From: Hyphomicrobiales bacterium
Lineage (GTDB): Bacteria; Pseudomonadota; Alphaproteobacteria; Rhizobiales; Beijerinckiaceae
Direction of reading: 5' to 3'
NCBI GenBank assembly: GCA_947455025.1
Contig: CANGLU010000006.1
Location: forward strand, 1-64,000
DNA: 64,000 nt
Shown here in pieces: positions 1 to 64,000 of this stretch; the stretch's first letter is position 1, and the number at the start of each line of letters is the position of its first letter. Position numbers and translations under genes: made by a program. The notes under the pieces were generated by a model. It was given only the letters and a program-made list of their open reading frames with translations. It was not told the DNA's origin and ran no database searches.

Positions 1-102
1 TACCTGCCGAGCAATCTCAGCAAATGATAAACTTGCGGCCAACCCACGGCTGATGGCTTCTCGATCCTCAAAGCTGAGGCGACTATACTGCTTCTGTGTC
101 AT
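1..102 (-). CDS. IS30-family transposase, N-terminal fragment (runs off the window)
   Basis: The first 34 codons of a reading frame start at the ATG complementary to 100-102 and run without a stop to the window edge. The peptide begins MTQKQYSRLSFEDREAIS and continues into LSFAEIARQ. This is the helix-turn-helix opening typical of IS30-family transposases, which bind the element's ends and catalyse copy-out or cut-and-paste transposition. The rest of the gene and the far inverted repeat lie outside the window, so intactness cannot be judged. The near end of the element should lie within roughly 110-170, where CTAGATTC and the following bases may be part of the terminal repeat. That boundary is an inference. 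Confidence 0.72.
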   Translation of the reverse strand, partial: MTQKQYSRLSFEDREAISRGLAASLSFAEIARQV

Positions 103-252
103 GCGGAGCCCATATTAGCCCCGTTGCGCTAGATTCCTGAAACCGCCATTTTATTTAAAACAAGACACAATTTTTATAATCTCAATATGGCATTGGAATA
201 ACTTTTACCCAACTGAGAAATCACAATGCTCTAGGTGAAAATTCTTAATTCT

Positions 253-1014
253 TCAGTTGGAGTTCTGAATGAAGCGATTAATCCAATCAAGTTCAGGAAG
301 CAAAATAACGCCTTGTGTATAGTACCCACAATTCGATCTTCCTTCACCAGACGACCAAGACACCACAGCAATTAGCTTATTTTTATAAAGAATTGGCCCG
401 CCTGAATCCCCCTGACACCCGCCAGCGCCTCCAGAGAAAGCATCTCTGAGCCATAAAATAAATTTACTTTCACCATATGGCTGCACAACGTTTAGATCGA
501 CACTCCTTATCTTCCCAAGTGTCTTTCTATTTTTCTCTTGTGAAAATCCAAAGCCTGCAACGGTCACCATTTCGCCCGCAGTCAGACCAGATAAATCCGA
601 CACCTCAACTGGGAAAAATCGATCCGGTAGAGGGTCAGACAATTTAATCAATGCCAAGTCAATTGACTTTCGCCTCTTTGCAATAGCGCTCGGATCATAA
701 AGTGGGTGAACCGTAACTAATTCCGGCTTAATAAGAATTGGCTTTCCGTCTGTGTCTCGCCAGTGAACGCGCCAATCTGATGCATGGGCAACGCAATGCG
801 CTGCTGTCAGCAAAACCGTTTGCGATAAAATTGTCGCCGAGCACATTTCGCCATGGTCATCTAGAACCATGACAGCGTATTTTGCCAGTTCGGGACTTTC
901 TGAACCTTTTACGATTGACATTGCCGGCGTTGGGAGCATCGCACTTATAAGAAATATAACACCCGAAAATTTCAATATATTTCTTAGGCACGTCAGGGGT
1001 CTTGACAGCAACAC
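253..1014 (-). CDS. secreted S1-family (trypsin fold) serine protease
   Basis: Chymotrypsin-fold protease. Numbered from a GTG at 1014, the catalytic triad is His73 (TAAHC), Asp119 (IDLALI) and Ser204 (GDSGGP). The N-terminus has a basic stretch, a hydrophobic core and then PTPAMS-IVKG, which looks like an export signal followed by a mature N-terminus. The only upstream ATG (1095) would overlap the preceding ycgN-like gene by 76 bases. The GTG at 1014 lies just after that gene's stop and has a GAAAG purine run upstream, so I prefer it; other starts nearby are possible. The residue equivalent to chymotrypsin 189 at the base of the S1 pocket reads Gly rather than Asp, so trypsin-like Arg/Lys specificity is unlikely (inference). 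The gene is AT-rich compared with the backbone, which suggests acquisition. Confidence 0.85.
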   Translation of the reverse strand: MLLSRPLTCLRNILKFSGVIFLISAMLPTPAMSIVKGSESPELAKYAVMVLDDHGEMCSATILSQTVLLTAAHCVAHASDWRVHWRDTDGKPILIKPELVTVHPLYDPSAIAKRRKSIDLALIKLSDPLPDRFFPVEVSDLSGLTAGEMVTVAGFGFSQEKNRKTLGKIRSVDLNVVQPYGESKFILWLRDAFSGGAGGCQGDSGGPILYKNKLIAVVSWSSGEGRSNCGYYTQGVILLPELDWINRFIQNSN

Positions 1015-1019
1015 AACAA

Positions 1020-1535
1020 TTAACTTTCTTTCGAGCCAGCTGGAACGGTTGATCCCTTTAATGCTCTCGCTTTTTTGGGATAGGCTAGCGGCCATTGTTT
1101 AATTCGGTTGATGACGTCTTCCACGGCAATTTCGTCTTCATGGCAATGCACCCTACCTTTAACAGATACACCCGCTTCGATTACAGTTTCTTGACTTCCC
1201 GAAACAAGCGGATGCCACCAGGGTAAATCCTTGCCTTCCGCTAAAAGTCGATACCCACATGTTAGCGGCAGCCACCCAAGTGTTCGAGCCTCGTGCGGTG
1301 TCAGACGGACGCAATCCGGCACAAGTGATTGACGCTCGGCATAATTGCGGCACTGACAAAGCGCCGTGTCGAGCAAGCGACACGCAATATCTGTTGCGTA
1401 ATACTCACCAGTATCCTCGTCCTCGAGCTTGACCAGGCAACACCGTCCGCATCCGTCGCAAATGCTCTCCCATTCGCTCTCGGACATCGCTTCTAGGGTC
1501 TTTGACTTCCAAAATGGCAGCGATTGATCACCCAT
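1020..1535 (-). CDS. YcgN-family (UPF0260) cysteine-cluster protein
   Basis: A 171-residue protein matching the YcgN/UPF0260 family. It starts [19 protein letters not shown] and carries the cysteine cluster CDGCGRCC near residues 26-33. Further cysteines follow in [16 protein letters not shown] and VPDCVRLT, then [12 protein letters not shown] and the late PWWHPLVSG block. The family is widespread in proteobacteria. The cysteines look like a metal or Fe-S site, but no biochemical role is established that I know of. Length is normal, with a slightly extended tail. The serine protease gene follows immediately and may share the transcript. Confidence 0.88.
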
Positions 1536-1911
1536 CTAATTCGACCCCACGTCAGCCAAACAATTTGCTGGCGAGCGATCCTAGCCCATTTTTTATATCG
1601 GGAGCAAAGAAAGATCGAATAATGAGTCTCAGCTCAGAATTCTTGGCGAGCGATTATGATGGTGCGGCGCTTTTAATTAATTGCCGGCTTAATTGAGTGC
1701 TCAGGCAAAGCCGAGTAGCAACTCTCAATCGCAAGATGATTAACGTCATGGCGTTGCACGGGGGCGCAACCAATAAGATCGGACGAAAATCCGCCGCCTA
1801 CCTCGAAGCTTTTTAGCCAACGAGATTTGAAATCGCTTAATTTGAGGCAGCAGCCTACCATTAATTATAAAGATAAAAGTAGTAATTTATAGTTCTTTTT
1901 AGAGCGACGCA
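1536..1911. other. AT-rich intergenic region without a supported gene
   Basis: No coding region here looks convincing on either strand. The short open frames at 1502-1696 (+) and 1673-1861 (-) lack a good ribosome-binding site and resemble no family I know. The 11-base string TGGCGAGCGAT occurs twice (about 1568 and 1644). The region is AT-rich like the protease gene and may be decayed or acquired DNA. Confidence 0.4.
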
Positions 1912-2121
1912 CTAAGTTCCACGCTTCCTTTTTGGCTCGATTGGCGCCTTTACCGAATTACTCCGACGCTTTGAAGTCTTACGATTTTTAACTTCTATAT
2001 CATCTGGCCGCGAATATCGAATTCCAGGAAATATAATAATTTCACAATCTAAATTAATACTTTTTATTTTTTGATTTTTACTTTTATTATTGTTTGTGAC
2101 AAATCGGATAACATTGGACAT
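1912..2121 (-). CDS. small conserved hypothetical protein with an IIxFPGxRYxR motif
   Basis: A 69-residue basic protein starting MSNVIRF, with a central hydrophobic motif IIIFPGIRYSR and a Lys/Arg-rich tail ending PKRKRGT. Small proteins with an opening like MSNVIRF and a core like ILFPGVRYER recur in Hyphomicrobiales genomes as uncharacterised single-copy genes. That resemblance is from memory, not a search. The gene is very AT-rich, with many AAA/AAT codons. Function unknown; the basic tail could bind nucleic acid (inference). Confidence 0.5.
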   Translation of the reverse strand: MSNVIRFVTNNNKSKNQKIKSINLDCEIIIFPGIRYSRPDDIEVKNRKTSKRRSNSVKAPIEPKRKRGT

Positions 2122-2180
2122 TGCTGAAGCTCCTCAAGGTCAATTCGATTCGACACTTCTGGATCATGACCTCGACATGG

Positions 2181-2195
2181 TTAATGTTTTGCTAA
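2181..2195. promoter_or_regulatory. CtrA-like box upstream of the DUF2336 gene
   Basis: The sequence reads TTAA, seven bases, then CTAA, followed by C. This is one mismatch from the CtrA consensus TTAA-N7-TTAA. It lies about 75 bases before the DUF2336 start, and a GATTC (GANTC-type) site lies further upstream near 2148. Such matches occur by chance in AT-rich DNA, so this is only a candidate. Confidence 0.3.
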
Positions 2196-2270
2196 CGATT
2201 GGTGTTTTACAAAGGCGTTATCGGTACTCCTGCGTAGAGAATTTCGTAACTTCAGGTTCAGGTCTAGCTA

Positions 2271-3254
2271 ATGACAAACGCCGCAAGTATGGATTTCGTT
2301 GCAAAGCACACAGCACCTAAATTCGTTGCGCATGAACCATCCTCTGAATCAAGTGCGTTAGACACGCTTAACATTGACGATATCCTTCGCCTTTTGCCGC
2401 ACACATCCGAGGCGGTAGCCTGTCTATGCGCTGAAAAATTAGTGCGCGGTTCTTTGATGAACCAAAGACTGGCCGATATTTTATTGCGCCGTCGCGACCG
2501 TTCGTCGCTCATTGTCTTGTCGGAGGGTATTGGCGTGTCACCATTCCTGCTCGCCCACCTGGCAAAAGCGGGATCCGTCGATGAAGCAAGGGCCATAGCG
2601 GCCTGCCCCAATCTCTCGGTAGATATACTGACCTATCTTGTTGCTCGGCACGATCCGATCATTGATCGCACGATTACCGAATGTTCCGGCGAACCACTAC
2701 CCGATGCGATTTTAGAAATACTCGCAAAGCGCGCCTTTACCGACGCGCGTTTGGCTCGCCTTCTCTTTTCGCGCACGGATTTAAAGGCCGCTCATCGCGC
2801 ATCGTTGTTTGCCCACGCCTCGTCGCGTGAAAGAATAAGTATTCTCAATTTGGCGAATGCGTCCGTGACCACGAGGCCCCATGCCATCGATCAAGACCGG
2901 TTAAGCGCCCTATGCTCAGCGATTGAAGCAGGCGATGCGTCGGCCCTCACGCAGCTTTTGGCCGATGCGCTTAAAGTACCGTTCAATCTGCTCTACACGG
3001 TTTTAGGCGAAGCAAGTGGCGCAACCTTGGCATTAACGCTGAAGGGAATGGATGTTCCCGCAGCCCTCATCCGGCGCGCTTGCCGCTGGGCGAAAAGCAG
3101 CCATGCCGGCATGCCAGGTGGGGTCGAAGATGTCTTGGAATCGGTAACGCCATCAGCCGCCTTATGGCTCGCCTCTGCAATCTTATCGATCGCCCAAACC
3201 GAAGAGCCCGCTCAACGGAGCACAACCGTTGCAACGGAACGCTTAATCGCCTGA
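2271..3254 (+). CDS. DUF2336 domain-containing protein
   Basis: A 327-residue, helix-rich protein with the composition and spacing of alphaproteobacterial DUF2336 proteins. Repeated helical hairpins follow one another, for example LLRRRDRSSLIVLSEGIGVS, then ACPNLSVDILTYLVARHD, then LAKRAFTDARLARLLFSRTD, in a HEAT-like arrangement. There is no signal peptide, membrane segment or catalytic motif. The family is common in Hyphomicrobiales and Caulobacterales and its molecular role is unknown. The 3' end overlaps the convergent DUF1491 gene by 12 bases. A CtrA-like box upstream (2181-2195) hints at cell-cycle control, which is inference only. An alternative start is Met7. Confidence 0.82.
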   Translation: MTNAASMDFVAKHTAPKFVAHEPSSESSALDTLNIDDILRLLPHTSEAVACLCAEKLVRGSLMNQRLADILLRRRDRSSLIVLSEGIGVSPFLLAHLAKAGSVDEARAIAACPNLSVDILTYLVARHDPIIDRTITECSGEPLPDAILEILAKRAFTDARLARLLFSRTDLKAAHRASLFAHASSRERISILNLANASVTTRPHAIDQDRLSALCSAIEAGDASALTQLLADALKVPFNLLYTVLGEASGATLALTLKGMDVPAALIRRACRWAKSSHAGMPGGVEDVLESVTPSAALWLASAILSIAQTEEPAQRSTTVATERLIA

Positions 3255-3602
3255 GGGCGAAGCGTTCTCATCGTCTAAAAAGACGCGGCCTTCACGGTCT
3301 TCGACTTCAACAAACCATAAATCCGGATCAAAACTGATTTCGCGGGTCATGCGCGCTTCAACGCTTGCGGCGTCCGTCTCTTGCATTACGCATTCAAACC
3401 GCCGTTCTGACGCGTCCTCGCGATCATAATCGGGCGGTGCTGGCGCAAAAAGCGAGCTGCGTCCATCGAGCCAATCGAGCTTGATATAAACCGCGCCCGC
3501 TTCCGCTGAACCCCGTCGACGCAAGACAGCAACGGCACCCTTCACCGCGCACCGCCTCAAATAGGCCGAAACCCAAATATCAGATCGTAAGCGGGCGGAC
3601 AT
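3243..3602 (-). CDS. DUF1491 family protein
   Basis: A 119-residue protein starting MSARLRSDIWVSAYLRRCAV. It contains AVLRRRGSAEAGAVYIKL and later DPDLWFVEVEDREGR, the signature of DUF1491, a small cytosolic family nearly confined to Alphaproteobacteria. Function is unknown. I chose the ATG at 3602; a GTG lies one codon upstream. The gene begins just downstream of the peptidoglycan-binding protein gene, with a few bases between, so it is probably the last gene of the 6060-3243 minus-strand operon. Its tail overlaps the convergent DUF2336 gene. Confidence 0.9.
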   Translation of the reverse strand: MSARLRSDIWVSAYLRRCAVKGAVAVLRRRGSAEAGAVYIKLDWLDGRSSLFAPAPPDYDREDASERRFECVMQETDAASVEARMTREISFDPDLWFVEVEDREGRVFLDDENASPSGD

Positions 3603-3608
3603 CACATC

Positions 3609-4352
3609 TCATTCCAGCACAAGGCCGGAGAGCTTTGCCAATTGCGGCTTTGTGACCGTGTCAATTTCACCGGTGGCGGGCAGATGCTTGTCTTTTTGAA
3701 ACCGCAACACTGCCTCATGCAAGGCCGATGACTTCAATCCATCGGGAGAAACGGGGCCATAGCCGATTTTATTCAACGCCCGTTGCGCGGCCAAGATGCT
3801 CTTATCCGGCTTCGGCATCGTTTGCGCAACCAGCGCACCAACCGGATCAGCTACCGTTTGATCGGGGATGGGTTGCGGAGGTGCAAAAACCTGTTTCGGA
3901 TCAGCCGATGCCACTAGACTTGCCGGCGCTATTTGTTTGGGCTGAGCGATCGCGGGCGTTGCCATTGGCGCGGCGGCCGGAACCGGAACCGCTTCCACTT
4001 TCTCAGGCCGACGCGGTGGCTGCGGCGCTGTCTCTCCTGCAGGCGTTCCTTCAAGCGTTGGGCGCACAAACAGGTTCAACGGATTAAGCGAAATCGGCCC
4101 GCGCCATACGGAAGATAAATCGAAAAACAAAGCCGGACGTCCGGACTTTTGGAAATAAAGCGCATTCGCGACAAAGGCCGTCACCACCGCCATCAACACA
4201 AGGCTGATCAGCAAGCGCCCGGGAGCTGCGAGGATCCGCGCGGTGCGCGAATTCGGCTCGGGTTGATAGCCGTGATCATCATTGGGTGCCGCATAGGTGG
4301 GATGCGGCTCATCGTCGAAAACAGGCTCGCGCCGAAGCGTTCGCTCACGCAT
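3609..4352 (-). CDS. single-pass membrane protein with C-terminal peptidoglycan-binding domain
   Basis: A 247-residue protein in three parts: an acidic, proline-rich cytoplasmic N-terminus of about 45 residues; one membrane segment at about 46-66; and a long Pro/Ala-rich periplasmic linker leading to a PG_binding_1-type domain at about 185-245. That domain runs from LAAQRALNKIGYGPVSPDG through LRFQKDKHLPATGEIDT. The layout suggests a protein anchored in the inner membrane that contacts the cell wall. The start overlaps the end of the upstream histidine kinase gene by 8 bases, indicating translational coupling. This pairing with a DivL/PleC-like kinase points to an envelope or cell-cycle link (inference). 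Confidence 0.82.
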   Translation of the reverse strand: MRERTLRREPVFDDEPHPTYAAPNDDHGYQPEPNSRTARILAAPGRLLISLVLMAVVTAFVANALYFQKSGRPALFFDLSSVWRGPISLNPLNLFVRPTLEGTPAGETAPQPPRRPEKVEAVPVPAAAPMATPAIAQPKQIAPASLVASADPKQVFAPPQPIPDQTVADPVGALVAQTMPKPDKSILAAQRALNKIGYGPVSPDGLKSSALHEAVLRFQKDKHLPATGEIDTVTKPQLAKLSGLVLE

Positions 4353-6060
4353 AGCGGCGTTCCGGAATTCGGGTTGAAATAGGCATTGGCTTTAACGCCG
4401 AAATGGCTTCCGGTATCGCGAAGGTCACGATTACGCGTGTGCCCGCACCGGGGCGGCTCATGACATCGAGATCGCCGTGATGGTCGCGCACAATATCGCG
4501 TACAATACCCAAGCCCAAGCCTTGCCCATCGAGGCTATGTTCACTGGCCATGCGGCCGCGGAAGAACGGCTCGCCCAACCGCGCCAGATCTTCGCCCGCA
4601 ACGCCGATGCCATTGTCTTCCACCGTCAAGCGAACCTTCGCGCCATCGCGGCTCGCGCGCACCAGTACCGAGCCTTCAGGTGCAAATTTAAGCGCGTTGG
4701 AAATCAGATTAATGAGGATCTGCCGAAATGCGTGACGGCTGCCGATAAGCACCGGCACATCCTCTTCCACAACCCATTGCAGGCTCGCGCGCTGCGCCTC
4801 GACATTCAGCCGCATAATGCCAACCGATTCCTCAATCAGCTCGGCAAGATCAATCGCATCAGAGCCGGCTGAAACAATCTCGGCCGTTGGTTGCGACGGT
4901 GCCACACCCGACATGTCATTCACCACGTCCAACATATGACGCGCCGAGGTCGCAATAATACGCGCATAATCGCCGCGCTTCGGATCATCACTCGCAATAA
5001 TCGCAGGATCGCCAAGGCAATCGGCAAAGCCGATAATCGCCGTCAAGGGCGTGCGCAATTCATGACCCAGCCGCGCGGTGGAAAGCGCGGCCTGAGTGTC
5101 AGCCAAAGTCTCAAGGGCTGCCTCCGTAACGGGCCGATAATAGGCCAAAATCTCGCTCTGCTGCGTCGAAGGATCCGTCACCGCGCGCGATACGCGCAAG
5201 ATGAAATCGCGATAGGGATCCGGGCCAAAATGCCCCTCGGCCTCGGGCTCGCATTTAATCCGCACCCGCGCCTCGGCGCTCACCGCGCCATGCGCCACAT
5301 CCGACAGCGCTTTCAAAAACGCCGGACCGCTGCCAAGATGCAAACGCGTGATGACGGTATTGTCCGCAAGGTCCATCGGATTAATCCCGATGACACGGCA
5401 AAAAGCGGCGTTCGATCCAACCACATGGCCTTGGGCGTCATGGCGCACCACGCCAATATCCGACAGCCCAGACAGCGCCCGCCACCGATCATCGGCAAAG
5501 CGCGCTTGCGCCTCGCTCACCCGATCACGCTTGACGAGATAGAGCGCGCCACCGAGCATCGCCGCAATCGCTAAAATCTGCGACACCAAGGCGATAGCGT
5601 CGCCCTTGGCGCCACCCATCGCATAAATCCCAAGTGATACGACGAGCATCACACACGCCGTCATCACGGCACCCGCAGCGCCCGTTACAATCGCGCCTTC
5701 CAAAACAAGCGGCACCAGCGCACCCGCACCCACAAAACCCGCACCCGCAAAAGGCAATCCGCCGAGCGAAGCGGTAGAAATCAAATAGCCAATCGTCAGC
5801 CCGCCAAAGCGCGAGACAATCAAGGCAATCACCGCTTGAAACGATAAAACGGTTGCTACAAGCAGCATCGCGCGCGGCATACCAAGAGGCAGGCCAAAGC
5901 ACGCGGCCATCAAAGCAAGGCCGATCAGACCGATGGCGAGACGCGTCGCAATAAACCAGCGATGCGCAGCAAAGCGTGCATCCTGTCGTCCAACCGAACG
6001 ATGAACCAGATCACCCAACCGGTCCACCATCTTTTCTACTGCCGAAATTCGACCCACCAC
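4345..6060 (-). CDS. membrane PAS-domain sensor histidine kinase
   Basis: About 571 residues from a GTG at 6060. That codon is preceded by a strong Shine-Dalgarno GGAGG six bases upstream; the open frame extends to 6249, but the extension lacks such a site. Four or five hydrophobic segments lie at about residues 40-175, followed by a PAS-like region (DDRWRALSGLSDIGVVRHD). The HisKA box is GHELRTPLTAIIGFAD, with His at about 333. The HATPase_c motifs are ISNALKFAPEGS (N box), VEDNGIGV (G1) and GQGLGLGI (G2). It autophosphorylates on His and passes phosphate to a response regulator that is not encoded nearby. The arrangement resembles alphaproteobacterial cell-cycle kinases. A CtrA-like box lies upstream at 6231-6247. 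Confidence 0.9.
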   Translation of the reverse strand: MVGRISAVEKMVDRLGDLVHRSVGRQDARFAAHRWFIATRLAIGLIGLALMAACFGLPLGMPRAMLLVATVLSFQAVIALIVSRFGGLTIGYLISTASLGGLPFAGAGFVGAGALVPLVLEGAIVTGAAGAVMTACVMLVVSLGIYAMGGAKGDAIALVSQILAIAAMLGGALYLVKRDRVSEAQARFADDRWRALSGLSDIGVVRHDAQGHVVGSNAAFCRVIGINPMDLADNTVITRLHLGSGPAFLKALSDVAHGAVSAEARVRIKCEPEAEGHFGPDPYRDFILRVSRAVTDPSTQQSEILAYYRPVTEAALETLADTQAALSTARLGHELRTPLTAIIGFADCLGDPAIIASDDPKRGDYARIIATSARHMLDVVNDMSGVAPSQPTAEIVSAGSDAIDLAELIEESVGIMRLNVEAQRASLQWVVEEDVPVLIGSRHAFRQILINLISNALKFAPEGSVLVRASRDGAKVRLTVEDNGIGVAGEDLARLGEPFFRGRMASEHSLDGQGLGLGIVRDIVRDHHGDLDVMSRPGAGTRVIVTFAIPEAISALKPMPISTRIPERRYA

Positions 6061-6230
6061 TGACCGCCTCCGTATCGCCCGACTTTGGGCTTGCGACTCG
6101 TATGAAGCGCAGTGTGACGCGCGGAGTTTAAGTCTTCCTAAATTCGAATTTCGATTTTCGGGGCGCTTCGTCAAAGTGTTAACAAAAGCCGCCGCAATCG
6201 TTAACAAAACAGGCAAATGACACAGCAAAA

Positions 6231-6247
6231 TTAGCCATTGATTAACC
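6231..6247. promoter_or_regulatory. CtrA-like box between the histidine kinase and the DUF5330-like gene
   Basis: TTAG, seven bases, TTAACC: one mismatch from the CtrA consensus TTAA-N7-TTAACC. It sits in the divergent promoter region of the kinase (minus) and the small membrane protein (plus). Two further GTTAACAAAA strings lie at about 6178 and 6200. Candidate only; CtrA itself is not in this window. Confidence 0.38.
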
Positions 6248-6314
6248 ACACTTGCAATCTGTGTGTGTCCTTATGGCAAACAATGGAAAAGGCCGATTTG
6301 CACAAAGGCAATCT

Positions 6315-6809
6315 ATGCCTAAGAGAACCTCACCCGCGGCCTTAACGAATGTAGTTCATCTTATGGGTTTTATCATCAGAGCGCTTTTCGTGATTGGCGT
6401 TCTTTATCTCATCTCGCCAATGCGCGCGGCTTTGCCCGATTGGCTCGCCAAGCCATCGGCGCATGGGGTTGAACTCGCAACAGCGGTCGCGCCGACGCTG
6501 GCCGCTGCAACCGCCAAAACGGTTGCCCAAGCCCCATCCGCGGTTGAAACAATCGGTCGTGCGGCCATTGCCGCGTGCAAGGGCCATGAGAAAGCCTGCC
6601 TGGATGCCGCAGCCTCAGCCCTAAAACCAACCGATGGCTCGGATCCTTTGGCCGCCTTGTTGAACGACACCAGCACAGATGTGGCAGCCCCATCGAAATC
6701 GCGGCCCGTGACGTTGGCGGACGCTTTGCCGGATACAACCGCCATTCCGCTGCCACCGCGGCGCGAAACAGCCCCTGCGTTGCCGGCAACAGGCCAGAAA
6801 AAGATTTAA
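6315..6809 (+). CDS. small membrane protein, DUF5330-like
   Basis: About 164 residues from the ATG at 6315, which has an AAAGG run six bases upstream. Other possible starts are ATG 6273 and ATG 6363. One membrane segment (GFIIRALFVIGVLYLISP) lies near the N-terminus. It is followed by an Ala/Thr-rich periplasmic stretch with two cysteines (AACKGHEKACLDAA) and a Pro-rich tail ending PATGQKKI. Small Hyphomicrobiales proteins of this architecture, annotated DUF5330, often precede sufE, as here. The family match is from memory and is moderate. Function unknown. It is 55 bases upstream of sufE and could share its transcript. Confidence 0.6.
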   Translation: MPKRTSPAALTNVVHLMGFIIRALFVIGVLYLISPMRAALPDWLAKPSAHGVELATAVAPTLAAATAKTVAQAPSAVETIGRAAIAACKGHEKACLDAAASALKPTDGSDPLAALLNDTSTDVAAPSKSRPVTLADALPDTTAIPLPPRRETAPALPATGQKKI

Positions 6810-6864
6810 CCTCGACCAATCCGCTAACACGCTTTAAACCCATGCTCTGAATAAGGGGCGTGAG

Positions 6865-7296
6865 ATGGCTGCAAGCTTTAATGAAATCATGGAAAATTTC
6901 GGCTTCCTCGAGGATTGGGAAGACCGTTATCGCTATCTGATCGAGCTCGGCAAAGATTTGCCGCCGCTTGAAGAAAGCGAAATGAACGAAGATACACGCG
7001 TCAAAGGCTGCGCATCGCAAGTCTGGGTGATCACCTCCATCAACAGCGACGGCGTTGAACCCGTGCTGTCCTTTCGTGGCCAGAGCGACGCGCATATCGT
7101 CAAAGGTTTGGTAGCGCTTACCCTTGCGCTCTATTCAGATCGTAGCGCGCCCGATATTTTGGCGCTTGACGCGCTTGATCTATTTCGCCGCATCGGCTTG
7201 GCGGAACACCTCACGCCGCAACGCTCTAACGGCGTGCGCTCAATGGTCGAAAGAATTCGTCGAGATGCTAAAGAAGCATTGGCAATGAACCAATAG
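6865..7296 (+). CDS. sufE: SufE family cysteine desulfurase acceptor
   Basis: A 143-residue SufE. The protein accepts persulfide sulfur from a SufS-type cysteine desulfurase and hands it to the Suf scaffold for Fe-S cluster assembly in the cytoplasm. Family features visible are EDRYRYLIELGKDLPPL near the N-terminus, VKGCASQVWV with the active-site Cys at about 49, and FRGQSDAHIVKGLVALTL. The C-terminus LTPQRSNGVRSMVERIR is also typical. The length is normal. The rest of the suf operon is not in the window, which is common in this order. The next gene (integrase) is convergent and only 18 bases away. Confidence 0.93.
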   Translation: MAASFNEIMENFGFLEDWEDRYRYLIELGKDLPPLEESEMNEDTRVKGCASQVWVITSINSDGVEPVLSFRGQSDAHIVKGLVALTLALYSDRSAPDILALDALDLFRRIGLAEHLTPQRSNGVRSMVERIRRDAKEALAMNQ

Positions 7297-7314
7297 AAAC
7301 CAACACCAATTACA

Positions 7315-8748
7315 TCAAAATTTATCAGCCTCCTCTAACGGCAACCTAATTTTAGGTAATTTTAGAATTTCGCGATGCAGTGCCAAAATTGGGAAATCGC
7401 CATAACTATTGGCTATGCTTCGGTCATTCTCATGACCTGTAATAGCGTTTTGATACTCCGTTGGAATTGCATATTGACGACAAAGTGACTTAAATCGGTG
7501 CCTCCAAGCATGATTGGGAGAAATATCTCGGTCATCAATTCCAATCGAACGTACCCAAGTCGTTATAAGTTTAGATCTAAACCGGGCTCCTCTAGGGTCC
7601 AAATTGTGGCTAAAAAGACATCCGTCGGGCTGTAGCTTCACAAATTCAAGGAACCCGAGAGTTATTAGCTGAGGATGGACTGGAACAATTCGATATGATT
7701 TTGTCTTAATCGACCCCGCTGACGGGGTTAGGTGAAGACACCAAATATCTTCATACTGGCGAACATCCTGCTTCCGTAATTGACATATTTCACCGATACG
7801 GGCGCCTGTATAAGCACAAAGCCATGGCGCCCATTTTCTGAGATGAAAAACGTGAACCTTCTCCTGCCCTCTTTTCAATAGCCATGATGAAACGAGAATT
7901 TTTTTCGCTTCTTCAGCCGTAAAGCCTTTAGGGCGATTTCTAAGTTTGACGACCTTAGGTAGCTTGATCTTCGTAAATGGATTATGCCCAACCAAATTAT
8001 TAGCTAAACCGAAATTAAATGTTGCTCGGGTCGCTCCTATGTAACCGCTTTCAATTGTCTTTGGAGCCTTACCTCGGGCGAGAAGATCATTTTTCCATCT
8101 TATCGCCATATCTCTATCAACAAGATTCGCTTCGCTATGTCCCAAAAATGCAACGAGTTCATTTATAGCCTTCTGCCAGTGGCTAATGGTTGATGGAGCG
8201 AGGTGCTTTGAATTAGCCTTATATTTCTGAAATAAATCACCGATTGAAATTTGAGGGAAATTTTCAAATGTCGCCCAAGTCGGTTGAGGTTGGAGGCTCG
8301 ATCCTTGAACTGGTGATGCAAGGGGTATTGGACGTAATTTTGTTGCTTTAAGACGACCCTTAGTCCTGTAACCTCTTAAGGAACGCTCTGCATTTTGAAT
8401 GAGCGATAAAGTTTCCGCATATTTTTGGGCTAATTCAACTTTCCCTAAATCTTTATGGTCGATTGCTGATTGAAGATGTTGCCTAATCACTTGCCATTCA
8501 GAAAAATGATTTTCTATCAACCTTTGGTCTTCGCGGTCGTCTTTTTGAAAGTCGCGGCGGGTCTCTAATTCAGCCTTAATATGTGATAAATATGATTTAG
8601 ATGTGTGTTTCAGCCAAACATATTTGAGAGCCAACTTGCTTACGGTCTGGCGTGCTATGCCATATGTTTTAGCTATATCTATAAGCGGTACACCTTTTTC
8701 GTAGCTCAGCTTAATTCGCCGAAGAATATTAGCATCAATTTTTCTCAT
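7315..8748 (-). CDS. tyrosine recombinase (phage-type integrase) with N-terminal helix-turn-helix
   Basis: A 477-residue site-specific recombinase. The C-terminal catalytic domain shows Arg in TGARIGEICQL, a Lys candidate in IKTKSYRIVPVHP, HAWRHRF, the late His in ITGHEND and the nucleophile Tyr in IANSYGDF. A SAM-like core-binding domain (DLFQKYKANSKHLAPSTISH) lies at about residues 172-250. Residues 1-45 form a helix-turn-helix (GVPLIDIAKTYGIARQTVSK) that ordinary integrases lack. All catalytic residues are present, so it is probably functional. The gene is clearly AT-rich and isolated between backbone genes sufE and an isochorismatase gene. It may be the last trace of an integrated element or a stand-alone recombinase. 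No flanking tRNA or att duplication was seen. Confidence 0.9.
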   Translation of the reverse strand: MRKIDANILRRIKLSYEKGVPLIDIAKTYGIARQTVSKLALKYVWLKHTSKSYLSHIKAELETRRDFQKDDREDQRLIENHFSEWQVIRQHLQSAIDHKDLGKVELAQKYAETLSLIQNAERSLRGYRTKGRLKATKLRPIPLASPVQGSSLQPQPTWATFENFPQISIGDLFQKYKANSKHLAPSTISHWQKAINELVAFLGHSEANLVDRDMAIRWKNDLLARGKAPKTIESGYIGATRATFNFGLANNLVGHNPFTKIKLPKVVKLRNRPKGFTAEEAKKILVSSWLLKRGQEKVHVFHLRKWAPWLCAYTGARIGEICQLRKQDVRQYEDIWCLHLTPSAGSIKTKSYRIVPVHPQLITLGFLEFVKLQPDGCLFSHNLDPRGARFRSKLITTWVRSIGIDDRDISPNHAWRHRFKSLCRQYAIPTEYQNAITGHENDRSIANSYGDFPILALHREILKLPKIRLPLEEADKF

Positions 8749-8803
8749 CCTACCCCCCTTGATTTATGAGGGTATCAGTTAAAAAGATTAGATTAAATTT
8801 AGG

Positions 8804-8842
8804 AACAAAAAAAGAAACTCCAGCCTTTCGGAAGGAGTTTCT
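8804..8842 (-). terminator. Rho-independent terminator (minus strand)
   Basis: Read on the minus strand: AGAAACTCC, a short loop, GGAGTTTCT, then a run of seven T. The stem is nine perfect base pairs. The nearest upstream minus-strand gene is the isochorismatase, whose stop is over 230 bases away, so either that transcript has a long tail or an unannotated RNA ends here. Confidence 0.8.
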
Positions 8843-8860
8843 ACGTCGACGCAATACCAA

Positions 8861-8877
8861 AATGACGCAACGTCATT
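8861..8877. repeat. 17-bp inverted repeat
   Basis: AATGACG-CAA-CGTCATT, a perfect seven-base dyad about 115 bases upstream of the integrase start. It could be an operator or a recombinase-binding site. Confidence 0.5.
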
Positions 8878-8934
8878 ATAAAATTGAAAATCACGACAAA
8901 TCAAGCAAAATTATCTGAAATCTTTATCGCTAGA

Positions 8935-8948
8935 TTTATAGCTATAAA
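8935..8948. repeat. 14-bp perfect palindrome
   Basis: TTTATAGCTATAAA reads the same on both strands. It lies in the AT-rich flank of the integrase, 58 bases from the other dyad. Possible regulator or recombinase site. Confidence 0.45.
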
Positions 8949-9074
8949 ATCGGCCTATCAGGGATATTTTGAATCCCAAATTATTATTCGGCTAAACTTT
9001 AGAATAACTCTGTTCTTAAATCGAGGCGTTTAAAGGCGTCTGCAATTCAAAATCGCCGTTAATTTTATGATAAT

Positions 9075-9641
9075 TCATCTTAATAGCGGCGCTAATTGTT
9101 TGAATTCTGGCGTACCTGACCGCTCAAGCCATTCGAAAAAAACCATCTCGGCCGAGACCATCGTAACACCAGCCGCCTTCAAACGACGACGCGCTGCTTC
9201 ACTGTCCGATAGTGCCCTACTTGAAACCGCATCGCCCACAACAAACACATCATAGCCCTGCGCTTTCGCATCAAGTGCGGTTTGCAACACGCAGACATGC
9301 GCTTCCATACCCACGAGAACGAGTTGACGACGATCGGAAAAGGAAGCCACATGCGCCGCAATCGCCTCATCGCGCAAACAGGAAAACGACGTCTTGGCAA
9401 AGACCGGCGATGCGTTACCACAGTGCGCGCGAAGCTCATGTTCCGTCGGCCCCAAGCCTTTCGGATATTGCTCGGTTAACGTGATTGGCACCTGCAACAC
9501 GCGCGCCGCTTCAACCAAAAACCGCGTCCGCTCGATCATGCCGTGCACGGCATGAATCGTCGGCAGCAATTTTTCCTGAATATCAATGATCAGAAGCTGC
9601 GATGCATTCCGGTTCATCAAAGGTTGCGGCAAGGGCGTCAT
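9075..9641 (-). CDS. isochorismatase-family hydrolase
   Basis: A 188-residue cysteine hydrolase of the isochorismatase/YcaC superfamily. The triad is Asp20 (LLIIDIQEKLL), Lys at about 84 (FAKTSFSC) and a nucleophilic Cys at about 116 (GMEAHVCVLQTA), with the usual cis-peptide region just before the Cys. The TEQYPKGLGPT segment is typical of the YcaC branch, whose substrates are unknown. Members include nicotinamidases and hydrolases of small amides, so no precise substrate should be assigned. It is 12 bases downstream of msrB and probably in the same transcript. Confidence 0.87.
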   Translation of the reverse strand: MTPLPQPLMNRNASQLLIIDIQEKLLPTIHAVHGMIERTRFLVEAARVLQVPITLTEQYPKGLGPTEHELRAHCGNASPVFAKTSFSCLRDEAIAAHVASFSDRRQLVLVGMEAHVCVLQTALDAKAQGYDVFVVGDAVSSRALSDSEAARRRLKAAGVTMVSAEMVFFEWLERSGTPEFKQLAPLLR

Positions 9642-9653
9642 CGCAATCGCGCC

Positions 9654-10070
9654 TTATGCTTCATCGGGGATAAAGTGCAACACCGTCGCATTGATGCAAT
9701 AGCGCAATCCCGTAGGCCGTGGCCCGTCGGGAAACACATGGCCGAGATGCGCATCGCACACCGCACACAACACTTCAATGCGGCGCATCCCCAGCGTTAA
9801 ATCTTCGTTCTCGATGATCAATCGCCGATCAACCGGTTGAAAAAAGCTCGGCCATCCCGTACCCGATTCAAACTTGGTCTGCGAGGTGAATAAATCCGTC
9901 TCGCAACACACGCATTGATATCGGCCTTTCCGCTTTTCATCCCAACCGGGCCCCGTGCACGCCCGCTCGGTGCCATGTTCGCGCGCGATGCGATATTGCT
10001 CCGGCGTCAAGCGCTCGCGCCATTCCGCCTCACTCAAAACCAATTTGGTCGGATAGGATGAATCATTCAT
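9654..10070 (-). CDS. msrB: peptide-methionine (R)-S-oxide reductase MsrB
   Basis: Reduces the R-epimer of methionine sulfoxide in proteins, using thioredoxin. About 138 residues from the ATG at 10070, which has AGGA upstream; an upstream ATG at 10112 would add 14 unconserved residues. Zinc-binding pairs are CVCC (GRYQCVCCETDLF) and CAVC (VLCAVCDAHLGHVF). The conserved KFESGTGWPSFFQP and the catalytic Cys in GLRYCINATVL are present. The missing mate, MsrA, is not in this window. It is followed by the isochorismatase-like gene on the same strand. Confidence 0.95.
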   Translation of the reverse strand: MNDSSYPTKLVLSEAEWRERLTPEQYRIAREHGTERACTGPGWDEKRKGRYQCVCCETDLFTSQTKFESGTGWPSFFQPVDRRLIIENEDLTLGMRRIEVLCAVCDAHLGHVFPDGPRPTGLRYCINATVLHFIPDEA

Positions 10071-10112
10071 TGGATCATGTCCTGTGCTCGCATCGTATGC
10101 TCTGTTTTTCAT

Positions 10113-10390
10113 TAGCAGAATTCAGGCTGAAAATATAGTTCTTCGCACCTTTGATAAAACCCGCTCTTTTTATCCGACGGCAAACGTTGCACCGTGCAAT
10201 GCAAAGCGGGGTTGCACCCTTCACGTCAGTTGATCTTCATGGATGATTGGCATATACTTTAGAAATTGAGTTTAAGTACGTATTTGTTTACCCAATGTTT
10301 TGATCTTTATTGCTTAAAATATAATTCAATCTCATCGCTTATTCTTATAAGTCGATCAACATTACGGCAATAAGCCCATCAAAGCTTGGG
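10113..10390. other. intergenic region upstream of mucR
   Basis: No gene seen. The part near mucR is AT-rich with many T-A steps, the kind of DNA that MucR/Ros proteins bind, so autoregulation is plausible (inference). The region also has to hold the msrB promoter on the minus strand. Confidence 0.4.
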
Positions 10391-10432
10391 ATGTTAAACG
10401 TCCCGTCAACCCTTGAAATGGATCATGGATCA

Positions 10433-10855
10433 ATGAGTGATCAAACGCCTTCGACGATGATGATCGAGCTTACGGCCGATATTGTGTCAGCCTATGTCAG
10501 CAACAATGCCGTCACGCCCACCGACCTGCCGAATTTAATCCATCGGGTTCACCATGCTTTGACGCATTTCAAACCCGCCGCTGCGACAGAAGAGCTGCTG
10601 GAACCGCAAAAACCTGCCGTTACCGTCAAAAAATCGATTACGCCCGATTATTTGATCTGTTTGGAAGACGGTAAAAAATTCAAATCGCTAAAGCGGCATC
10701 TGCGCTCGCAATATGGCATGTCGGCTGACGATTACCGTGAAAAATGGGGCCTTCCGGACGATTACCCTATGGTTGCCCCCAATTATGCCACCGCACGGTC
10801 CGCTTTGGCCAAAGAAATGGGTCTGGGCCAAAGCCGCCGAACGGCGCGCAAATAA
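10433..10855 (+). CDS. mucR: MucR/Ros-type zinc-finger transcriptional regulator
   Basis: About 140 residues from the ATG at 10433 (MSDQTPSTMMIELTADIVSAYVS); an upstream ATG at 10391 adds 14 residues. MucR proteins are H-NS-like global silencers of Hyphomicrobiales. They bind AT-rich DNA, oligomerise through the N-terminus and control exopolysaccharide, motility and virulence or symbiosis genes. The C-terminal DNA-binding finger is CLEDGKKFKSLKRHLRSQYG, followed by DDYREKWGLP and PMVAPNYATARSALAKEMGLG. The ligand set reads Cys, Asp, His, with Gln where some Ros-family fingers have a second His. A strong terminator follows at 10879. Confidence 0.94.
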   Translation: MSDQTPSTMMIELTADIVSAYVSNNAVTPTDLPNLIHRVHHALTHFKPAAATEELLEPQKPAVTVKKSITPDYLICLEDGKKFKSLKRHLRSQYGMSADDYREKWGLPDDYPMVAPNYATARSALAKEMGLGQSRRTARK

Positions 10856-10878
10856 CGCCATCACCGAAGAAATCGACA

Positions 10879-10904
10879 AGAGGCAAGGGCTTTGCCTCTT
10901 TTTC
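10879..10904 (+). terminator. Rho-independent terminator of mucR
   Basis: AGAGGCAA, a five-base loop, TTGCCTCT, then TTTTT. Eight base pairs, 23 bases past the mucR stop. Confidence 0.88.
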
Positions 10905-11027
10905 TTCGCGCCTTCGTCGGTTTGACGCATTGTCGTTTTAATGGAAACTGCCTAAATAGCTTCCATCCGGAAGGGCTTCGGCCTAACCGACTTATCCGAC
11001 CGATGAACAGAACACAGGGAGACCGCC

Positions 11028-11624
11028 ATGTTCAGCCTTCCCGAACTACCTTACGCCTATGACGCCCTTCAGCCCTATATGTCGAAGGAAACGCTGGAAT
11101 ATCACCACGACAAGCATCACCTTGCTTACGTGAACAACGGCAATAATTTGGTCAAGGGCACCGAATTCGAGGGCAAGTCGCTCGAAGAAATCGTTATCGG
11201 CTCCCATGGTAAAAATGCGCCCCTCTTCAACAATGCGGGCCAGCATTACAACCACATCCATTTCTGGCATTGGATGAAGCCGAATGGCGGTGGCGCCATT
11301 CCGGGCAAGATCGAAAAAGCGATCGTCTCGGATATCGGCTCCGTCGATAAATTCAAGGAAGACTTCATCGCCGCCGGCACCACGCAGTTCGGCTCCGGCT
11401 GGGCATGGCTCGCGGTGAAGGACGGCAAACTGATCGTCGCCAAGACGCCAAATGGCGAGAGCCCCCTCGTCTCCGGTGCCAAGCCGATCCTCGGTGTCGA
11501 CGTTTGGGAGCACTCTTACTACATCGATTATCGCAACCGTCGCCCTGACTATCTCAAGGCGTTCGTTGATCACCTGATCAACTGGGATTATGTGCTCGAA
11601 ATGTATGAAGCAGCGACCAAGTAA
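11028..11624 (+). CDS. sodB: superoxide dismutase, Fe type
   Basis: Converts superoxide to oxygen and hydrogen peroxide in the cytoplasm. The protein is 198 residues, the normal length. It opens FSLPELPYAYDALQPYMSKET. The metal ligands are visible as the first His in LEYHHDKHHLAYV (about 27), His in HYNHIHFWHWM (about 79), and Asp and His in DVWEHSYYIDYRNRRPDYL (about 162 and 166). The GTTQFGSGWAWL region with Gln at about 71-120 favours the Fe over the Mn form. The start has a GGGAGA site. It is monocistronic, with its own terminator at 11645-11670. Confidence 0.95.
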   Translation: MFSLPELPYAYDALQPYMSKETLEYHHDKHHLAYVNNGNNLVKGTEFEGKSLEEIVIGSHGKNAPLFNNAGQHYNHIHFWHWMKPNGGGAIPGKIEKAIVSDIGSVDKFKEDFIAAGTTQFGSGWAWLAVKDGKLIVAKTPNGESPLVSGAKPILGVDVWEHSYYIDYRNRRPDYLKAFVDHLINWDYVLEMYEAATK

Positions 11625-11644
11625 TCGCTTTTCAACGGCAATAA

Positions 11645-11670
11645 AAAAAGGGGCCTTCTGGCCCCTTTTT
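11645..11670. terminator. bidirectional terminator between sodB and the alcohol dehydrogenase gene
   Basis: AAAAGGGGCC-TTCT-GGCCCCTTTT with T's after it on the plus strand and an A-run before it, so it can stop transcription from both sides. The two genes are convergent, as expected. Confidence 0.9.
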
Positions 11671-11678
11671 CTTGCGCT

Positions 11679-12812
11679 TTAATAGACCTCGCTCAACATC
11701 GCGAGATAATCCGCTTCCGTTGCAGGTCTCGCATTCGTCGCATGCGTGTGATCAAGCATGGCGGCTTTGGCTATTGTTTGCAAGAGCGCTTCCGGCACGC
11801 CGATTTCTTTTAAAGTGGTGGGCAGTCCCAGCTTTTTACTGAAATTCGCCATGAAATCCGCGAGATTCTCTTTCTCACCAATCCCAACCGCCCGTTTTAA
11901 TCTTGGATAGGTCGTTTTACCCCCAACCGTCTCATTAAACCGCAGCACCGGCGGCAAAAGGATCGCGTTAAGCGTTCCATGGTGCAACCGTAATTCCCTA
12001 TATCCGCCAAGGGGATGGGAGAGGGCATGCACCGCGCCAAGCCCCTTTTGAAAGGCCAGCGCCCCCTCCATGGCGGCAATCATCATCTCCCGCCGGGCGG
12101 GTAAATCATGAGGCTTTTCAACCACTTGCGGCAAAGCAACAATCGCCCGCTCCAACCCGTCAATCGCAATAGCGGCCGCAACCGGATTATCAACAGGCGA
12201 AATAAACGTTTCAATACAATGGCTTATGGCATCCATCCCCGTTGCAGCCGTCAGCATCGGCGGCAGGCCGAGGGTCAGTTCCGGGTCACACATTGCCCGT
12301 TTCGGGATCAAAAACGGGGATAAAAGCCCCAATTTCCGCCCATCCTTGAAACTGATAATAGCCCCCCGCCCAACCTCACTCCCCGTCCCCGCGGTGGTCG
12401 GAATCGCCAAAACTGGGGCTGTTTTGGCCGTAATCCTGGCCATTCCGCCATTAATCACCGCGAAATCAGCCAGATTTCCTTCGTGAGTGGCCAATACCGC
12501 AACGGCCTTGGCCAAATCCATGGCCGAGCCACCCCCCAACGCAATCATCCCGTCGCATTTTTCCGCGCGGTAGGTAGAAAGCGCCTCATAAGCCGCTTCT
12601 TCGGTCGGATTTGCGGGTGTTTCAGCAAAAATCGGCGTTTTTTGATCAATTCCGCCGTCTTTAAGAACCATCTCCAATAGGCTAGCCGCCACAATCCCGC
12701 GATCGGTTATCACAAGGGGCCGTTCAATACCCGCAGCCTTCAAATCCTCCGCCAAAAAACGCCGAACGCCAGAATCGAGCCTAATTGTGGTCAAATAGGA
12801 TATCAAAGCCAC
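11679..12812 (-). CDS. iron-containing (group III) alcohol dehydrogenase
   Basis: About 377 residues from the GTG at 12812, chosen because AGGAGG lies six bases upstream; the upstream ATG at 12857 lacks this. NAD(P)-binding GGGSAMDLAKAVAVL and PTTAGTGSEVGR are present. Iron ligands are in the GMDAISHCIE segment (Asp/His) and in HALSHPLGG and DHTHATNARPATEADYL (His). The family interconverts alcohols and aldehydes or ketones; substrates range from ethanol and butanol to lactaldehyde and maleylacetate. The sequence alone does not decide the substrate. It stands alone, convergent with sodB. Confidence 0.9.
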   Translation of the reverse strand: MALISYLTTIRLDSGVRRFLAEDLKAAGIERPLVITDRGIVAASLLEMVLKDGGIDQKTPIFAETPANPTEEAAYEALSTYRAEKCDGMIALGGGSAMDLAKAVAVLATHEGNLADFAVINGGMARITAKTAPVLAIPTTAGTGSEVGRGAIISFKDGRKLGLLSPFLIPKRAMCDPELTLGLPPMLTAATGMDAISHCIETFISPVDNPVAAAIAIDGLERAIVALPQVVEKPHDLPARREMMIAAMEGALAFQKGLGAVHALSHPLGGYRELRLHHGTLNAILLPPVLRFNETVGGKTTYPRLKRAVGIGEKENLADFMANFSKKLGLPTTLKEIGVPEALLQTIAKAAMLDHTHATNARPATEADYLAMLSEVY

Positions 12813-13061
12813 GTTAAACCTCCTATTTTGGGCATTTCGGGCGCATTTTGCGCTCAAGTCCCGCCAATCTTCAAACCCGATGTGATATCATTCGTCCACG
12901 CATGACAAGTCTTTGAAAGCGCATTCAGAAAAGATTGTCAGCGCGCCATATTTGGTTTAATGACCCCAACGCGTCACATCGACACCCTTGGAGGCGTTGA
13001 CGCACCAACCGGCCGTCGGATCGGCTCGATCCAGGCGGCTTCTTTTTTGAAGGAATATCAC

Positions 13062-13703
13062 ATGTCCAATGCTGCAAAGCAGATTGATGCGACAGTACGC
13101 GCGTCGAACGGCAAGGGGGCCGCTCGTGCAGTTCGTCGTGAAGGCCGCGTTCCGGCCGTTATTTATGGCGGTGGCGCCGAGCCAACCTCCATTTCCCTCG
13201 ATTTCAACGCGACCAAGAAGTTGATTTTCGCTGGCCACTTCCTCACGACCGTGTTCGAGGTCAATGTGGACGGCAAGAAAATCCGCGTTATTCCGCGCGA
13301 TTATCAACTCGACCCCATTCGCGACCAACCGCTTCACGTTGACTTCCTCCGCCTGACCGCAGGCCAGAAGATCAAGGTCGAAGTTCCCGTCCACGTCATC
13401 AATCAGGCAGCTTCGCCAGGCATTAAGCGCGGTGGCGCGGTGAACCTCGTTCAGCATTCGATTGAAATGATGGTTCCTCCTGATGCGATCCCAGCTGGCG
13501 TTGATGTTGATCTGACCGGCGTCGAAATTGGTAAATCCATCCACGTCTCGATGCTCAAATTGCCGGCAAACTGCACCGTCGTTGATAAGTCGGATTTCAC
13601 AATCCTGACCATCGTCGCAACGGGCAGCATGAAAGATGAGCCAACGGCTGAAGCGGCGGCTCCTGCTGCAGCTGCTGCCAAAGCGGCACCTGCAAAGAAG
13701 TAA
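13062..13703 (+). CDS. rplY: 50S ribosomal protein L25 (CTC/TL5 long form)
   Basis: About 213 residues from the ATG at 13062, which has AAGGA eight bases upstream. An open frame reaches back to 12960 but looks like untranslated leader. The N-terminal L25 domain binds 5S rRNA (ARAVRREGRVPAVIYGGG, FEVNVDGKKIRVIPRDYQLDP, LHVDFLRL). The C-terminal TL5 beta domain follows (VPVHVINQAASPGIKRGGAVN, LTGVEIGKSIHVSML), with an Ala/Lys-rich tail (APAAAAAKAAPAKK). The gene is upstream of pth, as in most alphaproteobacteria, but a strong terminator lies between them. Confidence 0.95.
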   Translation: MSNAAKQIDATVRASNGKGAARAVRREGRVPAVIYGGGAEPTSISLDFNATKKLIFAGHFLTTVFEVNVDGKKIRVIPRDYQLDPIRDQPLHVDFLRLTAGQKIKVEVPVHVINQAASPGIKRGGAVNLVQHSIEMMVPPDAIPAGVDVDLTGVEIGKSIHVSMLKLPANCTVVDKSDFTILTIVATGSMKDEPTAEAAAPAAAAAKAAPAKK

Positions 13704-13728
13704 TCAGCGGCTAGCCGCATGAATTAGG

Positions 13729-13759
13729 CGCGCCGCGGGTCTCTCGCGGCGCGTTTTTT
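13729..13759 (+). terminator. Rho-independent terminator of rplY
   Basis: CGCGCCGCG, a seven-base loop, CGCGGCGCG, then TTTTTT: nine G-C-rich pairs. It separates rplY from pth, so pth must have its own promoter or depend on read-through. Confidence 0.9.
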
Positions 13760-13792
13760 ATGATCTCTATCAACGCATGAGAAAAATTGCCC

Positions 13793-14389
13793 ATGCTTCT
13801 CTTTGTCGGCCTCGGTAATCCCGGCTCGCGCTATGTCGGCAACCGCCACAATATCGGCTTCATGGCCGTCGAGGAAATCGCACGCCTTCATAAAGCCCCG
13901 CCATGGCGTCGCCGGTTTCAGGGCGCGACAACCGAGGCTTTGGTGGGCAATGAGAAAGTATTGTTTCTATTTCCCGAGACCTTCATGAATGAGTCCGGGC
14001 GCGCCGTCCAAGAAGCCATGCAATTTTATAAAATTGCGCTCAAAGACATTGTTGTTTTCCACGACGAGCTCGATTTACCCCCGGCAAAAATGCGGGTGAA
14101 GCTCGGCGGCGGCAATGCCGGGCATAATGGTTTGCGGTCCATTACCGCACAGTGTGGCAATGAGTATCGCCGCGTCCGCCTAGGCATTGGCCATCCGGGC
14201 CATAAAGACGCCGTGCATGGTTTCGTGCTGAGCGATTTTTCCAAAAGCGACCGCGAATGGGTTACAGACCTTTGCCGCGCAGTTGCGGAGCAAGCGCCGC
14301 TCCTCACATCCGGCCAAGACGCCACGTTCCAAAGCAAGGTGCATCTTTCTATGGAAGCCCGAGGATGGGGCGAGGAGAAGGGACAATAG
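13793..14389 (+). CDS. pth: peptidyl-tRNA hydrolase
   Basis: Releases tRNA from peptidyl-tRNA dropped by the ribosome. About 198 residues from the ATG at 13793; a TTG two codons upstream is also open. Motifs: [20 protein letters not shown] with the catalytic His of RHNIG (about 20), [30 protein letters not shown] with the conserved Asp, and [13 protein letters not shown]. The region [10 protein letters not shown] is also standard. It lies between rplY and ychF, the usual alphaproteobacterial order. Confidence 0.95.
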
Positions 14390-14464
14390 CCTCCCTCCTT
14401 GCCTTTTGCTTCATTTCCCGACACAACCACGCTCAACCATTCCATCACACGGATATTCATCACC

Positions 14465-15562
14465 ATGGGTTTCAAATGCGGTATTGTCGGTCTGCCCAAT
14501 GTTGGCAAATCGACCCTCTTCAATGCACTCACGCAAACGGCAGCCGCTCAGGCGGCTAATTATCCGTTTTGTACCATTGAACCGAATGTTGGTGACGTTG
14601 CCGTTCCTGATCCTCGCATTGAGGCATTAGCCGCCATTGCGGGTTCGAAAGAGATCATTCCTACCCGCATCACCTTTGTCGACATTGCGGGTATTGTGCG
14701 CGGCGCGTCAAAGGGCGAAGGCCTTGGCAATCAATTCCTAGCCAATATCCGCGAGGTTGATGCCATTGCCCATGTCGTACGCTGTTTTGAAGATGGTGAC
14801 ATCACCCATGTCGAAGGCAAGATTGATCCGCTCGCCGATATCGAAACCATTGAAACGGAACTGATGCTCGCCGATCTCGAAAGTTTGGAGAAGCGCATCG
14901 TCCCGCTCGAGAAAAAAGCAAAAAGCGGCGATAAAGAAGCCAAAGAGCAAGTCGACATTATGACGCGCTGCTTAGCGTTTTTGCGCGATGGCCGCCCGGC
15001 GCGCCTTGTTGAGCGCTCGGCAGAAGAAGAACGCACCTTCCGTATGTTGACGCTGCTCACCGCCAAGCCCGTTCTCTATGTGTGCAATGTCGAGGAAGCG
15101 TCTGCCCATGATGGCAACGCGTTCTCGGCCAAAGTGATGGACTACGCCAAGAAAGAAGGCGCTAAAGCCGTCGTCGTCTCGGCCCAAATCGAGAGCGAAA
15201 TCGCGGTGATGGAAACAGCTGACCAGAAAGATTATTTGGATGCCGTTGGCCTCGATGAGCCGGGGCTTAACCGCGTCATCCGCGCGGGCTATGAGCTCTT
15301 GGATCTTGTGACCTATTTCACCGTCGGCCCTAAAGAGGCGCGCGCCTGGACAATTTCAAAAGGCACCAAAGGCCCCGCGGCCGCAGGCGTCATCCATACG
15401 GATTTCGAAAAAGGCTATATCCGCGCCGAAACCATCGCCTATGCCGACTACATCGCCAACAAAGGCGAAGCCGGCGCACGCGAGGCTGGAAAGTTCCGCC
15501 TCGAAGGCAAGGAATATGTCGTCGCCGATGGCGACGTGTTGCATTTCCGCTTTGCCAATTAA
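14465..15562 (+). CDS. ychF: redox-regulated ATPase YchF (Obg family)
   Basis: A 365-residue protein from the ATG at 14465 (MGFKCGIVGLPNVGKSTLFN), which is the family's usual length; an open frame extends upstream without conservation. It has the G1 motif GLPNVGKST, the G3 region FVDIAGIVRGASKGEGLGNQFL, and the G4-like segment YVCNVEE. That segment is the NxxE-type replacement that makes YchF prefer ATP over GTP. The C-terminal TGS domain (LVTYFTVGPKEARAWTISKG, then VADGDVLHFRFAN) binds ribosomes. The protein is associated with translation and the oxidative stress response. The last codons overlap a convergent SDR gene by 4 bases. Confidence 0.96.
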   Translation: MGFKCGIVGLPNVGKSTLFNALTQTAAAQAANYPFCTIEPNVGDVAVPDPRIEALAAIAGSKEIIPTRITFVDIAGIVRGASKGEGLGNQFLANIREVDAIAHVVRCFEDGDITHVEGKIDPLADIETIETELMLADLESLEKRIVPLEKKAKSGDKEAKEQVDIMTRCLAFLRDGRPARLVERSAEEERTFRMLTLLTAKPVLYVCNVEEASAHDGNAFSAKVMDYAKKEGAKAVVVSAQIESEIAVMETADQKDYLDAVGLDEPGLNRVIRAGYELLDLVTYFTVGPKEARAWTISKGTKGPAAAGVIHTDFEKGYIRAETIAYADYIANKGEAGAREAGKFRLEGKEYVVADGDVLHFRFAN

Positions 15563-16323
15563 GGCATCAACTGCCCGCCATTGACCTCGATGATCTGTCC
15601 AGTGACATAACCGGACAGGCTGTCAGATGCGAGATAGAGAAAAGTGCCTGCGCACTCTTCGGCCACGCCTAAACGTCCCATAGGAATCGTCTGCCGCATG
15701 GCTTCGATCTGTTGCGCATTTGAATACCGCTCATGAAAAGGCGTTGCGATTGTACCGGGCGAAACCGCATTGACGCGAATATGCGAACCAATCAACTCCT
15801 TTGCCATGCCCTTGGTAAAGGCAGACACGAAGGCCTTGGTTGACGCATACAGCACCGCACCACCGCCGCCGCCATTGCGCGCCGCAATCGACGATACATT
15901 GATGATGTTGCCAGAGCCTTGTGCCTTCATGACATCCGCAGCGGCCTGCATGAATTTGATGACCGAACGAATATTGAGATCCAAAACACGGTCATAATGT
16001 TCATCGGTAATTTCCGAGAGCATTTTACGGCCCAACATGCCACCCGCATTGTTGATTAAAACATCGAGCCGACCGAACCGCTTCACTGTTTCCGATACAA
16101 TCCGAGCAGGCACCGCTTTGTCGATCACATCGCCATGACAAAGCGCAGCTTCCCCGCCTTCTGCGATAATCGCAGTACATACGGCTTCTGCCTCAGCCTT
16201 CGAGGCATTGTAGTGGACCATCACCTTAGCGCCATTCGCGGCAAAGGACTTTGCTGCAGCAGCTCCAATACCCGTTGAGCCGCCGGTCACGAGAACGACC
16301 TTGTCTTTGAGATCAGCAATCAT
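15559..16323 (-). CDS. short-chain dehydrogenase/reductase (SDR)
   Basis: About 254 residues from the ATG at 16323 (MIADLKDKVVLVTGG); ATGs at 16338 and 16377 are also in frame. The Rossmann motif is TGGSTGIG. NNAGG follows, and the catalytic Ser (INVSSIAARNG) and YxxxK (LYASTKAFVSAF) are present, then NAVSPGTIATPF. It ends with YVTGQIIEVNGGQLMP, typical of the classical FabG-like branch. The arginine-poor beta-2 end (VMVHYNASKAEAEAV) does not clearly settle NADH versus NADPH. The substrate cannot be named. Downstream of apt on the same strand, with a 34-base overlap if the longest start were used. Confidence 0.88.
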   Translation of the reverse strand: MIADLKDKVVLVTGGSTGIGAAAAKSFAANGAKVMVHYNASKAEAEAVCTAIIAEGGEAALCHGDVIDKAVPARIVSETVKRFGRLDVLINNAGGMLGRKMLSEITDEHYDRVLDLNIRSVIKFMQAAADVMKAQGSGNIINVSSIAARNGGGGGAVLYASTKAFVSAFTKGMAKELIGSHIRVNAVSPGTIATPFHERYSNAQQIEAMRQTIPMGRLGVAEECAGTFLYLASDSLSGYVTGQIIEVNGGQLMP

Positions 16324-16357
16324 ACGCTTTACTTTCATTTTATCGAGATGAAGGGAC

Positions 16358-16903
16358 TCAATGGCCGTCAAACGCAATCAAGGTTCGAACAGGCACGCCA
16401 AGCGCCTCTAATTTGGCGCGCCCGCCAAGTTCCGGAAGATCAATCACAAAACAGGCGGCCACAACTTCGGCGCCCATTTTTTGTAAGAGCTTCGTCGCCC
16501 CTTCCGCCGTTCCGCCGGTCGCAATCAAATCATCAATTAAGATAACTTTCTCACCCGGCTTCACGGCATCGGTATGCACCTCCATTTCATCGACGCCATA
16601 TTCGAGCGAATAGGCGATGGAGACGGTCGTATGGGGCAGCTTTCCCTTCTTACGAATAGGAATGAAACCCGCTGAGAGTTGATGCGCCACGGCACCACCC
16701 AAAATAAAACCGCGCGCTTCCATGCCTGCCACTTGATCCACTTTGCTCCCCGCAAAGGGCTGCACCAGCTCATCAATCGCCCGCCGGAAGGCACGCGCAT
16801 TACCAAGCAAGGTTGTGATGTCGCGAAACATAATACCGGGCTTTGGGTAGTCCGGAATGGATCGGATCGAGTCACGAAGAAAATTAGCCGTCGATTGGGT
16901 CAT
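16358..16903 (-). CDS. apt: adenine phosphoribosyltransferase
   Basis: Converts adenine and PRPP to AMP. About 181 residues from the ATG at 16903 ([28 protein letters not shown]); Met codons at 16912 and 16957 are possible upstream starts. The PRPP-binding motif is [17 protein letters not shown]. Also present are the adenine-specific [14 protein letters not shown] opening and [13 protein letters not shown]. It follows mtnP directly. MTA phosphorylase releases free adenine, which APT recycles, so the pair forms a short adenine-salvage unit. Confidence 0.95.
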
Positions 16904-16953
16904 TGATGTCATCCAAGAATGTTCCGGCACGCTAACACAGGCTTGCCGATCAA

Positions 16954-17829
16954 TCACGCTTTCAAAACGCGCCCAGCCACCGCATCGAGCTTTGCCAATA
17001 AGGCCGGATCGCGGGCCTGAGGCGCCGTCATAATCGCAAACTCAAGCGCCTTGTGAGAACCGGCAGGACACTCTTCCCGCGTGAGCGGAAAATCCTTGGC
17101 CAATTGTGCCACCAAACGCCGGGCCTTTTCTGTATTACCATGCATCACTTGAATGACCGATTGAACATCGACCACATCATGGTCCGGATGCCAGCAATCA
17201 AAATCGGTCACCATCGCAACCGTCGCATAGGTCATCTCCGCCTCGCGCGCGAGTTTGGCTTCCGGCATTGCCGTCATGCCAATAACCGAATAGCCCGCCG
17301 CCTTGTAGGATAGGCTCTCGGCGAGGCTCGAGAATTGCGGTCCCTCCATGCAGACATAGGTGCCGCCCTTTACAGCAGGGATATGTTCCGCCTCAGCCGC
17401 CATCGCAATTCGGTCAACCAAGCGCGGCCCCACAGGGTGCGCCATCGACACATGCGCGACACAGCCTTTACCAAAGAAGCTCGATTCCCGCTTATGCGTT
17501 CGGTCGACATATTGATCGACCAACACAAACGTGCCGGGTGGCAATTCCGGCTTGAAGGAACCACAGGCTGAAAGCGAAATTAAATCCGTCACACCGGCTC
17601 TCTTCATCGCATCAATATTGGCGCGATAATTAATGTCCGATGGCGAGAAACGATGCCCTTTTCCATGGCGCGGCAAGAACACCACCTCGATGGAACCAAT
17701 GGTTCCGGCACGCAACACATCCGATGTTTCGCCCCACGGACTTGTAATATTTAATTCGTGTACATTCTCGATCCCTGGCAGGTCGTAAACCCCCGAGCCA
17801 CCGATAATGCCAAGCTTGGATTGTGACAT
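16954..17829 (-). CDS. mtnP: S-methyl-5'-thioadenosine phosphorylase
   Basis: Cleaves methylthioadenosine, a by-product of polyamine synthesis and other SAM-using reactions, to adenine and methylthioribose-1-phosphate. About 291 residues from the ATG at 17829, with GGAG upstream; an ATG at 17856 adds nine residues. It opens [14 protein letters not shown]. The phosphate and purine-binding segments are [61 protein letters not shown] and [16 protein letters not shown], typical of MTAP rather than PNP (VTDFDCW). Its product feeds the next gene, apt. Confidence 0.94.
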
Positions 17830-17883
17830 AGGCTGACGCTCCGTTAGATGGGCCATTAGGCCTTATGATCGATCCCCGATGCA

Positions 17884-17915
17884 ACAAGAAAAAGGGCCCC
17901 GTTTCCGGAGCCCTT
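17884..17915 (-). terminator. Rho-independent terminator of petABC
   Basis: On the minus strand: AAGGGCTCCG-GAAA-CGGGGCCCTT followed by a T-rich run. The stem is ten pairs with one G-U. It lies about 30 bases after the petC stop. Confidence 0.88.
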
Positions 17916-17943
17916 CTTAATTCATTCTGCGATTACGCGTTGG

Positions 17944-18807
17944 TTATGCGTGGCCTTCAACATTCGCCCAGATTTTCTTCTTGGTGAAGTAAAGCAGGCC
18001 AGCGAAGACGAGCAAGAACACAAGCACGCGGAAGGCGATTTCCTTACGTTGTTCCATATGCGGCTCTGCAGCCCACATCAGGAACGCGGAAACATCCTTG
18101 GCATATTGCTGGACGGTCTCAGGAGCCTGTGGCTTGCCATCAGCACCCTTCAAATAAGTCACAGCACCATCCTGCAGCGGAGGTGGCATGGCGATGATAT
18201 TGCCGGGGAAATATTTATTGTAATATTTGCCATCCGGCACGGTCACACCGGCTGGCGCTTCTTCATAGCCAGGAAGGAGCGACGCGATATAATCAACACC
18301 TTGTTCTTGGTACTGCGTGAAAATATCAAACACGAACCAAGGAAAGCCGCGCTCATAGGTACGCGCCTTTGCAATCACCGAGAAGTCCGGAGGCGCAGCG
18401 CCACCATTGGCAGCGGCTGCTGCTTGCTTGTTTGGAAACGGTGCAGGCCAAAAGTCTGCAGGACGCGCAGGGCGTTCAAACATTTCACCGGCATCGTTCG
18501 GGCCGTCCTTGACCTTGAAGGTCGCAGCCAACGCCGTCACCTGCTCTTTGCTGAAGCCCGGACCACCATGCTCCGCCAATGTGCGAAAGGCGATCTTGTT
18601 CAACGAATGACAGTTGGAGCACACCTCATGGAAAACTTTAAATCCACGTTGCAGCTGCGTTTCATCATAGGTGCCAAATGGACCCGAGAAGGACCATGTG
18701 ACACGCGGCGGAATTTCGCGTTCATGGCTCTGAGCAAATGCCGCGCCGCTAGCAAGACCGGCGAGCGCTACTACTGCGATAAGGGTTTTGATCGATTTCA
18801 TCGTCAT
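17944..18807 (-). CDS. petC: cytochrome c1 of the bc1 complex
   Basis: Haem-c subunit of ubiquinol-cytochrome c reductase (complex III). It passes electrons from the Rieske protein to soluble cytochrome c on the periplasmic side. About 287 residues from the ATG at 18807; a second ATG at 18801 has better spacing to AGGA. A signal peptide ends near SGAAFAQSHE. Haem attachment is CSNCHS (HEVCSNCHSLNKIAF), and a C-terminal anchor (VLVFLLVFAGLLYF) precedes TKKKIWANVEGHA. The axial Met is probably in IAMPPPLQDG. The gene is separate from petB, unlike the fused fbcH of Bradyrhizobium. Last gene of the operon. Confidence 0.95.
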   Translation of the reverse strand: MTMKSIKTLIAVVALAGLASGAAFAQSHEREIPPRVTWSFSGPFGTYDETQLQRGFKVFHEVCSNCHSLNKIAFRTLAEHGGPGFSKEQVTALAATFKVKDGPNDAGEMFERPARPADFWPAPFPNKQAAAAANGGAAPPDFSVIAKARTYERGFPWFVFDIFTQYQEQGVDYIASLLPGYEEAPAGVTVPDGKYYNKYFPGNIIAMPPPLQDGAVTYLKGADGKPQAPETVQQYAKDVSAFLMWAAEPHMEQRKEIAFRVLVFLLVFAGLLYFTKKKIWANVEGHA

Positions 18808-18818
18808 ATTTCCTGATC

Positions 18819-20096
18819 TCAACCTTTGGTGCTCGGCGAAGATGCCGCGCCCGAAGCCATTGCTGAACCCGAACCACCCTTGCCTAGAACCGAGTCCGCA
18901 ATGGAAGCAGGCAAGGATTTTGGCGTCTCGAACAGGCCGAGAAGCGGAAGCACGAGGATGTAATAAGCGAAATAGTAAACGGTGCAGATGCGCGAGGCGA
19001 CAACATACATGCCTTCTGGTGGCTTTGAACCAAGCCAGCCAAGGATCACGGCGTTGATCGCGAACAACCAGAAGAAAATCTGGAACACCGGACGATAGCT
19101 GCCCGAGCGCACTTTTGATGTGTCGAGCCAAGGTACAACAACCATGATGGCAATCGAACCAAACATCGCCAACACGCCGAGAAGCTTGTCCGGAATAGCG
19201 CGCAAAATCGCATAGAAAGGCAAGAAGTACCATTCAGGCACGATATGCGATGGCGTAACCGCTGCGTTCGCTTCGATATAGTTATCAGCATGACCCAAGA
19301 AATTTGGAATGTAGAAAGCGAACCAAACATAAACCATCAAGAAGCAGCAAAGGGCGAACGCATCTTTCACGGTGAAATAAGGATGGAAAGGCAACACGTC
19401 CTTGTCCGTCTTTTTCTCAATACCCGATGGATTGTTCGAACCTGGAACATGCAATGCCCAGATATGCAGAACAACAACGCCTGCAATCATGAAAGGCAGC
19501 AGGTAATGGAGCGAGAAGAACCGGTTCAAGGTTGGGTTTGAAACCGAATAACCGCCCCAGAGATAGGACACGATCACTTCACCAACACCCGGAATAGCCG
19601 AGAACAAATTGGTGATCACGGTTGCACCCCAGAAGCTCATCTGGCCCCAAGGCAACACATAGCCCATGAAGGCCGTTGCCATCATCAGCAAGAAGATGAT
19701 CACACCCAAGATCCAGAGAACTTCCCGAGGCGCCTTATATGAACCGTAATAAAGGCCGCGGAAAATATGCACATAGACGGCGATGAAGAACATCGATGCG
19801 CCGTTTGCGTGCAGATAACGCAGCATCCAGCCATAATTGACATCGCGCATGATCAACTCAACCGAGTTGAACGCCATATCGGCATGGGCCGTATAATGCA
19901 TCGCCAGCACAACGCCGGTAATGATCTGGGCTACCAACATGAAGGCTAGAATGCCGCCAAACGTCCAGAAATAGTTGAGGTTCCGTGGATTTGGGAACAC
20001 AACGAAGGACGAGTGGATGAGGCCCATAATCGGCAGGCGGCTTTCAAACCACTTGCCTACGGCGCTCTTGGGTTCATAGGTGGAATGTCCGCTCAT
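18819..20096 (-). CDS. petB: cytochrome b of the bc1 complex
   Basis: Membrane core of complex III, with both quinone sites and two b haems. 425 residues with eight membrane segments. Haem ligands are in the ALHVHIFRG-type segment ([20 protein letters not shown]) and in [21 protein letters not shown]. The Qo motif PEWY is present ([24 protein letters not shown]), as is [21 protein letters not shown] Ser/Gly-rich tail of about 30 residues follows the last membrane segment. Middle gene of petABC; petC begins 12 bases downstream. Confidence 0.96.
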
Positions 20097-20166
20097 GGCT
20101 TTATCCCTGAATGCTTGGAGCTCAACGCCCCTTTAACCGTTTATAACTGGCCAAACCCGAAAGGGC

Positions 20167-20703
20167 TCAGCCGATGCGGATGGCCTTGTCGCTCGTGAAC
20201 GCATAAGGCGGCACGGGCAGATTGATCGGGGCTGGCCCCTGACGGATACGGCCGGATGTATCGAATACCGAACCATGGCAAGGGCACTGCCAACCATGGA
20301 AGGCGCCTTCATTGCCAAGCGGCACGCAACCCAAATGGGTGCAATTGCCATACACGATCAGCCACTGATCCTTGCCAGGCTTAACCCGGGCCGAATCAGC
20401 TTCCGGATCACGAAGGCTCGTCACATCGGTATCCTGAGCAGCTTTAATTTCCGCCGCCGTACGATGGCGGACGAAAATCAGCTTGCCGCGCCAGAAAAGC
20501 TTGACGATCTGGCCTTCCGCCACAGGCGAAAGGTCAAAATCAACCGGCGCGCCGGCTGCGATCGTCGCCGCATCCGGTGCCATCTGGCTGATAAAGGGCC
20601 AAATGGTCGCTGCAAGGCCAACCGCACCGGCGGCGCCTGTCGCTATAAAGAGAAAATCGCGTCTCGTGGGTTCGGCAGAGGCCGATGCGTGAGTTGTTGC
20701 CAC
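20167..20703 (-). CDS. petA: Rieske iron-sulfur subunit of the bc1 complex
   Basis: The 2Fe-2S subunit of complex III. About 178 residues from the GTG at 20703, chosen because GAGGA lies seven bases upstream; an upstream ATG at 20754 is in frame but has no such site. A twin-arginine anchor (TRRDFLFIATGAAGAVGLA) leads the protein across the membrane by the Tat route, and the anchor stays in place. Cluster ligands are CTHLGC and CPCHGS, separated by VPLGNEGAFHGWQ, with the usual disulfide Cys pair. It ends in PVPPYAFTSDKAIRIG. First gene of petABC, divergent from trmL. Confidence 0.95.
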   Translation of the reverse strand: MATTHASASAEPTRRDFLFIATGAAGAVGLAATIWPFISQMAPDAATIAAGAPVDFDLSPVAEGQIVKLFWRGKLIFVRHRTAAEIKAAQDTDVTSLRDPEADSARVKPGKDQWLIVYGNCTHLGCVPLGNEGAFHGWQCPCHGSVFDTSGRIRQGPAPINLPVPPYAFTSDKAIRIG

Positions 20704-20859
20704 TTTGTCATCCTCGCACCCAGCGCCCCCTCGGCGGCTCTCCGTGAGGAGCAATTCGCCTCGGTGATTCCGGAATTCGGCTGGCGGCGCTGGTTGCCAA
20801 GCCGGTCCTCAAACGTCATTGATCGTTACGGGTCGCACGTGCTTCCCCATACCGAGCCG

Positions 20860-20872
20860 TCATGTGACATGA
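20860..20872. promoter_or_regulatory. 13-bp palindrome in the petA-trmL divergent region
   Basis: TCATGT-G-ACATGA is a perfect dyad about 155 bases upstream of petA and 95 bases upstream of trmL. It may be an operator for one of the divergent promoters. The half-site does not match FnrL or CRP closely. Confidence 0.3.
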
Positions 20873-20963
20873 GGCGCGGCGCTTGTCCATAGTCAGGATG
20901 GATGATGGTTATGCGTTTTTAAAGCTTTTTGACGCATCTGGTGCATAGAAGGAAAATATTGCC

Positions 20964-21428
20964 GTGCAATTGGCGCTCTACCAACCCGATATTCCCCAGA
21001 ACGCCGGCACGATGCTCCGCCTGTGCGCCTGCCTTGGGGTTACAGCCCATATCATTGAACCCACAGGCTTTCCGGCCTCCGATCGGGCTTTTCGCCGCGC
21101 CGGCATGGATTATCTCGATCAAGTCACGATCATTCGGCACATTGGATGGTCGGATTTTAACGAATTTCGCCGTTCAGAGGGGTTGCGGCTGGTCCTCGCC
21201 TCGACAAAAGCCGAAACCCGTTATACCGATTTTACCTACGCAAAGACCGATATCCTGCTCATGGGACGCGAATCGGCCGGTGTACCCGACGATGTACACG
21301 AGGCGGCCGAGGGACGGATCCTGATCCCGATGCGACACACTTTGCGTTCGATGAATGTCGCGGTGACGGCAGCAATGATTATGGGAGAGGCGTTGCGTCA
21401 ATTGGACGCTTTTCCTCAAGGCTTATAG
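20964..21428 (+). CDS. trmL: tRNA (cytidine(34)-2'-O)-methyltransferase TrmL
   Basis: A SPOUT-fold enzyme that methylates the 2'-OH of the wobble base in certain leucine tRNAs. 154 residues from a GTG at 20964 with AAGGA about ten bases upstream. It opens MQLALYQPDIPQNAGTMLRL (the PQN(A/T)G motif). The knot motifs are LLMGRESAGVPDDVH and IPMRHTLRSMNVAVTAAMIMGEALRQL. The length is normal for a minimal SPOUT protein. The hemF gene starts 16 bases downstream, so the two are probably co-transcribed. Confidence 0.93.
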   Translation: MQLALYQPDIPQNAGTMLRLCACLGVTAHIIEPTGFPASDRAFRRAGMDYLDQVTIIRHIGWSDFNEFRRSEGLRLVLASTKAETRYTDFTYAKTDILLMGRESAGVPDDVHEAAEGRILIPMRHTLRSMNVAVTAAMIMGEALRQLDAFPQGL

Positions 21429-21444
21429 ATAGAGAGACGGCGGC

Positions 21445-22341
21445 ATGACGATTTCCCCCGATATTGAAGCCCGTAAGGCGCGCGCAGAAACTTGGTTTCA
21501 ATCCCTACGCGACAAAATTTGCACCCATCTCGAACAGTTGGAAGACGAGGCCTCCGGCCCATTCTTCCCCGAGGCGACCTCCCCGGGACGGTTCGTCCGG
21601 ACCCCTTGGCACCGCACCGACCATTCAGGCGCCAAAGGCGGCGGCGGGGTGATGTCGATCATGAAAGGCCGCGTTTTCGAAAAAGTTGGCGTCCATTGCT
21701 CAACCGTCTATGGCGAGTTTGCGCCCGAATTTCGTGGACAAATTCCTGGGTCCAACGAAGACCCCCGCTTTTTTGCCACGGGCATTTCGCTGATCGCCCA
21801 TCCTTGGAACCCGAACGTCCCGACCGTGCATATGAACACCCGCTTTGTGGTCACCACCAAAGCATGGTTCGGCGGCGGAGCAGATCTTACCCCTGTCATG
21901 ATGCGCCGTCGGACCCAAGAGGATCCTGACACGATCGCCTTCCATGCCGCGATGAAAGCCCCCTGCGATGCCCATGCCGCGATCGCGCCTTATGAAAAAT
22001 ACAAAGCCTGGTGCGACGAATATTTCTATCTGAAGCACCGCAATGAGCCACGCGGCATTGGTGGTATTTTTTATGACTATCTCGAGTCGGCTGATTGGGA
22101 CGCCGATTTCGCCTTTACTCAAGATGTTGGTCGCGCGTTCGAGGCAATCTATCCGTCAATCGTTAGGGCCAATCTATCGACGCCTTGGACAGATGCCGAC
22201 CGCAACGAACAACAAATCCGCCGCGGCCGCTACGTCGAGTATAACTTGCTCTATGACCGCGGCACGATTTTCGGTTTGAAGACGGGCGGCAATGTCGACT
22301 CGATTTTGTCAAGTCTGCCACCCACCGTGCAGTGGCCGTAA
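21445..22341 (+). CDS. hemF: oxygen-dependent coproporphyrinogen III oxidase
   Basis: Oxidative decarboxylation of coproporphyrinogen III to protoporphyrinogen IX in haem synthesis, needing O2. 298 residues. Motifs: [20 protein letters not shown], the conserved [21 protein letters not shown] with catalytic His, [10 protein letters not shown] with the essential Asp, GGIFYDYL, and [24 protein letters not shown] near the end. Together these are unmistakable. The aerobic enzyme fits the aerobic respiratory setting (bc1 operon nearby). A nested terminator and an inverted-repeat element follow the stop. Confidence 0.96.
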
Positions 22342-22352
22342 AATAAACACCC

Positions 22353-22471
22353 CGTCATTGCGAGCGAACGCGAAGCAACCCAGCTGATGGTGTAAGAAAG
22401 AGCGCAGTGGCAACACCGCGCTCTTTTTCGTTCAGCTAGCTGGGTTGCTTCGCTCATCGCTCGCAATGACG
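22353..22471. repeat. 119-bp inverted-repeat element, copy 1
   Basis: Long arms of about 33 bases pair with each other. The left begins CGTCATTGCGAGCGAACGCG (22353-22385) and the right ends CGCTCGCAATGACG (22438-22471). A second element at 61553-61671 has the same length and very similar arms but a different core. This copy's core holds a terminator hairpin (22397-22428). Short repeats with GTCATTGCGAGC arms are known from many proteobacterial genomes. The arrangement is like a MITE or REP-type element, without its own gene. Confidence 0.85.
22397..22428. terminator. bidirectional terminator in the core of the repeat
   Basis: AAAGAGCGC, a twelve-base loop, GCGCTCTTT, then further T's; the other strand ends in a T-rich run too. 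It serves the convergent genes hemF (plus) and the aminotransferase (minus). Confidence 0.82.
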
Positions 22472-22477
22472 ATGAGA

Positions 22478-23329
22478 TCATTTTCCCTTTGCATATGCCG
22501 CATAAAGCTCTTTCGCCTGGCGATAAAACGGCCCGGGCTGCAGATCACGCTCATCGATGCGCGTGATCGGTTGCACCTTGCCGTAATTGCCAGCAGAGAA
22601 CAGCTCATCCGCGCTTTTGAAATCTTTATAGCTCAATGCGCTCTGCACCACTTTTTGACCCGATGCTTCCAACAGATGAATGGTCCGCTGACGTGTGATG
22701 CCGTTCAAAAACGTACCATTTGGCGCGGGCGTGAACACCACACCGTCTTTGGCCATAAACACATTGGCGGTGGCCAGTTCGGCAACATTGCCCAGCATGT
22801 CTGTTAAGAGGCAATTATCAAAACCACGTGCGCGACACTCTATCAAAGCACGGCCATTGTTCGGGTAGAGGCAACCGGCCTTGGCATCAAGCGGCATCGT
22901 CTCAGGTGTTGGTCGCCGAAAGGGCGATAGCGTAATCGAAGAGCCCGCCTCAACCGGCATGGGCGCTTCGTAAATGGATAACAACCAGCGGGTTGATTCA
23001 CCGTCAGGGGCCACAACGCCGCCGCTTCCCGTCTCGGGCCAATACATCGGGCGGATATAAAGCGCCGTATCGGGACTAAATTTAGCGATGCCCTCCCAAG
23101 CAAGCTTCACCCACTCCTCAACGCTGATTAATGCCTTCAAATGCATGGCAATGGCCGAGCGGTTCACCCGCGCGAAATGCAGGTCAAGATCGGGAGCTAC
23201 GCCTTCATAATAGCGCGCGCCGTCAAATACCGATGAGCCGAGCCAAAAAGCGTGGCTGCGCGGCCCCAAAATCGGAGGATTACCCTCATGCCACGCGCCG
23301 TCAAAATAGGTCCAGGTTTTTGACCACAT
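22478..23329 (-). CDS. branched-chain aminotransferase-like PLP enzyme (class IV)
   Basis: A fold-type IV PLP enzyme of 283 residues. It opens TWTYFDGAWHEGNPPILGPRSHAF and has GSSVFDGARYY, the family's substrate-binding turn. The Schiff-base Lys is in MPLDAKAGCLYPNNGRAL, followed by NCLLTDMLGNVAELATANVFM and GITRQRTIHLLEASG. Members include IlvE (branched-chain amino acid transaminase) and the close relatives D-amino acid transaminase and 4-amino-4-deoxychorismate lyase. The sequence is nearest the IlvE-type, but I have not separated the specificities. It has an excellent Shine-Dalgarno (AGGAGG). Twelve bases downstream of the M20 peptidase gene. Confidence 0.87.
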   Translation of the reverse strand: MWSKTWTYFDGAWHEGNPPILGPRSHAFWLGSSVFDGARYYEGVAPDLDLHFARVNRSAIAMHLKALISVEEWVKLAWEGIAKFSPDTALYIRPMYWPETGSGGVVAPDGESTRWLLSIYEAPMPVEAGSSITLSPFRRPTPETMPLDAKAGCLYPNNGRALIECRARGFDNCLLTDMLGNVAELATANVFMAKDGVVFTPAPNGTFLNGITRQRTIHLLEASGQKVVQSALSYKDFKSADELFSAGNYGKVQPITRIDERDLQPGPFYRQAKELYAAYAKGK

Positions 23330-23341
23330 TGTATTTCCTCC

Positions 23342-24721
23342 TTAGGCCAACGCAGCCAAAATACGCGCCCAAGAGCGGGCACCTTTTTCAAAACTGGTCA
23401 GATCATATTTTTCATTGGGTGAATGGATGCGGTCATCATCGAGGCCGAACCCGATCAACAGTGTATCAAGTCCCAAAATACGCTTGAAGTCGCCAACAAT
23501 CGGGATCGATCCGCCCGAACCAAGCGTCACAGGCGACACGCCCCACTCGTCCTGCAAAGCCGTTTTGGCGGCAACAAGGTCTGGCATATCGAAAGGCAAG
23601 GCCAAAGCAGGTGAGCCTTTGTGACTGATAAACTCAACGCTACAATCTTTCGGCAGCCGCGCATGAACATGGGCATGAAACGCATCGCGAATTTTGGCGG
23701 GGTTTTGATCGCCTACCAGCCGGAAGGAGACTTTCGCGCTCGCTTCGGCCGCAATCACCGTCTTTGCGCCTATCCCTGTATAACCACCAATAATGCCGTT
23801 CACATCACACGTCGGACGCGATTGAATCATTTCAATCAAGCGACGCCCCTTTTCACCCGCGGGTTCCGACAGGCCAACACCGCCCAAAAACTCTTCCGCC
23901 GTCAGCCCCAACGTGTCCCATTGCGCGAGCACCTGCGAAGGTGTTTCAGGAACGCCCTCATAAAAATCTTTAAGCGTCACGCGACCATCGGCATCATGCA
24001 GATCGGCCAGAATTTTCGTCAGCACGCGGATTGGATTTTGTGCACCACCGCCAAAGAGGCCGGAATGTAAATCACGGTCGGCTGCTTTGATGGTCAGTTC
24101 TTCATATACCATGCCGCGAAGCGACGAGGTGATTTGTGGCGTGTTCCGATCCCACATCGATGTGTCGCATACGAGCGCCACATCGGCTTTCAAAGCAGCT
24201 TTTTCAGCTTCGACAAAGGCCGGCAAATGTTTAGAGCCATCCTCCTCTTCACCCTCGATCAGAAACGTCACCCCGATAGGCAGGGAGCCAACAACTTCCT
24301 TATAGGCGCGGCACGCTTCAATAAAGGTCATGATCTGGCCCTTATCATCCGCTGATCCGCGCGCGCGGATGACTTTGCGTCCATCCTCAAGCGTCGTAAT
24401 GACCGGCTCGAAAGGAGGCATATCCCACAAATTTAACGGATCGACCGGCTGCACATCATAATGGCCATAAAACAGCGCGTGCCGCTTGGCGTCACCCTCA
24501 ACACGCGCGGTAACGGCAGGGTGCCCGCCGGTTGCCTTAACTTCGGCTTGAATGCCAATGCTGGCCAGCTCGGCCTTTACCCATTCGGCCGCCTTCCGGC
24601 ATTCGCCTGCAAAAGCGGGATCGGTGGAAATCGATTGAATTTTAAGAAAATCAAACAAGCGGGCCATAGCGGCCTCGCGGTTTTGGTCAAGACGGGCAAG
24701 GACGGCATTAAGGTGCGACAT
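23342..24721 (-). CDS. M20 family dipeptidase/peptidase
   Basis: A dizinc metallopeptidase of 459 residues from the M20 (carnosinase/PepV-like) group. Metal-binding and catalytic motifs are GHYDVQPVDPLNLW, RGSADDKGQIMTFIEA, FLIEGEEEDGSKHLPAF with catalytic Glu-Glu, and VCDTSMWD. The lid domain contains RGMVYEELTIKAADRDLHSGLFGG. The last metal ligand is probably His in DDDRIHSPNEKYDL. There is no signal peptide, so it acts in the cytoplasm, probably on dipeptides or N-acyl peptides. It shares its strand with the aminotransferase gene downstream. Confidence 0.92.
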   Translation of the reverse strand: MSHLNAVLARLDQNREAAMARLFDFLKIQSISTDPAFAGECRKAAEWVKAELASIGIQAEVKATGGHPAVTARVEGDAKRHALFYGHYDVQPVDPLNLWDMPPFEPVITTLEDGRKVIRARGSADDKGQIMTFIEACRAYKEVVGSLPIGVTFLIEGEEEDGSKHLPAFVEAEKAALKADVALVCDTSMWDRNTPQITSSLRGMVYEELTIKAADRDLHSGLFGGGAQNPIRVLTKILADLHDADGRVTLKDFYEGVPETPSQVLAQWDTLGLTAEEFLGGVGLSEPAGEKGRRLIEMIQSRPTCDVNGIIGGYTGIGAKTVIAAEASAKVSFRLVGDQNPAKIRDAFHAHVHARLPKDCSVEFISHKGSPALALPFDMPDLVAAKTALQDEWGVSPVTLGSGGSIPIVGDFKRILGLDTLLIGFGLDDDRIHSPNEKYDLTSFEKGARSWARILAALA

Positions 24722-24785
24722 TATCGGTCAATCCTGTGAAAACTTACCCTTCATGTCTACCCGTCCACGCCAAGAGCGCAAGTGA

Positions 24786-25715
24786 CTAGCCTTTCACAAT
24801 GCCTTTAAGCACCGGAATTTTAGCGAGATGCACGGCAATCGCACAGGACACAATCCGGCTCTCAAGTGAATCAGCGCGGCTCGTCAGAATAATCGGCACG
24901 CGCGCGCCCACCACAATGCCCGCAGCTTCCGCATGCGCCATGAAGGATAGGGTCTTGGCCAAAATATTCCCGGCCACCAAATCCGGAACAACCAACACAT
25001 TGGCCCGCCCCGCGACCGTTGAGCGAATATGCTTTTGCGTGACGGCCCCCATATCAATCGCGTTATCGAGCGCCAAGGGACCATCCAGCAAGGCCCCAAT
25101 AATTTGGCCGCGATCCGCCATTTTACATAAGGCCGCCGCATCGATGGTCGATTGAATAGCCGGGTTGATCGTCTCGGTCGCGGACAACAAAGCCACCCTC
25201 ACCTCTTCGACTCCTATTGCATGCGCAAGGTCTATGGCATTTTGGACTATATCCGCTTTGACATGAAGATCAGGTGCAATATTGATGGCCGCATCTGTCA
25301 CAATGAGAGGCTCCGAATGCCCTTTTGTAGCCATCACATAGCAATGGCTAATTCGCCTTTCGGCCCTCAGCCCATGCAACGGATCGATTACCGCCGACAT
25401 CAGCTCATCGGTATGCAAACTACCTTTCATCAACGCACCAGCCTTGCCAGCGCGGACGAGCTCAACGGCTGCATTAGCCGATGCGTGGCTATGCGGCGTA
25501 TCAATGATCGGCCACTCCAGGGCGGCGAGGCCTGCTTCACTCGCGGCCGTGCGTATCTTGGCTTCAGGACCCACCAAAGTCGGTTCGATCAATCCGGCTT
25601 TGAACGCCGCCGCCACGCTTTCCATCGTCACAGCATCGCAAGGATGGGTAACCGCCACCCGCAAGCGGGACTGGCCTTTTGCTTGCGATAAAAGAGCTTC
25701 AAAAATCGGATGCAT
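24786..25715 (-). CDS. phosphate acetyl/butyryltransferase family protein
   Basis: A 309-residue phosphotransacylase of the Pta/Ptb superfamily, catalysing transfer of an acyl group between CoA and phosphate. Features: HPCDAVTMESVAAAFKAGLIEPTLVGPEAKI (CoA-site region), ALMKGSLHTDELMSAVI, RISHCYVM, LIVTDAAINIAPDL, and PDLVAGNILAKTLSFMAHAEAAGIVVGARVPIILTSRAD near the end. These last segments are typical of the Ptb-like branch and of the short stand-alone Pta. An acetate kinase usually sits beside such a gene but is absent here. The substrate chain length is not resolved. Confidence 0.9.
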   Translation of the reverse strand: MHPIFEALLSQAKGQSRLRVAVTHPCDAVTMESVAAAFKAGLIEPTLVGPEAKIRTAASEAGLAALEWPIIDTPHSHASANAAVELVRAGKAGALMKGSLHTDELMSAVIDPLHGLRAERRISHCYVMATKGHSEPLIVTDAAINIAPDLHVKADIVQNAIDLAHAIGVEEVRVALLSATETINPAIQSTIDAAALCKMADRGQIIGALLDGPLALDNAIDMGAVTQKHIRSTVAGRANVLVVPDLVAGNILAKTLSFMAHAEAAGIVVGARVPIILTSRADSLESRIVSCAIAVHLAKIPVLKGIVKG

Positions 25716-25735
25716 GAACGAGGCCTTTCTAAACC

Positions 25736-26347
25736 TTAAGCGAGCGCGCTAGGACGGGATGAAACCGCTTGATGCCATTGTAAGAGAGGCGTCATGTCAT
25801 CAGGTACTTTGGTCTTTGTCGGTTTCATGAAATCAATGGCACAAAGTGCTGTAATATCGGCGATGGAAAAGGCATCGCCTGCCAAAAAGGGCGTCTTCGA
25901 TAATTGCTCATTGAGAAGCGCCAAGCCTTCGATTATTTTCGGGCGATTAACCTCTGCCCACGCGGCAATTTGAGGCACTTCGTGTTTTGCCATACCCGGA
26001 TGGCCATGGCGGAAAGTATGGGTTATCGGCACAAACAGCTCAAGTTCCGCCCGTCGGTTCCACATTTCCACCAAAGCTTTTTCAAGCGGCGTGCGACCAA
26101 ACAAAGCGGGCTCAGGATGGAGTTCCTCAACATAACGGCAGATCGCAACCGACTCCGTTATCACAGTGCCGTCATCGAGTTCTAAAGCGGGTGTACGCCG
26201 CAGCGCATTAACCCGCGCATAGGCCGCCTCCCGATGTTCGAAGGCAGCAAGATCCACCGTCACCGTCGGAATCTCGATGCCCTTCTCCTTCAAAAAAATT
26301 CGAACGCGACGCGGGTTAGGTGCCCGAACACTGTCATATAACTTCAT
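25736..26347 (-). CDS. glutathione S-transferase family protein
   Basis: About 203 residues from the ATG at 26347, after a GGGGGA site; an ATG at 26401 adds 18 residues. The thioredoxin-fold N-terminal domain opens MKLYDSVRAPNPRRVRIFLKEKG. It has the cis-Pro motif RRTPALELDDG and the glutathione-binding TVITESVAICRYVEE. A helical C-terminal domain contains FLAGDAFSIADITALCAIDF, the N-capping/hydrophobic staple box. The likely first-helix catalytic Ser or Asn is in SVRAPNPRR (family-level inference). The substrate is unknown; such proteins detoxify electrophiles or act in catabolic pathways. Confidence 0.9.
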   Translation of the reverse strand: MKLYDSVRAPNPRRVRIFLKEKGIEIPTVTVDLAAFEHREAAYARVNALRRTPALELDDGTVITESVAICRYVEELHPEPALFGRTPLEKALVEMWNRRAELELFVPITHTFRHGHPGMAKHEVPQIAAWAEVNRPKIIEGLALLNEQLSKTPFLAGDAFSIADITALCAIDFMKPTKTKVPDDMTPLLQWHQAVSSRPSALA

Positions 26348-26454
26348 CTGTCCCCCGATGGTTCGATAATAAACGGTTCCACGCCTGATCAGAGGCGTCA
26401 ACCGGGCATGGCGGCAAGTTTAGTTTCAATTTGAGGTTTTTCGACAGTGTGAAT

Positions 26455-26469
26455 TTAACCCATGGTTGA
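26455..26469. promoter_or_regulatory. CtrA-like box upstream of the histidine kinase gene at 26503
   Basis: TTAA-CCCATGG-TTGA, one mismatch from TTAA-N7-TTAA, 34 bases before the kinase start. Candidate only; it is also nearly palindromic. Confidence 0.35.
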
Positions 26470-26502
26470 TAGCGTTTGAGGGATTAAAGCAGGCGATTAT
26501 CA

Positions 26503-27993
26503 ATGATCCCGGAGCTCAACAGACTAATGGCACAAAGCCGCCGTGTCACCCAATTGGCCTTTGGGATGGACCGTGTCGCGGCTATGCCATCGGGCCTGGC
26601 CAATTGGACGGCGCGCGGGTTTGATGACGAGCTTCTCATGACCTTTGCGCGCGCAAGGCCTAAAGCCATTTTGCTGCAATTGCTGATGTTGATGCCCATT
26701 TTAGGGATAAGCGCCTTTAGCCCCCCTTTATTGCCCATTCCATTTGGCGCTTTTCTGATTGGGCTGGGGCTGGCCGCATCCCTCATACTCGCCGACCACT
26801 GGCCAAAATTCCGGCAGCTGACGGCCAAGCTCCTCTTTTTAGGTTTTGAAGCGCTGCAAGGCACCGGATGGGCCTTGATCAGCCAGGCGTCACCTGCTCC
26901 CGACACGATTCCCGATATCGCCTTTCTGGTTTTTATTCCTGTAGCCCTTGGCGGCTCATCCCTCGTATTCTCATCGGCCATTCGAGGCGCGCTAGGCTTT
27001 CAACTCTTGCCCATCCTGATCGGCGATCTAATCCTGATGTCGCTGTTTCCAGAGCGGGCCGCGACCGACACGGTCTATCTCTCCATCGTGCTGATCGGCT
27101 TCTTTTTATATCTGGCAGGTCGGATCTCAGAAACAACGCTCGATCATCTCACCATTCGCGCGGAAAAAGACGCGTTGATCGCGGATCTCGAACAGGCCAA
27201 GGCCCATTCGGATGAAGCGCGACGCCGCGCGGAGGAGCTCAACCTCGCCAAATCAAGATTTTTGGCCACGATGAGCCATGAGTTACGAACGCCCCTCAAC
27301 GCCATTCTCGGATTTTCCGAGGTGATGGAGGCCGAGCTCTTAGGTCGCCACCGCGTCAAAGCCTATCGCGCCTATGCGCGGGATATTCACGAAAGCGGGC
27401 AGATGTTGCTCGGCATTATCGATGAAGTCTTAGACCTCTCCCGCATCGAAGCCGGACGTTACGAGCTTGAAGAGCAAAAATGCCATCTGGCCGATTCCGT
27501 GTCGGAATGCGCCCACCTGCTGCAGCTTCGCGCCCACTCGCGCGGCGTGATCATGATGATGACGGTCGATCCCGAATTGGAAGCCATTGTTGCGGATGAG
27601 CGCGCCTTGCGTCAGATCACGCTCAATCTTTTATCCAACGCCATCAAATTTACACCGGCAGGCGGGGAGATTTCGATCGTTGTGGGGCGGAGCCCAATGG
27701 GCGGCCAATTCATTCAAGTCACCGACACCGGGCCAGGTATTCCTGCGCATGAAATCCCGATCATTCTGGAGAGTTTCGGCCGCGGCTCGCTCGCTGTTAA
27801 AACGGCAGAACAAGGCTCAGGCCTTGGCCTGCCAATCGTGCGCGGCCTCGTTGCCATGCATGGCGGTGAATTTTCCATCCAATCCCGCGAAGGCGAAGGA
27901 ACATCGGTAACGATTACGCTGCCCGCGCATCGCGTGATCCACTATTCCGACGAGCACGCCCCCATCGAGATGGATAACCGCGTCGCCGCTTAA
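26503..27993 (+). CDS. membrane histidine kinase, PleC/PdhS-like
   Basis: 496 residues. Five or six membrane segments occupy about 53-208, followed by a coiled coil (about 215-248). The HisKA box is SHELRTPLNAILGFSE with His259. The HATPase_c motifs are LNLLSNAIKFTPAGGEI (N box), VTDTGPGIP (G1) and GSGLGLPIVRGLVAMHGGEF (G2). The HisKA sequence is close to that of the PleC/PdhS cell-cycle kinases of alphaproteobacteria. Unlike PleC, no PAS domain is obvious between membrane part and kinase core. The cognate regulator (DivK-like) is not in the window. A CtrA-like box precedes the gene. Convergent with cobT. Confidence 0.9.
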   Translation: MIPELNRLMAQSRRVTQLAFGMDRVAAMPSGLANWTARGFDDELLMTFARARPKAILLQLLMLMPILGISAFSPPLLPIPFGAFLIGLGLAASLILADHWPKFRQLTAKLLFLGFEALQGTGWALISQASPAPDTIPDIAFLVFIPVALGGSSLVFSSAIRGALGFQLLPILIGDLILMSLFPERAATDTVYLSIVLIGFFLYLAGRISETTLDHLTIRAEKDALIADLEQAKAHSDEARRRAEELNLAKSRFLATMSHELRTPLNAILGFSEVMEAELLGRHRVKAYRAYARDIHESGQMLLGIIDEVLDLSRIEAGRYELEEQKCHLADSVSECAHLLQLRAHSRGVIMMMTVDPELEAIVADERALRQITLNLLSNAIKFTPAGGEISIVVGRSPMGGQFIQVTDTGPGIPAHEIPIILESFGRGSLAVKTAEQGSGLGLPIVRGLVAMHGGEFSIQSREGEGTSVTITLPAHRVIHYSDEHAPIEMDNRVAA

Positions 27994-29022
27994 TCAATCC
28001 GCGCGATCGTCCACCTTCGCTTCGCCAAAGGTCGCCATGCCGTCATGGCACGCCGCCGCCGCTTTGATCACACCAATCGCCAGCGCCGCACCCGAGCCTT
28101 CGCCCAACCGCATGCCAAGATCGAGAATAGGCTTCTTGCCGAGCCGGTTTAGTACGTCACGGTGCGCGCCTTCCGCCGACACATGACCTGCCATGCAATG
28201 ATCGAGCGTATGTGGATCAACCGCATGCAAAATGGCCGCCGCGGCAGTCGCCACATAACCGTCAATCACGACCGGAATGCGCTCCATACGCGCGGCTAAA
28301 ATAACGCCCGCCATCGCAGCAATTTCGCGGCCGCCCAGGCGCCGCAAAACTTCCAGCGGATCGTTTAAATGGGCTTTGTGAAGCGCCAAGGCCGTCTCAA
28401 CAGCCGCAATTTTACGCTTCAAGCCTTCGTCATCGACACCCGTGCCGCGGCCAACCCAATGCGCCGTATCGCCACCATAAAGGGCCGCATAAATAGCGGC
28501 AGAAATGGTTGTATTACCAATGCCCATTTCGCCAATGGCAACGAGATCATGTCCCCCACCAATCGCTTCCATACCGAAAGCCATCGTGCCGACACAGGTC
28601 TTCTCGTCCATGGCGGCTTCAACGGTGATATCGCCGGTCGGAAGATCAAGCGCCAAATCATAGGCTTTAAAACCGATATCAAACGTCTTGCAGATTTGAT
28701 TGATGGCCGCCCCGCCTGCGCCAAAATTATCGAGCATTTGTTGGGTCACGCTCGCTGGATAGGGCGACACGCCACGCGCCGTCACGCCATGGTTTCCGGC
28801 AAATACCGTCACCAAAGGTCGCATAATGGCGGGCCGTGACTTGCGCTGCCAAGCGGCCAACCATTCAACAATCTCTTCCAAACGGCCAAGGCTGCCGGGT
28901 GGCTTTGTCAAAAACCGGTCCCGTCCGCGAACGGCCTCAACGGATACCAAATCCGCTTCGGGCATTTCGGAAATGACACGGCGGATATCAGCAAAAGGGC
29001 TGGCAGAGGTAAGAGCGGTCAT
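27994..29022 (-). CDS. cobT: nicotinate-nucleotide-dimethylbenzimidazole phosphoribosyltransferase
   Basis: Activates dimethylbenzimidazole to alpha-ribazole phosphate, the lower ligand of cobalamin. 342 residues, a normal length. It opens DRFLTKPPGSLGRLEEIVEWLAAWQ. VFAGNHGVTARGVSPYPASVTQQML and the AIGEMGIGNTTISAAIYAALYG region bind the substrates. The catalytic Glu is in MRLGEGSGAALAIGVIKAA. The other cobalamin genes are elsewhere, and no cobalamin riboswitch was recognised in the 105 bases upstream. It ends one base after the convergent kinase gene. Confidence 0.95.
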   Translation of the reverse strand: MTALTSASPFADIRRVISEMPEADLVSVEAVRGRDRFLTKPPGSLGRLEEIVEWLAAWQRKSRPAIMRPLVTVFAGNHGVTARGVSPYPASVTQQMLDNFGAGGAAINQICKTFDIGFKAYDLALDLPTGDITVEAAMDEKTCVGTMAFGMEAIGGGHDLVAIGEMGIGNTTISAAIYAALYGGDTAHWVGRGTGVDDEGLKRKIAAVETALALHKAHLNDPLEVLRRLGGREIAAMAGVILAARMERIPVVIDGYVATAAAAILHAVDPHTLDHCMAGHVSAEGAHRDVLNRLGKKPILDLGMRLGEGSGAALAIGVIKAAAACHDGMATFGEAKVDDRAD

Positions 29023-29127
29023 GGTCGACTCACAAACGACAGAATTCAGGGAGCGCCGTTAGACGCCTCCGTCTCGCCAGACGCAAGTGCAAAACGGACG
29101 CCGATCAACCCGGATCCGACCTTGGGG

Positions 29128-30354
29128 TTAAAAATTCAAATCCAGCCGTTCCAACCCATGGAAATGATAGACATCCCGATAGACCGGCTTTTGAGCCAGC
29201 CTCAGCCCCGGCAACCGCTCAAACAGCACCTTCAAGGCGACCCGCATTTCAAGACGGGCCAAGGGTGCGCCAACGCAAAAATGAATGCCGCCACCAAAAC
29301 TTTGCTGCGGGTTCGGATCACGCGTCGGATCAAGCCGATCCGGCTCGTTAAACCGGGCCGGATCACGATTTGCTGCGCCCAGCATCAAGCCAATCTCCTG
29401 GCCCTTTTTAAGCGGAAGCCCGTTCCACTCCACATCCTCTAAAACATAGCGCGTGAAAAGATGCAGCGGCGCATCAAAGCGTAAGACTTCCTCGACCAGT
29501 CTTTCCCCACCCGCCCCATCGGATAAGGCGGCCCGCGCATCAATGCCTTCCTCTAAAATGGCTTTCACGCCGTTGCCAAGCGAATGCACCGTTGCTTCGT
29601 GCCCGGCGTTCAGCACCAAGATGCAGGTTGAAACAAGCTCATCTTCCGTGAGCTTCATTCCTTCCGTTTCGGCTGTGATAAGATGGCTCATTAAATCATC
29701 GGCAGGCTGCTTCCGACGCTCTGCAATATAGGCCTTAAGGTATATAACGAATTCTTGCGTTGCCTTGACCGCTAAATCTTCCGCTTCACGGGTGCGACCA
29801 AACTGATACATCGCCACCATTTTATGCGACCAATCGAGCAATTGCGGTGCCATATCGGTTGGCACACCCAATAGCTCAGCAATCACGATCACGGGAATGG
29901 GTGTTGCAAACGCCTCAATCAGTTCAACGCTTCCTTTAGCCTCAAAGCCATCAATCAGCTCATGGGCAAGTCGTTCGATGCGCGGCGCTAAACGCTCCAC
30001 TTGCCGCGATACAAAGGCGCGATTGATTAAGGTACGCAGCCGCGTGTGATCGGGCGGCTCAAGCGATAACAACGAGTGGTCTTCAACATCGTAGAACGGC
30101 TTAACGTGCGGCGGCATTGCCGGCCAGCCCAACTCATCGCGCGTAGCGACATGCAAAATCTGGCGACCAAAGCGCTTATCGCGGAACAGAGCCGTCACAT
30201 CGGCGTGCGATGCAAAGCACCACATGCCGAATTGCTTCCAAAAGAAGGCTGGCGAACGCTGCCTTATCGCATGATAGGCTGGATAAGGATTGTTAAAAAA
30301 CGTCGGATCGCGTGGATCAAGATCGAGACGATGATCAGACGATAAATCGATCAT
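29128..30354 (-). CDS. cytochrome P450
   Basis: A soluble bacterial P450 of 408 residues. The haem-thiolate loop is FGGGIHFCVGAPLARLEMRVAL with the Cys ligand. The I-helix is LVLNAGHEATVHSLGNG, the oxygen-activating Gly-His-Glu-Ala-Thr segment. The K-helix Glu-x-x-Arg is in LVEEVLRFDAPLHLFTR. No ferredoxin or reductase is beside it, so partners are elsewhere. The substrate cannot be predicted. The start lies two bases after the ccrM stop, so it is probably read from the ccrM transcript, an unusual neighbour for that gene. Confidence 0.94.
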   Translation of the reverse strand: MIDLSSDHRLDLDPRDPTFFNNPYPAYHAIRQRSPAFFWKQFGMWCFASHADVTALFRDKRFGRQILHVATRDELGWPAMPPHVKPFYDVEDHSLLSLEPPDHTRLRTLINRAFVSRQVERLAPRIERLAHELIDGFEAKGSVELIEAFATPIPVIVIAELLGVPTDMAPQLLDWSHKMVAMYQFGRTREAEDLAVKATQEFVIYLKAYIAERRKQPADDLMSHLITAETEGMKLTEDELVSTCILVLNAGHEATVHSLGNGVKAILEEGIDARAALSDGAGGERLVEEVLRFDAPLHLFTRYVLEDVEWNGLPLKKGQEIGLMLGAANRDPARFNEPDRLDPTRDPNPQQSFGGGIHFCVGAPLARLEMRVALKVLFERLPGLRLAQKPVYRDVYHFHGLERLDLNF

Positions 30355-30355
30355 T

Positions 30356-31560
<1,205 letters not shown>

Positions 31561-31607
31561 GAATCCTAAGAGTCGCATGGTAAACAGAGCGTTTAGCGAT
31601 CGGATTC
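31561..31607. promoter_or_regulatory. three GANTC methylation sites upstream of ccrM
   Basis: GAATC at 31561-31565, GAGTC at 31570-31574 and GATTC at 31603-31607, all within 80 bases of the ccrM start. In Caulobacter, ccrM expression depends on the methylation state of GANTC sites in its own promoter, so self-regulation is likely here as well (inference). Confidence 0.55.
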
Positions 31608-31638
31608 AAACCGAATTGATTTAATTACCTCACATCAT

Positions 31639-31655
31639 GGTTACCGGATGATTAA
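31639..31655 (-). promoter_or_regulatory. CtrA-like box upstream of ccrM
   Basis: On the minus strand: TTAA-TCATCCG-GTAACC, one mismatch from TTAA-N7-TTAACC, about 108 bases before the ccrM start. It overlaps the rnhB stop codon. CtrA activates ccrM in Caulobacter; the same is likely here. Confidence 0.45.
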
Positions 31656-32257
31656 CCCTTCAACGGTGCAAAACTTAACCGATGAATAGGACATGGGCCT
31701 AACCGTTTAATGGCTTCCAAATGCGCTTCTGTGCCATAGCCCATATGCCGTTCAAACCCATAGCCGGGCCAAAATTCAGCGGCTCTTACCATCAATCGGT
31801 CACGCGTGACTTTGGCTACAATAGACGCCGCCGCAATCGATACCGAGCGGGCGTCCCCCTTAATCAAGGCCTCGCCCGGGCAGGGCAAATTCGGTGGAAC
31901 ATCACGCCCATCAATCAGCGCGTAAGCGGGTTGAACAGCCAATCCGCGAACGGCCTGCGCCATCCCCTGCAACGTCGCCGCACGGATATTGATCGCATCA
32001 ATCATTAGCGCGGAGACGCTCACAATCGCAACATGGCCCGTGGCAAGGATTTGTTCATAGAGCGTTTCACGCTTGGAAGCCGTCAGCTTTTTGGAATCAT
32101 TGAGGCCGAGGGGAATATGATGAGGATCAAGAATACAAGCAGCCACCACCACAGGACCGGCTAATGGACCGCGACCGGCTTCATCAACACCCGCTACGGG
32201 AGTAGTTCCAACAGATCGTAAGTGAGTTTCAAACGTGTAATCCGGCTGATCCGTCAC
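31652..32257 (-). CDS. rnhB: ribonuclease HII
   Basis: Cuts the RNA strand of RNA/DNA hybrids and starts removal of single misincorporated ribonucleotides. 201 residues. Catalytic Asp25-Glu26 are in [17 protein letters not shown], a third Asp in [10 protein letters not shown] and the last in [38 protein letters not shown] is also conserved. The length is normal. Just upstream of ccrM, a common alphaproteobacterial pairing, and 7 bases downstream of the radical SAM gene, so it is part of the same minus-strand run. Confidence 0.96.
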
Positions 32258-32264
32258 GGCGCGC

Positions 32265-33383
32265 TCAAAACAAACTCAACTGATCACCTGCCCGCGCAGG
32301 CCGCTCGAACAAATCATGCCTTAACCGCAACCTCTGCCGATTTAACCCCAAACGTTCGGTTGCAAGCCTAAAGCGTTGCGCGATTAATTCGGCGTAAGGT
32401 CCTTCACCCGTCATCCGCTCGCCGAAGCGTGCGACATAATCTTTGCCGCCGCGTGCCGTTTGCACGAGCGATAACACGTGCCGCAATTTACCCGGATGAT
32501 GTTCCAACAACCATTCGCGAAACAGATCACGAATTTCGAGCGGTAATCTCAAGAAAATATAATTCGCTTCAAGCGCACCTGCACCCGCTGCCGCCTCTAA
32601 AATCCGCTCAATCTCGTGATCGTTTAAGGACGGTATCAGCGGCGCAACCATAACGCCCGTCGGAATTCCTGCCGCAATCAATTGCCGCACCGTATCGATC
32701 CGCTTTGAAGGCGTCGCCGCGCGTGGTTCCATCTGGCGTGCGAGCACCGGATCAAGCGTGGTGATCGATAAATGAACCTTCACCAAGCCTTGTGCGGCCA
32801 TCGGTCCTAAAATATCAATATCGCGGGTTATCAAGCCGGACTTGGTAACGATCCCGACAGGGTGCTTAAACTTCGCCAACACTTCCAAAATCGAGCGCAT
32901 GATGAAGCGCTCGCGTTCAATCGGCTGATAGGGATCGGTATTCGTGCCAATCGCGATCATACGCGGTGTATAATTTGGCGCTGCTAATTCACGCTCAAGC
33001 AATTCAGCCGCGCCCTCTTTGGCATAAAGCTTTGATTCAAAATCAAGCCCCGGCGAAAGCCCCATATAAGCGTGCGTTGGTCGCGCGAAACAATAGATGC
33101 AGCCATGCTCGCAACCACGATAGGGATTGATCGAACGATCAAACGGCACATCGGGCGATTCATTGCGGGTGATAATCGTTCGCGGCTTTTCAATTGTCAC
33201 ATCTGTCTTGAAAGCCGGAAGCTCGGCCATCGAGTCCCAGCCATCATCTTCCGCGACGCGCGCAATCGGCTCAAAGCGTCCCGAAACATTGGTGACAGCA
33301 CCGCGTCCGCGCCGTCGATCCGCATCGACGCCGTCCACCGCGAGCCTTTCGGCCACAAGCTCTTTTTCGTTTGCGAGCGCCAT
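32265..33383 (-). CDS. PA0069-family radical SAM protein
   Basis: About 372 residues from the ATG at 33383; a TTG lies one codon upstream. The 4Fe-4S motif is [19 protein letters not shown], of the CxxxCxxC type. The opening [18 protein letters not shown] and the block [20 protein letters not shown] are those of the PA0069/SplB-like group. [24 protein letters not shown] follows. Substrate and reaction are unknown; the group is related to spore photoproduct lyase, but that activity should not be assumed. rnhB starts 7 bases downstream. Confidence 0.9.
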
Positions 33384-33500
33384 CAACCCCTCTAAATCGG
33401 AACATTATGAGAACATCACATTTGGATGTGATTCATCAAGTCCGATTTCTCGCTTTAAGGTGCTAAAAACAGAGGCAGGCAAATTTCATGAAGCCATGCT

Positions 33501-34043
33501 ATGCGACGCGGCATGATCTCTGTCATTCTTCCTGCTCTCATTGAAGAGCCCGCCACTATCGAGACACTCGCCATCTTGGTCGAAGGCGTGGCCGAATGTA
33601 TTTTGCGCGATTGCGTGCTCGTCAGCGCCAAGCCGTCCGACCTGTTTGAGCACTATGCCGATGCCGCCGGCTGCTCCTTTGTGGTCGAGAACGGCCCCTA
33701 TAACGCCTTGCTTAAAAAGGGCGCAGCGCAAGTGCGCTCCGATTGGTCCTTGGTGATCACGCCCGGTCTGGTGCCGTCGGGCGATTGGCTCACCGCGCTT
33801 GCGGATTGGGTATCGGATAAGCCGCAGCCAAGCGATGCGGCTTTTATTCCGTTTCATAGCCGTAAAGGGTGGTCGGCGCGGCTCAACGCCCTCGTCGTCA
33901 ATGTTTACCCCCATATAACGGGCAGGCCGCACGCGCTACAGGGGTTCGTCGTAGCAACTTCTTTGCTCCGCCAAGGCGTCTTGCCAAGGCTTGCCATGAC
34001 GCGGCTGGATGCCCGCATGGTGGATCGGCGAGCGACCGCTTAA
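33501..34043 (+). CDS. glycosyltransferase family 2-like protein, degenerate
   Basis: 180 residues. It opens MISVILPALIEEPATIETLAILVEG (counting from Met5), the beta-alpha-beta opening of GT-A glycosyltransferases. SFVVENGPYNALLKKGAAQVRSDWSLVITPGLVPSGDW resembles the later acceptor region. The metal-binding DxD and the usual DGGSTD loop are not visible; the corresponding place reads VSAKPSD. It may therefore be non-catalytic. Hyphomicrobiales often have a similar gene beside the PA0069-type gene. Convergent with an OYE-family gene; a DnaA-box hairpin lies between. Confidence 0.6.
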   Translation: MRRGMISVILPALIEEPATIETLAILVEGVAECILRDCVLVSAKPSDLFEHYADAAGCSFVVENGPYNALLKKGAAQVRSDWSLVITPGLVPSGDWLTALADWVSDKPQPSDAAFIPFHSRKGWSARLNALVVNVYPHITGRPHALQGFVVATSLLRQGVLPRLAMTRLDARMVDRRATA

Positions 34044-34045
34044 CC

Positions 34046-34087
34046 ACAGAATGTGGACACCTTATCCACAAGCCGTCCACATTCTGT
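34046..34087. repeat. 13-bp inverted repeat with a perfect DnaA box in its loop
   Basis: Arms ACAGAATGTGGAC (34046-34058) and GTCCACATTCTGT (34075-34087) flank a 16-base loop containing TTATCCACA (34062-34070), the exact DnaA box. TTAACCACA, one mismatch from the box, lies immediately upstream at 34040-34048. The site is between convergent genes. There is no T-run, so it is not a standard terminator. Confidence 0.7.
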
Positions 34088-34111
34088 TCACACGTTAGAA
34101 GCCGTTTATCC

Positions 34112-35224
34112 TCAACCGCGCTTCAACGCCTCGCCGGGCCAGAGCGCCTTGCGCGCCCGGTCATATTGCGGAGGCCGCGGCAGATCGACACCCAAAGCAT
34201 CGGCCGCATGCCAACCCCAGCGTGGGTTGTCGAGGAAAGCACGCGCCAAGGCGATTTGATCCGCCTTGCCATCGGCCAAGATCTGCTCCGCCTGTTCGGG
34301 CGAGACAATCATACCAACCGCGCGGGTCACGATGCCGGTCTTCTTCTTGATGGCGTCGGCAAAATCGACTTGATAACCGGGTCCAACCTTAATGCGCGCC
34401 GCCGGATCAAGCCCGCCCGAACTAACGCAGGCATACGCAGCACCTTTAGCCTTCAGCGCAGCGGTCAACTGAATGGCGTCATCAATCGTAACCCCGCCAT
34501 CAATCCAATCCGATCCCGCGATACGAACGCCAATGGCGATTGAAGCGGGCACAGCGGCTTTCACGGCATCCATCAAATGCAAGGCGAATGCCATCCGCTT
34601 TTCATGCGTGCCGCCCCATTGATCAGTCCGCATATTTGAAATCGGCGAGAGAAATTGATGCACGAGATAGCCATGTGTCATGTGCAATTCGATCACTTCA
34701 TAACCAAGCCGCGCGGAGCGTTTGGCCGCTTGCACGAAAGCGGCAACGGTATGCGCAATGCCTGCATCATCCAGCGCTTCAGGTGTATGCCAATTCGGGC
34801 CGAACGGCTTGGCCGACGCACTAACCGTCTGCCATGGATCTTGCTCCGCTTGGAGCGATCCGCCGCCTTCCCATGGGCGTTGTGCCGAAGCTTTGCGCCC
34901 CGCATGACCCAATTGAATACCAAACAAAGTGCCCGGCAAAGCAACCGCACGGGATGCGGCTAAAACCCGCGCCATAGCCCGCTCATTCGCATCCGAATAA
35001 AGACCAACGCAACCATGCGTGATGCGGCCTTTACGTTCAACACCACTCGCCTCTACCATCACAAGGCCCGCACCCGACATCGCCAAATTCATCACATGCT
35101 GAAGATGCCAATCGGTCATTGAACCATCATCCGCCGTGTACTGGCACATCGGTGCAACGGCGATGCGGTTAGGCGCCGTTACAGGTCCAATGGCGAGAGG
35201 TGTAAAAAGATGCGGCGTGCTCAT
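34112..35224 (-). CDS. NADH:flavin oxidoreductase, Old Yellow Enzyme family (YqjM-like)
   Basis: An FMN-dependent ene-reductase-type enzyme of 370 residues. It opens LFTPLAIGPVTAPNRIAVAPMCQYTADDG, the OYE signature. LFGIQLGHAGRKAS has the FMN-binding Gln/His, and VIELHMTHGYLVHQFLSPISNMRTDQWGG has the substrate-binding His pair. IALARAFLDNPRWGWHAADALG, at the C-terminus, is the YqjM-like (class III) form with the phosphate-binding Arg. Natural substrates of such enzymes are usually unknown. The gene overlaps the upstream agmatinase-like gene by 4 bases, so they are translationally coupled. Confidence 0.92.
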   Translation of the reverse strand: MSTPHLFTPLAIGPVTAPNRIAVAPMCQYTADDGSMTDWHLQHVMNLAMSGAGLVMVEASGVERKGRITHGCVGLYSDANERAMARVLAASRAVALPGTLFGIQLGHAGRKASAQRPWEGGGSLQAEQDPWQTVSASAKPFGPNWHTPEALDDAGIAHTVAAFVQAAKRSARLGYEVIELHMTHGYLVHQFLSPISNMRTDQWGGTHEKRMAFALHLMDAVKAAVPASIAIGVRIAGSDWIDGGVTIDDAIQLTAALKAKGAAYACVSSGGLDPAARIKVGPGYQVDFADAIKKKTGIVTRAVGMIVSPEQAEQILADGKADQIALARAFLDNPRWGWHAADALGVDLPRPPQYDRARKALWPGEALKRG

Positions 35225-36276
35225 TTCGTCTTCGTCCTTCTTTGTTCAATCGCGATATCGACCAAACTCAATAGCGTAAACAGGGTCTGGGCACCGGCCT
35301 GCGCGGTATTGCTGGTTGCATCATATTGCGGGGCAACTTCCACAACATCCGCGCCAACAATATCAAGCCCGGTAAGGCCGCGAATAATCTCGAGCGTTTC
35401 GCGCGTTGTCAGCCCGCCAACTTCGGGCGTTCCCGTGCCGGGCGCAAAGGCTGGGTCTAGACTATCCACGTCAAAGCTTACATAGACAGGCCCGTTTCCG
35501 ACAACCGCACGGGCTTTCGCAATGATCGCCTCAATCCCCATTTTGGGAACTTCTTCGGCATGGATCACCGTCATGCCGCTATCATAGGAAAATTCCCAGA
35601 GATATTCTGCCCCACCGCGAATACCGATCTGAATGACACGTTGCGGATCCAGCACGCCGTCCAGCACCGCCTTACGAAACGGCCCGCCATGGTGAAATTT
35701 TGAGCCTTCATAGGGGCCTGACGTGTCGCAATGCGCATCAATATGCACCATCGCCACCGGTGCTTTGCGGCCAACCGCTTTTAGAATGGACCCGGTGATC
35801 GAATGGTCGCCGCCGCAAGACACGGGAATAACGCCTGCATCGAGCACGAGATTATAATAGGCCTCGATATCCTCATGGCAGCTTTCAAGGCTATAGCGGC
35901 TCCGGAACGGAATATCGCCAACATCGGCCACCCGCAGCGAGGAAACCGGCATCCGCTTTAACACATGCTCATAAGGCCCAACGCGTTCGATCGCCCTGAC
36001 CGCGCGCGGTCCAAGCCGTGCGCCTGCGCGATTGGTGACGCCTAAATCCATTGGCACGCCAATCAAGGCGACATCGAGATCCTTGAATTTCTCGGCGTAT
36101 GATTCAGGCTTATAAGGCGCTCCACACAGCGTTCCAGGCTCGGCGAAGGGCCATTTGCGGCGCTCACCCGTAAAAACCGTATCGGCAACGCGCTTGAATT
36201 CCGGATCGAAAATGTCCCCGCCAGAGGCTGAGCCATATTTGTCGCGTAAAGCCGCAAGATGTTTGTCATTGGCCAT
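35221..36276 (-). CDS. speB: agmatinase family ureohydrolase
   Basis: 351 residues with the binuclear manganese site of arginase-fold enzymes: CGGDHSITGS (His), VHIDAHCDTSG (Asp, His, Asp) and SFDVDSLDPAFAPGTGTPEVGG (Asp, Asp). DLGVTNRAGARLGPRAVRAIE is the substrate-loop region. Agmatinase splits agmatine to putrescine and urea. Close relatives hydrolyse guanidinobutyrate or guanidinopropionate, and the sequence does not separate these. The N-terminus is about 40 residues longer than in E. coli SpeB. The downstream OYE gene overlaps its end. Confidence 0.9.
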   Translation of the reverse strand: MANDKHLAALRDKYGSASGGDIFDPEFKRVADTVFTGERRKWPFAEPGTLCGAPYKPESYAEKFKDLDVALIGVPMDLGVTNRAGARLGPRAVRAIERVGPYEHVLKRMPVSSLRVADVGDIPFRSRYSLESCHEDIEAYYNLVLDAGVIPVSCGGDHSITGSILKAVGRKAPVAMVHIDAHCDTSGPYEGSKFHHGGPFRKAVLDGVLDPQRVIQIGIRGGAEYLWEFSYDSGMTVIHAEEVPKMGIEAIIAKARAVVGNGPVYVSFDVDSLDPAFAPGTGTPEVGGLTTRETLEIIRGLTGLDIVGADVVEVAPQYDATSNTAQAGAQTLFTLLSLVDIAIEQRRTKTK

Positions 36277-36436
36277 AGCCAGTACCCTCTTTTGCCTCGA
36301 ATCTTGGATCGAGCGACAAGCTAGCCCATCACGCCTTTATTGGCGAGCGGTTGCCCGAGCGACAAAACAGACCCTCGCACATTCCCAAACGCTGCGCTAA
36401 GGTTCGTGACCTTGGTCCTTTGTTTTGGTTTTATCC

Positions 36437-37606
36437 ATGATCTCGTTCAATCCGCTCGTCCGCGATACCGGCACCCCGCCTATTCCTGAAGCCCAAGGCT
36501 GGGCCAAGCGCTATCAGGGCGCGCACGGCCCGCTGATCGATCTTTCCCAAGCCGTACCGGGCTATCCGCCCCATCCGGAATTGTTGAAGCATCTCGCCGC
36601 TGCAGCTGGCACCACGGCTGCCGCCAAATATGGCGATATCTATGGCGATCAGAGCTTGCGTGAAGTGCTGGCAACGGAGCTCACCGCCCTTTATCGCGGC
36701 ACCGTAGATGCGGACGAAATCGCCATTACCTCGGGCTGCAACCAAGCCTTTGTTCTCGTTGCGATGGCGCTTGCCAAAGCAGGCGACAACATCCTCCTGC
36801 CCTCGCCTTGGTATTTCAACCATCAAATGACGCTGAACATGTTGGGTGTTGAGCCGCGGGCCTTGCCCGCACGGGCGGAAAACCACTTCATTCCAGACGC
36901 GAAAGAAGCGGAGGCGCTTATTGATGCCTCAACCCGTGCCGTCGTTTTGGTCACGCCGAATAATCCAACGGGCGCCGTCTACCCGCCAGCCACCATCGCG
37001 GCGTTTGCGGCGCTCTGCCGCCAAAAAGGCATCTGGTTGATTGTCGATGAAACCTATCGCGACTTTTTGCCGGAAGGGTATGGACAACCCCACGCGCTCT
37101 TCGGCGAAAGCAATTGGCAAGACACTGTTCTCTCGCTCTACAGCTTTTCAAAAAGCTATTGCATCCCAGGTCATCGCGTTGGCGCGATCATCGGTGGCAA
37201 AGCCATTCTCGATGAAATCGGCAAAGTGATCGATTGCGTGCAAATCTGCGCCCCGCGCGCCGCGCAAACGGCGCTGACTTGGGCCATTCCATCGCTTAAC
37301 GATTGGCGCAACGCCAATACACGCGAAATAACCAACCGCGCTTCTGCCTTCCGCGAAGCAATGACCGCCATACCCGGTTGGCAGTTAAATTCCATCGGCG
37401 CCTATTTCGCTTATGTATCGCATCCTTTCAAAGGGCGCTCGGTCTTCGACATTGCCGAAAAATTAGCCGCCGAACGCGGCGTTCTCGGCCTGCCCGGCCC
37501 TTGGTTTGGGCCAGGCCAAGACCATCACCTGCGCCTTGCTTTTGCCAATGTTGGTGTCGACTCTATCCGTGAAATTCCAAGCCGTCTGGCGGACTTTAAC
37601 CCCTAA
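36437..37606 (+). CDS. PLP-dependent class I aminotransferase
   Basis: 389 residues from the ATG at 36437 (MISFNPLVRDTGTPP); a TTG at 36425 is also open. The Schiff-base Lys is in SLYSFSKSYCIPGHRVGAI. The conserved Asn in VTPNNPTGAVYPP and the Asp of LIVDETYRDFL position the cofactor, and the C-terminal HHLRLAFANVG carries the substrate-carboxylate Arg. The fold is class I/II (AspC, KAT-like). Amino donor not identifiable. The SbmA-like transporter gene follows 71 bases downstream. Confidence 0.9.
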   Translation: MISFNPLVRDTGTPPIPEAQGWAKRYQGAHGPLIDLSQAVPGYPPHPELLKHLAAAAGTTAAAKYGDIYGDQSLREVLATELTALYRGTVDADEIAITSGCNQAFVLVAMALAKAGDNILLPSPWYFNHQMTLNMLGVEPRALPARAENHFIPDAKEAEALIDASTRAVVLVTPNNPTGAVYPPATIAAFAALCRQKGIWLIVDETYRDFLPEGYGQPHALFGESNWQDTVLSLYSFSKSYCIPGHRVGAIIGGKAILDEIGKVIDCVQICAPRAAQTALTWAIPSLNDWRNANTREITNRASAFREAMTAIPGWQLNSIGAYFAYVSHPFKGRSVFDIAEKLAAERGVLGLPGPWFGPGQDHHLRLAFANVGVDSIREIPSRLADFNP

Positions 37607-37677
37607 CCCATCCGAATAGTCTAAACCTCCGTAAATCGACGACATTTGTTCCTCGCCCTTCCAAGATTAAGGTTCCC

Positions 37678-39753
37678 ATGCGCCTGCTTTCCCCTGCTAT
37701 TGCTCTTTTCGCCCTCCTCTCCATCGGCCTTGGTGCAACCGGAGGGGATATGCAATCGGTTGGCCTTGGTATTGTCGGCCTTTTGCTCACGGCCACGACA
37801 TGGCGAGCGCAAAGCATGTCCCGCTTCTTGCAAATCTTTGCCGTGATTTTTGCGGCCGAATATCTGGCGTTCGGCAGCATCTTAACGCTTGAGGCGCAGG
37901 ATGTGTGGCCCGCAGCGCTTGAAGCTCTAGCCGTCCCCGAAAGCCTGCCGATAACCGTGGGCGTCTTCGGGCTGATCATTTATGCAATATCGTTTGTACC
38001 GGGCATTGTTGCGATTATGCGCATCGCTGATCGCTTCTTCGATGGGCGGGATCGGGTAACGGTTCGCTTATGGCCGCTACCAGCCTTTAGCATCATCGAG
38101 CAAACGCTTGCGCGCGGCTTTGTTGTGTTTCTCGTGGTCGTCAATCAGGCGCAGGTGGCAATTTCCGTTCGCCTTTCTTATTTCAACCGCGATTGGTTCA
38201 ACGCCATCCAAGAAAAAAACAGCGAGGCGTTTTGGTCGCTGCTCTACACCGTGTTTTTGTTCTGGGCGGTTATTTATATCGTATCCGCCATCATCGAATA
38301 TGTCGTGCAATCGCAATTGATGATCCGTTGGCGTCGGTGGTTGACAGCCCGCTACGTATCCGATTGGTTGGATGATGGCAGCCATTACCGCATGGCTCTT
38401 GCTGGCAGCGGCGCCGACAACCCCGATCAGCGGATCGCCGATGATGTCGATATGTTCATCAACAAGACCTATAGTTTTTCGATCTCGCTTTTGTCCTCCA
38501 CAAGTTCGCTCGTTTCCTTCTCGATTATTCTTTGGACGATTTCGGCCAATTTCACGATTCCGGGAACCGAGATTGCCATTCCCGGCTTTTTGTTTTGGGT
38601 TGCGATGGCCTATTCAGGCTTTGGAACGCTGGTCACACATTTGATCGGTCGCCGCTTGATCGGTCTCTATTTCGACCAACAAAAATACGAAGCCAATTTC
38701 CGTTTCTCGCTCGCACGTTTGCGTGAATATGCGGAACAGATTGCGCTGTTAAAAGGCGAGCCTGCTGAGCGTGGCTTGTTAATGCACACCTTTGGTGATG
38801 TCATCCGTAATTTCTTGTCGATTGTTTCGCTTCGCAAAATTCTGATGGCCTTCACATCAGGCTATGGTCAGATCAGTCCGCTTATTCCCTATGTGGTTGC
38901 GGCCCCGTTCTACTTTATTGGCAAGATCCAATTGGGTGTCCTGACGCAGACGGCCAGCGCCTTTGGCCGTGTAGAAGGCTCGCTCAGTTTCTTCATCGAC
39001 GCCTATACATCGATTGCTGATTATCTCTCGGTCATTCGCCGTCTGACGGGCTTTGATACTTCAATTGATAAAGCACGGCATTTGGGTAAATCACCGCTGA
39101 CCATTGCCACCCGTCGCACGGATGAAGCTCCTCTCAGCGCCCATCAGCTTCGCCTCGCTTTGCCCGATGGTAAGGTGATTGTGGAAGCCGATTTAGCGTT
39201 CAAGCCCGGCGAAGCGGTCCTCATTTCCGGCCCATCGGGCTCTGGAAAATCAACGCTTCTTCGTGCCATCGCAGGTATATGGCCCTATGGCGCGGGTGAG
39301 ATTACGCTACCCTCGCAGGCAAGTGTCCTGCTGCTTCCGCAAAAGCCGTATTTGCCGCAAGGCACGTTACGGGCATGCGTTGCCTATCCATCGGACACCA
39401 TGGACTATAGCGATGCGGAACTTACCTCAGCCCTCAGCGCCGCAGGTTTGGGTAAACTCGCGCAATCGCTGGATGAACAAGGCAATTGGTCGCAACGCCT
39501 TTCGGGCGGCGAACAACAACGCATCGCTATTGCACGCGCTCTATTGGCAAAGCCCGATTGGCTGTTCTTGGATGAAGCGACATCAGCGCTGGATGAAGAC
39601 AGCGAGGCAAAAGTCTATACGGCTTTAAAAGATCGGCTACCATCAACAACGCTGATTTCCATCGGCCACCGCTCGACTTTAAAAGCGTTTCACACAAGCG
39701 CCGTTCGAATGGAACCCTTGGACAATGGCGCGTTCAAAGCCATTGCGATTTAA
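37678..39753 (+). CDS. SbmA/BacA-like ABC exporter (permease fused to ATPase)
   Basis: 691 residues: several membrane segments in the first 400, then an ATPase domain from about residue 500. SbmA/BacA hallmarks include YFNRDWFNAIQEKNSEAFWSLLYTVFLFW, the RWRRWLTARYVSDWLDDGSHYRMAL region and NPDQRIADDVDMF. ATPase motifs are GPSGSGKSTLLRAIAGIWPYGAGEI (Walker A), LSGGEQQRIAIARALLAKPDWLFLDEATSALDED (signature, Walker B) and IGHRSTLKAFHTSAV (H loop). Members such as YddA combine both halves in one chain. Related BacA proteins take up or export antimicrobial peptides and very-long-chain fatty acids. The substrate here is not known. Confidence 0.92.
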   Translation: MRLLSPAIALFALLSIGLGATGGDMQSVGLGIVGLLLTATTWRAQSMSRFLQIFAVIFAAEYLAFGSILTLEAQDVWPAALEALAVPESLPITVGVFGLIIYAISFVPGIVAIMRIADRFFDGRDRVTVRLWPLPAFSIIEQTLARGFVVFLVVVNQAQVAISVRLSYFNRDWFNAIQEKNSEAFWSLLYTVFLFWAVIYIVSAIIEYVVQSQLMIRWRRWLTARYVSDWLDDGSHYRMALAGSGADNPDQRIADDVDMFINKTYSFSISLLSSTSSLVSFSIILWTISANFTIPGTEIAIPGFLFWVAMAYSGFGTLVTHLIGRRLIGLYFDQQKYEANFRFSLARLREYAEQIALLKGEPAERGLLMHTFGDVIRNFLSIVSLRKILMAFTSGYGQISPLIPYVVAAPFYFIGKIQLGVLTQTASAFGRVEGSLSFFIDAYTSIADYLSVIRRLTGFDTSIDKARHLGKSPLTIATRRTDEAPLSAHQLRLALPDGKVIVEADLAFKPGEAVLISGPSGSGKSTLLRAIAGIWPYGAGEITLPSQASVLLLPQKPYLPQGTLRACVAYPSDTMDYSDAELTSALSAAGLGKLAQSLDEQGNWSQRLSGGEQQRIAIARALLAKPDWLFLDEATSALDEDSEAKVYTALKDRLPSTTLISIGHRSTLKAFHTSAVRMEPLDNGAFKAIAI

Positions 39754-39771
39754 AGTGATAACAAGCGCGCG

Positions 39772-40221
39772 TCAAAACAGCGCGCGCTCAAATTTCAGTT
39801 CGCTCTTTTCGCCCAGTAAAAAAAGATAGCCGTCTTTGACTTGCCATTGCATCGATGTGCGAAGGCTCAAAAGATAGGCCTTCTCGAATTCATTCGTCGC
39901 CTTGTCGCATTCCTTTTTGGTCAGCGCCAAGGGGCCAACGGCAATGCCTTGATTTTTTGCCGGATAGGCGGTTGCCGAATAGGTATTGCACCCGGCAAAG
40001 CCCCGCATGCGCAATTGCTGATCCAGCAATAACGTTGGTTGATTATCACCTGCGGGCTTGCCGTTGATCGTCGACAAGATCCACTGAACATTCAAAGGAA
40101 ACTGCTTGGGCTGCATCGCCGACGGTGTATTGCCCCCCGATGGCATTTGTTGGGCTGATGCCGTTTGCATCATCGCTGAGCCCACAAAGGCAAGCGCTAG
40201 AAGTGTAATTTTCTTCATCAT
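39772..40221 (-). CDS. META domain-containing (HslJ-like) periplasmic protein
   Basis: 149 residues. A signal peptide (MKKITLLALAFVGSAMMQTASAQQ) precedes a short linker and a META domain. The domain has WILSTINGKPAGDNQPTLLLDQQLRMRGFAGCNTYSATAY, the family's GxxGCNxY motif. The later IAVGPLALTKKECDKATNEFEKAYLLSL carries the TxMAC-like strand and the partner Cys. HslJ-type META domains are linked to heat and novobiocin tolerance, without known activity. It lies beyond the ABC gene on the other strand. Confidence 0.85.
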   Translation of the reverse strand: MMKKITLLALAFVGSAMMQTASAQQMPSGGNTPSAMQPKQFPLNVQWILSTINGKPAGDNQPTLLLDQQLRMRGFAGCNTYSATAYPAKNQGIAVGPLALTKKECDKATNEFEKAYLLSLRTSMQWQVKDGYLFLLGEKSELKFERALF

Positions 40222-40234
40222 GATCGCCCTTTAT

Positions 40235-41221
40235 TTAGCTTAAATGGATCCGCGCTTCGAGGCGCTCGATTAATGCGTTCGATGCCGTAAACACATAATC
40301 AGCCTGGCTAACCGAAACGCGGAGCGCGCCTTCAGAGACAAGCCATTCCGATACTTCAAAGATCAGGCCTTTCTTGACATGAAAGCCAATCTCTTCGCCT
40401 TGATCACCAAGCACAGCCACGCCGAAGCGCTCGATGCTGCGCTGGCCGATGGATTTAGGAACGCGCGCAAAGCTTGCCCGCACCACGCGATGCGTCCGCG
40501 CTTCTTCTTCAGCCGCAATGCGCGCCAAAATGGTGCGCGCGGCCTGGAGACTCGTTTCGTTCCAGTCGGCTGCGAGCGAGGCCACAAGATTGGCTTCGCT
40601 TTTAAGCATCGTGCCATCGTCCAATACTTTTAACGCATTGGCGGCAAGCGTCGCACCCGTCGTCGTAATGTCGACGATCAACTCAGCCGCACCCGATGCC
40701 GGTGCCCCTTCGGTCGCGCCAAGGCTTTCAACAATCCTATAATCGGTCACACCATGCTCGGCAAAATAGCGCCGGGTCAGATTAATGTATTTGGTAGCAA
40801 CCCGCATCTTGCGTCCATGGCGCAAGCGAAAAGCGGAGGCGACATCCTCAAGATCCGCCATCGTGCGCACATCAATCCAGGCCTGCGGCACAGCCACAAC
40901 AACATTAGCATGGCCAAAGCCTAACGGCGTTAGCATATCGAGCTTTTGATCGGCATCGGGAATGGACTCACGAATGAGGTCTTCACCGGTAATGCCAAAA
41001 TGCGCGCCGCCTTGGGCCAATTCGCGCGCAATCTCGGAGGCCGACAAGAACAACACTTCAACGACCGACAGGCCAGAAATCGTCCCGCGATAATCACGCG
41101 CACCGCGCGATTGCGTTAACGGCAAACCGGCACGGGCAAAAAAGCTGAATGCGTTTTCTTGCAAACGGCCTTTCGAAGGTACCGCAATCACCAAAGGGCT
41201 TTGCGTCGATGAAGCGTTCAT
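40235..41221 (-). CDS. hisG: ATP phosphoribosyltransferase catalytic subunit
   Basis: First enzyme of histidine synthesis: condenses ATP with PRPP. 328 residues of the alphaproteobacterial HisZ-dependent form. Features: [67 protein letters not shown], the PRPP loop [19 protein letters not shown] with [10 protein letters not shown], and a long C-terminal region ([15 protein letters not shown]). It overlaps hisZ by 4 bases. HisZ replaces the missing allosteric C-terminal domain of long-form HisG; feedback regulation by histidine therefore depends on the partner. Confidence 0.94.
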
Positions 41222-42333
41222 GCTGCACCTCCTGCGAGCCGATCAATAAACACCGCGCACCCAACCGCAGGCACAGGCGAAGAAGCGCCAAGCGTCTGCA
41301 GCAACCGATCATAGCGGCCGCCACCCACCAAGGGACGACCGGTCGCATCACCCGAACGGCGAAACTCGAAAACCGCGCCCGTGTAATAATCCAAGTTACG
41401 ACCAAACCGCGCCGAGTACGATATCGCGTTAAACGGCACACCCCGCGCAGCAATAAATCCGGCGCGCGTATCAAACGCATCGAGCGCGGCATCCACATCC
41501 AACTCGGCATCATCAGCGAGCGCGCGGAGCGCTGCCGAGGCGGTATCTGGGTCGCCCTTAATGGCGGAATACTGCTCAAGCACCCGCCTTGCGTCGCCTG
41601 GTAAAGCACCTTCGCTCGCATTTGAGGCTTGCCCCAAAAAGCGATCGGCAATTTCACCGGCACTACGGCCGCCAACGGTCGAAATCCCCGCAATCTGCAA
41701 AAGGTCTTCAACAAAGGCGCGAGCCGCCTTCGGGTCTTGGCCTTCAAGCGCGTTTAAAAGGCCTGCATGTTTCATGGTTTCAGGCACCGTATCGGCCATT
41801 GAGGCAAGCGCTGCCCCATCCAGCGCGCCCTTCGCAAAGGCACGCTTCAAACGGCGTTGCCAAACGGGTTGCAATCCAAGGGCTGATAGGAAGGCACTGA
41901 ACAGGCCCATATCACCGAGTTTGATATCGAGTTTCGTTTCGCCCGTCTCAACCACCGCCTCATAGGCGCGCGTTAGAATTTCGGCATCCGTTGCCTCACG
42001 GTCCAAGCGGCCAAAGGACTCAATTCCCGATTGCACGAATTCGTCAGCCTCGCCTTGGCGCACCCGAAAAATCGGCCCCGAATAGCTGAAATTCATCGCC
42101 TTGCCCGCATCCGGCGAGGCAAGATAGGAAAGCGCCACCGGAATCGTAAATTCCGGACGCAGAGCCCATTCGCGGCCTTCGCTATCGCTGGTCACAAAAA
42201 GCCGATGACGAATTTCCTCGCCCGAAAGGTCGAGAAAAATATCGGCTGGCTGCAAAATCGGTGGCTCGATCCGCGCGTAGCCTGCACGTTCAAAAACCGA
42301 TAGCACTGTTTCGGCATTTCTATTCGGTGTCAC
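41218..42333 (-). CDS. hisZ: ATP phosphoribosyltransferase regulatory subunit
   Basis: A paralogue of histidyl-tRNA synthetase without the anticodon domain, forming a complex with short HisG. 371 residues from a GTG at 42333. The class II synthetase-like motifs are [30 protein letters not shown] (motif 1 area), the ATP-site remnant [15 protein letters not shown], and [11 protein letters not shown] (histidine-binding YYTG). Ends with [30 protein letters not shown]. It overlaps hisG by 4 bases (ATGA-type), so the two are co-translated. The M23 peptidase gene upstream is on the same strand. Confidence 0.94.
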
Positions 42334-42429
42334 AATCGCATTTTCCGTTGATTGGGCCGCTCTTTAGCAGTCCCTTGCCTTATAGGCGACAAAAAACGCG
42401 CAGGAACAGTTAAACTTCGATGAACACCG

Positions 42430-43452
42430 TTAAAATTGGAGAAAAAACCATTTATTGGCTTTAGGCATGGTTCCATCCGAAATGGAATAAATGGCCGAGT
42501 AAATGCCCAATTTCCAACCCTCTTTCGGCTTCTTAAGGCCGATATAGATGAAATTCTGGGCTTTTGCGCCGGCCATGGGCTCAAAGACCCGTTTGATGAT
42601 CGGCTCGCCGTCCGGCCCAATAATCGCGAAGGTTTGAACATCATCCTTTTTAAGCCCCATCACGCGGACATAAGCCACAATCGCGTCCGAATCGTGGTCA
42701 GGCCGGCGCGCTTTCAACTCCCCTAATTCGATATCATCGCCGGTGACAGGGCCATCGACGAAGCCGAAATTCAAAACAATCCGGTCGCGATAATCGAAGG
42801 TAATGTCTTTATCGTCGAACAAGGTTGCGCTCCGCTGTTCCGAGCACGAGCCTTGCGGGTCATTGGGCGCGAAGGGATCAACCACCTCGCCATTGTGTCG
42901 CACTGTCAAATGCAAATGGGGAAACTCGGTCGCGCCCGAAAGCCCAACGCGGCCAATCGGCGTTCCATGCAGGACGCGGCTTCCCGGTTTAACCGCAATT
43001 GAACCCTGCGCCATATGGCAATATTGCGTCTGCCATCCGTCGCGGTGATCAATCACAACGCCATTGCCACATTCCTCACCTGCAACATCCGCCTTTGTGG
43101 CCGAGGTGAGGAGTGCATCCGGCACGCCATCCCGAATAGCCTTAACCCTGCCATCCGCGGCTGCCAAAACGGCTACGCCCTGTTTTTGAATTTTGATCGA
43201 CGGAATACGAAAATCGGTTCCATCATGCCCGTCATAGGTCATTGCGCCGCAATGAAAATCCTTGAAGCCCGGACCCGGATCGTGATCGACATAATTTTGA
43301 ACAAAGCAATCTCCGCCCATCGTACATTCAAGCGGAAAAGTGAGATGAAGTGGCTCCGCCGCTACTGCCTCTTTTTCAAGCAGTCCCGACAAAACGAGAA
43401 GCGTCCCCGATACAAAGAACGCCCAAATTGGGTTAGCGGAATAGCACCTCAT
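42430..43452 (-). CDS. M23 family metallopeptidase
   Basis: A secreted peptidoglycan endopeptidase-type protein of 340 residues. A hydrophobic N-terminal segment (NPIWAFFVSGTLLVLSGLL) leads to VAAEPLHL. The zinc site is HDGTDFRIP (first His and Asp) and HLHLTVRHNG (second HxH). The region YCHMAQGSIAVKPGSRVLHGTPIGRVGLSG is typical of M23 domains. A C-terminal part of about 120 residues (FNFGFVDGPVTGDDIELGELKARRP, then GWKLGIYSAIYSISDG) is not a domain I recognise. It lies between hisS and hisZ, interrupting the his run on the same strand. Confidence 0.9.
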   Translation of the reverse strand: MRCYSANPIWAFFVSGTLLVLSGLLEKEAVAAEPLHLTFPLECTMGGDCFVQNYVDHDPGPGFKDFHCGAMTYDGHDGTDFRIPSIKIQKQGVAVLAAADGRVKAIRDGVPDALLTSATKADVAGEECGNGVVIDHRDGWQTQYCHMAQGSIAVKPGSRVLHGTPIGRVGLSGATEFPHLHLTVRHNGEVVDPFAPNDPQGSCSEQRSATLFDDKDITFDYRDRIVLNFGFVDGPVTGDDIELGELKARRPDHDSDAIVAYVRVMGLKKDDVQTFAIIGPDGEPIIKRVFEPMAGAKAQNFIYIGLKKPKEGWKLGIYSAIYSISDGTMPKANKWFFLQF

Positions 43453-43527
43453 GCCTGCAAATTAGCAAATTTTTTTGCGAAGGCGTAGAGGAAAATTGAC
43501 GCAACGTTACTTTGTGACAGACTTATT

Positions 43528-45036
43528 TTAAGCGTGCCGCGCCAAGACCTTAGCGACGGCGGCCACCATATCGCCTTCGGAAACGGCAAATTGGGCCTCG
43601 GCCTGTTGCTTCAAATAGGCATCGCGATCCGGCGCGGACGAGAGTGTCGCCCCAAGCACGAGGTCCTTGATCAGCACTTCGCCTTTTTCCCGCTCGTCCG
43701 ACCCCTGAATGACCACGCAAACGGAGCCGCGCTTGTCGGCATATTTCATCTGCGCCTTCATGCCCGAGCCGCCCAAATAGAGCTCAGCCTTGATGCCTGC
43801 TTGCCGAAGCGTCGAGACCAAGCGCTGATAATGCGCGATCTGGTCCTTATCCATGACGAGAACGACCACAGGGCCTCGTGCTTCAGCCTGGCCACCAAGA
43901 TTACCAAGCACGGAAAGCGCCGAAAGCAAACGCGACACGCCAACCGAGAAGCCCGTTGCAGGCACAGGCTCACCGCGAAACCGCGCCACCAACCCGTCAT
44001 AGCGTCCACCGCCAGCCACCGAGCCAAAGCGCACAGGCTTGCCGTCATCGCCTTTTACTTCAAACGTGAGTTCGGCTTCGAAGACGGGGCCCGTATAGTA
44101 TTCGAGACCACGGACGACGGAAGGGTCAATAACGACCCGCCCATCTTCATATCCGCCAGCCATTACCAGCGACGCAATTTCGGCCAATTCAGAAACGCCT
44201 TCGGCACCTATCGCGGAACCCGATACGACAACCGCCAAATTAGCCATCGTTTCTGAAGCTGACTCTGCTTTAGCGGAAGTGAAGGCCAAAATCGTTTCGA
44301 TGGCTTTCGCCTCAAGCCCTGCTCCCTTGGTGAAATCACCGCTCTCATCTTTGCGGCCAGCGCCTAACAAAGCGGCAACTCCCTCAGGCCCAAGCCGATC
44401 CAACTTATCAATCGCCCGCAGCACAATCAGTCGCCGCGCGGCATTCTCATCACCGGCCAGACCGATGGCTTCCATCACGCCATCCAGCACTTTGCGGTTA
44501 TTGACCTTGATCACATAATCGCCGCGCTTAATGCCGACGGCCTCTAACGTATCGGCCATCAACATGCACATTTCAGCATCGGCAGAAACGCCGGGCGCGC
44601 CCACCGTATCCGCATCAAACTGCATAAATTGACGGAAGCGCCCCGGACCGGGCTTTTCATTCCGGAACACATAGCCATTGCGATAAGAGCGATAAGGCTT
44701 CGGCAGCGCATCAAAATGTTCGGCGACATAGCGGGCCAAAGGTGCCGTCAAATCATAGCGCAGCGAGAGCCATTGATCATCATCGTCTTGGAAGGAGAAC
44801 ACGCCCTCATTCGGACGATCCAGATCCGGCAAAAACTTGCCGAGCGCCTCGGTATATTCAATGAAAGGCGTCTCCACCGCCTCAAAGCCGTAAAGCTCGA
44901 AGGTTGTCCGAATTTTCTCCAACATGCCCCGCATGGCGGCGAGTTCTTGAGGTCCCCGATCACCAAACCCGCGCGGCAGGCGCGCCTCCACCTTGCGAGG
45001 GGCCGTGTCTTTAGGCGTATCAGCGGGCGAAGTCAT
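43528..45036 (-). CDS. hisS: histidyl-tRNA synthetase
   Basis: Charges tRNA-His. 502 residues, slightly longer than the bacterial average. Class II motif 1 is in [27 protein letters not shown], motif 2 in [13 protein letters not shown] with [29 protein letters not shown], and motif 3 in [33 protein letters not shown]. Histidine-binding [13 protein letters not shown] is present. The anticodon-binding domain is [33 protein letters not shown]. HisZ, its paralogue, is nearby on the same strand. A TA pair lies upstream, divergent. Confidence 0.96.
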
Positions 45037-45128
45037 GGGGCAGGCCTTTGGAATCTAAGAAAATCAATGCTGGCAGCGTCCTAACGCAGGGCGCGGGACG
45101 CGGCAAGGGAGTTGCAACCTAAACGCCA

Positions 45129-45150
45129 ATAGACTAGTCTATAGACCAGT
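45129..45150. promoter_or_regulatory. palindromic operator of the Phd/VapC toxin-antitoxin module
   Basis: ATAGACTAGTCTAT (45129-45142) is a perfect 14-base palindrome. It overlaps a second near-palindrome, ACTAGTCTATAGACCAGT (45133-45150), with one mismatched pair. The pair lies 20-40 bases before the antitoxin start. This is the expected place for the antitoxin or the complex to repress its own promoter. Confidence 0.6.
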
Positions 45151-45170
45151 TTATTCAGACGGAGGTAGCC

Positions 45171-45428
45171 ATGGCAAAGAACATCGAAATTGGTGCCTAT
45201 GAGGCCAAAACCCACCTGCCGCGCCTGTTACGGGAAGTGGCCGAAGGACAGAGTTTCACGATCACTTTACGCGGCAAGCCCGTGGCCGAATTGAAGCCGA
45301 CGCAAGTGCGTCCACGCCGGACCCACGAAGAAGCGGTACGGGCAATGATTGAATTCACAAAACGCGAAGATCGCCCATCGCTGACGGCCGAACAAATTAA
45401 AGAAATGATTGAATACGGACGGCGCTAA
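45171..45428 (+). CDS. type II antitoxin, Phd/YefM family
   Basis: 85 residues. It opens IEIGAYEAKTHLPRLLREVAEGQSFTITLRGKPVAELKP, the Phd/YefM DNA-binding fold. The C-terminal tail (MIEFTKREDRPSLTAEQIKEMIEYGRR) is the segment that covers the toxin. A GGAGG site lies upstream. The stop TAA and the toxin's ATG overlap by one base (TAATG), as in many TA operons. The palindromes before the gene suggest autoregulation. Confidence 0.92.
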   Translation: MAKNIEIGAYEAKTHLPRLLREVAEGQSFTITLRGKPVAELKPTQVRPRRTHEEAVRAMIEFTKREDRPSLTAEQIKEMIEYGRR

Positions 45429-45850
45429 TGACACTTGTCCTTGATGCGTCGGTGGCTTCCCGATGGCTTTCAAAAGATGACAGCGAGCGTGATATAGCCT
45501 ATGCAAACGCGGTTCTCGAAAGACTAACATTGCCGACAGAACGCGCTCATGTACCGTGTCACTGGTCACTCGAAATTGCGAATGTCGCCATACGTGGGGA
45601 GCGTCTAGGATATATTGAGGGCAGTATGATCGAACTCTTCTTGGAACTCCTTGAAGATATCGATTTTCAAATTGACCTCGAAGCCAGTACACGTGCCATA
45701 ACCGATCTAATGGAATTGGCACGGTTCTATCGCCTTACCCCTTACGATGCCGCCTATCTCGAACTCGCGATGCGCCTTTCGGTACCTTTAGCAACCCTAG
45801 ACAAAGATTTGCGCCGTGCGGCTGAAAAAGCCGGCGTAGCGCTCACATAA
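45428..45850 (+). CDS. vapC: VapC-type PIN-domain toxin
   Basis: 140 residues, a PIN-domain ribonuclease, the partner of the preceding antitoxin. Acidic catalytic residues are in LVLDASVASRWLSKDD (first Asp), HWSLEIANVAIRGERLG (Glu), LTPYDAAYLELAMRLSVPLATLDKDLRRAAEKAGV (Asp and further Asp). VapC toxins usually cut a specific tRNA or the sarcin-ricin loop; the target here is unknown. All active-site residues look intact. A terminator follows at 45851. Confidence 0.92.
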   Translation: MTLVLDASVASRWLSKDDSERDIAYANAVLERLTLPTERAHVPCHWSLEIANVAIRGERLGYIEGSMIELFLELLEDIDFQIDLEASTRAITDLMELARFYRLTPYDAAYLELAMRLSVPLATLDKDLRRAAEKAGVALT

Positions 45851-45878
45851 AAAAGGCCGGGTTTTCCCGGCCTTTCCA
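45851..45878. terminator. bidirectional terminator between vapC and the omega-aminotransferase gene
   Basis: AAAGGCCGGG-TTTT-CCCGGCCTTT with A's before it and TCC after it; the minus-strand reading ends in six T. It serves the convergent genes on both sides, more strongly the minus-strand one. Confidence 0.88.
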
Positions 45879-45904
45879 ATCTTGCCTGATACAAGCAATG
45901 CGCG

Positions 45905-47257
45905 TTAAGCCACCGCCAAAATCACTTTCTTTACCTTGTCCAAAAGCTCGTCCATCTCATTATCGGTCATGATCAAAGGCGGCGTCAATGCCAGCGTATC
46001 AGCGGTAATGCGGATCATGATGCCATGGTCGCGGAAGCCTTTATCCATGGCGTCATAAGCACGTTTTCCAACGCCATCGGGATGCGGCGCAAGATCAATC
46101 GCAGCGACCAAACCAATCGTTCGAATATCTACGACATTCGGCAGAGGTTGAAGCGTCGACATCAACGCATCCATCCAGGCCTGCTCGCGCTTTCTGGTCT
46201 TTTCGAACAAATCTTCTTCCCGATACAGATCAAGCGTCGCAAGGGCTGCCGCAGCGGCCAGCGGATGGCCGGAATAGGTATAGCCATGGAACAGTTCAAT
46301 GGCGTGCTCTGGGCCCTTCATAAAGGCATCGTGAACCTGCTTACTCGCAATCACGCCACCCATCGGCACCGTTCCGGAATTTACCGCTTTGGCAAAGCAG
46401 ATAAAATCGGGCGTTACGCCAAACCGTTCAGCGGCAAAAGCATGACCCAAACGGCCAAAGCCCGAGATCACCTCGTCAAAGATCAGCAAAATATCGTGCT
46501 TGGTGCAGATTTCACGCAAGCGTTTCAGATAGCCTTTTGGTGGCGGCAAGACGCCCGTTGATCCGGCCATCGGTTCAACAATCACGGCCGCGATGGTCGA
46601 GGCATCGTGCAAGGTGATGATTCGCTCGAGGTCATCCGCCAAATGCGCGCCCCATTCTGGCTCGCCCTTGGTGAAGGCCTGCTCCTTCCGGTTGTAGGTA
46701 TGGGGCATATGGTCAACGCCCGTCAGCAAACCGCCAAAGAATTTCCGGTTGTTGACGATACCGCCGACGGAAATCCCGCCGAAGCCCACGCCATGGTAGC
46801 CGCGTTCCCGGCCGATAAGGCGGGTTTTGGAGCCCATTCCGCGTACATTCCAATAGGCCAGCGCCATTTTAAGCGCTGTATCGACCGCTTCAGACCCGGA
46901 ATTGCAGAAAAACACATGGTCAAGCGTATCGGGTGCCATCGCTGCAATGCGCGAGGCTAACGCAAAGGCAGTGGGGTGACCGAAGTTAAAAGAGGGCGAG
47001 AAATCAAGTTCTGCTGCCTGCTTTTGGATGGCATGGACAATAGAGTCACGGTTGTGTCCAGCGTTACAGCACCAAAGTCCCGCAGCGCTATCCATGATTT
47101 TCTTGCCTTCCGGCGTCAAATAATACATGTCTTTCGCCCCGGAAATCATTCGGGGATTTTTCTTAAAGGCACGATTTGCAGTAAAAGGTAACCACCAAGC
47201 CTCTAAATCATTCGGAACCGCATCGTGGCGGGAGGATTGATCAAATGCTAACGACAT
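45905..47257 (-). CDS. class III omega-aminotransferase, beta-alanine:pyruvate type
   Basis: About 450 residues from the ATG at 47257, which has GAAGAGG six bases upstream; the open frame reaches 47596 but the extension is not conserved. It opens EAWWLPFTANRAFKKNPRMISGAKDMYYLTPEGKK and has SAAGLWCCNAGHNRDSIVHAIQ, close to beta-alanine-pyruvate transaminases. LIFDEVISGFGRLGHAFAAERFGVTPDFICFAKAVNSGTVPMGGV contains the Asp and the Schiff-base Lys. FHGYTYSGHPLAAAAALATL follows. Such enzymes act on beta-alanine, taurine or other omega-amines. The plus-strand regulator-like gene is divergent. Confidence 0.92.
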   Translation of the reverse strand: MSLAFDQSSRHDAVPNDLEAWWLPFTANRAFKKNPRMISGAKDMYYLTPEGKKIMDSAAGLWCCNAGHNRDSIVHAIQKQAAELDFSPSFNFGHPTAFALASRIAAMAPDTLDHVFFCNSGSEAVDTALKMALAYWNVRGMGSKTRLIGRERGYHGVGFGGISVGGIVNNRKFFGGLLTGVDHMPHTYNRKEQAFTKGEPEWGAHLADDLERIITLHDASTIAAVIVEPMAGSTGVLPPPKGYLKRLREICTKHDILLIFDEVISGFGRLGHAFAAERFGVTPDFICFAKAVNSGTVPMGGVIASKQVHDAFMKGPEHAIELFHGYTYSGHPLAAAAALATLDLYREEDLFEKTRKREQAWMDALMSTLQPLPNVVDIRTIGLVAAIDLAPHPDGVGKRAYDAMDKGFRDHGIMIRITADTLALTPPLIMTDNEMDELLDKVKKVILAVA

Positions 47258-47438
47258 GGTGTACCTCTTCTTAAAATGTGTGTGCGTTGTGTAATCAGTA
47301 GTCTTTTCGGCGCGTATCCATCCTATCAGCGCTTGCCGGGCGCGGGAAGTCCTCCCTCTTTGCTCAAACGTAACACTCCGGTGTTGACGTCGAAAGCGCG
47401 AGAGGGGGACGCTGATATGGGCCGCAGGAATACGGAGT

Positions 47439-48845
47439 ATGCACGAACTCGAACCCGAAAAGGTCGAAAAGACAGAAGCCTTAGCGGCACTCGACAAAAT
47501 ACTCGCGTCTGAGGAATTTGCCGCCTCGCCCCAGCTCGCTTCGTTTTTAACCTTCTCGGTTCGCCGCACGCTTGATGGCCAAGGCCCCGCGCTCAAAGCC
47601 TATACCATCGCGACAGAAGTCTTAAGCCGCCCGCCAACTTTTGATCCCCAAAATGATCCGATTGTCCGCGTCGAAGCCACCCGCTTAAGACGCGCCATTG
47701 ATCGGTATTATGCCAATGACGGTGCCGGAGACGATCTCAAAATCACAATGCCGCGAGGCGGATATTCCGTCACCTTTAACAAACCCAAGGCTGGGCACGA
47801 GACGGCGCGACCAGGCAAACCGGATAAAGCCCCACGCGAAAAGCGTACCTTTAGTCTTAAGATGCCGCTGATTATGATGGCACTCTTTATTGCAACAACG
47901 GCAGCCGCGACCATCATTTGGAAAGATCGATTGAATATTTTTGCGGAACGGTCCAATCCCGCAACAAGCACAACAAGCGCGCCTAGCAACGAGCCTGCAA
48001 CGCTTTCCCTGCCAACCCCATCGAAAGCGACGGGTGCACCAAAGCTTGCCTATTGGAAACCACGTCTAGCAGCCTTTTCCGTTTCAACCGATTCAACCGC
48101 GACTAATCTGATGCACGAGATCGGCGATATCCTTTCGCACTTCGATGGCATGATGGTTTTTGACGAAACCGCGATGGTCGATCAGATTGCCGATGATTTA
48201 TATCAACTCGATGGGCGCGCTAAATCCGGCAAACCCGATCAGATCGATATCCGCTTGATTCACACCGCCTCCCATCGCACCGCCTTTGTTCGAACCATCA
48301 CCCTGCCAAAGGATGAAGATGCCACACAAGAATTGGCCAAAAAAATCGCCATCTTGATCGGTGGCCGTGACGGCATAGTCATCACCGATCCCTTGCCGGC
48401 ACGAACCGATGAGCTCACAAAACCCATTAATCCGCGGACCTGTCTTTCGGTCACCAACGCGGCCATCCGCAGTCAGGATGCAGGCCTCATGATAACCGCC
48501 CGTGCATGCCTTGATGACATGCTTAAGCAAGCCTCCAACAGTTCCATGTTGCTGTCGTTTTCGGCTGATCTCAGGCGGCTGGAAAAACAGGGTGACGCAG
48601 CCCTAGCGGAAAAGGAAGCGCAATTGGCGCTTGCGCTCGACCCGCATAATGTTCGCGCCATGCATGTCTTGAGCGAACTTGTTGACGCCAACAATCCGGG
48701 CTTGGCCCTGAGGCTAGGCGATATGGCCGTTGATCTGAATCCTTATGATCCGGTGATCTCGCAAGCCCAAGCCAAGCGGTTGCGCGCCGCTGGCCTGACA
48801 GGAAGAGCGGACAGGCTTCAGGCTGAACTGTTCGGCGTTGAATAA
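47439..48845 (+). CDS. single-pass membrane protein with winged-helix-like N-terminus and TPR-like C-terminus
   Basis: 468 residues, AGGA nine bases upstream of the ATG. Residues about 20-115 (SPQLASFLTFSVRRTLDGQG, LKAYTIATEVLSRPPTFDPQ, DPIVRVEATRLRRAIDRYYANDG) match the N-terminal domain often fused to TPR or adenylate-cyclase proteins in alphaproteobacteria; it resembles a wHTH. A membrane segment (PLIMMALFIATTAAATII) lies at about 147-164. A TolB-like periplasmic region and a C-terminal part (LALALDPHNVRAMHVLSELVD, LGDMAVDLNPYDPVIS) with TPR-like repeats follow. A membrane-bound regulator is suggested. Targets unknown. Confidence 0.8.
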   Translation: MHELEPEKVEKTEALAALDKILASEEFAASPQLASFLTFSVRRTLDGQGPALKAYTIATEVLSRPPTFDPQNDPIVRVEATRLRRAIDRYYANDGAGDDLKITMPRGGYSVTFNKPKAGHETARPGKPDKAPREKRTFSLKMPLIMMALFIATTAAATIIWKDRLNIFAERSNPATSTTSAPSNEPATLSLPTPSKATGAPKLAYWKPRLAAFSVSTDSTATNLMHEIGDILSHFDGMMVFDETAMVDQIADDLYQLDGRAKSGKPDQIDIRLIHTASHRTAFVRTITLPKDEDATQELAKKIAILIGGRDGIVITDPLPARTDELTKPINPRTCLSVTNAAIRSQDAGLMITARACLDDMLKQASNSSMLLSFSADLRRLEKQGDAALAEKEAQLALALDPHNVRAMHVLSELVDANNPGLALRLGDMAVDLNPYDPVISQAQAKRLRAAGLTGRADRLQAELFGVE

Positions 48846-48851
48846 AGCACA

Positions 48852-49070
48852 CTAGGCCGCAAGCTGCGCCGCATAGCCCGATTTTGAGACCGCCTGCGCC
48901 AAATCCTGCGCTGCGACAACCGTCACGGCCTCAACCCGGCCCGAGCTTGAATCAATCTCGACCTCGGCGGTCGGATCGGCCTTACGGATAACCCGCTTAA
49001 CGGCTTCAACACATCCGCCGCACGTCATGCCTTCGACGTTTAAGACAATTTTTTTGGGAGAATTGGACAT
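48852..49070 (-). CDS. heavy-metal-associated (HMA) copper-chaperone-like protein
   Basis: 72 residues of the CopZ/Atx1 ferredoxin-like fold. The metal-binding loop is VEGMTCGGCVEAVKRVI (MTCGGC, the usual MxCxxC). The family delivers Cu(I) to P-type ATPases and regulators. No copper ATPase is nearby. It ends 7 bases after the stop of the convergent regulator-like gene. Confidence 0.88.
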   Translation of the reverse strand: MSNSPKKIVLNVEGMTCGGCVEAVKRVIRKADPTAEVEIDSSSGRVEAVTVVAAQDLAQAVSKSGYAAQLAA

Positions 49071-49204
49071 TTCAGTTCCTCACAACCCAATGAAGGTGCG
49101 TTTTAGTTTACGTTACGCTATCTTACATCGTCGAATCACTTCGATTTCAGATGACAGCGCTTCTTTTAATAATGGCTTCTTGTTGGTGATGTGCAAGGCA
49201 CGGA

Positions 49205-50518
49205 ATGAAATTAAACCTACCCTTCCTTTCAAAGCCATCTGAAAATACGCTGGTCAGTCTGGTCTTTGCAGCCATTTTTATAACAGGCTTAGGGATCTTT
49301 TCGCTCTCGGCATCGGTTATTGTGTCATCGGCCTTTTTGGCCGTTTCGTCTCTGGCCGCCTATACCGTCGCCAAGCAACGCAACGAGTCCCGCGCCGATA
49401 TCCGCCCCGAGGTGATCGACCCTCTTTTTCGCCGTCTCGCCGCCGTCGAAGGTAGCGTTAAGGACATGGAAACAAAGCTATCCTCGATGGACGGTGCCAT
49501 CCAGACCCAAGTGACGCGGCAAATGGAGCCTCTGGTCCATACGATTCAATTATTGGCCGATATAATTGATCAACAAAATCATCGCCCGTCGGTCCAAGCT
49601 CCTGCGGAACCGCAGTCTGTTAAAGCACCCTCGATAAACCCGTTGCAGCAAAAGCGCGTTGAGGCTGTTATTCGCGACAATCTTCAATCCGGTCGACTTG
49701 TTACGAAAACCCGAGATATCGTTGCCCTTCCAACAGCGCGTCCCGCCTATCGCATCCTCGACGCCCAGCTTGAACATCAGCTCGCCAAGCCGCTCGGCGA
49801 AGCGGGTTTAAGGGAGCAAAGCCTCGGATCATCGCTCATTCAACTGTTTGACCGCGTGCGCTTTGCCCATGCGTTCGAATACGCTACCCAGCTCGCTATG
49901 GCCGCCGATAGTCCGGTGCTTGTTTGCCCGCTGACGCTTGAAACGCTTGATGATGAAAAAGCAGGCGTTGAAATTGCGGATTTGCTGAGCCGCAGGCCTG
50001 CCATCGCCAAACGCCTTTGCTTTTTATTGAACGAAGACGCACTGTTTCTTGACGCCGGAACTGCCGGTCAAACGATGCGGAGCCTGCTGCGCGCCGGATG
50101 TCGATTTGCCTTTGAACTCAAAAACGACATTCGCATTGATCCCTTTATTCTGCAAAGCCGCGGCGTGTCGCTTTTGTTAGCTCCCGCTTCGATTATTTTG
50201 GCCGCACGCGACGGCAAAATCCTCAGCGATATCGACCCCGTCGATCTTGTTCATTTGCTCGATCGGCACGATATCGATCTCGGCATTTCTAACCTCACCA
50301 CCGATATCGAACTTCGGGACATTCGCTCTTTGGGCATTAATCTGATCATGCGGTCCTCCGAGCCGGACAACCGTCAACGGGTCGTCAAAATGCGGCCCGA
50401 GCCCACCAGATCATCCACCCGTCTACCCCGCGTTCAAGAACCCGCCAGCGTTCGCAATGACCCCATCCATCTTGAACCAGAGCCGCTAAAAGCGCGATTA
50501 CGGCGCATGTCGGCTTGA
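49205..50518 (+). CDS. TipF-like degenerate EAL-domain membrane protein
   Basis: 437 residues. Two membrane segments lie at about 15-55, then a coiled-coil-like stretch (RRLAAVEGSVKDMETKLSSMDGAIQ) and an EAL-like domain at about 150-400. That domain shows LDAQLEHQLAKPLGEAG, RVRFAHAFEYATQLAMAADSPVLVCPLTLETLDDEKAG, and LSRRPAIAKRLCFLLNED. Its catalytic motifs (EAL/EVL, the ExN Mg-binding residues and the KxD) are absent, so it should not be a phosphodiesterase. Caulobacter TipF has the same order and acts in flagellum placement through c-di-GMP binding. A localisation role is inferred. The HAD gene is downstream. Confidence 0.7.
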   Translation: MKLNLPFLSKPSENTLVSLVFAAIFITGLGIFSLSASVIVSSAFLAVSSLAAYTVAKQRNESRADIRPEVIDPLFRRLAAVEGSVKDMETKLSSMDGAIQTQVTRQMEPLVHTIQLLADIIDQQNHRPSVQAPAEPQSVKAPSINPLQQKRVEAVIRDNLQSGRLVTKTRDIVALPTARPAYRILDAQLEHQLAKPLGEAGLREQSLGSSLIQLFDRVRFAHAFEYATQLAMAADSPVLVCPLTLETLDDEKAGVEIADLLSRRPAIAKRLCFLLNEDALFLDAGTAGQTMRSLLRAGCRFAFELKNDIRIDPFILQSRGVSLLLAPASIILAARDGKILSDIDPVDLVHLLDRHDIDLGISNLTTDIELRDIRSLGINLIMRSSEPDNRQRVVKMRPEPTRSSTRLPRVQEPASVRNDPIHLEPEPLKARLRRMSA

Positions 50519-50581
50519 CAGCCAAGCGCGTCCGGTCGATAGCCGCCTAACCCTCATTCGAGCAGCAGCGGCGGTTGGACA

Positions 50582-51460
50582 ATGACCATTACTTCCCAAA
50601 CACCTGTCATTCTTGGCGGAATTTCGTCAATCGCCACGCAATATGACGTGATTTTATGTGATATTTGGGGCGTTCTGCACAATGGCTTGAAAGCCTATGC
50701 TTCGGCGAGCGATGCCCTCACGCGTTACCGCGAACAAGGCGGTAAAGTCATCCTCGTGTCCAATGCGCCCCGTCCGGCGCTTGATGTCGTTGGGCTTCTG
50801 GATGGCATGGGTGTCCTGCGTTCCGCCTATGACGGCATTGTTACATCGGGCGATGTCACGCGCTCCATGCTCTCGGAAGGCACGTGGAAAACCTATTATT
50901 GGCTCGGCCCAAAGCGGGATGGCGGATTGTTTCACGGTCTGCCCATCGCATCAGCCGAACTCGAAAGCGCTGACGTCATTGTCTGCACCGGACTGTTTGA
51001 CGACGCCACCGAAACACCCGATGATTACCGCGATTTTATTGCCAAAGCGCGCCGCCTCAATCTGCCCTTCTTATGCGCCAATCCCGACATTCTCGTCGAA
51101 CGCGGCGGCGATCTGATTTATTGCGCGGGCGCTATCGCAGGTCTGTATGAAACCGCAGGCGGTGAAACGCTTTATTCTGGCAAGCCCTATCGCCCCATCT
51201 ACAAAGCCGCACTTCAAGTCGCCGCTTCGCTTCTAAAGCGCGAGCCTGATCTGTCGCGAACCTTGATGGTGGGCGATGCCATTCGCACCGATGTTGCAGG
51301 CGCCAATGGCATGGGTTGCGATTCCCTTTTTGTGCTGCGCGGCATCCACATGCATGAATTGGGGCTCGATCAAGGCGCCCTCAATGACGGTAGCTTTGCG
51401 GCCTTTATCGAACGTTCGGCGTTTAAGCCAACCCATGCGATCGATACCTTAGCCTGGTAG
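50582..51460 (+). CDS. TIGR01459 family HAD-type hydrolase (HAD-IIA)
   Basis: 292 residues. HAD motif I is VILCDIWGVLHNGLKAYASA (the nucleophile Asp and the following acid at +2 are IW-flanked: DIWGV). Motif II is LVSNAPRPALDV. The later GKPYRPIYKAAL contains the catalytic Lys, and MVGDAIRTDVAGANGMGCDSLFVLRGI is motif IV. The usual second Asp of DxD reads Trp two residues after the nucleophile (DIW), which is normal for the TIGR01459 group. The group is alphaproteobacteria-enriched and its substrate is unknown. Part of the conserved block with ribF and ileS. Confidence 0.9.
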   Translation: MTITSQTPVILGGISSIATQYDVILCDIWGVLHNGLKAYASASDALTRYREQGGKVILVSNAPRPALDVVGLLDGMGVLRSAYDGIVTSGDVTRSMLSEGTWKTYYWLGPKRDGGLFHGLPIASAELESADVIVCTGLFDDATETPDDYRDFIAKARRLNLPFLCANPDILVERGGDLIYCAGAIAGLYETAGGETLYSGKPYRPIYKAALQVAASLLKREPDLSRTLMVGDAIRTDVAGANGMGCDSLFVLRGIHMHELGLDQGALNDGSFAAFIERSAFKPTHAIDTLAW

Positions 51461-51461
51461 C

Positions 51462-51851
51462 CTATCGGTTAAATTTAAGCGCTTCCAATTTCGAGGCCAA
51501 AACCTGTGTTGAAAACGGCGCGATGGCATAGGCGTTAACGCCTGCATCCATCGCTTCGAAAAACAGTTTCGGCTCGGGATCCGTGGTCACCACAAGCACC
51601 GGCATTTCCGCGAGCGTTGGATCGCTCCTGACCGTTCGCAGCAATTCATCACCGCTCATCGGCTCCATCTGCCACTCGGTCAACAAAATATCAGGCTTCA
51701 CCTCGCGCAGCCGCGCAAGACCATCCACCGGGTTCGAGACGCTTTCAATTTGCACAATCCCGATTTCACCCAGCATGCGCTTTAAGACAGGCGTTGCCGT
51801 CTCTTTCGGATCAAGAATCAAAACCGAAAACGTTGGATCCAATCGCACCAT
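51462..51851 (-). CDS. degenerate CheY-like receiver protein
   Basis: 129 residues, only a receiver fold (FSVLILDPKETATPVLKRML, then KPDILLTEWQMEPMSGDELL, VVTTDPE, NAYAIAPFSTQVLASKLEAL). The position of the phospho-acceptor Asp57 of CheY is Glu59 (TEWQM). The Lys109 position is Ala111 (IAPF). The Asp pair of the acidic pocket reads Asp14-Pro15. Thr89 is kept. The domain cannot be phosphorylated in the normal way, and the Glu may mimic the active state. A very strong AGGAGG site is upstream. A 15-bp palindrome lies in the intergenic region with ribF. Confidence 0.88.
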   Translation of the reverse strand: MVRLDPTFSVLILDPKETATPVLKRMLGEIGIVQIESVSNPVDGLARLREVKPDILLTEWQMEPMSGDELLRTVRSDPTLAEMPVLVVTTDPEPKLFFEAMDAGVNAYAIAPFSTQVLASKLEALKFNR

Positions 51852-51978
51852 ATCATCCCTCCTCGTCGACTACAGAAACGAACCTGTAGACAGGGAGCGG
51901 TAAAGCAAGGCCCGTTCTTTTTATTCAAATTCTATGGATGCCCATACCAAAGAAACATGCGCGAGCCCCTTGACCCGC

Positions 51979-51993
51979 GGCGTCTCAGACGCC
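51979..51993. promoter_or_regulatory. 15-bp palindrome between the receiver gene and ribF
   Basis: GGCGTCT-C-AGACGCC, a perfect dyad in the divergent promoter region, about 50 bases before ribF. Candidate operator. Confidence 0.45.
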
Positions 51994-52039
51994 ACCGTCC
52001 GCCGCGATTATGATTTGAAATGCCCGGCCACTGGTTCCA

Positions 52040-53041
52040 ATGTCTGATTCCGTCTCTTCTCATGGCCAAAAGGCCTCCCGATTGACCGTTTGGCGGGGAG
52101 ATGGCGCTTTGCCCGCGGCTTTGGCGCATCCGGTCGTCGTCATCGGCAATTTTGACGGTCTGCACCGCGGCCACCGTGCTGTCATTGAGGCAGGACGCAC
52201 GCTGGCCTTAAAATTGGGCCGCCCGCTGGCGGTTTTAACCTTCGATCCGCACCCGAGAAGCTATTTCCGTCCTGACGAACCCGTATTTCGCCTGACGCCC
52301 GACCCTTTAAAAGCCGCCATTTTGGCTCATTGGGGCGTCGACGGGCTTATGATTTTGAGCTTTGACGCCGCCATGGCCGCAACAACGGCCGAAGATTTCG
52401 TTGAAAAGACGCTTTTTGGCGCGATGGATGCCTCTGGCGTCGCCATCGGCCATGATTTTCACTTTGGTAAGGGGCGACAGGGCTCACCCCATTTCATCGC
52501 CGAACGCGCCACAGCGAAAGGCCGCGCCGCCGTCATCGTTCCGCCACTCACCGCCTTTGACGAGCCCGTCTCCTCAACCGCGATCCGCACCGCCTTGGCC
52601 GAGGGCGATCTGCCCCATGCCAATCATTTGTTAGGCTACCGCTATCTGTTTCAAGCGGAAGTCCGCCATGGCGAGAAAATCGGCCGCACGCTGGGTTTTC
52701 CAACCGCAAACCTGCGTTTACCGCCCGAAAACAGCCTGATGGAGGGCATTTATGCCGTACGCGTCGAGGTCGACGGCACGGTTCATGATGGCGTCGCCAG
52801 CTTCGGCCGCCGCCCCACTTTCGACAATGGCGCGCCCTTGTTTGAAATCTGGCTGATGGATTTCTCGGGCGATCTCTATGGCAAAACGCTCAATGTCGAA
52901 TGCGTCCAACGCCAGCGCGGCGAGCTGAAATTTGATAGCGTCGAGGCCTTGATCGAGCAAATGCACCGGGATGCTGTCGACGCAAAGGCGATTTTGGCAG
53001 CCCCTCCGGCACCGGAAGCACCGAGCCTGCTGCCGCTCTGA
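52040..53041 (+). CDS. ribF: bifunctional riboflavin kinase/FAD synthetase
   Basis: Makes FMN from riboflavin and FAD from FMN. 333 residues. The N-terminal FAD-synthetase half has VVVIGNFDGLHRGHRAVIEAGR with the nucleotidyltransferase HxGH-like GLHRGH, then AVLTFDPHPRSYFRPDEPVFRLT and DFHFGKGRQGSPHFI. The riboflavin-kinase half has GEKIGRTLGFPTANLRLP, then EGIYAVRVEVDGTVHDGVASFGRRPTFDNG and RGELKFDSVEALIEQMHRD. No RFN riboswitch was seen upstream. Conserved alphaproteobacterial neighbour of ileS. Confidence 0.95.
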   Translation: MSDSVSSHGQKASRLTVWRGDGALPAALAHPVVVIGNFDGLHRGHRAVIEAGRTLALKLGRPLAVLTFDPHPRSYFRPDEPVFRLTPDPLKAAILAHWGVDGLMILSFDAAMAATTAEDFVEKTLFGAMDASGVAIGHDFHFGKGRQGSPHFIAERATAKGRAAVIVPPLTAFDEPVSSTAIRTALAEGDLPHANHLLGYRYLFQAEVRHGEKIGRTLGFPTANLRLPPENSLMEGIYAVRVEVDGTVHDGVASFGRRPTFDNGAPLFEIWLMDFSGDLYGKTLNVECVQRQRGELKFDSVEALIEQMHRDAVDAKAILAAPPAPEAPSLLPL

Positions 53042-53135
53042 CGTTTTCTTCATCAGATTATGGCTTCTTAAACCAGAATGCGCTATTCGGCTGGTCTCGA
53101 TTTCTCTGACGCCTGCCCGTGAGTAGCCCAAAGCC

Positions 53136-56072
53136 ATGACCGATACCGCCCAAAAGCGCGATTATTCCGAAACTCTTTTTCTCCCGCAGACCGAATTTCC
53201 GATGCGCGCGGGCCTACCGCAGCGCGAGCCGGAGCTGATTGCGCGCTGGAACAAGATGGATTTGTACAAGCGCCTGCGCGAAACCTCCGCCGGTCGCCCG
53301 CGCTTTGTGCTGCATGACGGCCCTCCCTACGCCAACGGCAATATCCATATCGGCCACGCGCTCAACAAGGTGCTGAAGGATTTGGTCACCCGCAGCCAAC
53401 AAATGCTGGGCTTTGACTCAAACTACGTCCCCGGCTGGGATTGCCACGGCCTGCCGATCGAATGGAAAATCGAAGAGCAATATCGCGCCAAGGGCAAGAA
53501 CAAAGACGAAGTCCCCGTTATCGAATTCCGCAAAGAATGCCGCACCTTCGCCGAGCATTGGCTCTCCGTGCAGCGCGAAGAGTTCAAGCGCTTAGGCATT
53601 ACGGGTGATTGGGATCATCCCTATTCCACCATGGCCTATCACGCCGAAGCCCAAATCGCGCGCGAGATCATGAAGTTTAAGGATAACGGGCTTTTGTATC
53701 GCGGCTCGAAGCCCGTGATGTGGTCGGTGGTGGAGAAAACCGCGCTGGCTGAAGCCGAAATCGAATATCACGATCATACGAGTGATATGGTTTGGGTAAA
53801 GTTTCCAATCACGACAGGTGCTCACTCCGGATTTGCGTCCGTCGTCATCTGGACAACAACACCGTGGACGCTGCCCGGAAATCGCGCGATTTCCTACTCG
53901 CATAAAATTTCTTACGGCCTCTATGAAGTCACCGCCAATGAGCGTGACTTCGGGCCTAAGGTCGGCGAAAAATACATCCTCGCCAACAAGCTTGCGGAAG
54001 CCGTTGGAGGCTCGGCCAAGATCACGCTCGCGCATGTTTCGGATATCCCAGCCGATGCGTTCGAGAATATGGTTTGCGCGCACCCGCTCGCCCATCTCGG
54101 CTATGATTTCCAAGTCCCCCTCCTCGATGGTGATCACGTTACTGACGACGCGGGTACGGGCTTCGTCCATACCGCCCCTTCGCATGGCCGTGAGGATTTT
54201 GAAATCTGGATGGCGAATGGCCGCCAGCTCACCGAGCGCGGCATCGACACGCGCATCCCTTTCACCATTGACGACGACAGCGTCTACACCAAAGAGGCAC
54301 CCGGCTTTGAGGGCAAGCGCGTCATCACCGAGAAGGGCGACAAGGGCGATGCGAATGAGGCGGTTATCAAAGCGCTGATCGACCAAGGCAATCTCGTCGC
54401 GCGCGGTCGCTTGAAGCACCAATACCCGCATTCATGGCGCTCGAAAAAGCCGGTCATTTTCCGCAACACACCGCAATGGTTTATTGCGATGGATAGACCC
54501 GCCGCGGAGCTCGCCAATAAAAGCCTGCGCGACGTTGCCTTCAACGCCATCAAGCAAACCGAATGGGTGCCCTCAACCGGCGAAAACCGCATCACAGGCA
54601 TGATTGAAAACAAGCCCGATTGGGTCATGTCGCGCCAACGCGCATGGGGCGTGCCGATCGCCGTTTTCGTCAACAAGGAAACCAAAGAACTCCTGCGCGA
54701 TGCAAAGGTCGATGAAGCCATTGCAACAGCGTTTGAAACCGATGGCGGCGATGCCTGGTTTGCAGAAGGTGCCAAAGAGCGCTTCTTAAAACCTTTCGGC
54801 CACAACCCCGACCACTACGACATGGTGATGGACGTGCTCGATGTCTGGTTTGACTCAGGCTCCACCCATTCCTACGTGCTCAACACGCCAAAACATTTCC
54901 CCACACTATCGGGCATCAAACGCATCGTCGATGGCGGCCAAGACCGCGTGATGTATTTGGAAGGCTCCGATCAGCATCGCGGCTGGTTCCAGTCGAGCCT
55001 GTTAGAGAGCTGCGGCACGCGAGGCCGCGCGCCGTTTGATGTCGTGCTCACCCACGGCTTCGTGTTGGATGAGAAGGGCCAGAAAATGTCCAAATCCTTG
55101 GGCAATGTCACGGCGCCGCAAGACATCATCAAAGATTCCGGCGCCGATATTTTGCGCCTCTGGGTCGCTGCCGCCGATTATTCCGACGATTTGCGCATCG
55201 GGCCTGAAATTCTAAAAACCTTTGTCGAAACCTATCGCAAGCTCCGCAACACGCTGCGCTGGATGCTCGGCACGCTCGCGCATTATGACGCGGCCCATCG
55301 CGTGAAGCCTGCCGATATGCCCGAGCTTGAACGCTTGATGCTGCATCGCTTGAGCGAACTCGCGCCTATCATCAGCAAAGCCTATGAGACCTATGACTAT
55401 CGCAAGGTGATCACCGAGCTGTCGGCCTTCTTAAACACCGAGCTGTCAGCCTTCTATTTTGATATCCGGAAAGACACGCTCTATTGCGATCCGCAATCGA
55501 GCATGGCCCGTCGCTCGGCCCTCACCTGCATTGAGGAAGTCTTCCGCGCGGTGACGCTTTGGTTGGCCCCGATCCTCGTCTTCACTTCCGAGGAGTCATG
55601 GCTCTCGCGCTATCCGGATGCGGAGTCCGTGCATCTCGAAACCTTCCCCGCCATTCCGTCCGAATGGCAGGATGATGCGCTTGCCGCCCGCTGGTCGACC
55701 ATCCGCAAAGTACGTCGCGTGGTGACAGGTGCGTTGGAAATCGAACGCGCGCAAAAGCGCATCGGCTCTTCGCTTGAAGCTGCGCCTCAGGTTTACATCG
55801 CGGATCAAGATTTGGCGCGCCTCATCGAAAGCGTCGACTTCGCCGATATCTGCATCACCTCTGCCATCACCATCATCGAAGGCGAAGCGCCCGCTCACGC
55901 TTTCCGGTTGGACGATGTGCACGGTGTCGCCGTCACCAGCGAAAAAGCCTCGGGCGTCAAATGCGCCCGCTCCTGGCGCTATTTTGATCCAGCAACAGCA
56001 GACAAAGACTTCCCCGACATCACCCCGCGCGATGCCCAAGCGATGCGGGAATGGGAAAAGCTGAATGGATAA
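53136..56072 (+). CDS. ileS: isoleucyl-tRNA synthetase
   Basis: Charges tRNA-Ile; 978 residues. The HIGH motif is in [20 protein letters not shown] and the KMSKS motif in [22 protein letters not shown]. The CP1 editing domain is recognisable ([17 protein letters not shown], then [21 protein letters not shown] with the conserved editing TWT and Asp regions). The C-terminal zinc finger of the E. coli enzyme is not present; only [10 protein letters not shown] remains, as in other alphaproteobacteria. lspA begins 8 bases before its stop, so the two are co-translated. Confidence 0.96.
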
Positions 56073-56580
56073 AGCCAGGGCCCGCTCGCTCGGCCTCAAC
56101 GCAGCGCTGGCCGTTCTTATCGCGGATCAGGCGACGAAGTTTTATGTGCTCAACACGCTTGATCTTGAGCACGCGGAGCCCGTGGCGCTTTCCCCGATGG
56201 TGGATCTCGTTTTGGTCTGGAATCGCGGCATTTCTTATGGGCTATTCCAGCAAAATGCCGATTTGGGGCGATATTTTCTCATTCTTCTCGCCTTGGGCGC
56301 GGCCATCGGCTTTGGCTTTTGGCTTTGGCATAGCTTGCGCCTGCTGCCCGCTTTTGCCATCGGCTTGATCGCCGGCGGCGCCATCGGCAATGGCATTGAT
56401 CGCATCTTTCGGGGCGCGGTTGTCGATTTTGTTCTGCTGCATTGGCAAGAATGGCGCTGGTATGTGTTTAATGTCGCCGATGCGGCCATCGTTTTGGGCG
56501 TTGCCTTGCTTTTGTACGATTCATGGTTAGGTAATGGCCAAGAGAATGTAACTCCCCCCTCAAAGGATCCGTTGTCATGA
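56065..56580 (+). CDS. lspA: lipoprotein signal peptidase (signal peptidase II)
   Basis: Inner-membrane aspartic protease that cleaves the signal peptide of prolipoproteins. 171 residues and four membrane segments. Catalytic Asp residues are in [24 protein letters not shown] and [31 protein letters not shown] is also characteristic. The start overlaps the end of ileS by 8 bases and the next gene overlaps its stop by 4, a tight operon. Confidence 0.95.
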
Positions 56581-57053
56581 GACACATGAAACCCTTCGCC
56601 TCAACGCTTTCCCGTTTTGCTTTGGCTGCCGTGCTTGTGTCGGGCCTCTTGGTCAGTGTTCCTGCGCGGGCTGACGGCATCACCGAAGGTGTGTTTAATT
56701 TTCTAGGGCTTGGACCAGACGAAAGCGTCAATAAAGTCCCCGAGCGCGCGCCATTGGTTGTGCCGCCGTCCACCAAATTGCCCAAGCCTAAAAAGACATC
56801 CGAACTGGGCGATCCGAATTGGGTAAAAGATCCCGATTTGGCGAAGAAGAAAGCCAAGGAAGAAGAAGAATATGTGCCCGGCACCGCTTTCGCCGACCTC
56901 ATCAATCAAAATATGGCGCCCAAAGATCCTAAGCACGCTTTGACCGAGCCACCCTCCGCCATGAAGCAAAAGGCTAAAATCACGCCTGAAATCGAAGCGG
57001 CCACCAAAGCGGCAACGGGTACGGACAAGCCTTGGTACCAGTTCTGGCAGTAA
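56577..57053 (+). CDS. secreted or membrane-associated hypothetical protein (lspA-M16 neighbour)
   Basis: 158 residues. A signal peptide (LSRFALAAVLVSGLLVSVPARADG) is followed by FNFLGLGPDESVNKVPERAPLVVPP. Then come a Pro/Lys-rich stretch with DPNWVKDPDLAKKKAKEEEEYVPGT, and a charged tail ending GTDKPWYQFWQ. The segment ERAPLVVPP is shared by short Hyphomicrobiales proteins found in this position (memory-based). No catalytic motif. It overlaps the lspA stop by 4 bases. Confidence 0.72.
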   Translation: MRHMKPFASTLSRFALAAVLVSGLLVSVPARADGITEGVFNFLGLGPDESVNKVPERAPLVVPPSTKLPKPKKTSELGDPNWVKDPDLAKKKAKEEEEYVPGTAFADLINQNMAPKDPKHALTEPPSAMKQKAKITPEIEAATKAATGTDKPWYQFWQ

Positions 57054-57096
57054 TCCCTTTCTGCGTAGTCTTTTTTCCACCATCAGGTAAATCAGC

Positions 57097-58392
57097 ATGA
57101 CCACCGAGCCACATTCGCATAAAGGGCCCGATATCGCCCATGTTACGCTCCATAACGGGCTCGAAATCGTCGTTATTCCCGATCACCGCACCCCGGTTGT
57201 CACCCATATGGTGTGGTATCGCAACGGCTCGGCGGATGATCCTGTCGGTAAATCCGGCATCGCGCATTTTCTTGAGCATTTGATGTTCAAGGGAACAGAC
57301 AAACATCCGCAAGGCGAGTTTTCTGATGTGGTTACGGCCTTGGGCGGTCAGGAAAACGCGTTTACATCGTATGATTACACCGCCTATTTCCAACGCGTCT
57401 CGCGCGAGCATCTCAAAACCATGATGGAGTTTGAGGCCGATCGCATGACAGGCCTCGTGCTCTCCGACGATGTCGTCAATCCGGAGCGCGATGTCGTGAT
57501 CGAAGAGCGCCGCATGCGCACCGATACGGATCCATCGGCGCAGCTTGGCGAGTCACTCGCCTCAACGCTTTTCACGCATCATCCCTATGGCAAGCCGATC
57601 ATCGGTTTCATGCACGAAATCGAAGGCTTAAACCGCGAAGACGCGCTCGCTTACTATCGCCGGTTCTACACGCCCGAAAACGCCATTCTTGTCGTTGCTG
57701 GCGATGTAACCGAGACGGAAGTCGTCCGCCTGGCCGAAGACACCTATGGCCGCATCCCAGCACGCGGCCAAAAGCCCGAGCGTCAACGCCCGCGCGAGCC
57801 CGATGCCCGCGCCGCACGTCGCGTTGTGTTAGCCGATCCAAAGGTCGAGCAACCGTCGGTGCAACTCGCATGGGTCGTGCCAAGCTATAAAACGGCTGAG
57901 AAGGGCGAAGCCGAAGCGCTTGAAGTGCTCGTGCAAATCTTGTCGGCGCATGGCACTGGCAGGCTGCACCGCAAACTCGTGATGGATCAAAAAATCGCCG
58001 TCGCCGCAGGTGCTTGGTATCAAAGCACCGCCGTCGATCGCTCGCGTTTGATGCTCTATGCCTTGCCGCACCCCGATGGTACGTTGGAAGCACTCGAAGA
58101 GGCGATTGAAAACGTCTTGACGGATATCGTACAGCATGGCGTTGAAGACCATGAATTGCGCCGCGCGAAAACGCGTTTGATTGCCGATACGGTTTATGCG
58201 CAAGACAGCCAATCCTCGCTTGCAAGAATGTATGGTTCGGCACTTGCCACGGGCTCAAGCCTCAAAGACGTCACCGATTGGCCCGATGCGATTGATGCCG
58301 TCACCGCCGAGGACGTGAAACAAGTCACCAAAAAATGGCTTAACCGCCGCCATGTTGTATCTGGCTATTTGTTGAAGGATGAGGCCGCCTGA
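57097..58392 (+). CDS. M16 family zinc peptidase, active subunit
   Basis: 431 residues of the pitrilysin/insulinase family. The inverted zinc motif HxxEH is present (IAHFLEHLMFKGT). The downstream Glu ligand is expected in MEFEADRMTGLVLSDDVVNPERDVVIEERRMRTD. QENAFTSYDYTAYFQRVSREHLKTMMEFEADR is typical of the bacterial PqqF/MPP-like form. No signal peptide, so probably cytoplasmic or in the periplasm by another route. The inactive partner subunit starts at its stop (TGATG overlap). Confidence 0.92.
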   Translation: MTTEPHSHKGPDIAHVTLHNGLEIVVIPDHRTPVVTHMVWYRNGSADDPVGKSGIAHFLEHLMFKGTDKHPQGEFSDVVTALGGQENAFTSYDYTAYFQRVSREHLKTMMEFEADRMTGLVLSDDVVNPERDVVIEERRMRTDTDPSAQLGESLASTLFTHHPYGKPIIGFMHEIEGLNREDALAYYRRFYTPENAILVVAGDVTETEVVRLAEDTYGRIPARGQKPERQRPREPDARAARRVVLADPKVEQPSVQLAWVVPSYKTAEKGEAEALEVLVQILSAHGTGRLHRKLVMDQKIAVAAGAWYQSTAVDRSRLMLYALPHPDGTLEALEEAIENVLTDIVQHGVEDHELRRAKTRLIADTVYAQDSQSSLARMYGSALATGSSLKDVTDWPDAIDAVTAEDVKQVTKKWLNRRHVVSGYLLKDEAA

Positions 58393-59666
58393 TGAATGAC
58401 GCATCAACCACGGCAAGCCTCGCTTCCCGCATCCAATTGGTTCGCTCAAGCTCCGGTATCGAAGCTTGGCTGATTGAAGATTACACCGTTCCCTTGATCG
58501 CGATGGAAATGGCGATGCTTGGTGGCTCGTCGCAAGACCCAGCGACAAAGCCCGGCACCGCAACCTTCCTCGCAGGCCTGCTTGACGAAGGCGCAGGCCC
58601 TTATGATTCAACCGCCTTCCACGATCGGTTGGATGACTACGCGATTGAACTCGGCTTCTCCGCCTCGCGCGATCAAATCTCAGGCCAATTGCGCACCCTT
58701 GCTCGTCATCGCGATGAAGCCTTTGATATGTTCCGCTTGGCGCTCAATGAATCGCGTTTGGATGAAGAGCCGATTGAACGCGTCCGCGCGCAACTCACCG
58801 CGTCCCTTCGCCATGAAGCCAATGATCCCGATGCCATGGCCAATCGCGAATGGTTTGCCACCGCTTTTGCAGGCCATCCCTATGGTCGCCCCTCCAAAGG
58901 CACGCTCGAAAGCCTGCCCACCATCACGCGCGATGATCTCATCGCCTATCGCACGAAAATCTTCGCCCGCGAAACGCTCAAAATCTCGGTTGTCGGCGCC
59001 ATCGATGCCACGACATTAGCCAATGAATTGGAGCATGTGTTCGGCGCCCTTCCGGCGAAAGCCTCGTTAAGCGAAATACCGATGGCAAAGCCTAATGCGG
59101 TTGGAACGCGAAAGATTATTGATCTCGATATTCCGCAAAGCTCGATCCGGTTTGGCGCGGCGGGACTGTTGCAAAGCGATCCTGATTTTGTCACCGCCAG
59201 CGTCTTGAACCATATTTTAGGCGGTGGCGTGTTCTCCTCGCGTCTCTTCCGCGAAGTGCGTGAAAAACGCGGCCTCGCCTATTCGGTTTCCTCGCAACTT
59301 GCAGCGTTTGATCATGGCCCGCTGCATATGGGTGGCACGTCGACGAAAAACGAACGCGCGGCGGAATCGCTCTCGATCATTGAAAGTGAAATCGCATCGC
59401 TCGCCAAAGATGGCCCGAATGATGAAGAACTCGACATCGCCAAGAAATATCTCATCGGTTCATACCCGTTGCGCTTTGACACCTCGACCAAACTTGCGGG
59501 ACAACTCACCCATATGCAGGTCGAAGATTTAGGCCGCGACTATATGGACCGCCGCAACGGACTGGTCGCCGCCGTGACGCGGGACGACGCAGCCCGTGTG
59601 GCCAAGCGTTTATATGGGGATGGCAAGCTGTTCGTGACCGTCGTGGGGCGGCCTGAAGGGATGTGA
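58392..59666 (+). CDS. M16 family protein, second (non-catalytic) subunit
   Basis: 424 residues of the same fold as the preceding gene but without HxxEH: the corresponding segment reads ATFLAGLLDEGAG. It retains the substrate-binding R and Y region LGGGVFSSRLFREVREKRGLAYSVSS, which closes the active chamber from the partner. The catalytic/non-catalytic pair is the standard bacterial M16B arrangement. The start overlaps the preceding stop by one base, so the subunits are made together. Confidence 0.92.
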   Translation: MNDASTTASLASRIQLVRSSSGIEAWLIEDYTVPLIAMEMAMLGGSSQDPATKPGTATFLAGLLDEGAGPYDSTAFHDRLDDYAIELGFSASRDQISGQLRTLARHRDEAFDMFRLALNESRLDEEPIERVRAQLTASLRHEANDPDAMANREWFATAFAGHPYGRPSKGTLESLPTITRDDLIAYRTKIFARETLKISVVGAIDATTLANELEHVFGALPAKASLSEIPMAKPNAVGTRKIIDLDIPQSSIRFGAAGLLQSDPDFVTASVLNHILGGGVFSSRLFREVREKRGLAYSVSSQLAAFDHGPLHMGGTSTKNERAAESLSIIESEIASLAKDGPNDEELDIAKKYLIGSYPLRFDTSTKLAGQLTHMQVEDLGRDYMDRRNGLVAAVTRDDAARVAKRLYGDGKLFVTVVGRPEGM

Positions 59667-59738
59667 GACTATCGACAAAGCGATAGGCCCACTATCCTCG
59701 CAATCACACCTCCACGATTCGCGAGCCCCAATTCAACC

Positions 59739-61544
59739 ATGTCCATCCGCCGCCTTGACCCGATCCTGATCGACCGCATCGCCGCTGGCGAAGTGGTGGA
59801 GCGTCCGGCGTCGGCTGTGAAAGAGATCGTCGAGAATGCGATTGATGCGGGCGCAACCCGCATTGAAATCGTCATTGAAGAAGGCGGCCGCCGCCTGATC
59901 CGCGTCACCGATAATGGCTCCGGCATGAGCGCGGAGGATGTAGCGCTTGCGGTCGAGCGCCACGCCACCTCGAAACTCCCCGATGGCGATTTGCTCGCCA
60001 TCAACACGCTCGGCTTTCGCGGCGAGGCGCTGCCCTCGATTGGGGCCGTCGCCCGGCTTTCCATCACCACCCGCCGCGACGATGCTTCCCATGGCTCCAG
60101 CATTCTGGTTGATGCCGGCATCAAGCACGCGGTTAAACCCGCTTCCTTTGAACGCGGTACGCGCGTGGAAGTCGCCGATCTGTTTTATGCCACGCCCGCG
60201 CGCCTCAAATTTTTAAAAACCGACCGCGCGGAAGCGCAAGCCGTTGCCGATATGATCAAGCGGATCGCGATGGCGCATCCCCATATCCGCTTCATCTTGA
60301 GCCATGATAGCGGCACGCTGATCGATTACCCCGATGAGGGCGCAAACGACGCCGCAGCGCTTGCCCGCCGCATTGGCCGGATCATGGGCAAAGACTTCAC
60401 CGATAACGCGCTCTCAATCGACGCCATCCGCGAAGACGCCCGCCTTTATGGCCTTGCGGGGCTTGGCACCTATCACCGCCCCACAGCCAACGCCGGGCAT
60501 CTCTTCGTCAATGGCCGCCCGGTGCGCGACCGCGTGCTGGTCGGCGCCATCAAAGCCGCCTATCAGGACCATGTGCCGAATGGCCGCCATCCGGCAGCAG
60601 CCTTGTTTATCGAAGTGCCCTCGCATCTCGTCGATGTGAATGTGCATCCGGCGAAAAGCGAAGTGCGTTTTCGCGATCCGGGGCTTATCCGCGGCTTGAT
60701 CGTCGGTTCGATCCGCAATGCGCTCGCAGGGGCCGGGCACCGCGCCTCCTCCACCGTTGCCTCGCGCACGCTCGACGCGCTGCGCCCTCATAGTGGTGGT
60801 AGCCCCTCTTACAGCCCCCAAGCCCGCCCAGCGCATTGGGATTGGCAGCACTCTCCTGCCGCACCGGGGTTTGCCGAGCCCGCCCAAGCGCGCTTTGAAA
60901 GCCTTGGCACGCCGTCGGCTGATCCGCGCATCTTGGATACCGAGCCGAGCGTCACCGATACCGCCCATCCCTTGGGTGCCGCCCGCGCGCAGCTTCATGG
61001 CACCTATATCGTCGCGCAAACGCAAAACGGCATTGTGCTGGTAGATCAACACGCCGCCCATGAGCGCCTTGTCTATGAGCGCCTCAAACGTGAGCGCGCC
61101 ACCCGCGCCATCGCGCGGCAAATGCTGCTGATCCCCGCCGTGATTGATCTTGATCCATCGGACGCGCAAAAGCTAATCGACCGTGCCGCCGTACTCGCCG
61201 AATTGGGCCTCGTCATCGAGCCCTTCGGCCAAGGCGCCATCGCGGTGTCCGAAGTGCCCGCAGCGCTTGGCGACAGCGATGTCCCCGCGCTGATCCATGA
61301 CTTGATCGACAGTATGGAAGAATGGGGCACCACGCTTGCGCTGGAAGACCGCCTCGACCATGTACTCGCCACCTTCGCCTGCCACCATTCGGTGCGCGCC
61401 GGAAGACGCCTTAGGCCAGAGGAAATGGACGCGCTCTTACGCGAGATGGAAGCCACGCCGAATTCCGGCCAATGCAACCACGGCCGGCCAACCTATGTCG
61501 AGCTCAAGCTAAGCGATATTGAGCGGTTGTTTGGGAGATCATAA
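59739..61544 (+). CDS. mutL: DNA mismatch repair protein MutL
   Basis: 601 residues. The GHKL ATPase domain has IDRIAAGEVVERPASAVKEIVENAIDAGATRIEI, VTDNGSGMSAEDVALAVERHATSKL and LGFRGEALPSIGAVARLS. The C-terminal domain carries VDQHAAHERLVYERL, which fits the endonuclease motif DQHA-x2-E-x4-E. NSGQCNHGRPTYVELK matches the accompanying zinc-site motif. Thus it is a nicking MutL, not the E. coli type that depends on MutH. Ordinary length. Last gene of the conserved block. Confidence 0.95.
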   Translation: MSIRRLDPILIDRIAAGEVVERPASAVKEIVENAIDAGATRIEIVIEEGGRRLIRVTDNGSGMSAEDVALAVERHATSKLPDGDLLAINTLGFRGEALPSIGAVARLSITTRRDDASHGSSILVDAGIKHAVKPASFERGTRVEVADLFYATPARLKFLKTDRAEAQAVADMIKRIAMAHPHIRFILSHDSGTLIDYPDEGANDAAALARRIGRIMGKDFTDNALSIDAIREDARLYGLAGLGTYHRPTANAGHLFVNGRPVRDRVLVGAIKAAYQDHVPNGRHPAAALFIEVPSHLVDVNVHPAKSEVRFRDPGLIRGLIVGSIRNALAGAGHRASSTVASRTLDALRPHSGGSPSYSPQARPAHWDWQHSPAAPGFAEPAQARFESLGTPSADPRILDTEPSVTDTAHPLGAARAQLHGTYIVAQTQNGIVLVDQHAAHERLVYERLKRERATRAIARQMLLIPAVIDLDPSDAQKLIDRAAVLAELGLVIEPFGQGAIAVSEVPAALGDSDVPALIHDLIDSMEEWGTTLALEDRLDHVLATFACHHSVRAGRRLRPEEMDALLREMEATPNSGQCNHGRPTYVELKLSDIERLFGRS

Positions 61545-61552
61545 AATAAAAT

Positions 61553-61671
61553 CGTCATTGCGAGCGACGAGCGAAGCAATCCAGTTGACGGTACCGAATA
61601 AGATACGCGTTTTCCAATCCATCCTTTTAAGATCGGTAAGCTGGGTTGCTTCGCTCACGCTCGCAATGACG
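61553..61671. repeat. 119-bp inverted-repeat element, copy 2
   Basis: Left arm begins CGTCATTGCGAGCGACGAGC (61553-61586), right arm ends CGCTCGCAATGACG (61638-61671). It has the same length and arms as the element at 22353-22471 but the core has no terminator and only the first few core bases agree. It lies between mutL and the GNAT gene. Confidence 0.85.
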
Positions 61672-61699
61672 AAAAATAATGAAAGTAGGAAACCCCAAT

Positions 61700-62146
61700 A
61701 TGCGCGTTACCATCCGTCCGATTGATCCGAAAGACCGCGCCGAATGGGGCGTGCTCTATGCCGCTTACGCCGAGTTTTACAAAGTCACGCAAACGCCTGA
61801 CATGCGCAACCGCGTCTGGACATGGCTGCTCGACCCCGCGCACGAAACCAAAGGCTTTGTCGCCGAAGACGAAACCGGCAAGCTCTTAGGCCTCACGCAT
61901 TATCGCCCCTTCGCGCGGCCTTTATCGGCATCCACGGGCGGCTTCCTTGATGATCTTTTCGTGACGCCCGAAGCACGCGGTTCAGGAGCGGCCAAAGCGC
62001 TTATCAACGCGGTGGCCACTGAAGGCAAAAACCGCGGCTGGACCGTTATTCGTTGGATCACGGCAGAGGACAATTACCGCGCCAGAAGCCTCTATGATAA
62101 GGTGGCCGAGAAAACGAAATGGGCGACTTATGATGTGAAGCTTTAG
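61700..62146 (+). CDS. GNAT family N-acetyltransferase
   Basis: 148 residues from the ATG at 61700, with AGGA about ten bases upstream; an ATG at 61679 adds seven residues. It opens VTIRPIDPKDRAEWGVLYAAYAEFY. The acetyl-CoA site is DDLFVTPEARGSGAAKALINAVATEGKNRGW (the V-x-x-x-x-R/Q-G-x-G/A-like turn). VIRWITAEDNYRARSLYDKVAEK gives the Tyr-containing helix of the family. Substrate not predictable. Confidence 0.9.
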   Translation: MRVTIRPIDPKDRAEWGVLYAAYAEFYKVTQTPDMRNRVWTWLLDPAHETKGFVAEDETGKLLGLTHYRPFARPLSASTGGFLDDLFVTPEARGSGAAKALINAVATEGKNRGWTVIRWITAEDNYRARSLYDKVAEKTKWATYDVKL

Positions 62147-62202
62147 GCGGAATAGGATGTACGCCTGTCCTAAAAGACAGGTTGCACCCATTTCGTTTCG
62201 GA

Positions 62203-62219
62203 CGTACATTGTATGCACG
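62203..62219. promoter_or_regulatory. candidate operator upstream of the MazE/MazF pair
   Basis: CGTACAT-TGT-ATGCACG, an imperfect dyad (six of seven positions pair) 11 bases before the antitoxin start. A second perfect hairpin (CCTGTC-N6-GACAGG) lies at 62164-62181. Confidence 0.4.
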
Positions 62220-62229
62220 GAGCAATTCA

Positions 62230-62526
62230 ATGCGTGTCGATCTGATCAAAATCGGGAATTCAAAAGGGCTGAGGCTTCCAAAACCGCTTTTGGAAGCGTG
62301 CGGCATTACGGATTCGATTGAACTTGAAATTAGGGACAAGCAGCTCATTCTCTCGGCAAGGACCGCACCCCGCGCGGGTTGGGCCGAAGCGCTTCAAGAC
62401 GCTGCAGAGGATGAAAACTGGACCGAGTGGCAAATGGCACCCGTGGAAAACGACGGATGGGATTGGCCAGAGGATTTTAAATGGCCCGATCACCCCATCG
62501 TTTCGACATCTGGCTCGTCGATTTAA
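62230..62526 (+). CDS. MazE-type antitoxin (AbrB/SpoVT fold)
   Basis: 98 residues from the ATG at 62230. The AbrB-like opening is MRVDLIKIGNSKGLRLPKPLLEACGITDSIEL, the beta-hairpin DNA-binding fold. The acidic, Trp-rich tail (DAAEDENWTEWQMAPVENDGWDWPEDFKW) would cover the toxin. The last 46 bases of this gene overlap the toxin gene in another frame, an unusually large overlap for a TA pair. Confidence 0.88.
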   Translation: MRVDLIKIGNSKGLRLPKPLLEACGITDSIELEIRDKQLILSARTAPRAGWAEALQDAAEDENWTEWQMAPVENDGWDWPEDFKWPDHPIVSTSGSSI

Positions 62527-62810
62527 ACCCCGTACGAGGGTCTGAACTCGCCAAAACACGGCCATGTGTTGTTGTATCACCCGATGAGGTGAATACGCGA
62601 TTTAAGACCCACTTAGCCGTGCCGCTTACAAGCACTCGGCGCTCTTGGCCACATCGCGTCGCGGTTGATTTTGCAGGTGTAGAGGGCGAATTAGCGACCG
62701 AACACATGCGAAGTTTGGATCGCTCGCGGTTCATCCGTCATGTTGGCTATCTGGATGAAGTGACGGCGCGCAGGCTGAGCGAACATCTTATTGAGATGTT
62801 CAGCCTCTAA
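62481..62810 (+). CDS. MazF/PemK-type toxin
   Basis: 109 residues, a MazF-fold sequence-specific endoribonuclease. It opens PHRFDIWLVDLNPVRGSELAKTRPCVVVSPDEVN, with the conserved Arg after the first strand in SELAKTRP. THLAVPLTSTRRSWPHRVAVDF gives the Thr of the active site, and LATEHMRSLDRSRFIRHVGYL is the standard end. It overlaps its antitoxin by 46 bases and the convergent deacetylase gene by 4. Confidence 0.9.
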   Translation: MARSPHRFDIWLVDLNPVRGSELAKTRPCVVVSPDEVNTRFKTHLAVPLTSTRRSWPHRVAVDFAGVEGELATEHMRSLDRSRFIRHVGYLDEVTARRLSEHLIEMFSL

Positions 62811-63745
62811 CCCACTCCCCCGCTCATCAGCACACCCACATGCGCGCCCACGGATCCGGCTAATCCTTGCAAATCATAGCCGCCCTCAAGCAGGGATACA
62901 ACACGCCCACCCGCCGTGCTTGCCGCTACGTCCATCAGATTTGCTGTCGCCCAAGCAAAATCGGCTTCGTCCAAATTGATATTGGCCAGCGGATCGCGCC
63001 AATGCGCGTCAAAGCCCGCCGAGATGATCACCAGCTCGGGGCGGTAGCTCATGAGACGCGGCAGAATGAGCCCTTCAAACGCTTGACGAAACGCCTCGCC
63101 ACCGTCGCCCGCTTTCAACGGCGCGTTGACGATCGTGTCGAAATCGCCGCGCTCGTCGGTTGCGCCTGTGCCGGGATAGAGCGGCATTTCATGCGTCGAG
63201 CAATACATCACCGACGCGTCTTTATAAAAAATATCCTGCGTGCCATTGCCGTGATGCACGTCCCAATCAATGATCGCGACACGGCCCAAACCATGCGCCT
63301 TTTGCGCATGACGAGCGGCAACGGCTGCATTGTTGACAAAACAAAACCCCATCGCCGTTTTCGTCTCGGCATGGTGGCCGGGTGGGCGAATGGCGGCGAA
63401 GGCATTCTCGACCTCGCCACCCAACACCGCATCCACCGCGCGCGTTGCAGCCCCCGCGCCGCGTAAAATGGCTTCCCATGTGCCGGGCGACATTGTGGTA
63501 TCGGCATCAAGCTGCACAACGCCGGAGCGGGGATTGGCCTCTTCAATCGCATGCACATAATCGGCTGGATGGCAGCGCAACACCGCTTCAAGCTCAACTT
63601 CCGGCGCTTCCTCGCGGATCAACTTGGCGAAGCGCTCGCTCGACAACACCTTATCGACCGCACGAATGCGGTCCGACCGTTCCGGATGCCCCGACGGTGT
63701 TTCATGCCCGGCAAAGCAGGGATGCGTGATGAGAAGGGTGCTCAA
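62807..63745 (-). CDS. histone deacetylase/acetoin-utilisation (AcuC) family deacetylase
   Basis: 312 residues, a zinc amidohydrolase. The family opens THPCFAGHETPSGHPERSDRIRAVDKVL. The active-site His pair is IRPPGHHAETKTAMGFCFVNN, the zinc ligands are in VAIIDWDVHHGNGTQDIFYKD (Asp, His) and ISAGFDAHWRDPLANINL (Asp). The C-terminal GYDLQGLAGSVGAHV is typical. In bacteria, such enzymes deacetylate small molecules or acetylated lysines (AcuC, acetylpolyamine amidohydrolase). The substrate is not known. Convergent with mazF. Confidence 0.92.
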   Translation of the reverse strand: MSTLLITHPCFAGHETPSGHPERSDRIRAVDKVLSSERFAKLIREEAPEVELEAVLRCHPADYVHAIEEANPRSGVVQLDADTTMSPGTWEAILRGAGAATRAVDAVLGGEVENAFAAIRPPGHHAETKTAMGFCFVNNAAVAARHAQKAHGLGRVAIIDWDVHHGNGTQDIFYKDASVMYCSTHEMPLYPGTGATDERGDFDTIVNAPLKAGDGGEAFRQAFEGLILPRLMSYRPELVIISAGFDAHWRDPLANINLDEADFAWATANLMDVAASTAGGRVVSLLEGGYDLQGLAGSVGAHVGVLMSGGVG

Positions 63746-63759
63746 TCCTCTAAACCGGC

Positions 63760-63966
63760 TCAGTCACTGCCGAGATAGAAGGAAGCGTGAATGGCCTTCT
63801 CCGCTGGCTTTTTCGCTTTCAACATTTCGGCGGCGGCGGCTACGGCGGGAATACCGATCTTTCCGAAAGCCTGCGGCGCGGCTTCCGACGGTGCACGGCG
63901 ATGGCCGCTGATGGAGGCCTGCATCTGGGTCGGTTGCGGATGTTGATGGCGTTGCTCGCGAGACAT
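63760..63966 (-). CDS. small conserved hypothetical protein
   Basis: 68 residues starting MSREQRHQHPQPTQMQASISGHRRAP and ending IHASFYLGSD. A strong AGGAG site lies seven bases before the ATG. The sequence is low in complexity at the start and Ala-rich in the centre (IGIPAVAAAAEMLKAKK). It is 14 bases upstream of the deacetylase gene on the same strand and likely shares its transcript. No domain recognised. The overlapping frame at 63764-63997 has no such site and is less convincing. Confidence 0.6.
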   Translation of the reverse strand: MSREQRHQHPQPTQMQASISGHRRAPSEAAPQAFGKIGIPAVAAAAEMLKAKKPAEKAIHASFYLGSD

Positions 63967-64000
63967 TGTTCCACTCCTGTAGTTTATTCTCGAACATTGA

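What the first reader, a model, noticed from the sequence alone, without database searches (positions are those of the whole stretch)
22353..22471. Two 119-bp inverted-repeat elements with nearly identical arms and different cores (copy 1)
The elements at 22353-22471 and 61553-61671 have equal length, matching arms of about 33 bases (CGTCATTGCGAGC...), and cores that agree only at the edges. Equal length with different cores is unusual for simple duplication. Related short repeats are scattered in many bacteria, but their mobilising enzyme is rarely known.
Basis: partly seen in the sequence, partly recalled or inferred. Interest (0 to 1): 0.5.

Follow-up and report, generated by a model that had tools for sequence, protein, structure and literature searches.

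The report
CGTC-type palindromic repeat doublets
The two 119-base elements belong to a genome-wide family of small paired palindromic repeats of a kind already described in bacteria, with no mobilising enzyme found, and the same repeats in sister species show that the middle section can flip over in place or be deleted.

Summary
Both 119-bp elements are at the stated coordinates and are two of 41 paired elements found in the stretches I fetched of the 2.5-Mb genome (not a complete census); 29 of the 41 are 117-121 bp. Arms are 87-88% identical between copies, cores about 51-54%. Equal length with diverged cores is the published pattern of REP doublets (REPINs). The outer CGTC tag, inner CCA tail, inverted arrangement, placement beside 3' gene ends and lack of a transposase fit the CGTC-tagged REP 'HH dimers' of Di Nocera et al. 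2013 (PMC3733652); the length of the single unit's stem could not be settled. No RAYT-type domain (PF01797) is found in this genome, and its presence in 100 genomes does not track the repeat. So this is a new member of a known kind. What I did not see in the papers searched is the behaviour at orthologous sites of sister species: of 45 pairs the core matches in the same orientation in 16, only inverted in 6 (at two of 15 sites), and in neither in 23, diverged or replaced. Deletion scars and empty sites also occur. How copies arise remains unknown.

The parts
22353..22471 (.). Element 1: CGTC-type REP doublet, 119 bp, between the convergent genes 21445-22341 (+) and 22478-23329 (-)
   Evidence: the single strand folds at -83.2 kcal/mol, z -12.5
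22353..22385 (+). Left arm: CGTC tag, imperfect palindromic body, CCAG tail
22386..22438 (.). Core (spacer)
   Evidence: orthologous core in G008 92% identical in the same orientation
22395..22428 (.). GC-rich hairpin with A-run and T-run inside the core (terminator-like by eye; the consensus scan reported no terminator here)
   Evidence: fold; core z -3.6; scan
22439..22471 (-). Right arm, inverted, CGTC tag outermost
61553..61671 (.). Element 2: CGTC-type REP doublet, 119 bp, 8 bp after the mutL stop codon, before a GNAT gene in tandem
61553..61585 (+). Left arm
61586..61638 (.). Core (spacer) without a strong hairpin of its own (core z +1.3)
   Evidence: orthologous core in G008 82% identical in the same orientation
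61639..61671 (-). Right arm, inverted
21445..22341 (+). Flanking gene: coproporphyrinogen III oxidase (PF01218)
22478..23329 (-). Flanking gene: class IV aminotransferase (PF01063)
59739..61544 (+). Flanking gene: mutL (PF08676, PF01119)
61679..62146 (+). Flanking gene: GNAT acetyltransferase (PF00583; the protein searched started at 61700)

Best explanation
Each element is a doublet of a CGTC-tagged REP: two inverted REP units (the arms) with the CGTC tag outside, joined by a spacer (the core) of near-constant length. It is a small non-autonomous repeat, spread through the genomes of this alphaproteobacterial genus, mostly directly beside stop codons. SHOWN: the family, its length classes, conserved arms and diverged cores, placement beside 3' gene ends, no Y1 (RAYT-type) transposase domain found, presence or absence at orthologous sites, scars left by near-complete deletions, and inversion of the core between unchanged flanks at two sites. 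INFERRED: copies were spread as hairpin-forming single-stranded DNA by an enzyme now absent or shared, as proposed for REPINs. After insertion the long palindrome is remodelled by replication slippage or template switching, or by recombination between its arms, which deletes the centre (scars) or flips the core. Constant length reflects descent from same-length copies with few indels, plus possible selection for a foldable length. Some copies may also act as transcription terminators, as a by-product.
For: 49 exact motif copies against 0 in the control; 41 paired elements. Arms 87-88% and cores 51% identical, shuffled cores 46%. CGTC at the left end and the GAC of its inverted copy at the right end are invariant in 29 of 29 aligned copies, the last G in 28; left tail CC in 29, A in 28. 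Placement: 20 convergent, 18 tandem, 1 divergent, 2 not placed; 25 of the 38 copies with a neighbouring 3' gene end lie within 12 bp of it, median 8. PF01797: 0 matches in this genome. Literature match: PMC3733652, abstract and sections 5-8 and 14-17. Core inversion: at own C22:1214 the G008 core matches G000 at 94% and G009 at 98% when inverted and 67% when not, with collinear flanks; at own C13:30399, G000 and G009 have one orientation and G004 and G006 the other (78-80% inverted, 53-59% forward). Of 4390 non-orthologous pairs 0.7% reach 71% in either orientation. Scars.
Against: The single REP unit folds here with a 5-bp outer and 2-bp inner stem, 4 + 2 in the variant with CAACCC, whereas the paper gives 8-9 bp; its consensus figure is not held, so membership in one of its four families could not be checked. 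The two arms of one element are no more alike than arms of different elements (permutation p 0.84) and covariation does not exceed shuffles, so structure within one element is not shown to be maintained. In pairs whose cores match in the same orientation the core differs at 14% of columns, less than four-fold sites between G000 and G008 (166 of 467), so free drift of cores is not shown; but those pairs were picked by core identity of at least 71%, which understates core change. Many non-matching pairs could be plain divergence. No insertion was caught with a clean junction, so movement is inferred. The genus genomes are assemblies in many contigs and no reads were seen.
Confidence: 0.8

Rival explanations
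1. A REPIN proper, currently mobilised by a RAYT (Y1/HUH tyrosine transposase) in trans.
For: The anatomy equals REPINs: inverted conserved ends, variable spacer of constant length, long hairpin (PMC3116915, passages).
Against: No PF01797 domain in the own genome (98.5% complete, so a gene could be missed). 1 of 11 genus mates has one. Over 100 genomes, 8 of 33 with at least 8 motif matches and 11 of 67 others have one, Fisher p 0.42 (the cut at 8 was my choice). None of the 8 Y1 loci inspected has the arm nearby (8 of 26 listed matches were fetched).
Confidence: 0.08
2. A MITE: a deletion derivative of a DDE transposon whose terminal inverted repeats are the arms.
For: Long inverted ends around a variable middle. 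In one relative (G047) arms lie 1286 and 1301 bp apart around a transposase gene.
Against: That gene is IS110-type (PF01548 and PF02371), and the stretch identical between its two copies ends on the right in different cores, so the IS sits inside REP doublets rather than owning the arms. No arm (up to 1 mismatch) lies in the 27 loci of its homologues in other genomes. I saw no target duplication in the 8-base flanks printed (by eye, no test). PMC3733652 reports only a few fortuitous associations with other transposases (section 16).
Confidence: 0.07
3. A selected regulatory part: a bidirectional transcription terminator or mRNA 3'-end stabiliser.
For: Median 8 bp from the neighbouring 3' gene end. 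Convergent sites are in excess (20 of 39 placed; expected 18% by gap count, p 2e-6, or 35% by gap length, p 0.03, expectations from the window only). Five of 29 cores have a hairpin with z of -3.3 or lower (mononucleotide shuffles), and the one at C22:1214 is nearly unchanged in three species.
Against: The other 24 cores have z above -2.5; covariation does not exceed shuffles; the consensus scan finds no terminator in element 1 and one at chance level in element 2; several orthologous sites lack the element. The same placement follows if insertions elsewhere are lost by selection.
Confidence: 0.2

Closest known systems
CGTC-tagged REPs, HH dimers (Di Nocera, De Gregorio and Rocco 2013, PMC3733652; abstract and sections 5-8 and 14-17 read)
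   Same: CGTC tag, CCA tail, inverted pairs with tags outside, spacers of 20-100 bp that may differ in sequence at similar length, mostly in Alphaproteobacteria, next to 3' gene ends in convergent and tandem gaps, no dedicated transposase.
   Different: The single unit has a shorter, interrupted stem here. The word 'inversion' has no hit in the main text, and the sections read do not compare orthologous sites between species.
REPINs of Pseudomonas (Bertels and Rainey 2011, PMC3116915; abstract start and passages seen)
   Same: Two highly conserved inverted ends, less conserved spacer of constant length, long hairpin.
   Different: The paper ties REPINs to RAYTs and calls compensatory changes common; here no RAYT was found and covariation does not exceed shuffles.
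Minute inversions at hairpins in plastid DNA (search listing and abstract starts only, 12 of 19 papers listed, e.g. PMC2903610)
   Same: Inversions associated with palindromic sequences; that the loop flips while stem and flanks stay is recalled.
   Different: Known there from plants; here between bacterial species inside a dispersed repeat.
IS elements that insert into REPs, including IS110-type (PMC1525189, PMC8450116; search listings and abstract starts only)
   Same: In G047 an IS110-type element sits inside two CGTC doublets at the same point.
   Different: No homologue at E <= 1e-30 in the window's genome; it uses the repeat and does not explain it.

Membership tests
CGTC-tagged REP (HH dimer) | Terminal CGTC (or TGTC/CCTC) tag on each unit | tested here: met
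   C, G, T, C invariant in 29 of 29 left ends; GAC of the inverted tag in 29 and final G in 28 of 29 right ends. The 29 were chosen partly by this motif, with mismatches allowed.
CGTC-tagged REP (HH dimer) | Unit stem of 8-9 bp with complementary A-T in the first two positions, loop of 4-5 | tested here: inconclusive
   Predicted unit stem is 5 + 2 bp, or 4 + 2 in the CAACCC variant, which loses the first A-T pair. The published consensus is in a figure that is not held.
CGTC-tagged REP (HH dimer) | Unpaired CCA tail | tested here: met
   CC in 29 of 29 and A in 28 of 29 left arms.
CGTC-tagged REP (HH dimer) | Inverted pair with tags outside, spacer of 20-100 bp | tested here: met
   41 paired elements; between the inner arm boundaries the core is 53-59 bp in the 29 copies of 117-121 bp.
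CGTC-tagged REP (HH dimer) | Located between convergent or unidirectional genes, near 3' ends | tested here: met
   20 convergent, 18 tandem, 1 divergent, 2 unplaced of 41 (a simple gene caller of my own).
CGTC-tagged REP (HH dimer) | No dedicated transposase | tested here: met
   PF01797 not found in own genome and not associated in 100 genomes. Of other classes only one IS110 protein was searched.
REPIN (RAYT-mobilised REP doublet) | Conserved inverted ends, less conserved spacer of constant length, hairpin | tested here: met
REPIN (RAYT-mobilised REP doublet) | Cognate RAYT gene in the genome | tested here: not met
   0 matches to PF01797 at E <= 1e-3
MITE of a DDE transposon | Target-site duplication and a parent transposon with the same ends | tested here: inconclusive
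   No duplication seen by eye in printed flanks, no systematic test; the one transposase found between arms is IS110-type and lies in the core.

The most novel reading that the evidence does not exclude
CGTC-REP doublets form a repeat population kept up and reshaped without a transposase. Their arms act as substrates for template switching or arm-to-arm recombination, which flips the core in place, swaps cores between sites and collapses elements to palindromic scars. The core may flip often enough to be a slow switch of what lies at the 3' ends of genes.
Probability: 0.1. Interest if true: 0.55.

Novelty: new member of a known kind. Interest (0 to 1): 0.3.

Why it matters
What mobilises CGTC REPs is an open question in print (PMC3733652, abstract). 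This genus offers one genome per species for twelve species, with 4 to 49 exact motif matches each, so orthologous sites can be read as filled, flipped, scarred or empty. That makes the fate of such palindromes after insertion measurable, and shows that spacer orientation is not a stable marker of a copy's descent.

Tried and rejected
Literature search by arm sequence listed only papers that looked unrelated by title (1 paper; 40 of 76 listed). Rfam at gathering scores: no match in the window. RAYT domain in the own genome: none. Covariation of the whole hairpin: not above shuffles. Own left and right arms kept alike within an element: rejected (p 0.84). Idea that cores evolve unusually fast after vertical descent: not supported by the matching pairs, though these were picked by core identity. 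Idea that an IS owns the arms: rejected, an IS110-type element lies inside the core. Terminator consensus scans: none and chance level. In one search the assemblies CANGIS and CAIUPE were counted under their own names; contig lengths later showed them to be G004 and G009, and merges them, so only one search's tallies are used for orthologous pairs.

Of one search's 23 pairs called 'other', several with 0.60-0.69 forward identity are probably homologous but diverged. Candidates for replacement are pairs where both orientations score about 0.5 to 0.6: C13:30399 in G008, the site of L060 in G008, and the window's two sites against G006, G011 and G009. That cores swap between sites rests on one weak match (the G008 core at C13:30399 to own L049:1813, 75%) and is not claimed as shown. 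A third inversion (L035 against L218: 80% inverted, 66% forward, but the core is 68% self-palindromic) is only suggestive.

Full report
OBSERVATION. The elements at 22353-22471 and 61553-61671 are present as described, each 119 bp, with arms of 33-34 bp that match crosswise between the copies at 91-94%. In the whole genome (G000, 2,502,136 bases in 87 contigs) the motif CGTCATTGCGAGC occurs 49 times and its reversed control 0 times. With up to two mismatches it occurs 218 times against 83 for the control.

Pairing arms in the stretches fetched around the 0- and 1-mismatch places gives 41 elements after one chance pairing (in L064) is dropped: 29 of 117-121 bp, 4 of 85-86, 3 of 157, 3 of 172-174, one of 130 and one of 141 (lengths). 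The list of two-mismatch places was cut, so more degenerate copies may exist.

ANATOMY. Among the 29 copies of 117-121 bp, arms are on average 87% (left) and 88% (right) identical in pairs. Cores are 51% identical, against 46% for shuffled cores; with another core boundary, 54% in either orientation, null 47%. The single strand folds into one long hairpin in the five copies tested (z -10 to -15). Five of 29 cores have a strong hairpin of their own (z -3.3 to -5.5, the other 24 above -2.5); element 1 is one of the five, element 2 is not.

Structure within an element is not shown to be kept by selection. Left and right arms of one element are no more alike than arms of different elements (p 0.84). 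The five covariation measures are reached by 192 to 442 of 500 shuffles.

PLACEMENT. By a simple codon-based gene caller trained on the window, 20 elements lie between convergent genes, 18 in tandem gaps, 1 in a divergent gap and 2 could not be placed. Of the 38 with a neighbouring 3' gene end, 25 lie within 12 bp of it; the median is 8 bp. With expectations from the window's 45 gaps, convergent placement is in excess by gap count (p 2e-6) and weakly by gap length (p 0.03), and divergent placement is depleted (p 0.0007 and 0.004). Element 1 lies between a coproporphyrinogen III oxidase gene and a class IV aminotransferase gene, element 2 between mutL and a GNAT gene.

WHO HAS IT. 53 of 100 genomes (own and relatives) carry the exact motif, including all 12 of the genus. 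A scan of the named genome collection for a two-armed pattern gave 74 stretches in 12 assemblies: Beijerinckiaceae, Hyphomicrobiales or Rhizobiales MAGs, Bosea sp. Leaf344, two Legionellales MAGs, a Proteobacteria MAG and one Bacillota MAG (the own genome may be left out there). In the Legionellales MAG nzgw594, 27 elements of mostly 111-114 bp have arms 96% and cores 77% identical, so the length differs between lineages and that population looks younger.

ORTHOLOGOUS SITES. At the window's first site the full element is present in G000, G008, G006 and G011; G009 has a palindromic remnant of 31 bp, G004 a shorter remnant, and G001, G003, G007 and G010 have none; G002 has 862 bp of other sequence; G005 could not be read (11 of 12 genomes readable). 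At the second site it is present in G000, G008 and G009, reduced to a palindromic remnant in G004, replaced by another palindromic repeat in G006 and G010, and absent in G001, G002, G003, G005 and G011; G007 could not be read. Further near-complete deletions that leave a short palindrome are seen in G008 (L213) against own L055, and in own L064 against G008 L221.

I then compared elements of 110-130 bp in seven genomes of the genus whose flanks match on both sides: 105 elements, 45 pairs at 15 sites (the loci fetched do not cover every place in each genome, and G011 is represented by one). In 16 pairs the core matches in the same orientation at 71% or more, in 6 pairs only when inverted, in 23 pairs in neither. 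The cut of 71% is the 99% point of an earlier null. Among 4390 non-orthologous pairs 0.7% reach it in either orientation. Pairs at one site are not independent.

The inversions fall at two sites. At own C22:1214, G008 is inverted relative to G000 (94%) and G009 (98%), with collinear flanks; turning the element round restores the alignment. At own C13:30399, G000 and G009 share one orientation, G004 and G006 the other, and G008 carries a core that matches none of them above 62%.

Across the 16 same-orientation pairs, arms have 67 mismatches in 1063 columns and cores 116 in 819, with 13 and 12 gap events. Four-fold sites between G000 and G008 differ at 166 of 467 in four genes. Cores of these pairs thus change less than silent sites, but the pairs were chosen by core identity, so neither constraint nor free drift of cores is shown.

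ENZYME. No Y1 transposase (PF01797) is found in the own genome; the same search rings in 5 of 14 control genomes. In 100 genomes 19 have one, including 1 of 11 genus mates. Presence is not associated with the repeat (8 of 33 genomes with at least 8 matches, 11 of 67 others, p 0.42), and no arm lies in the 8 Y1 loci fetched. In G047 two pairs of arms 1286 and 1301 bp apart enclose an IS110-type transposase; the stretch shared by the two copies ends in different cores, so this IS has inserted into doublets. IS insertion into REPs, IS110-type included, is known (search listings).

COMPARISON WITH THE KNOWN. Di Nocera et al. 2013 describe two super-families of REPs. The CGTC super-family is mainly alphaproteobacterial, ends in CCA, forms mostly inverted pairs with the tag outside and lacks a dedicated transposase; REPs lie mostly near 3' gene ends between convergent or unidirectional genes. 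Every feature tested here fits except the length of the unit stem, which I could not settle because the consensus figure is not held. Bertels and Rainey 2011 state for Pseudomonas doublets that the spacer is less conserved than the ends and that its length and foldability seem to matter (passages). The puzzle in the finding is thus already described.

I did not see spacer inversion described: the word 'inversion' has no hit in the main text of PMC3733652, and a search for REP spacer orientation listed four papers whose abstract starts do not mention it. These searches cover only the held open-access library. Inversions at palindromes are known from plastids (search listing).

VERDICT. An ordinary and well-fitting member of a known kind, with a useful comparative extra: in place, the core can be kept, flipped or lost, and at some sites no longer matches. 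How copies are made remains unknown.

Noticed in passing
L079:945-2231 and L080:947-2247 (genome G047): An IS110-type element (PF01548, PF02371) sits in two different CGTC doublets at the same point, just after the arm's CAATCC.
   Followed up: partly
L103 and L104 (genomes G006 and G010), between mutL and the GNAT gene: Another palindromic repeat beginning CCGTCCTTCGAC occupies the place that the 119-bp element has in the window's genome. The 11-mer CGTCCTTCGAC occurs 24 times in G006 (control 2), 14 in G010 (control 0) and 2 in G000 (control 1).
   Followed up: partly
L035:1077-1248, L037:1062-1234, L069:1100-1273, and in part L046:953-1093: Longer elements carry an extra module of about 54 bp at one end with its own hairpin (AAAACGATTC...GATCGTTTT), as if a second repeat had been built into one arm.
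   Followed up: no
L033:997-1153 and 1914-2070 (own contig C5): Two 157-bp elements with nearly the same adjoining bases, 917 bp apart: probably a tandem segment duplication.
   Followed up: no
L118-L184, records JAHFSI and DHJK (Legionellales MAGs): A distant lineage holds its own population of the same arms, with elements of mostly 111-115 bp and more alike cores (77% and 70%), apparently younger.
   Followed up: partly
window:62182-62810: Two small overlapping ORFs that look by eye like an antitoxin and a MazF/PemK-type toxin of a bacterial toxin-antitoxin pair; recalled resemblance, no family search made.
   Followed up: no
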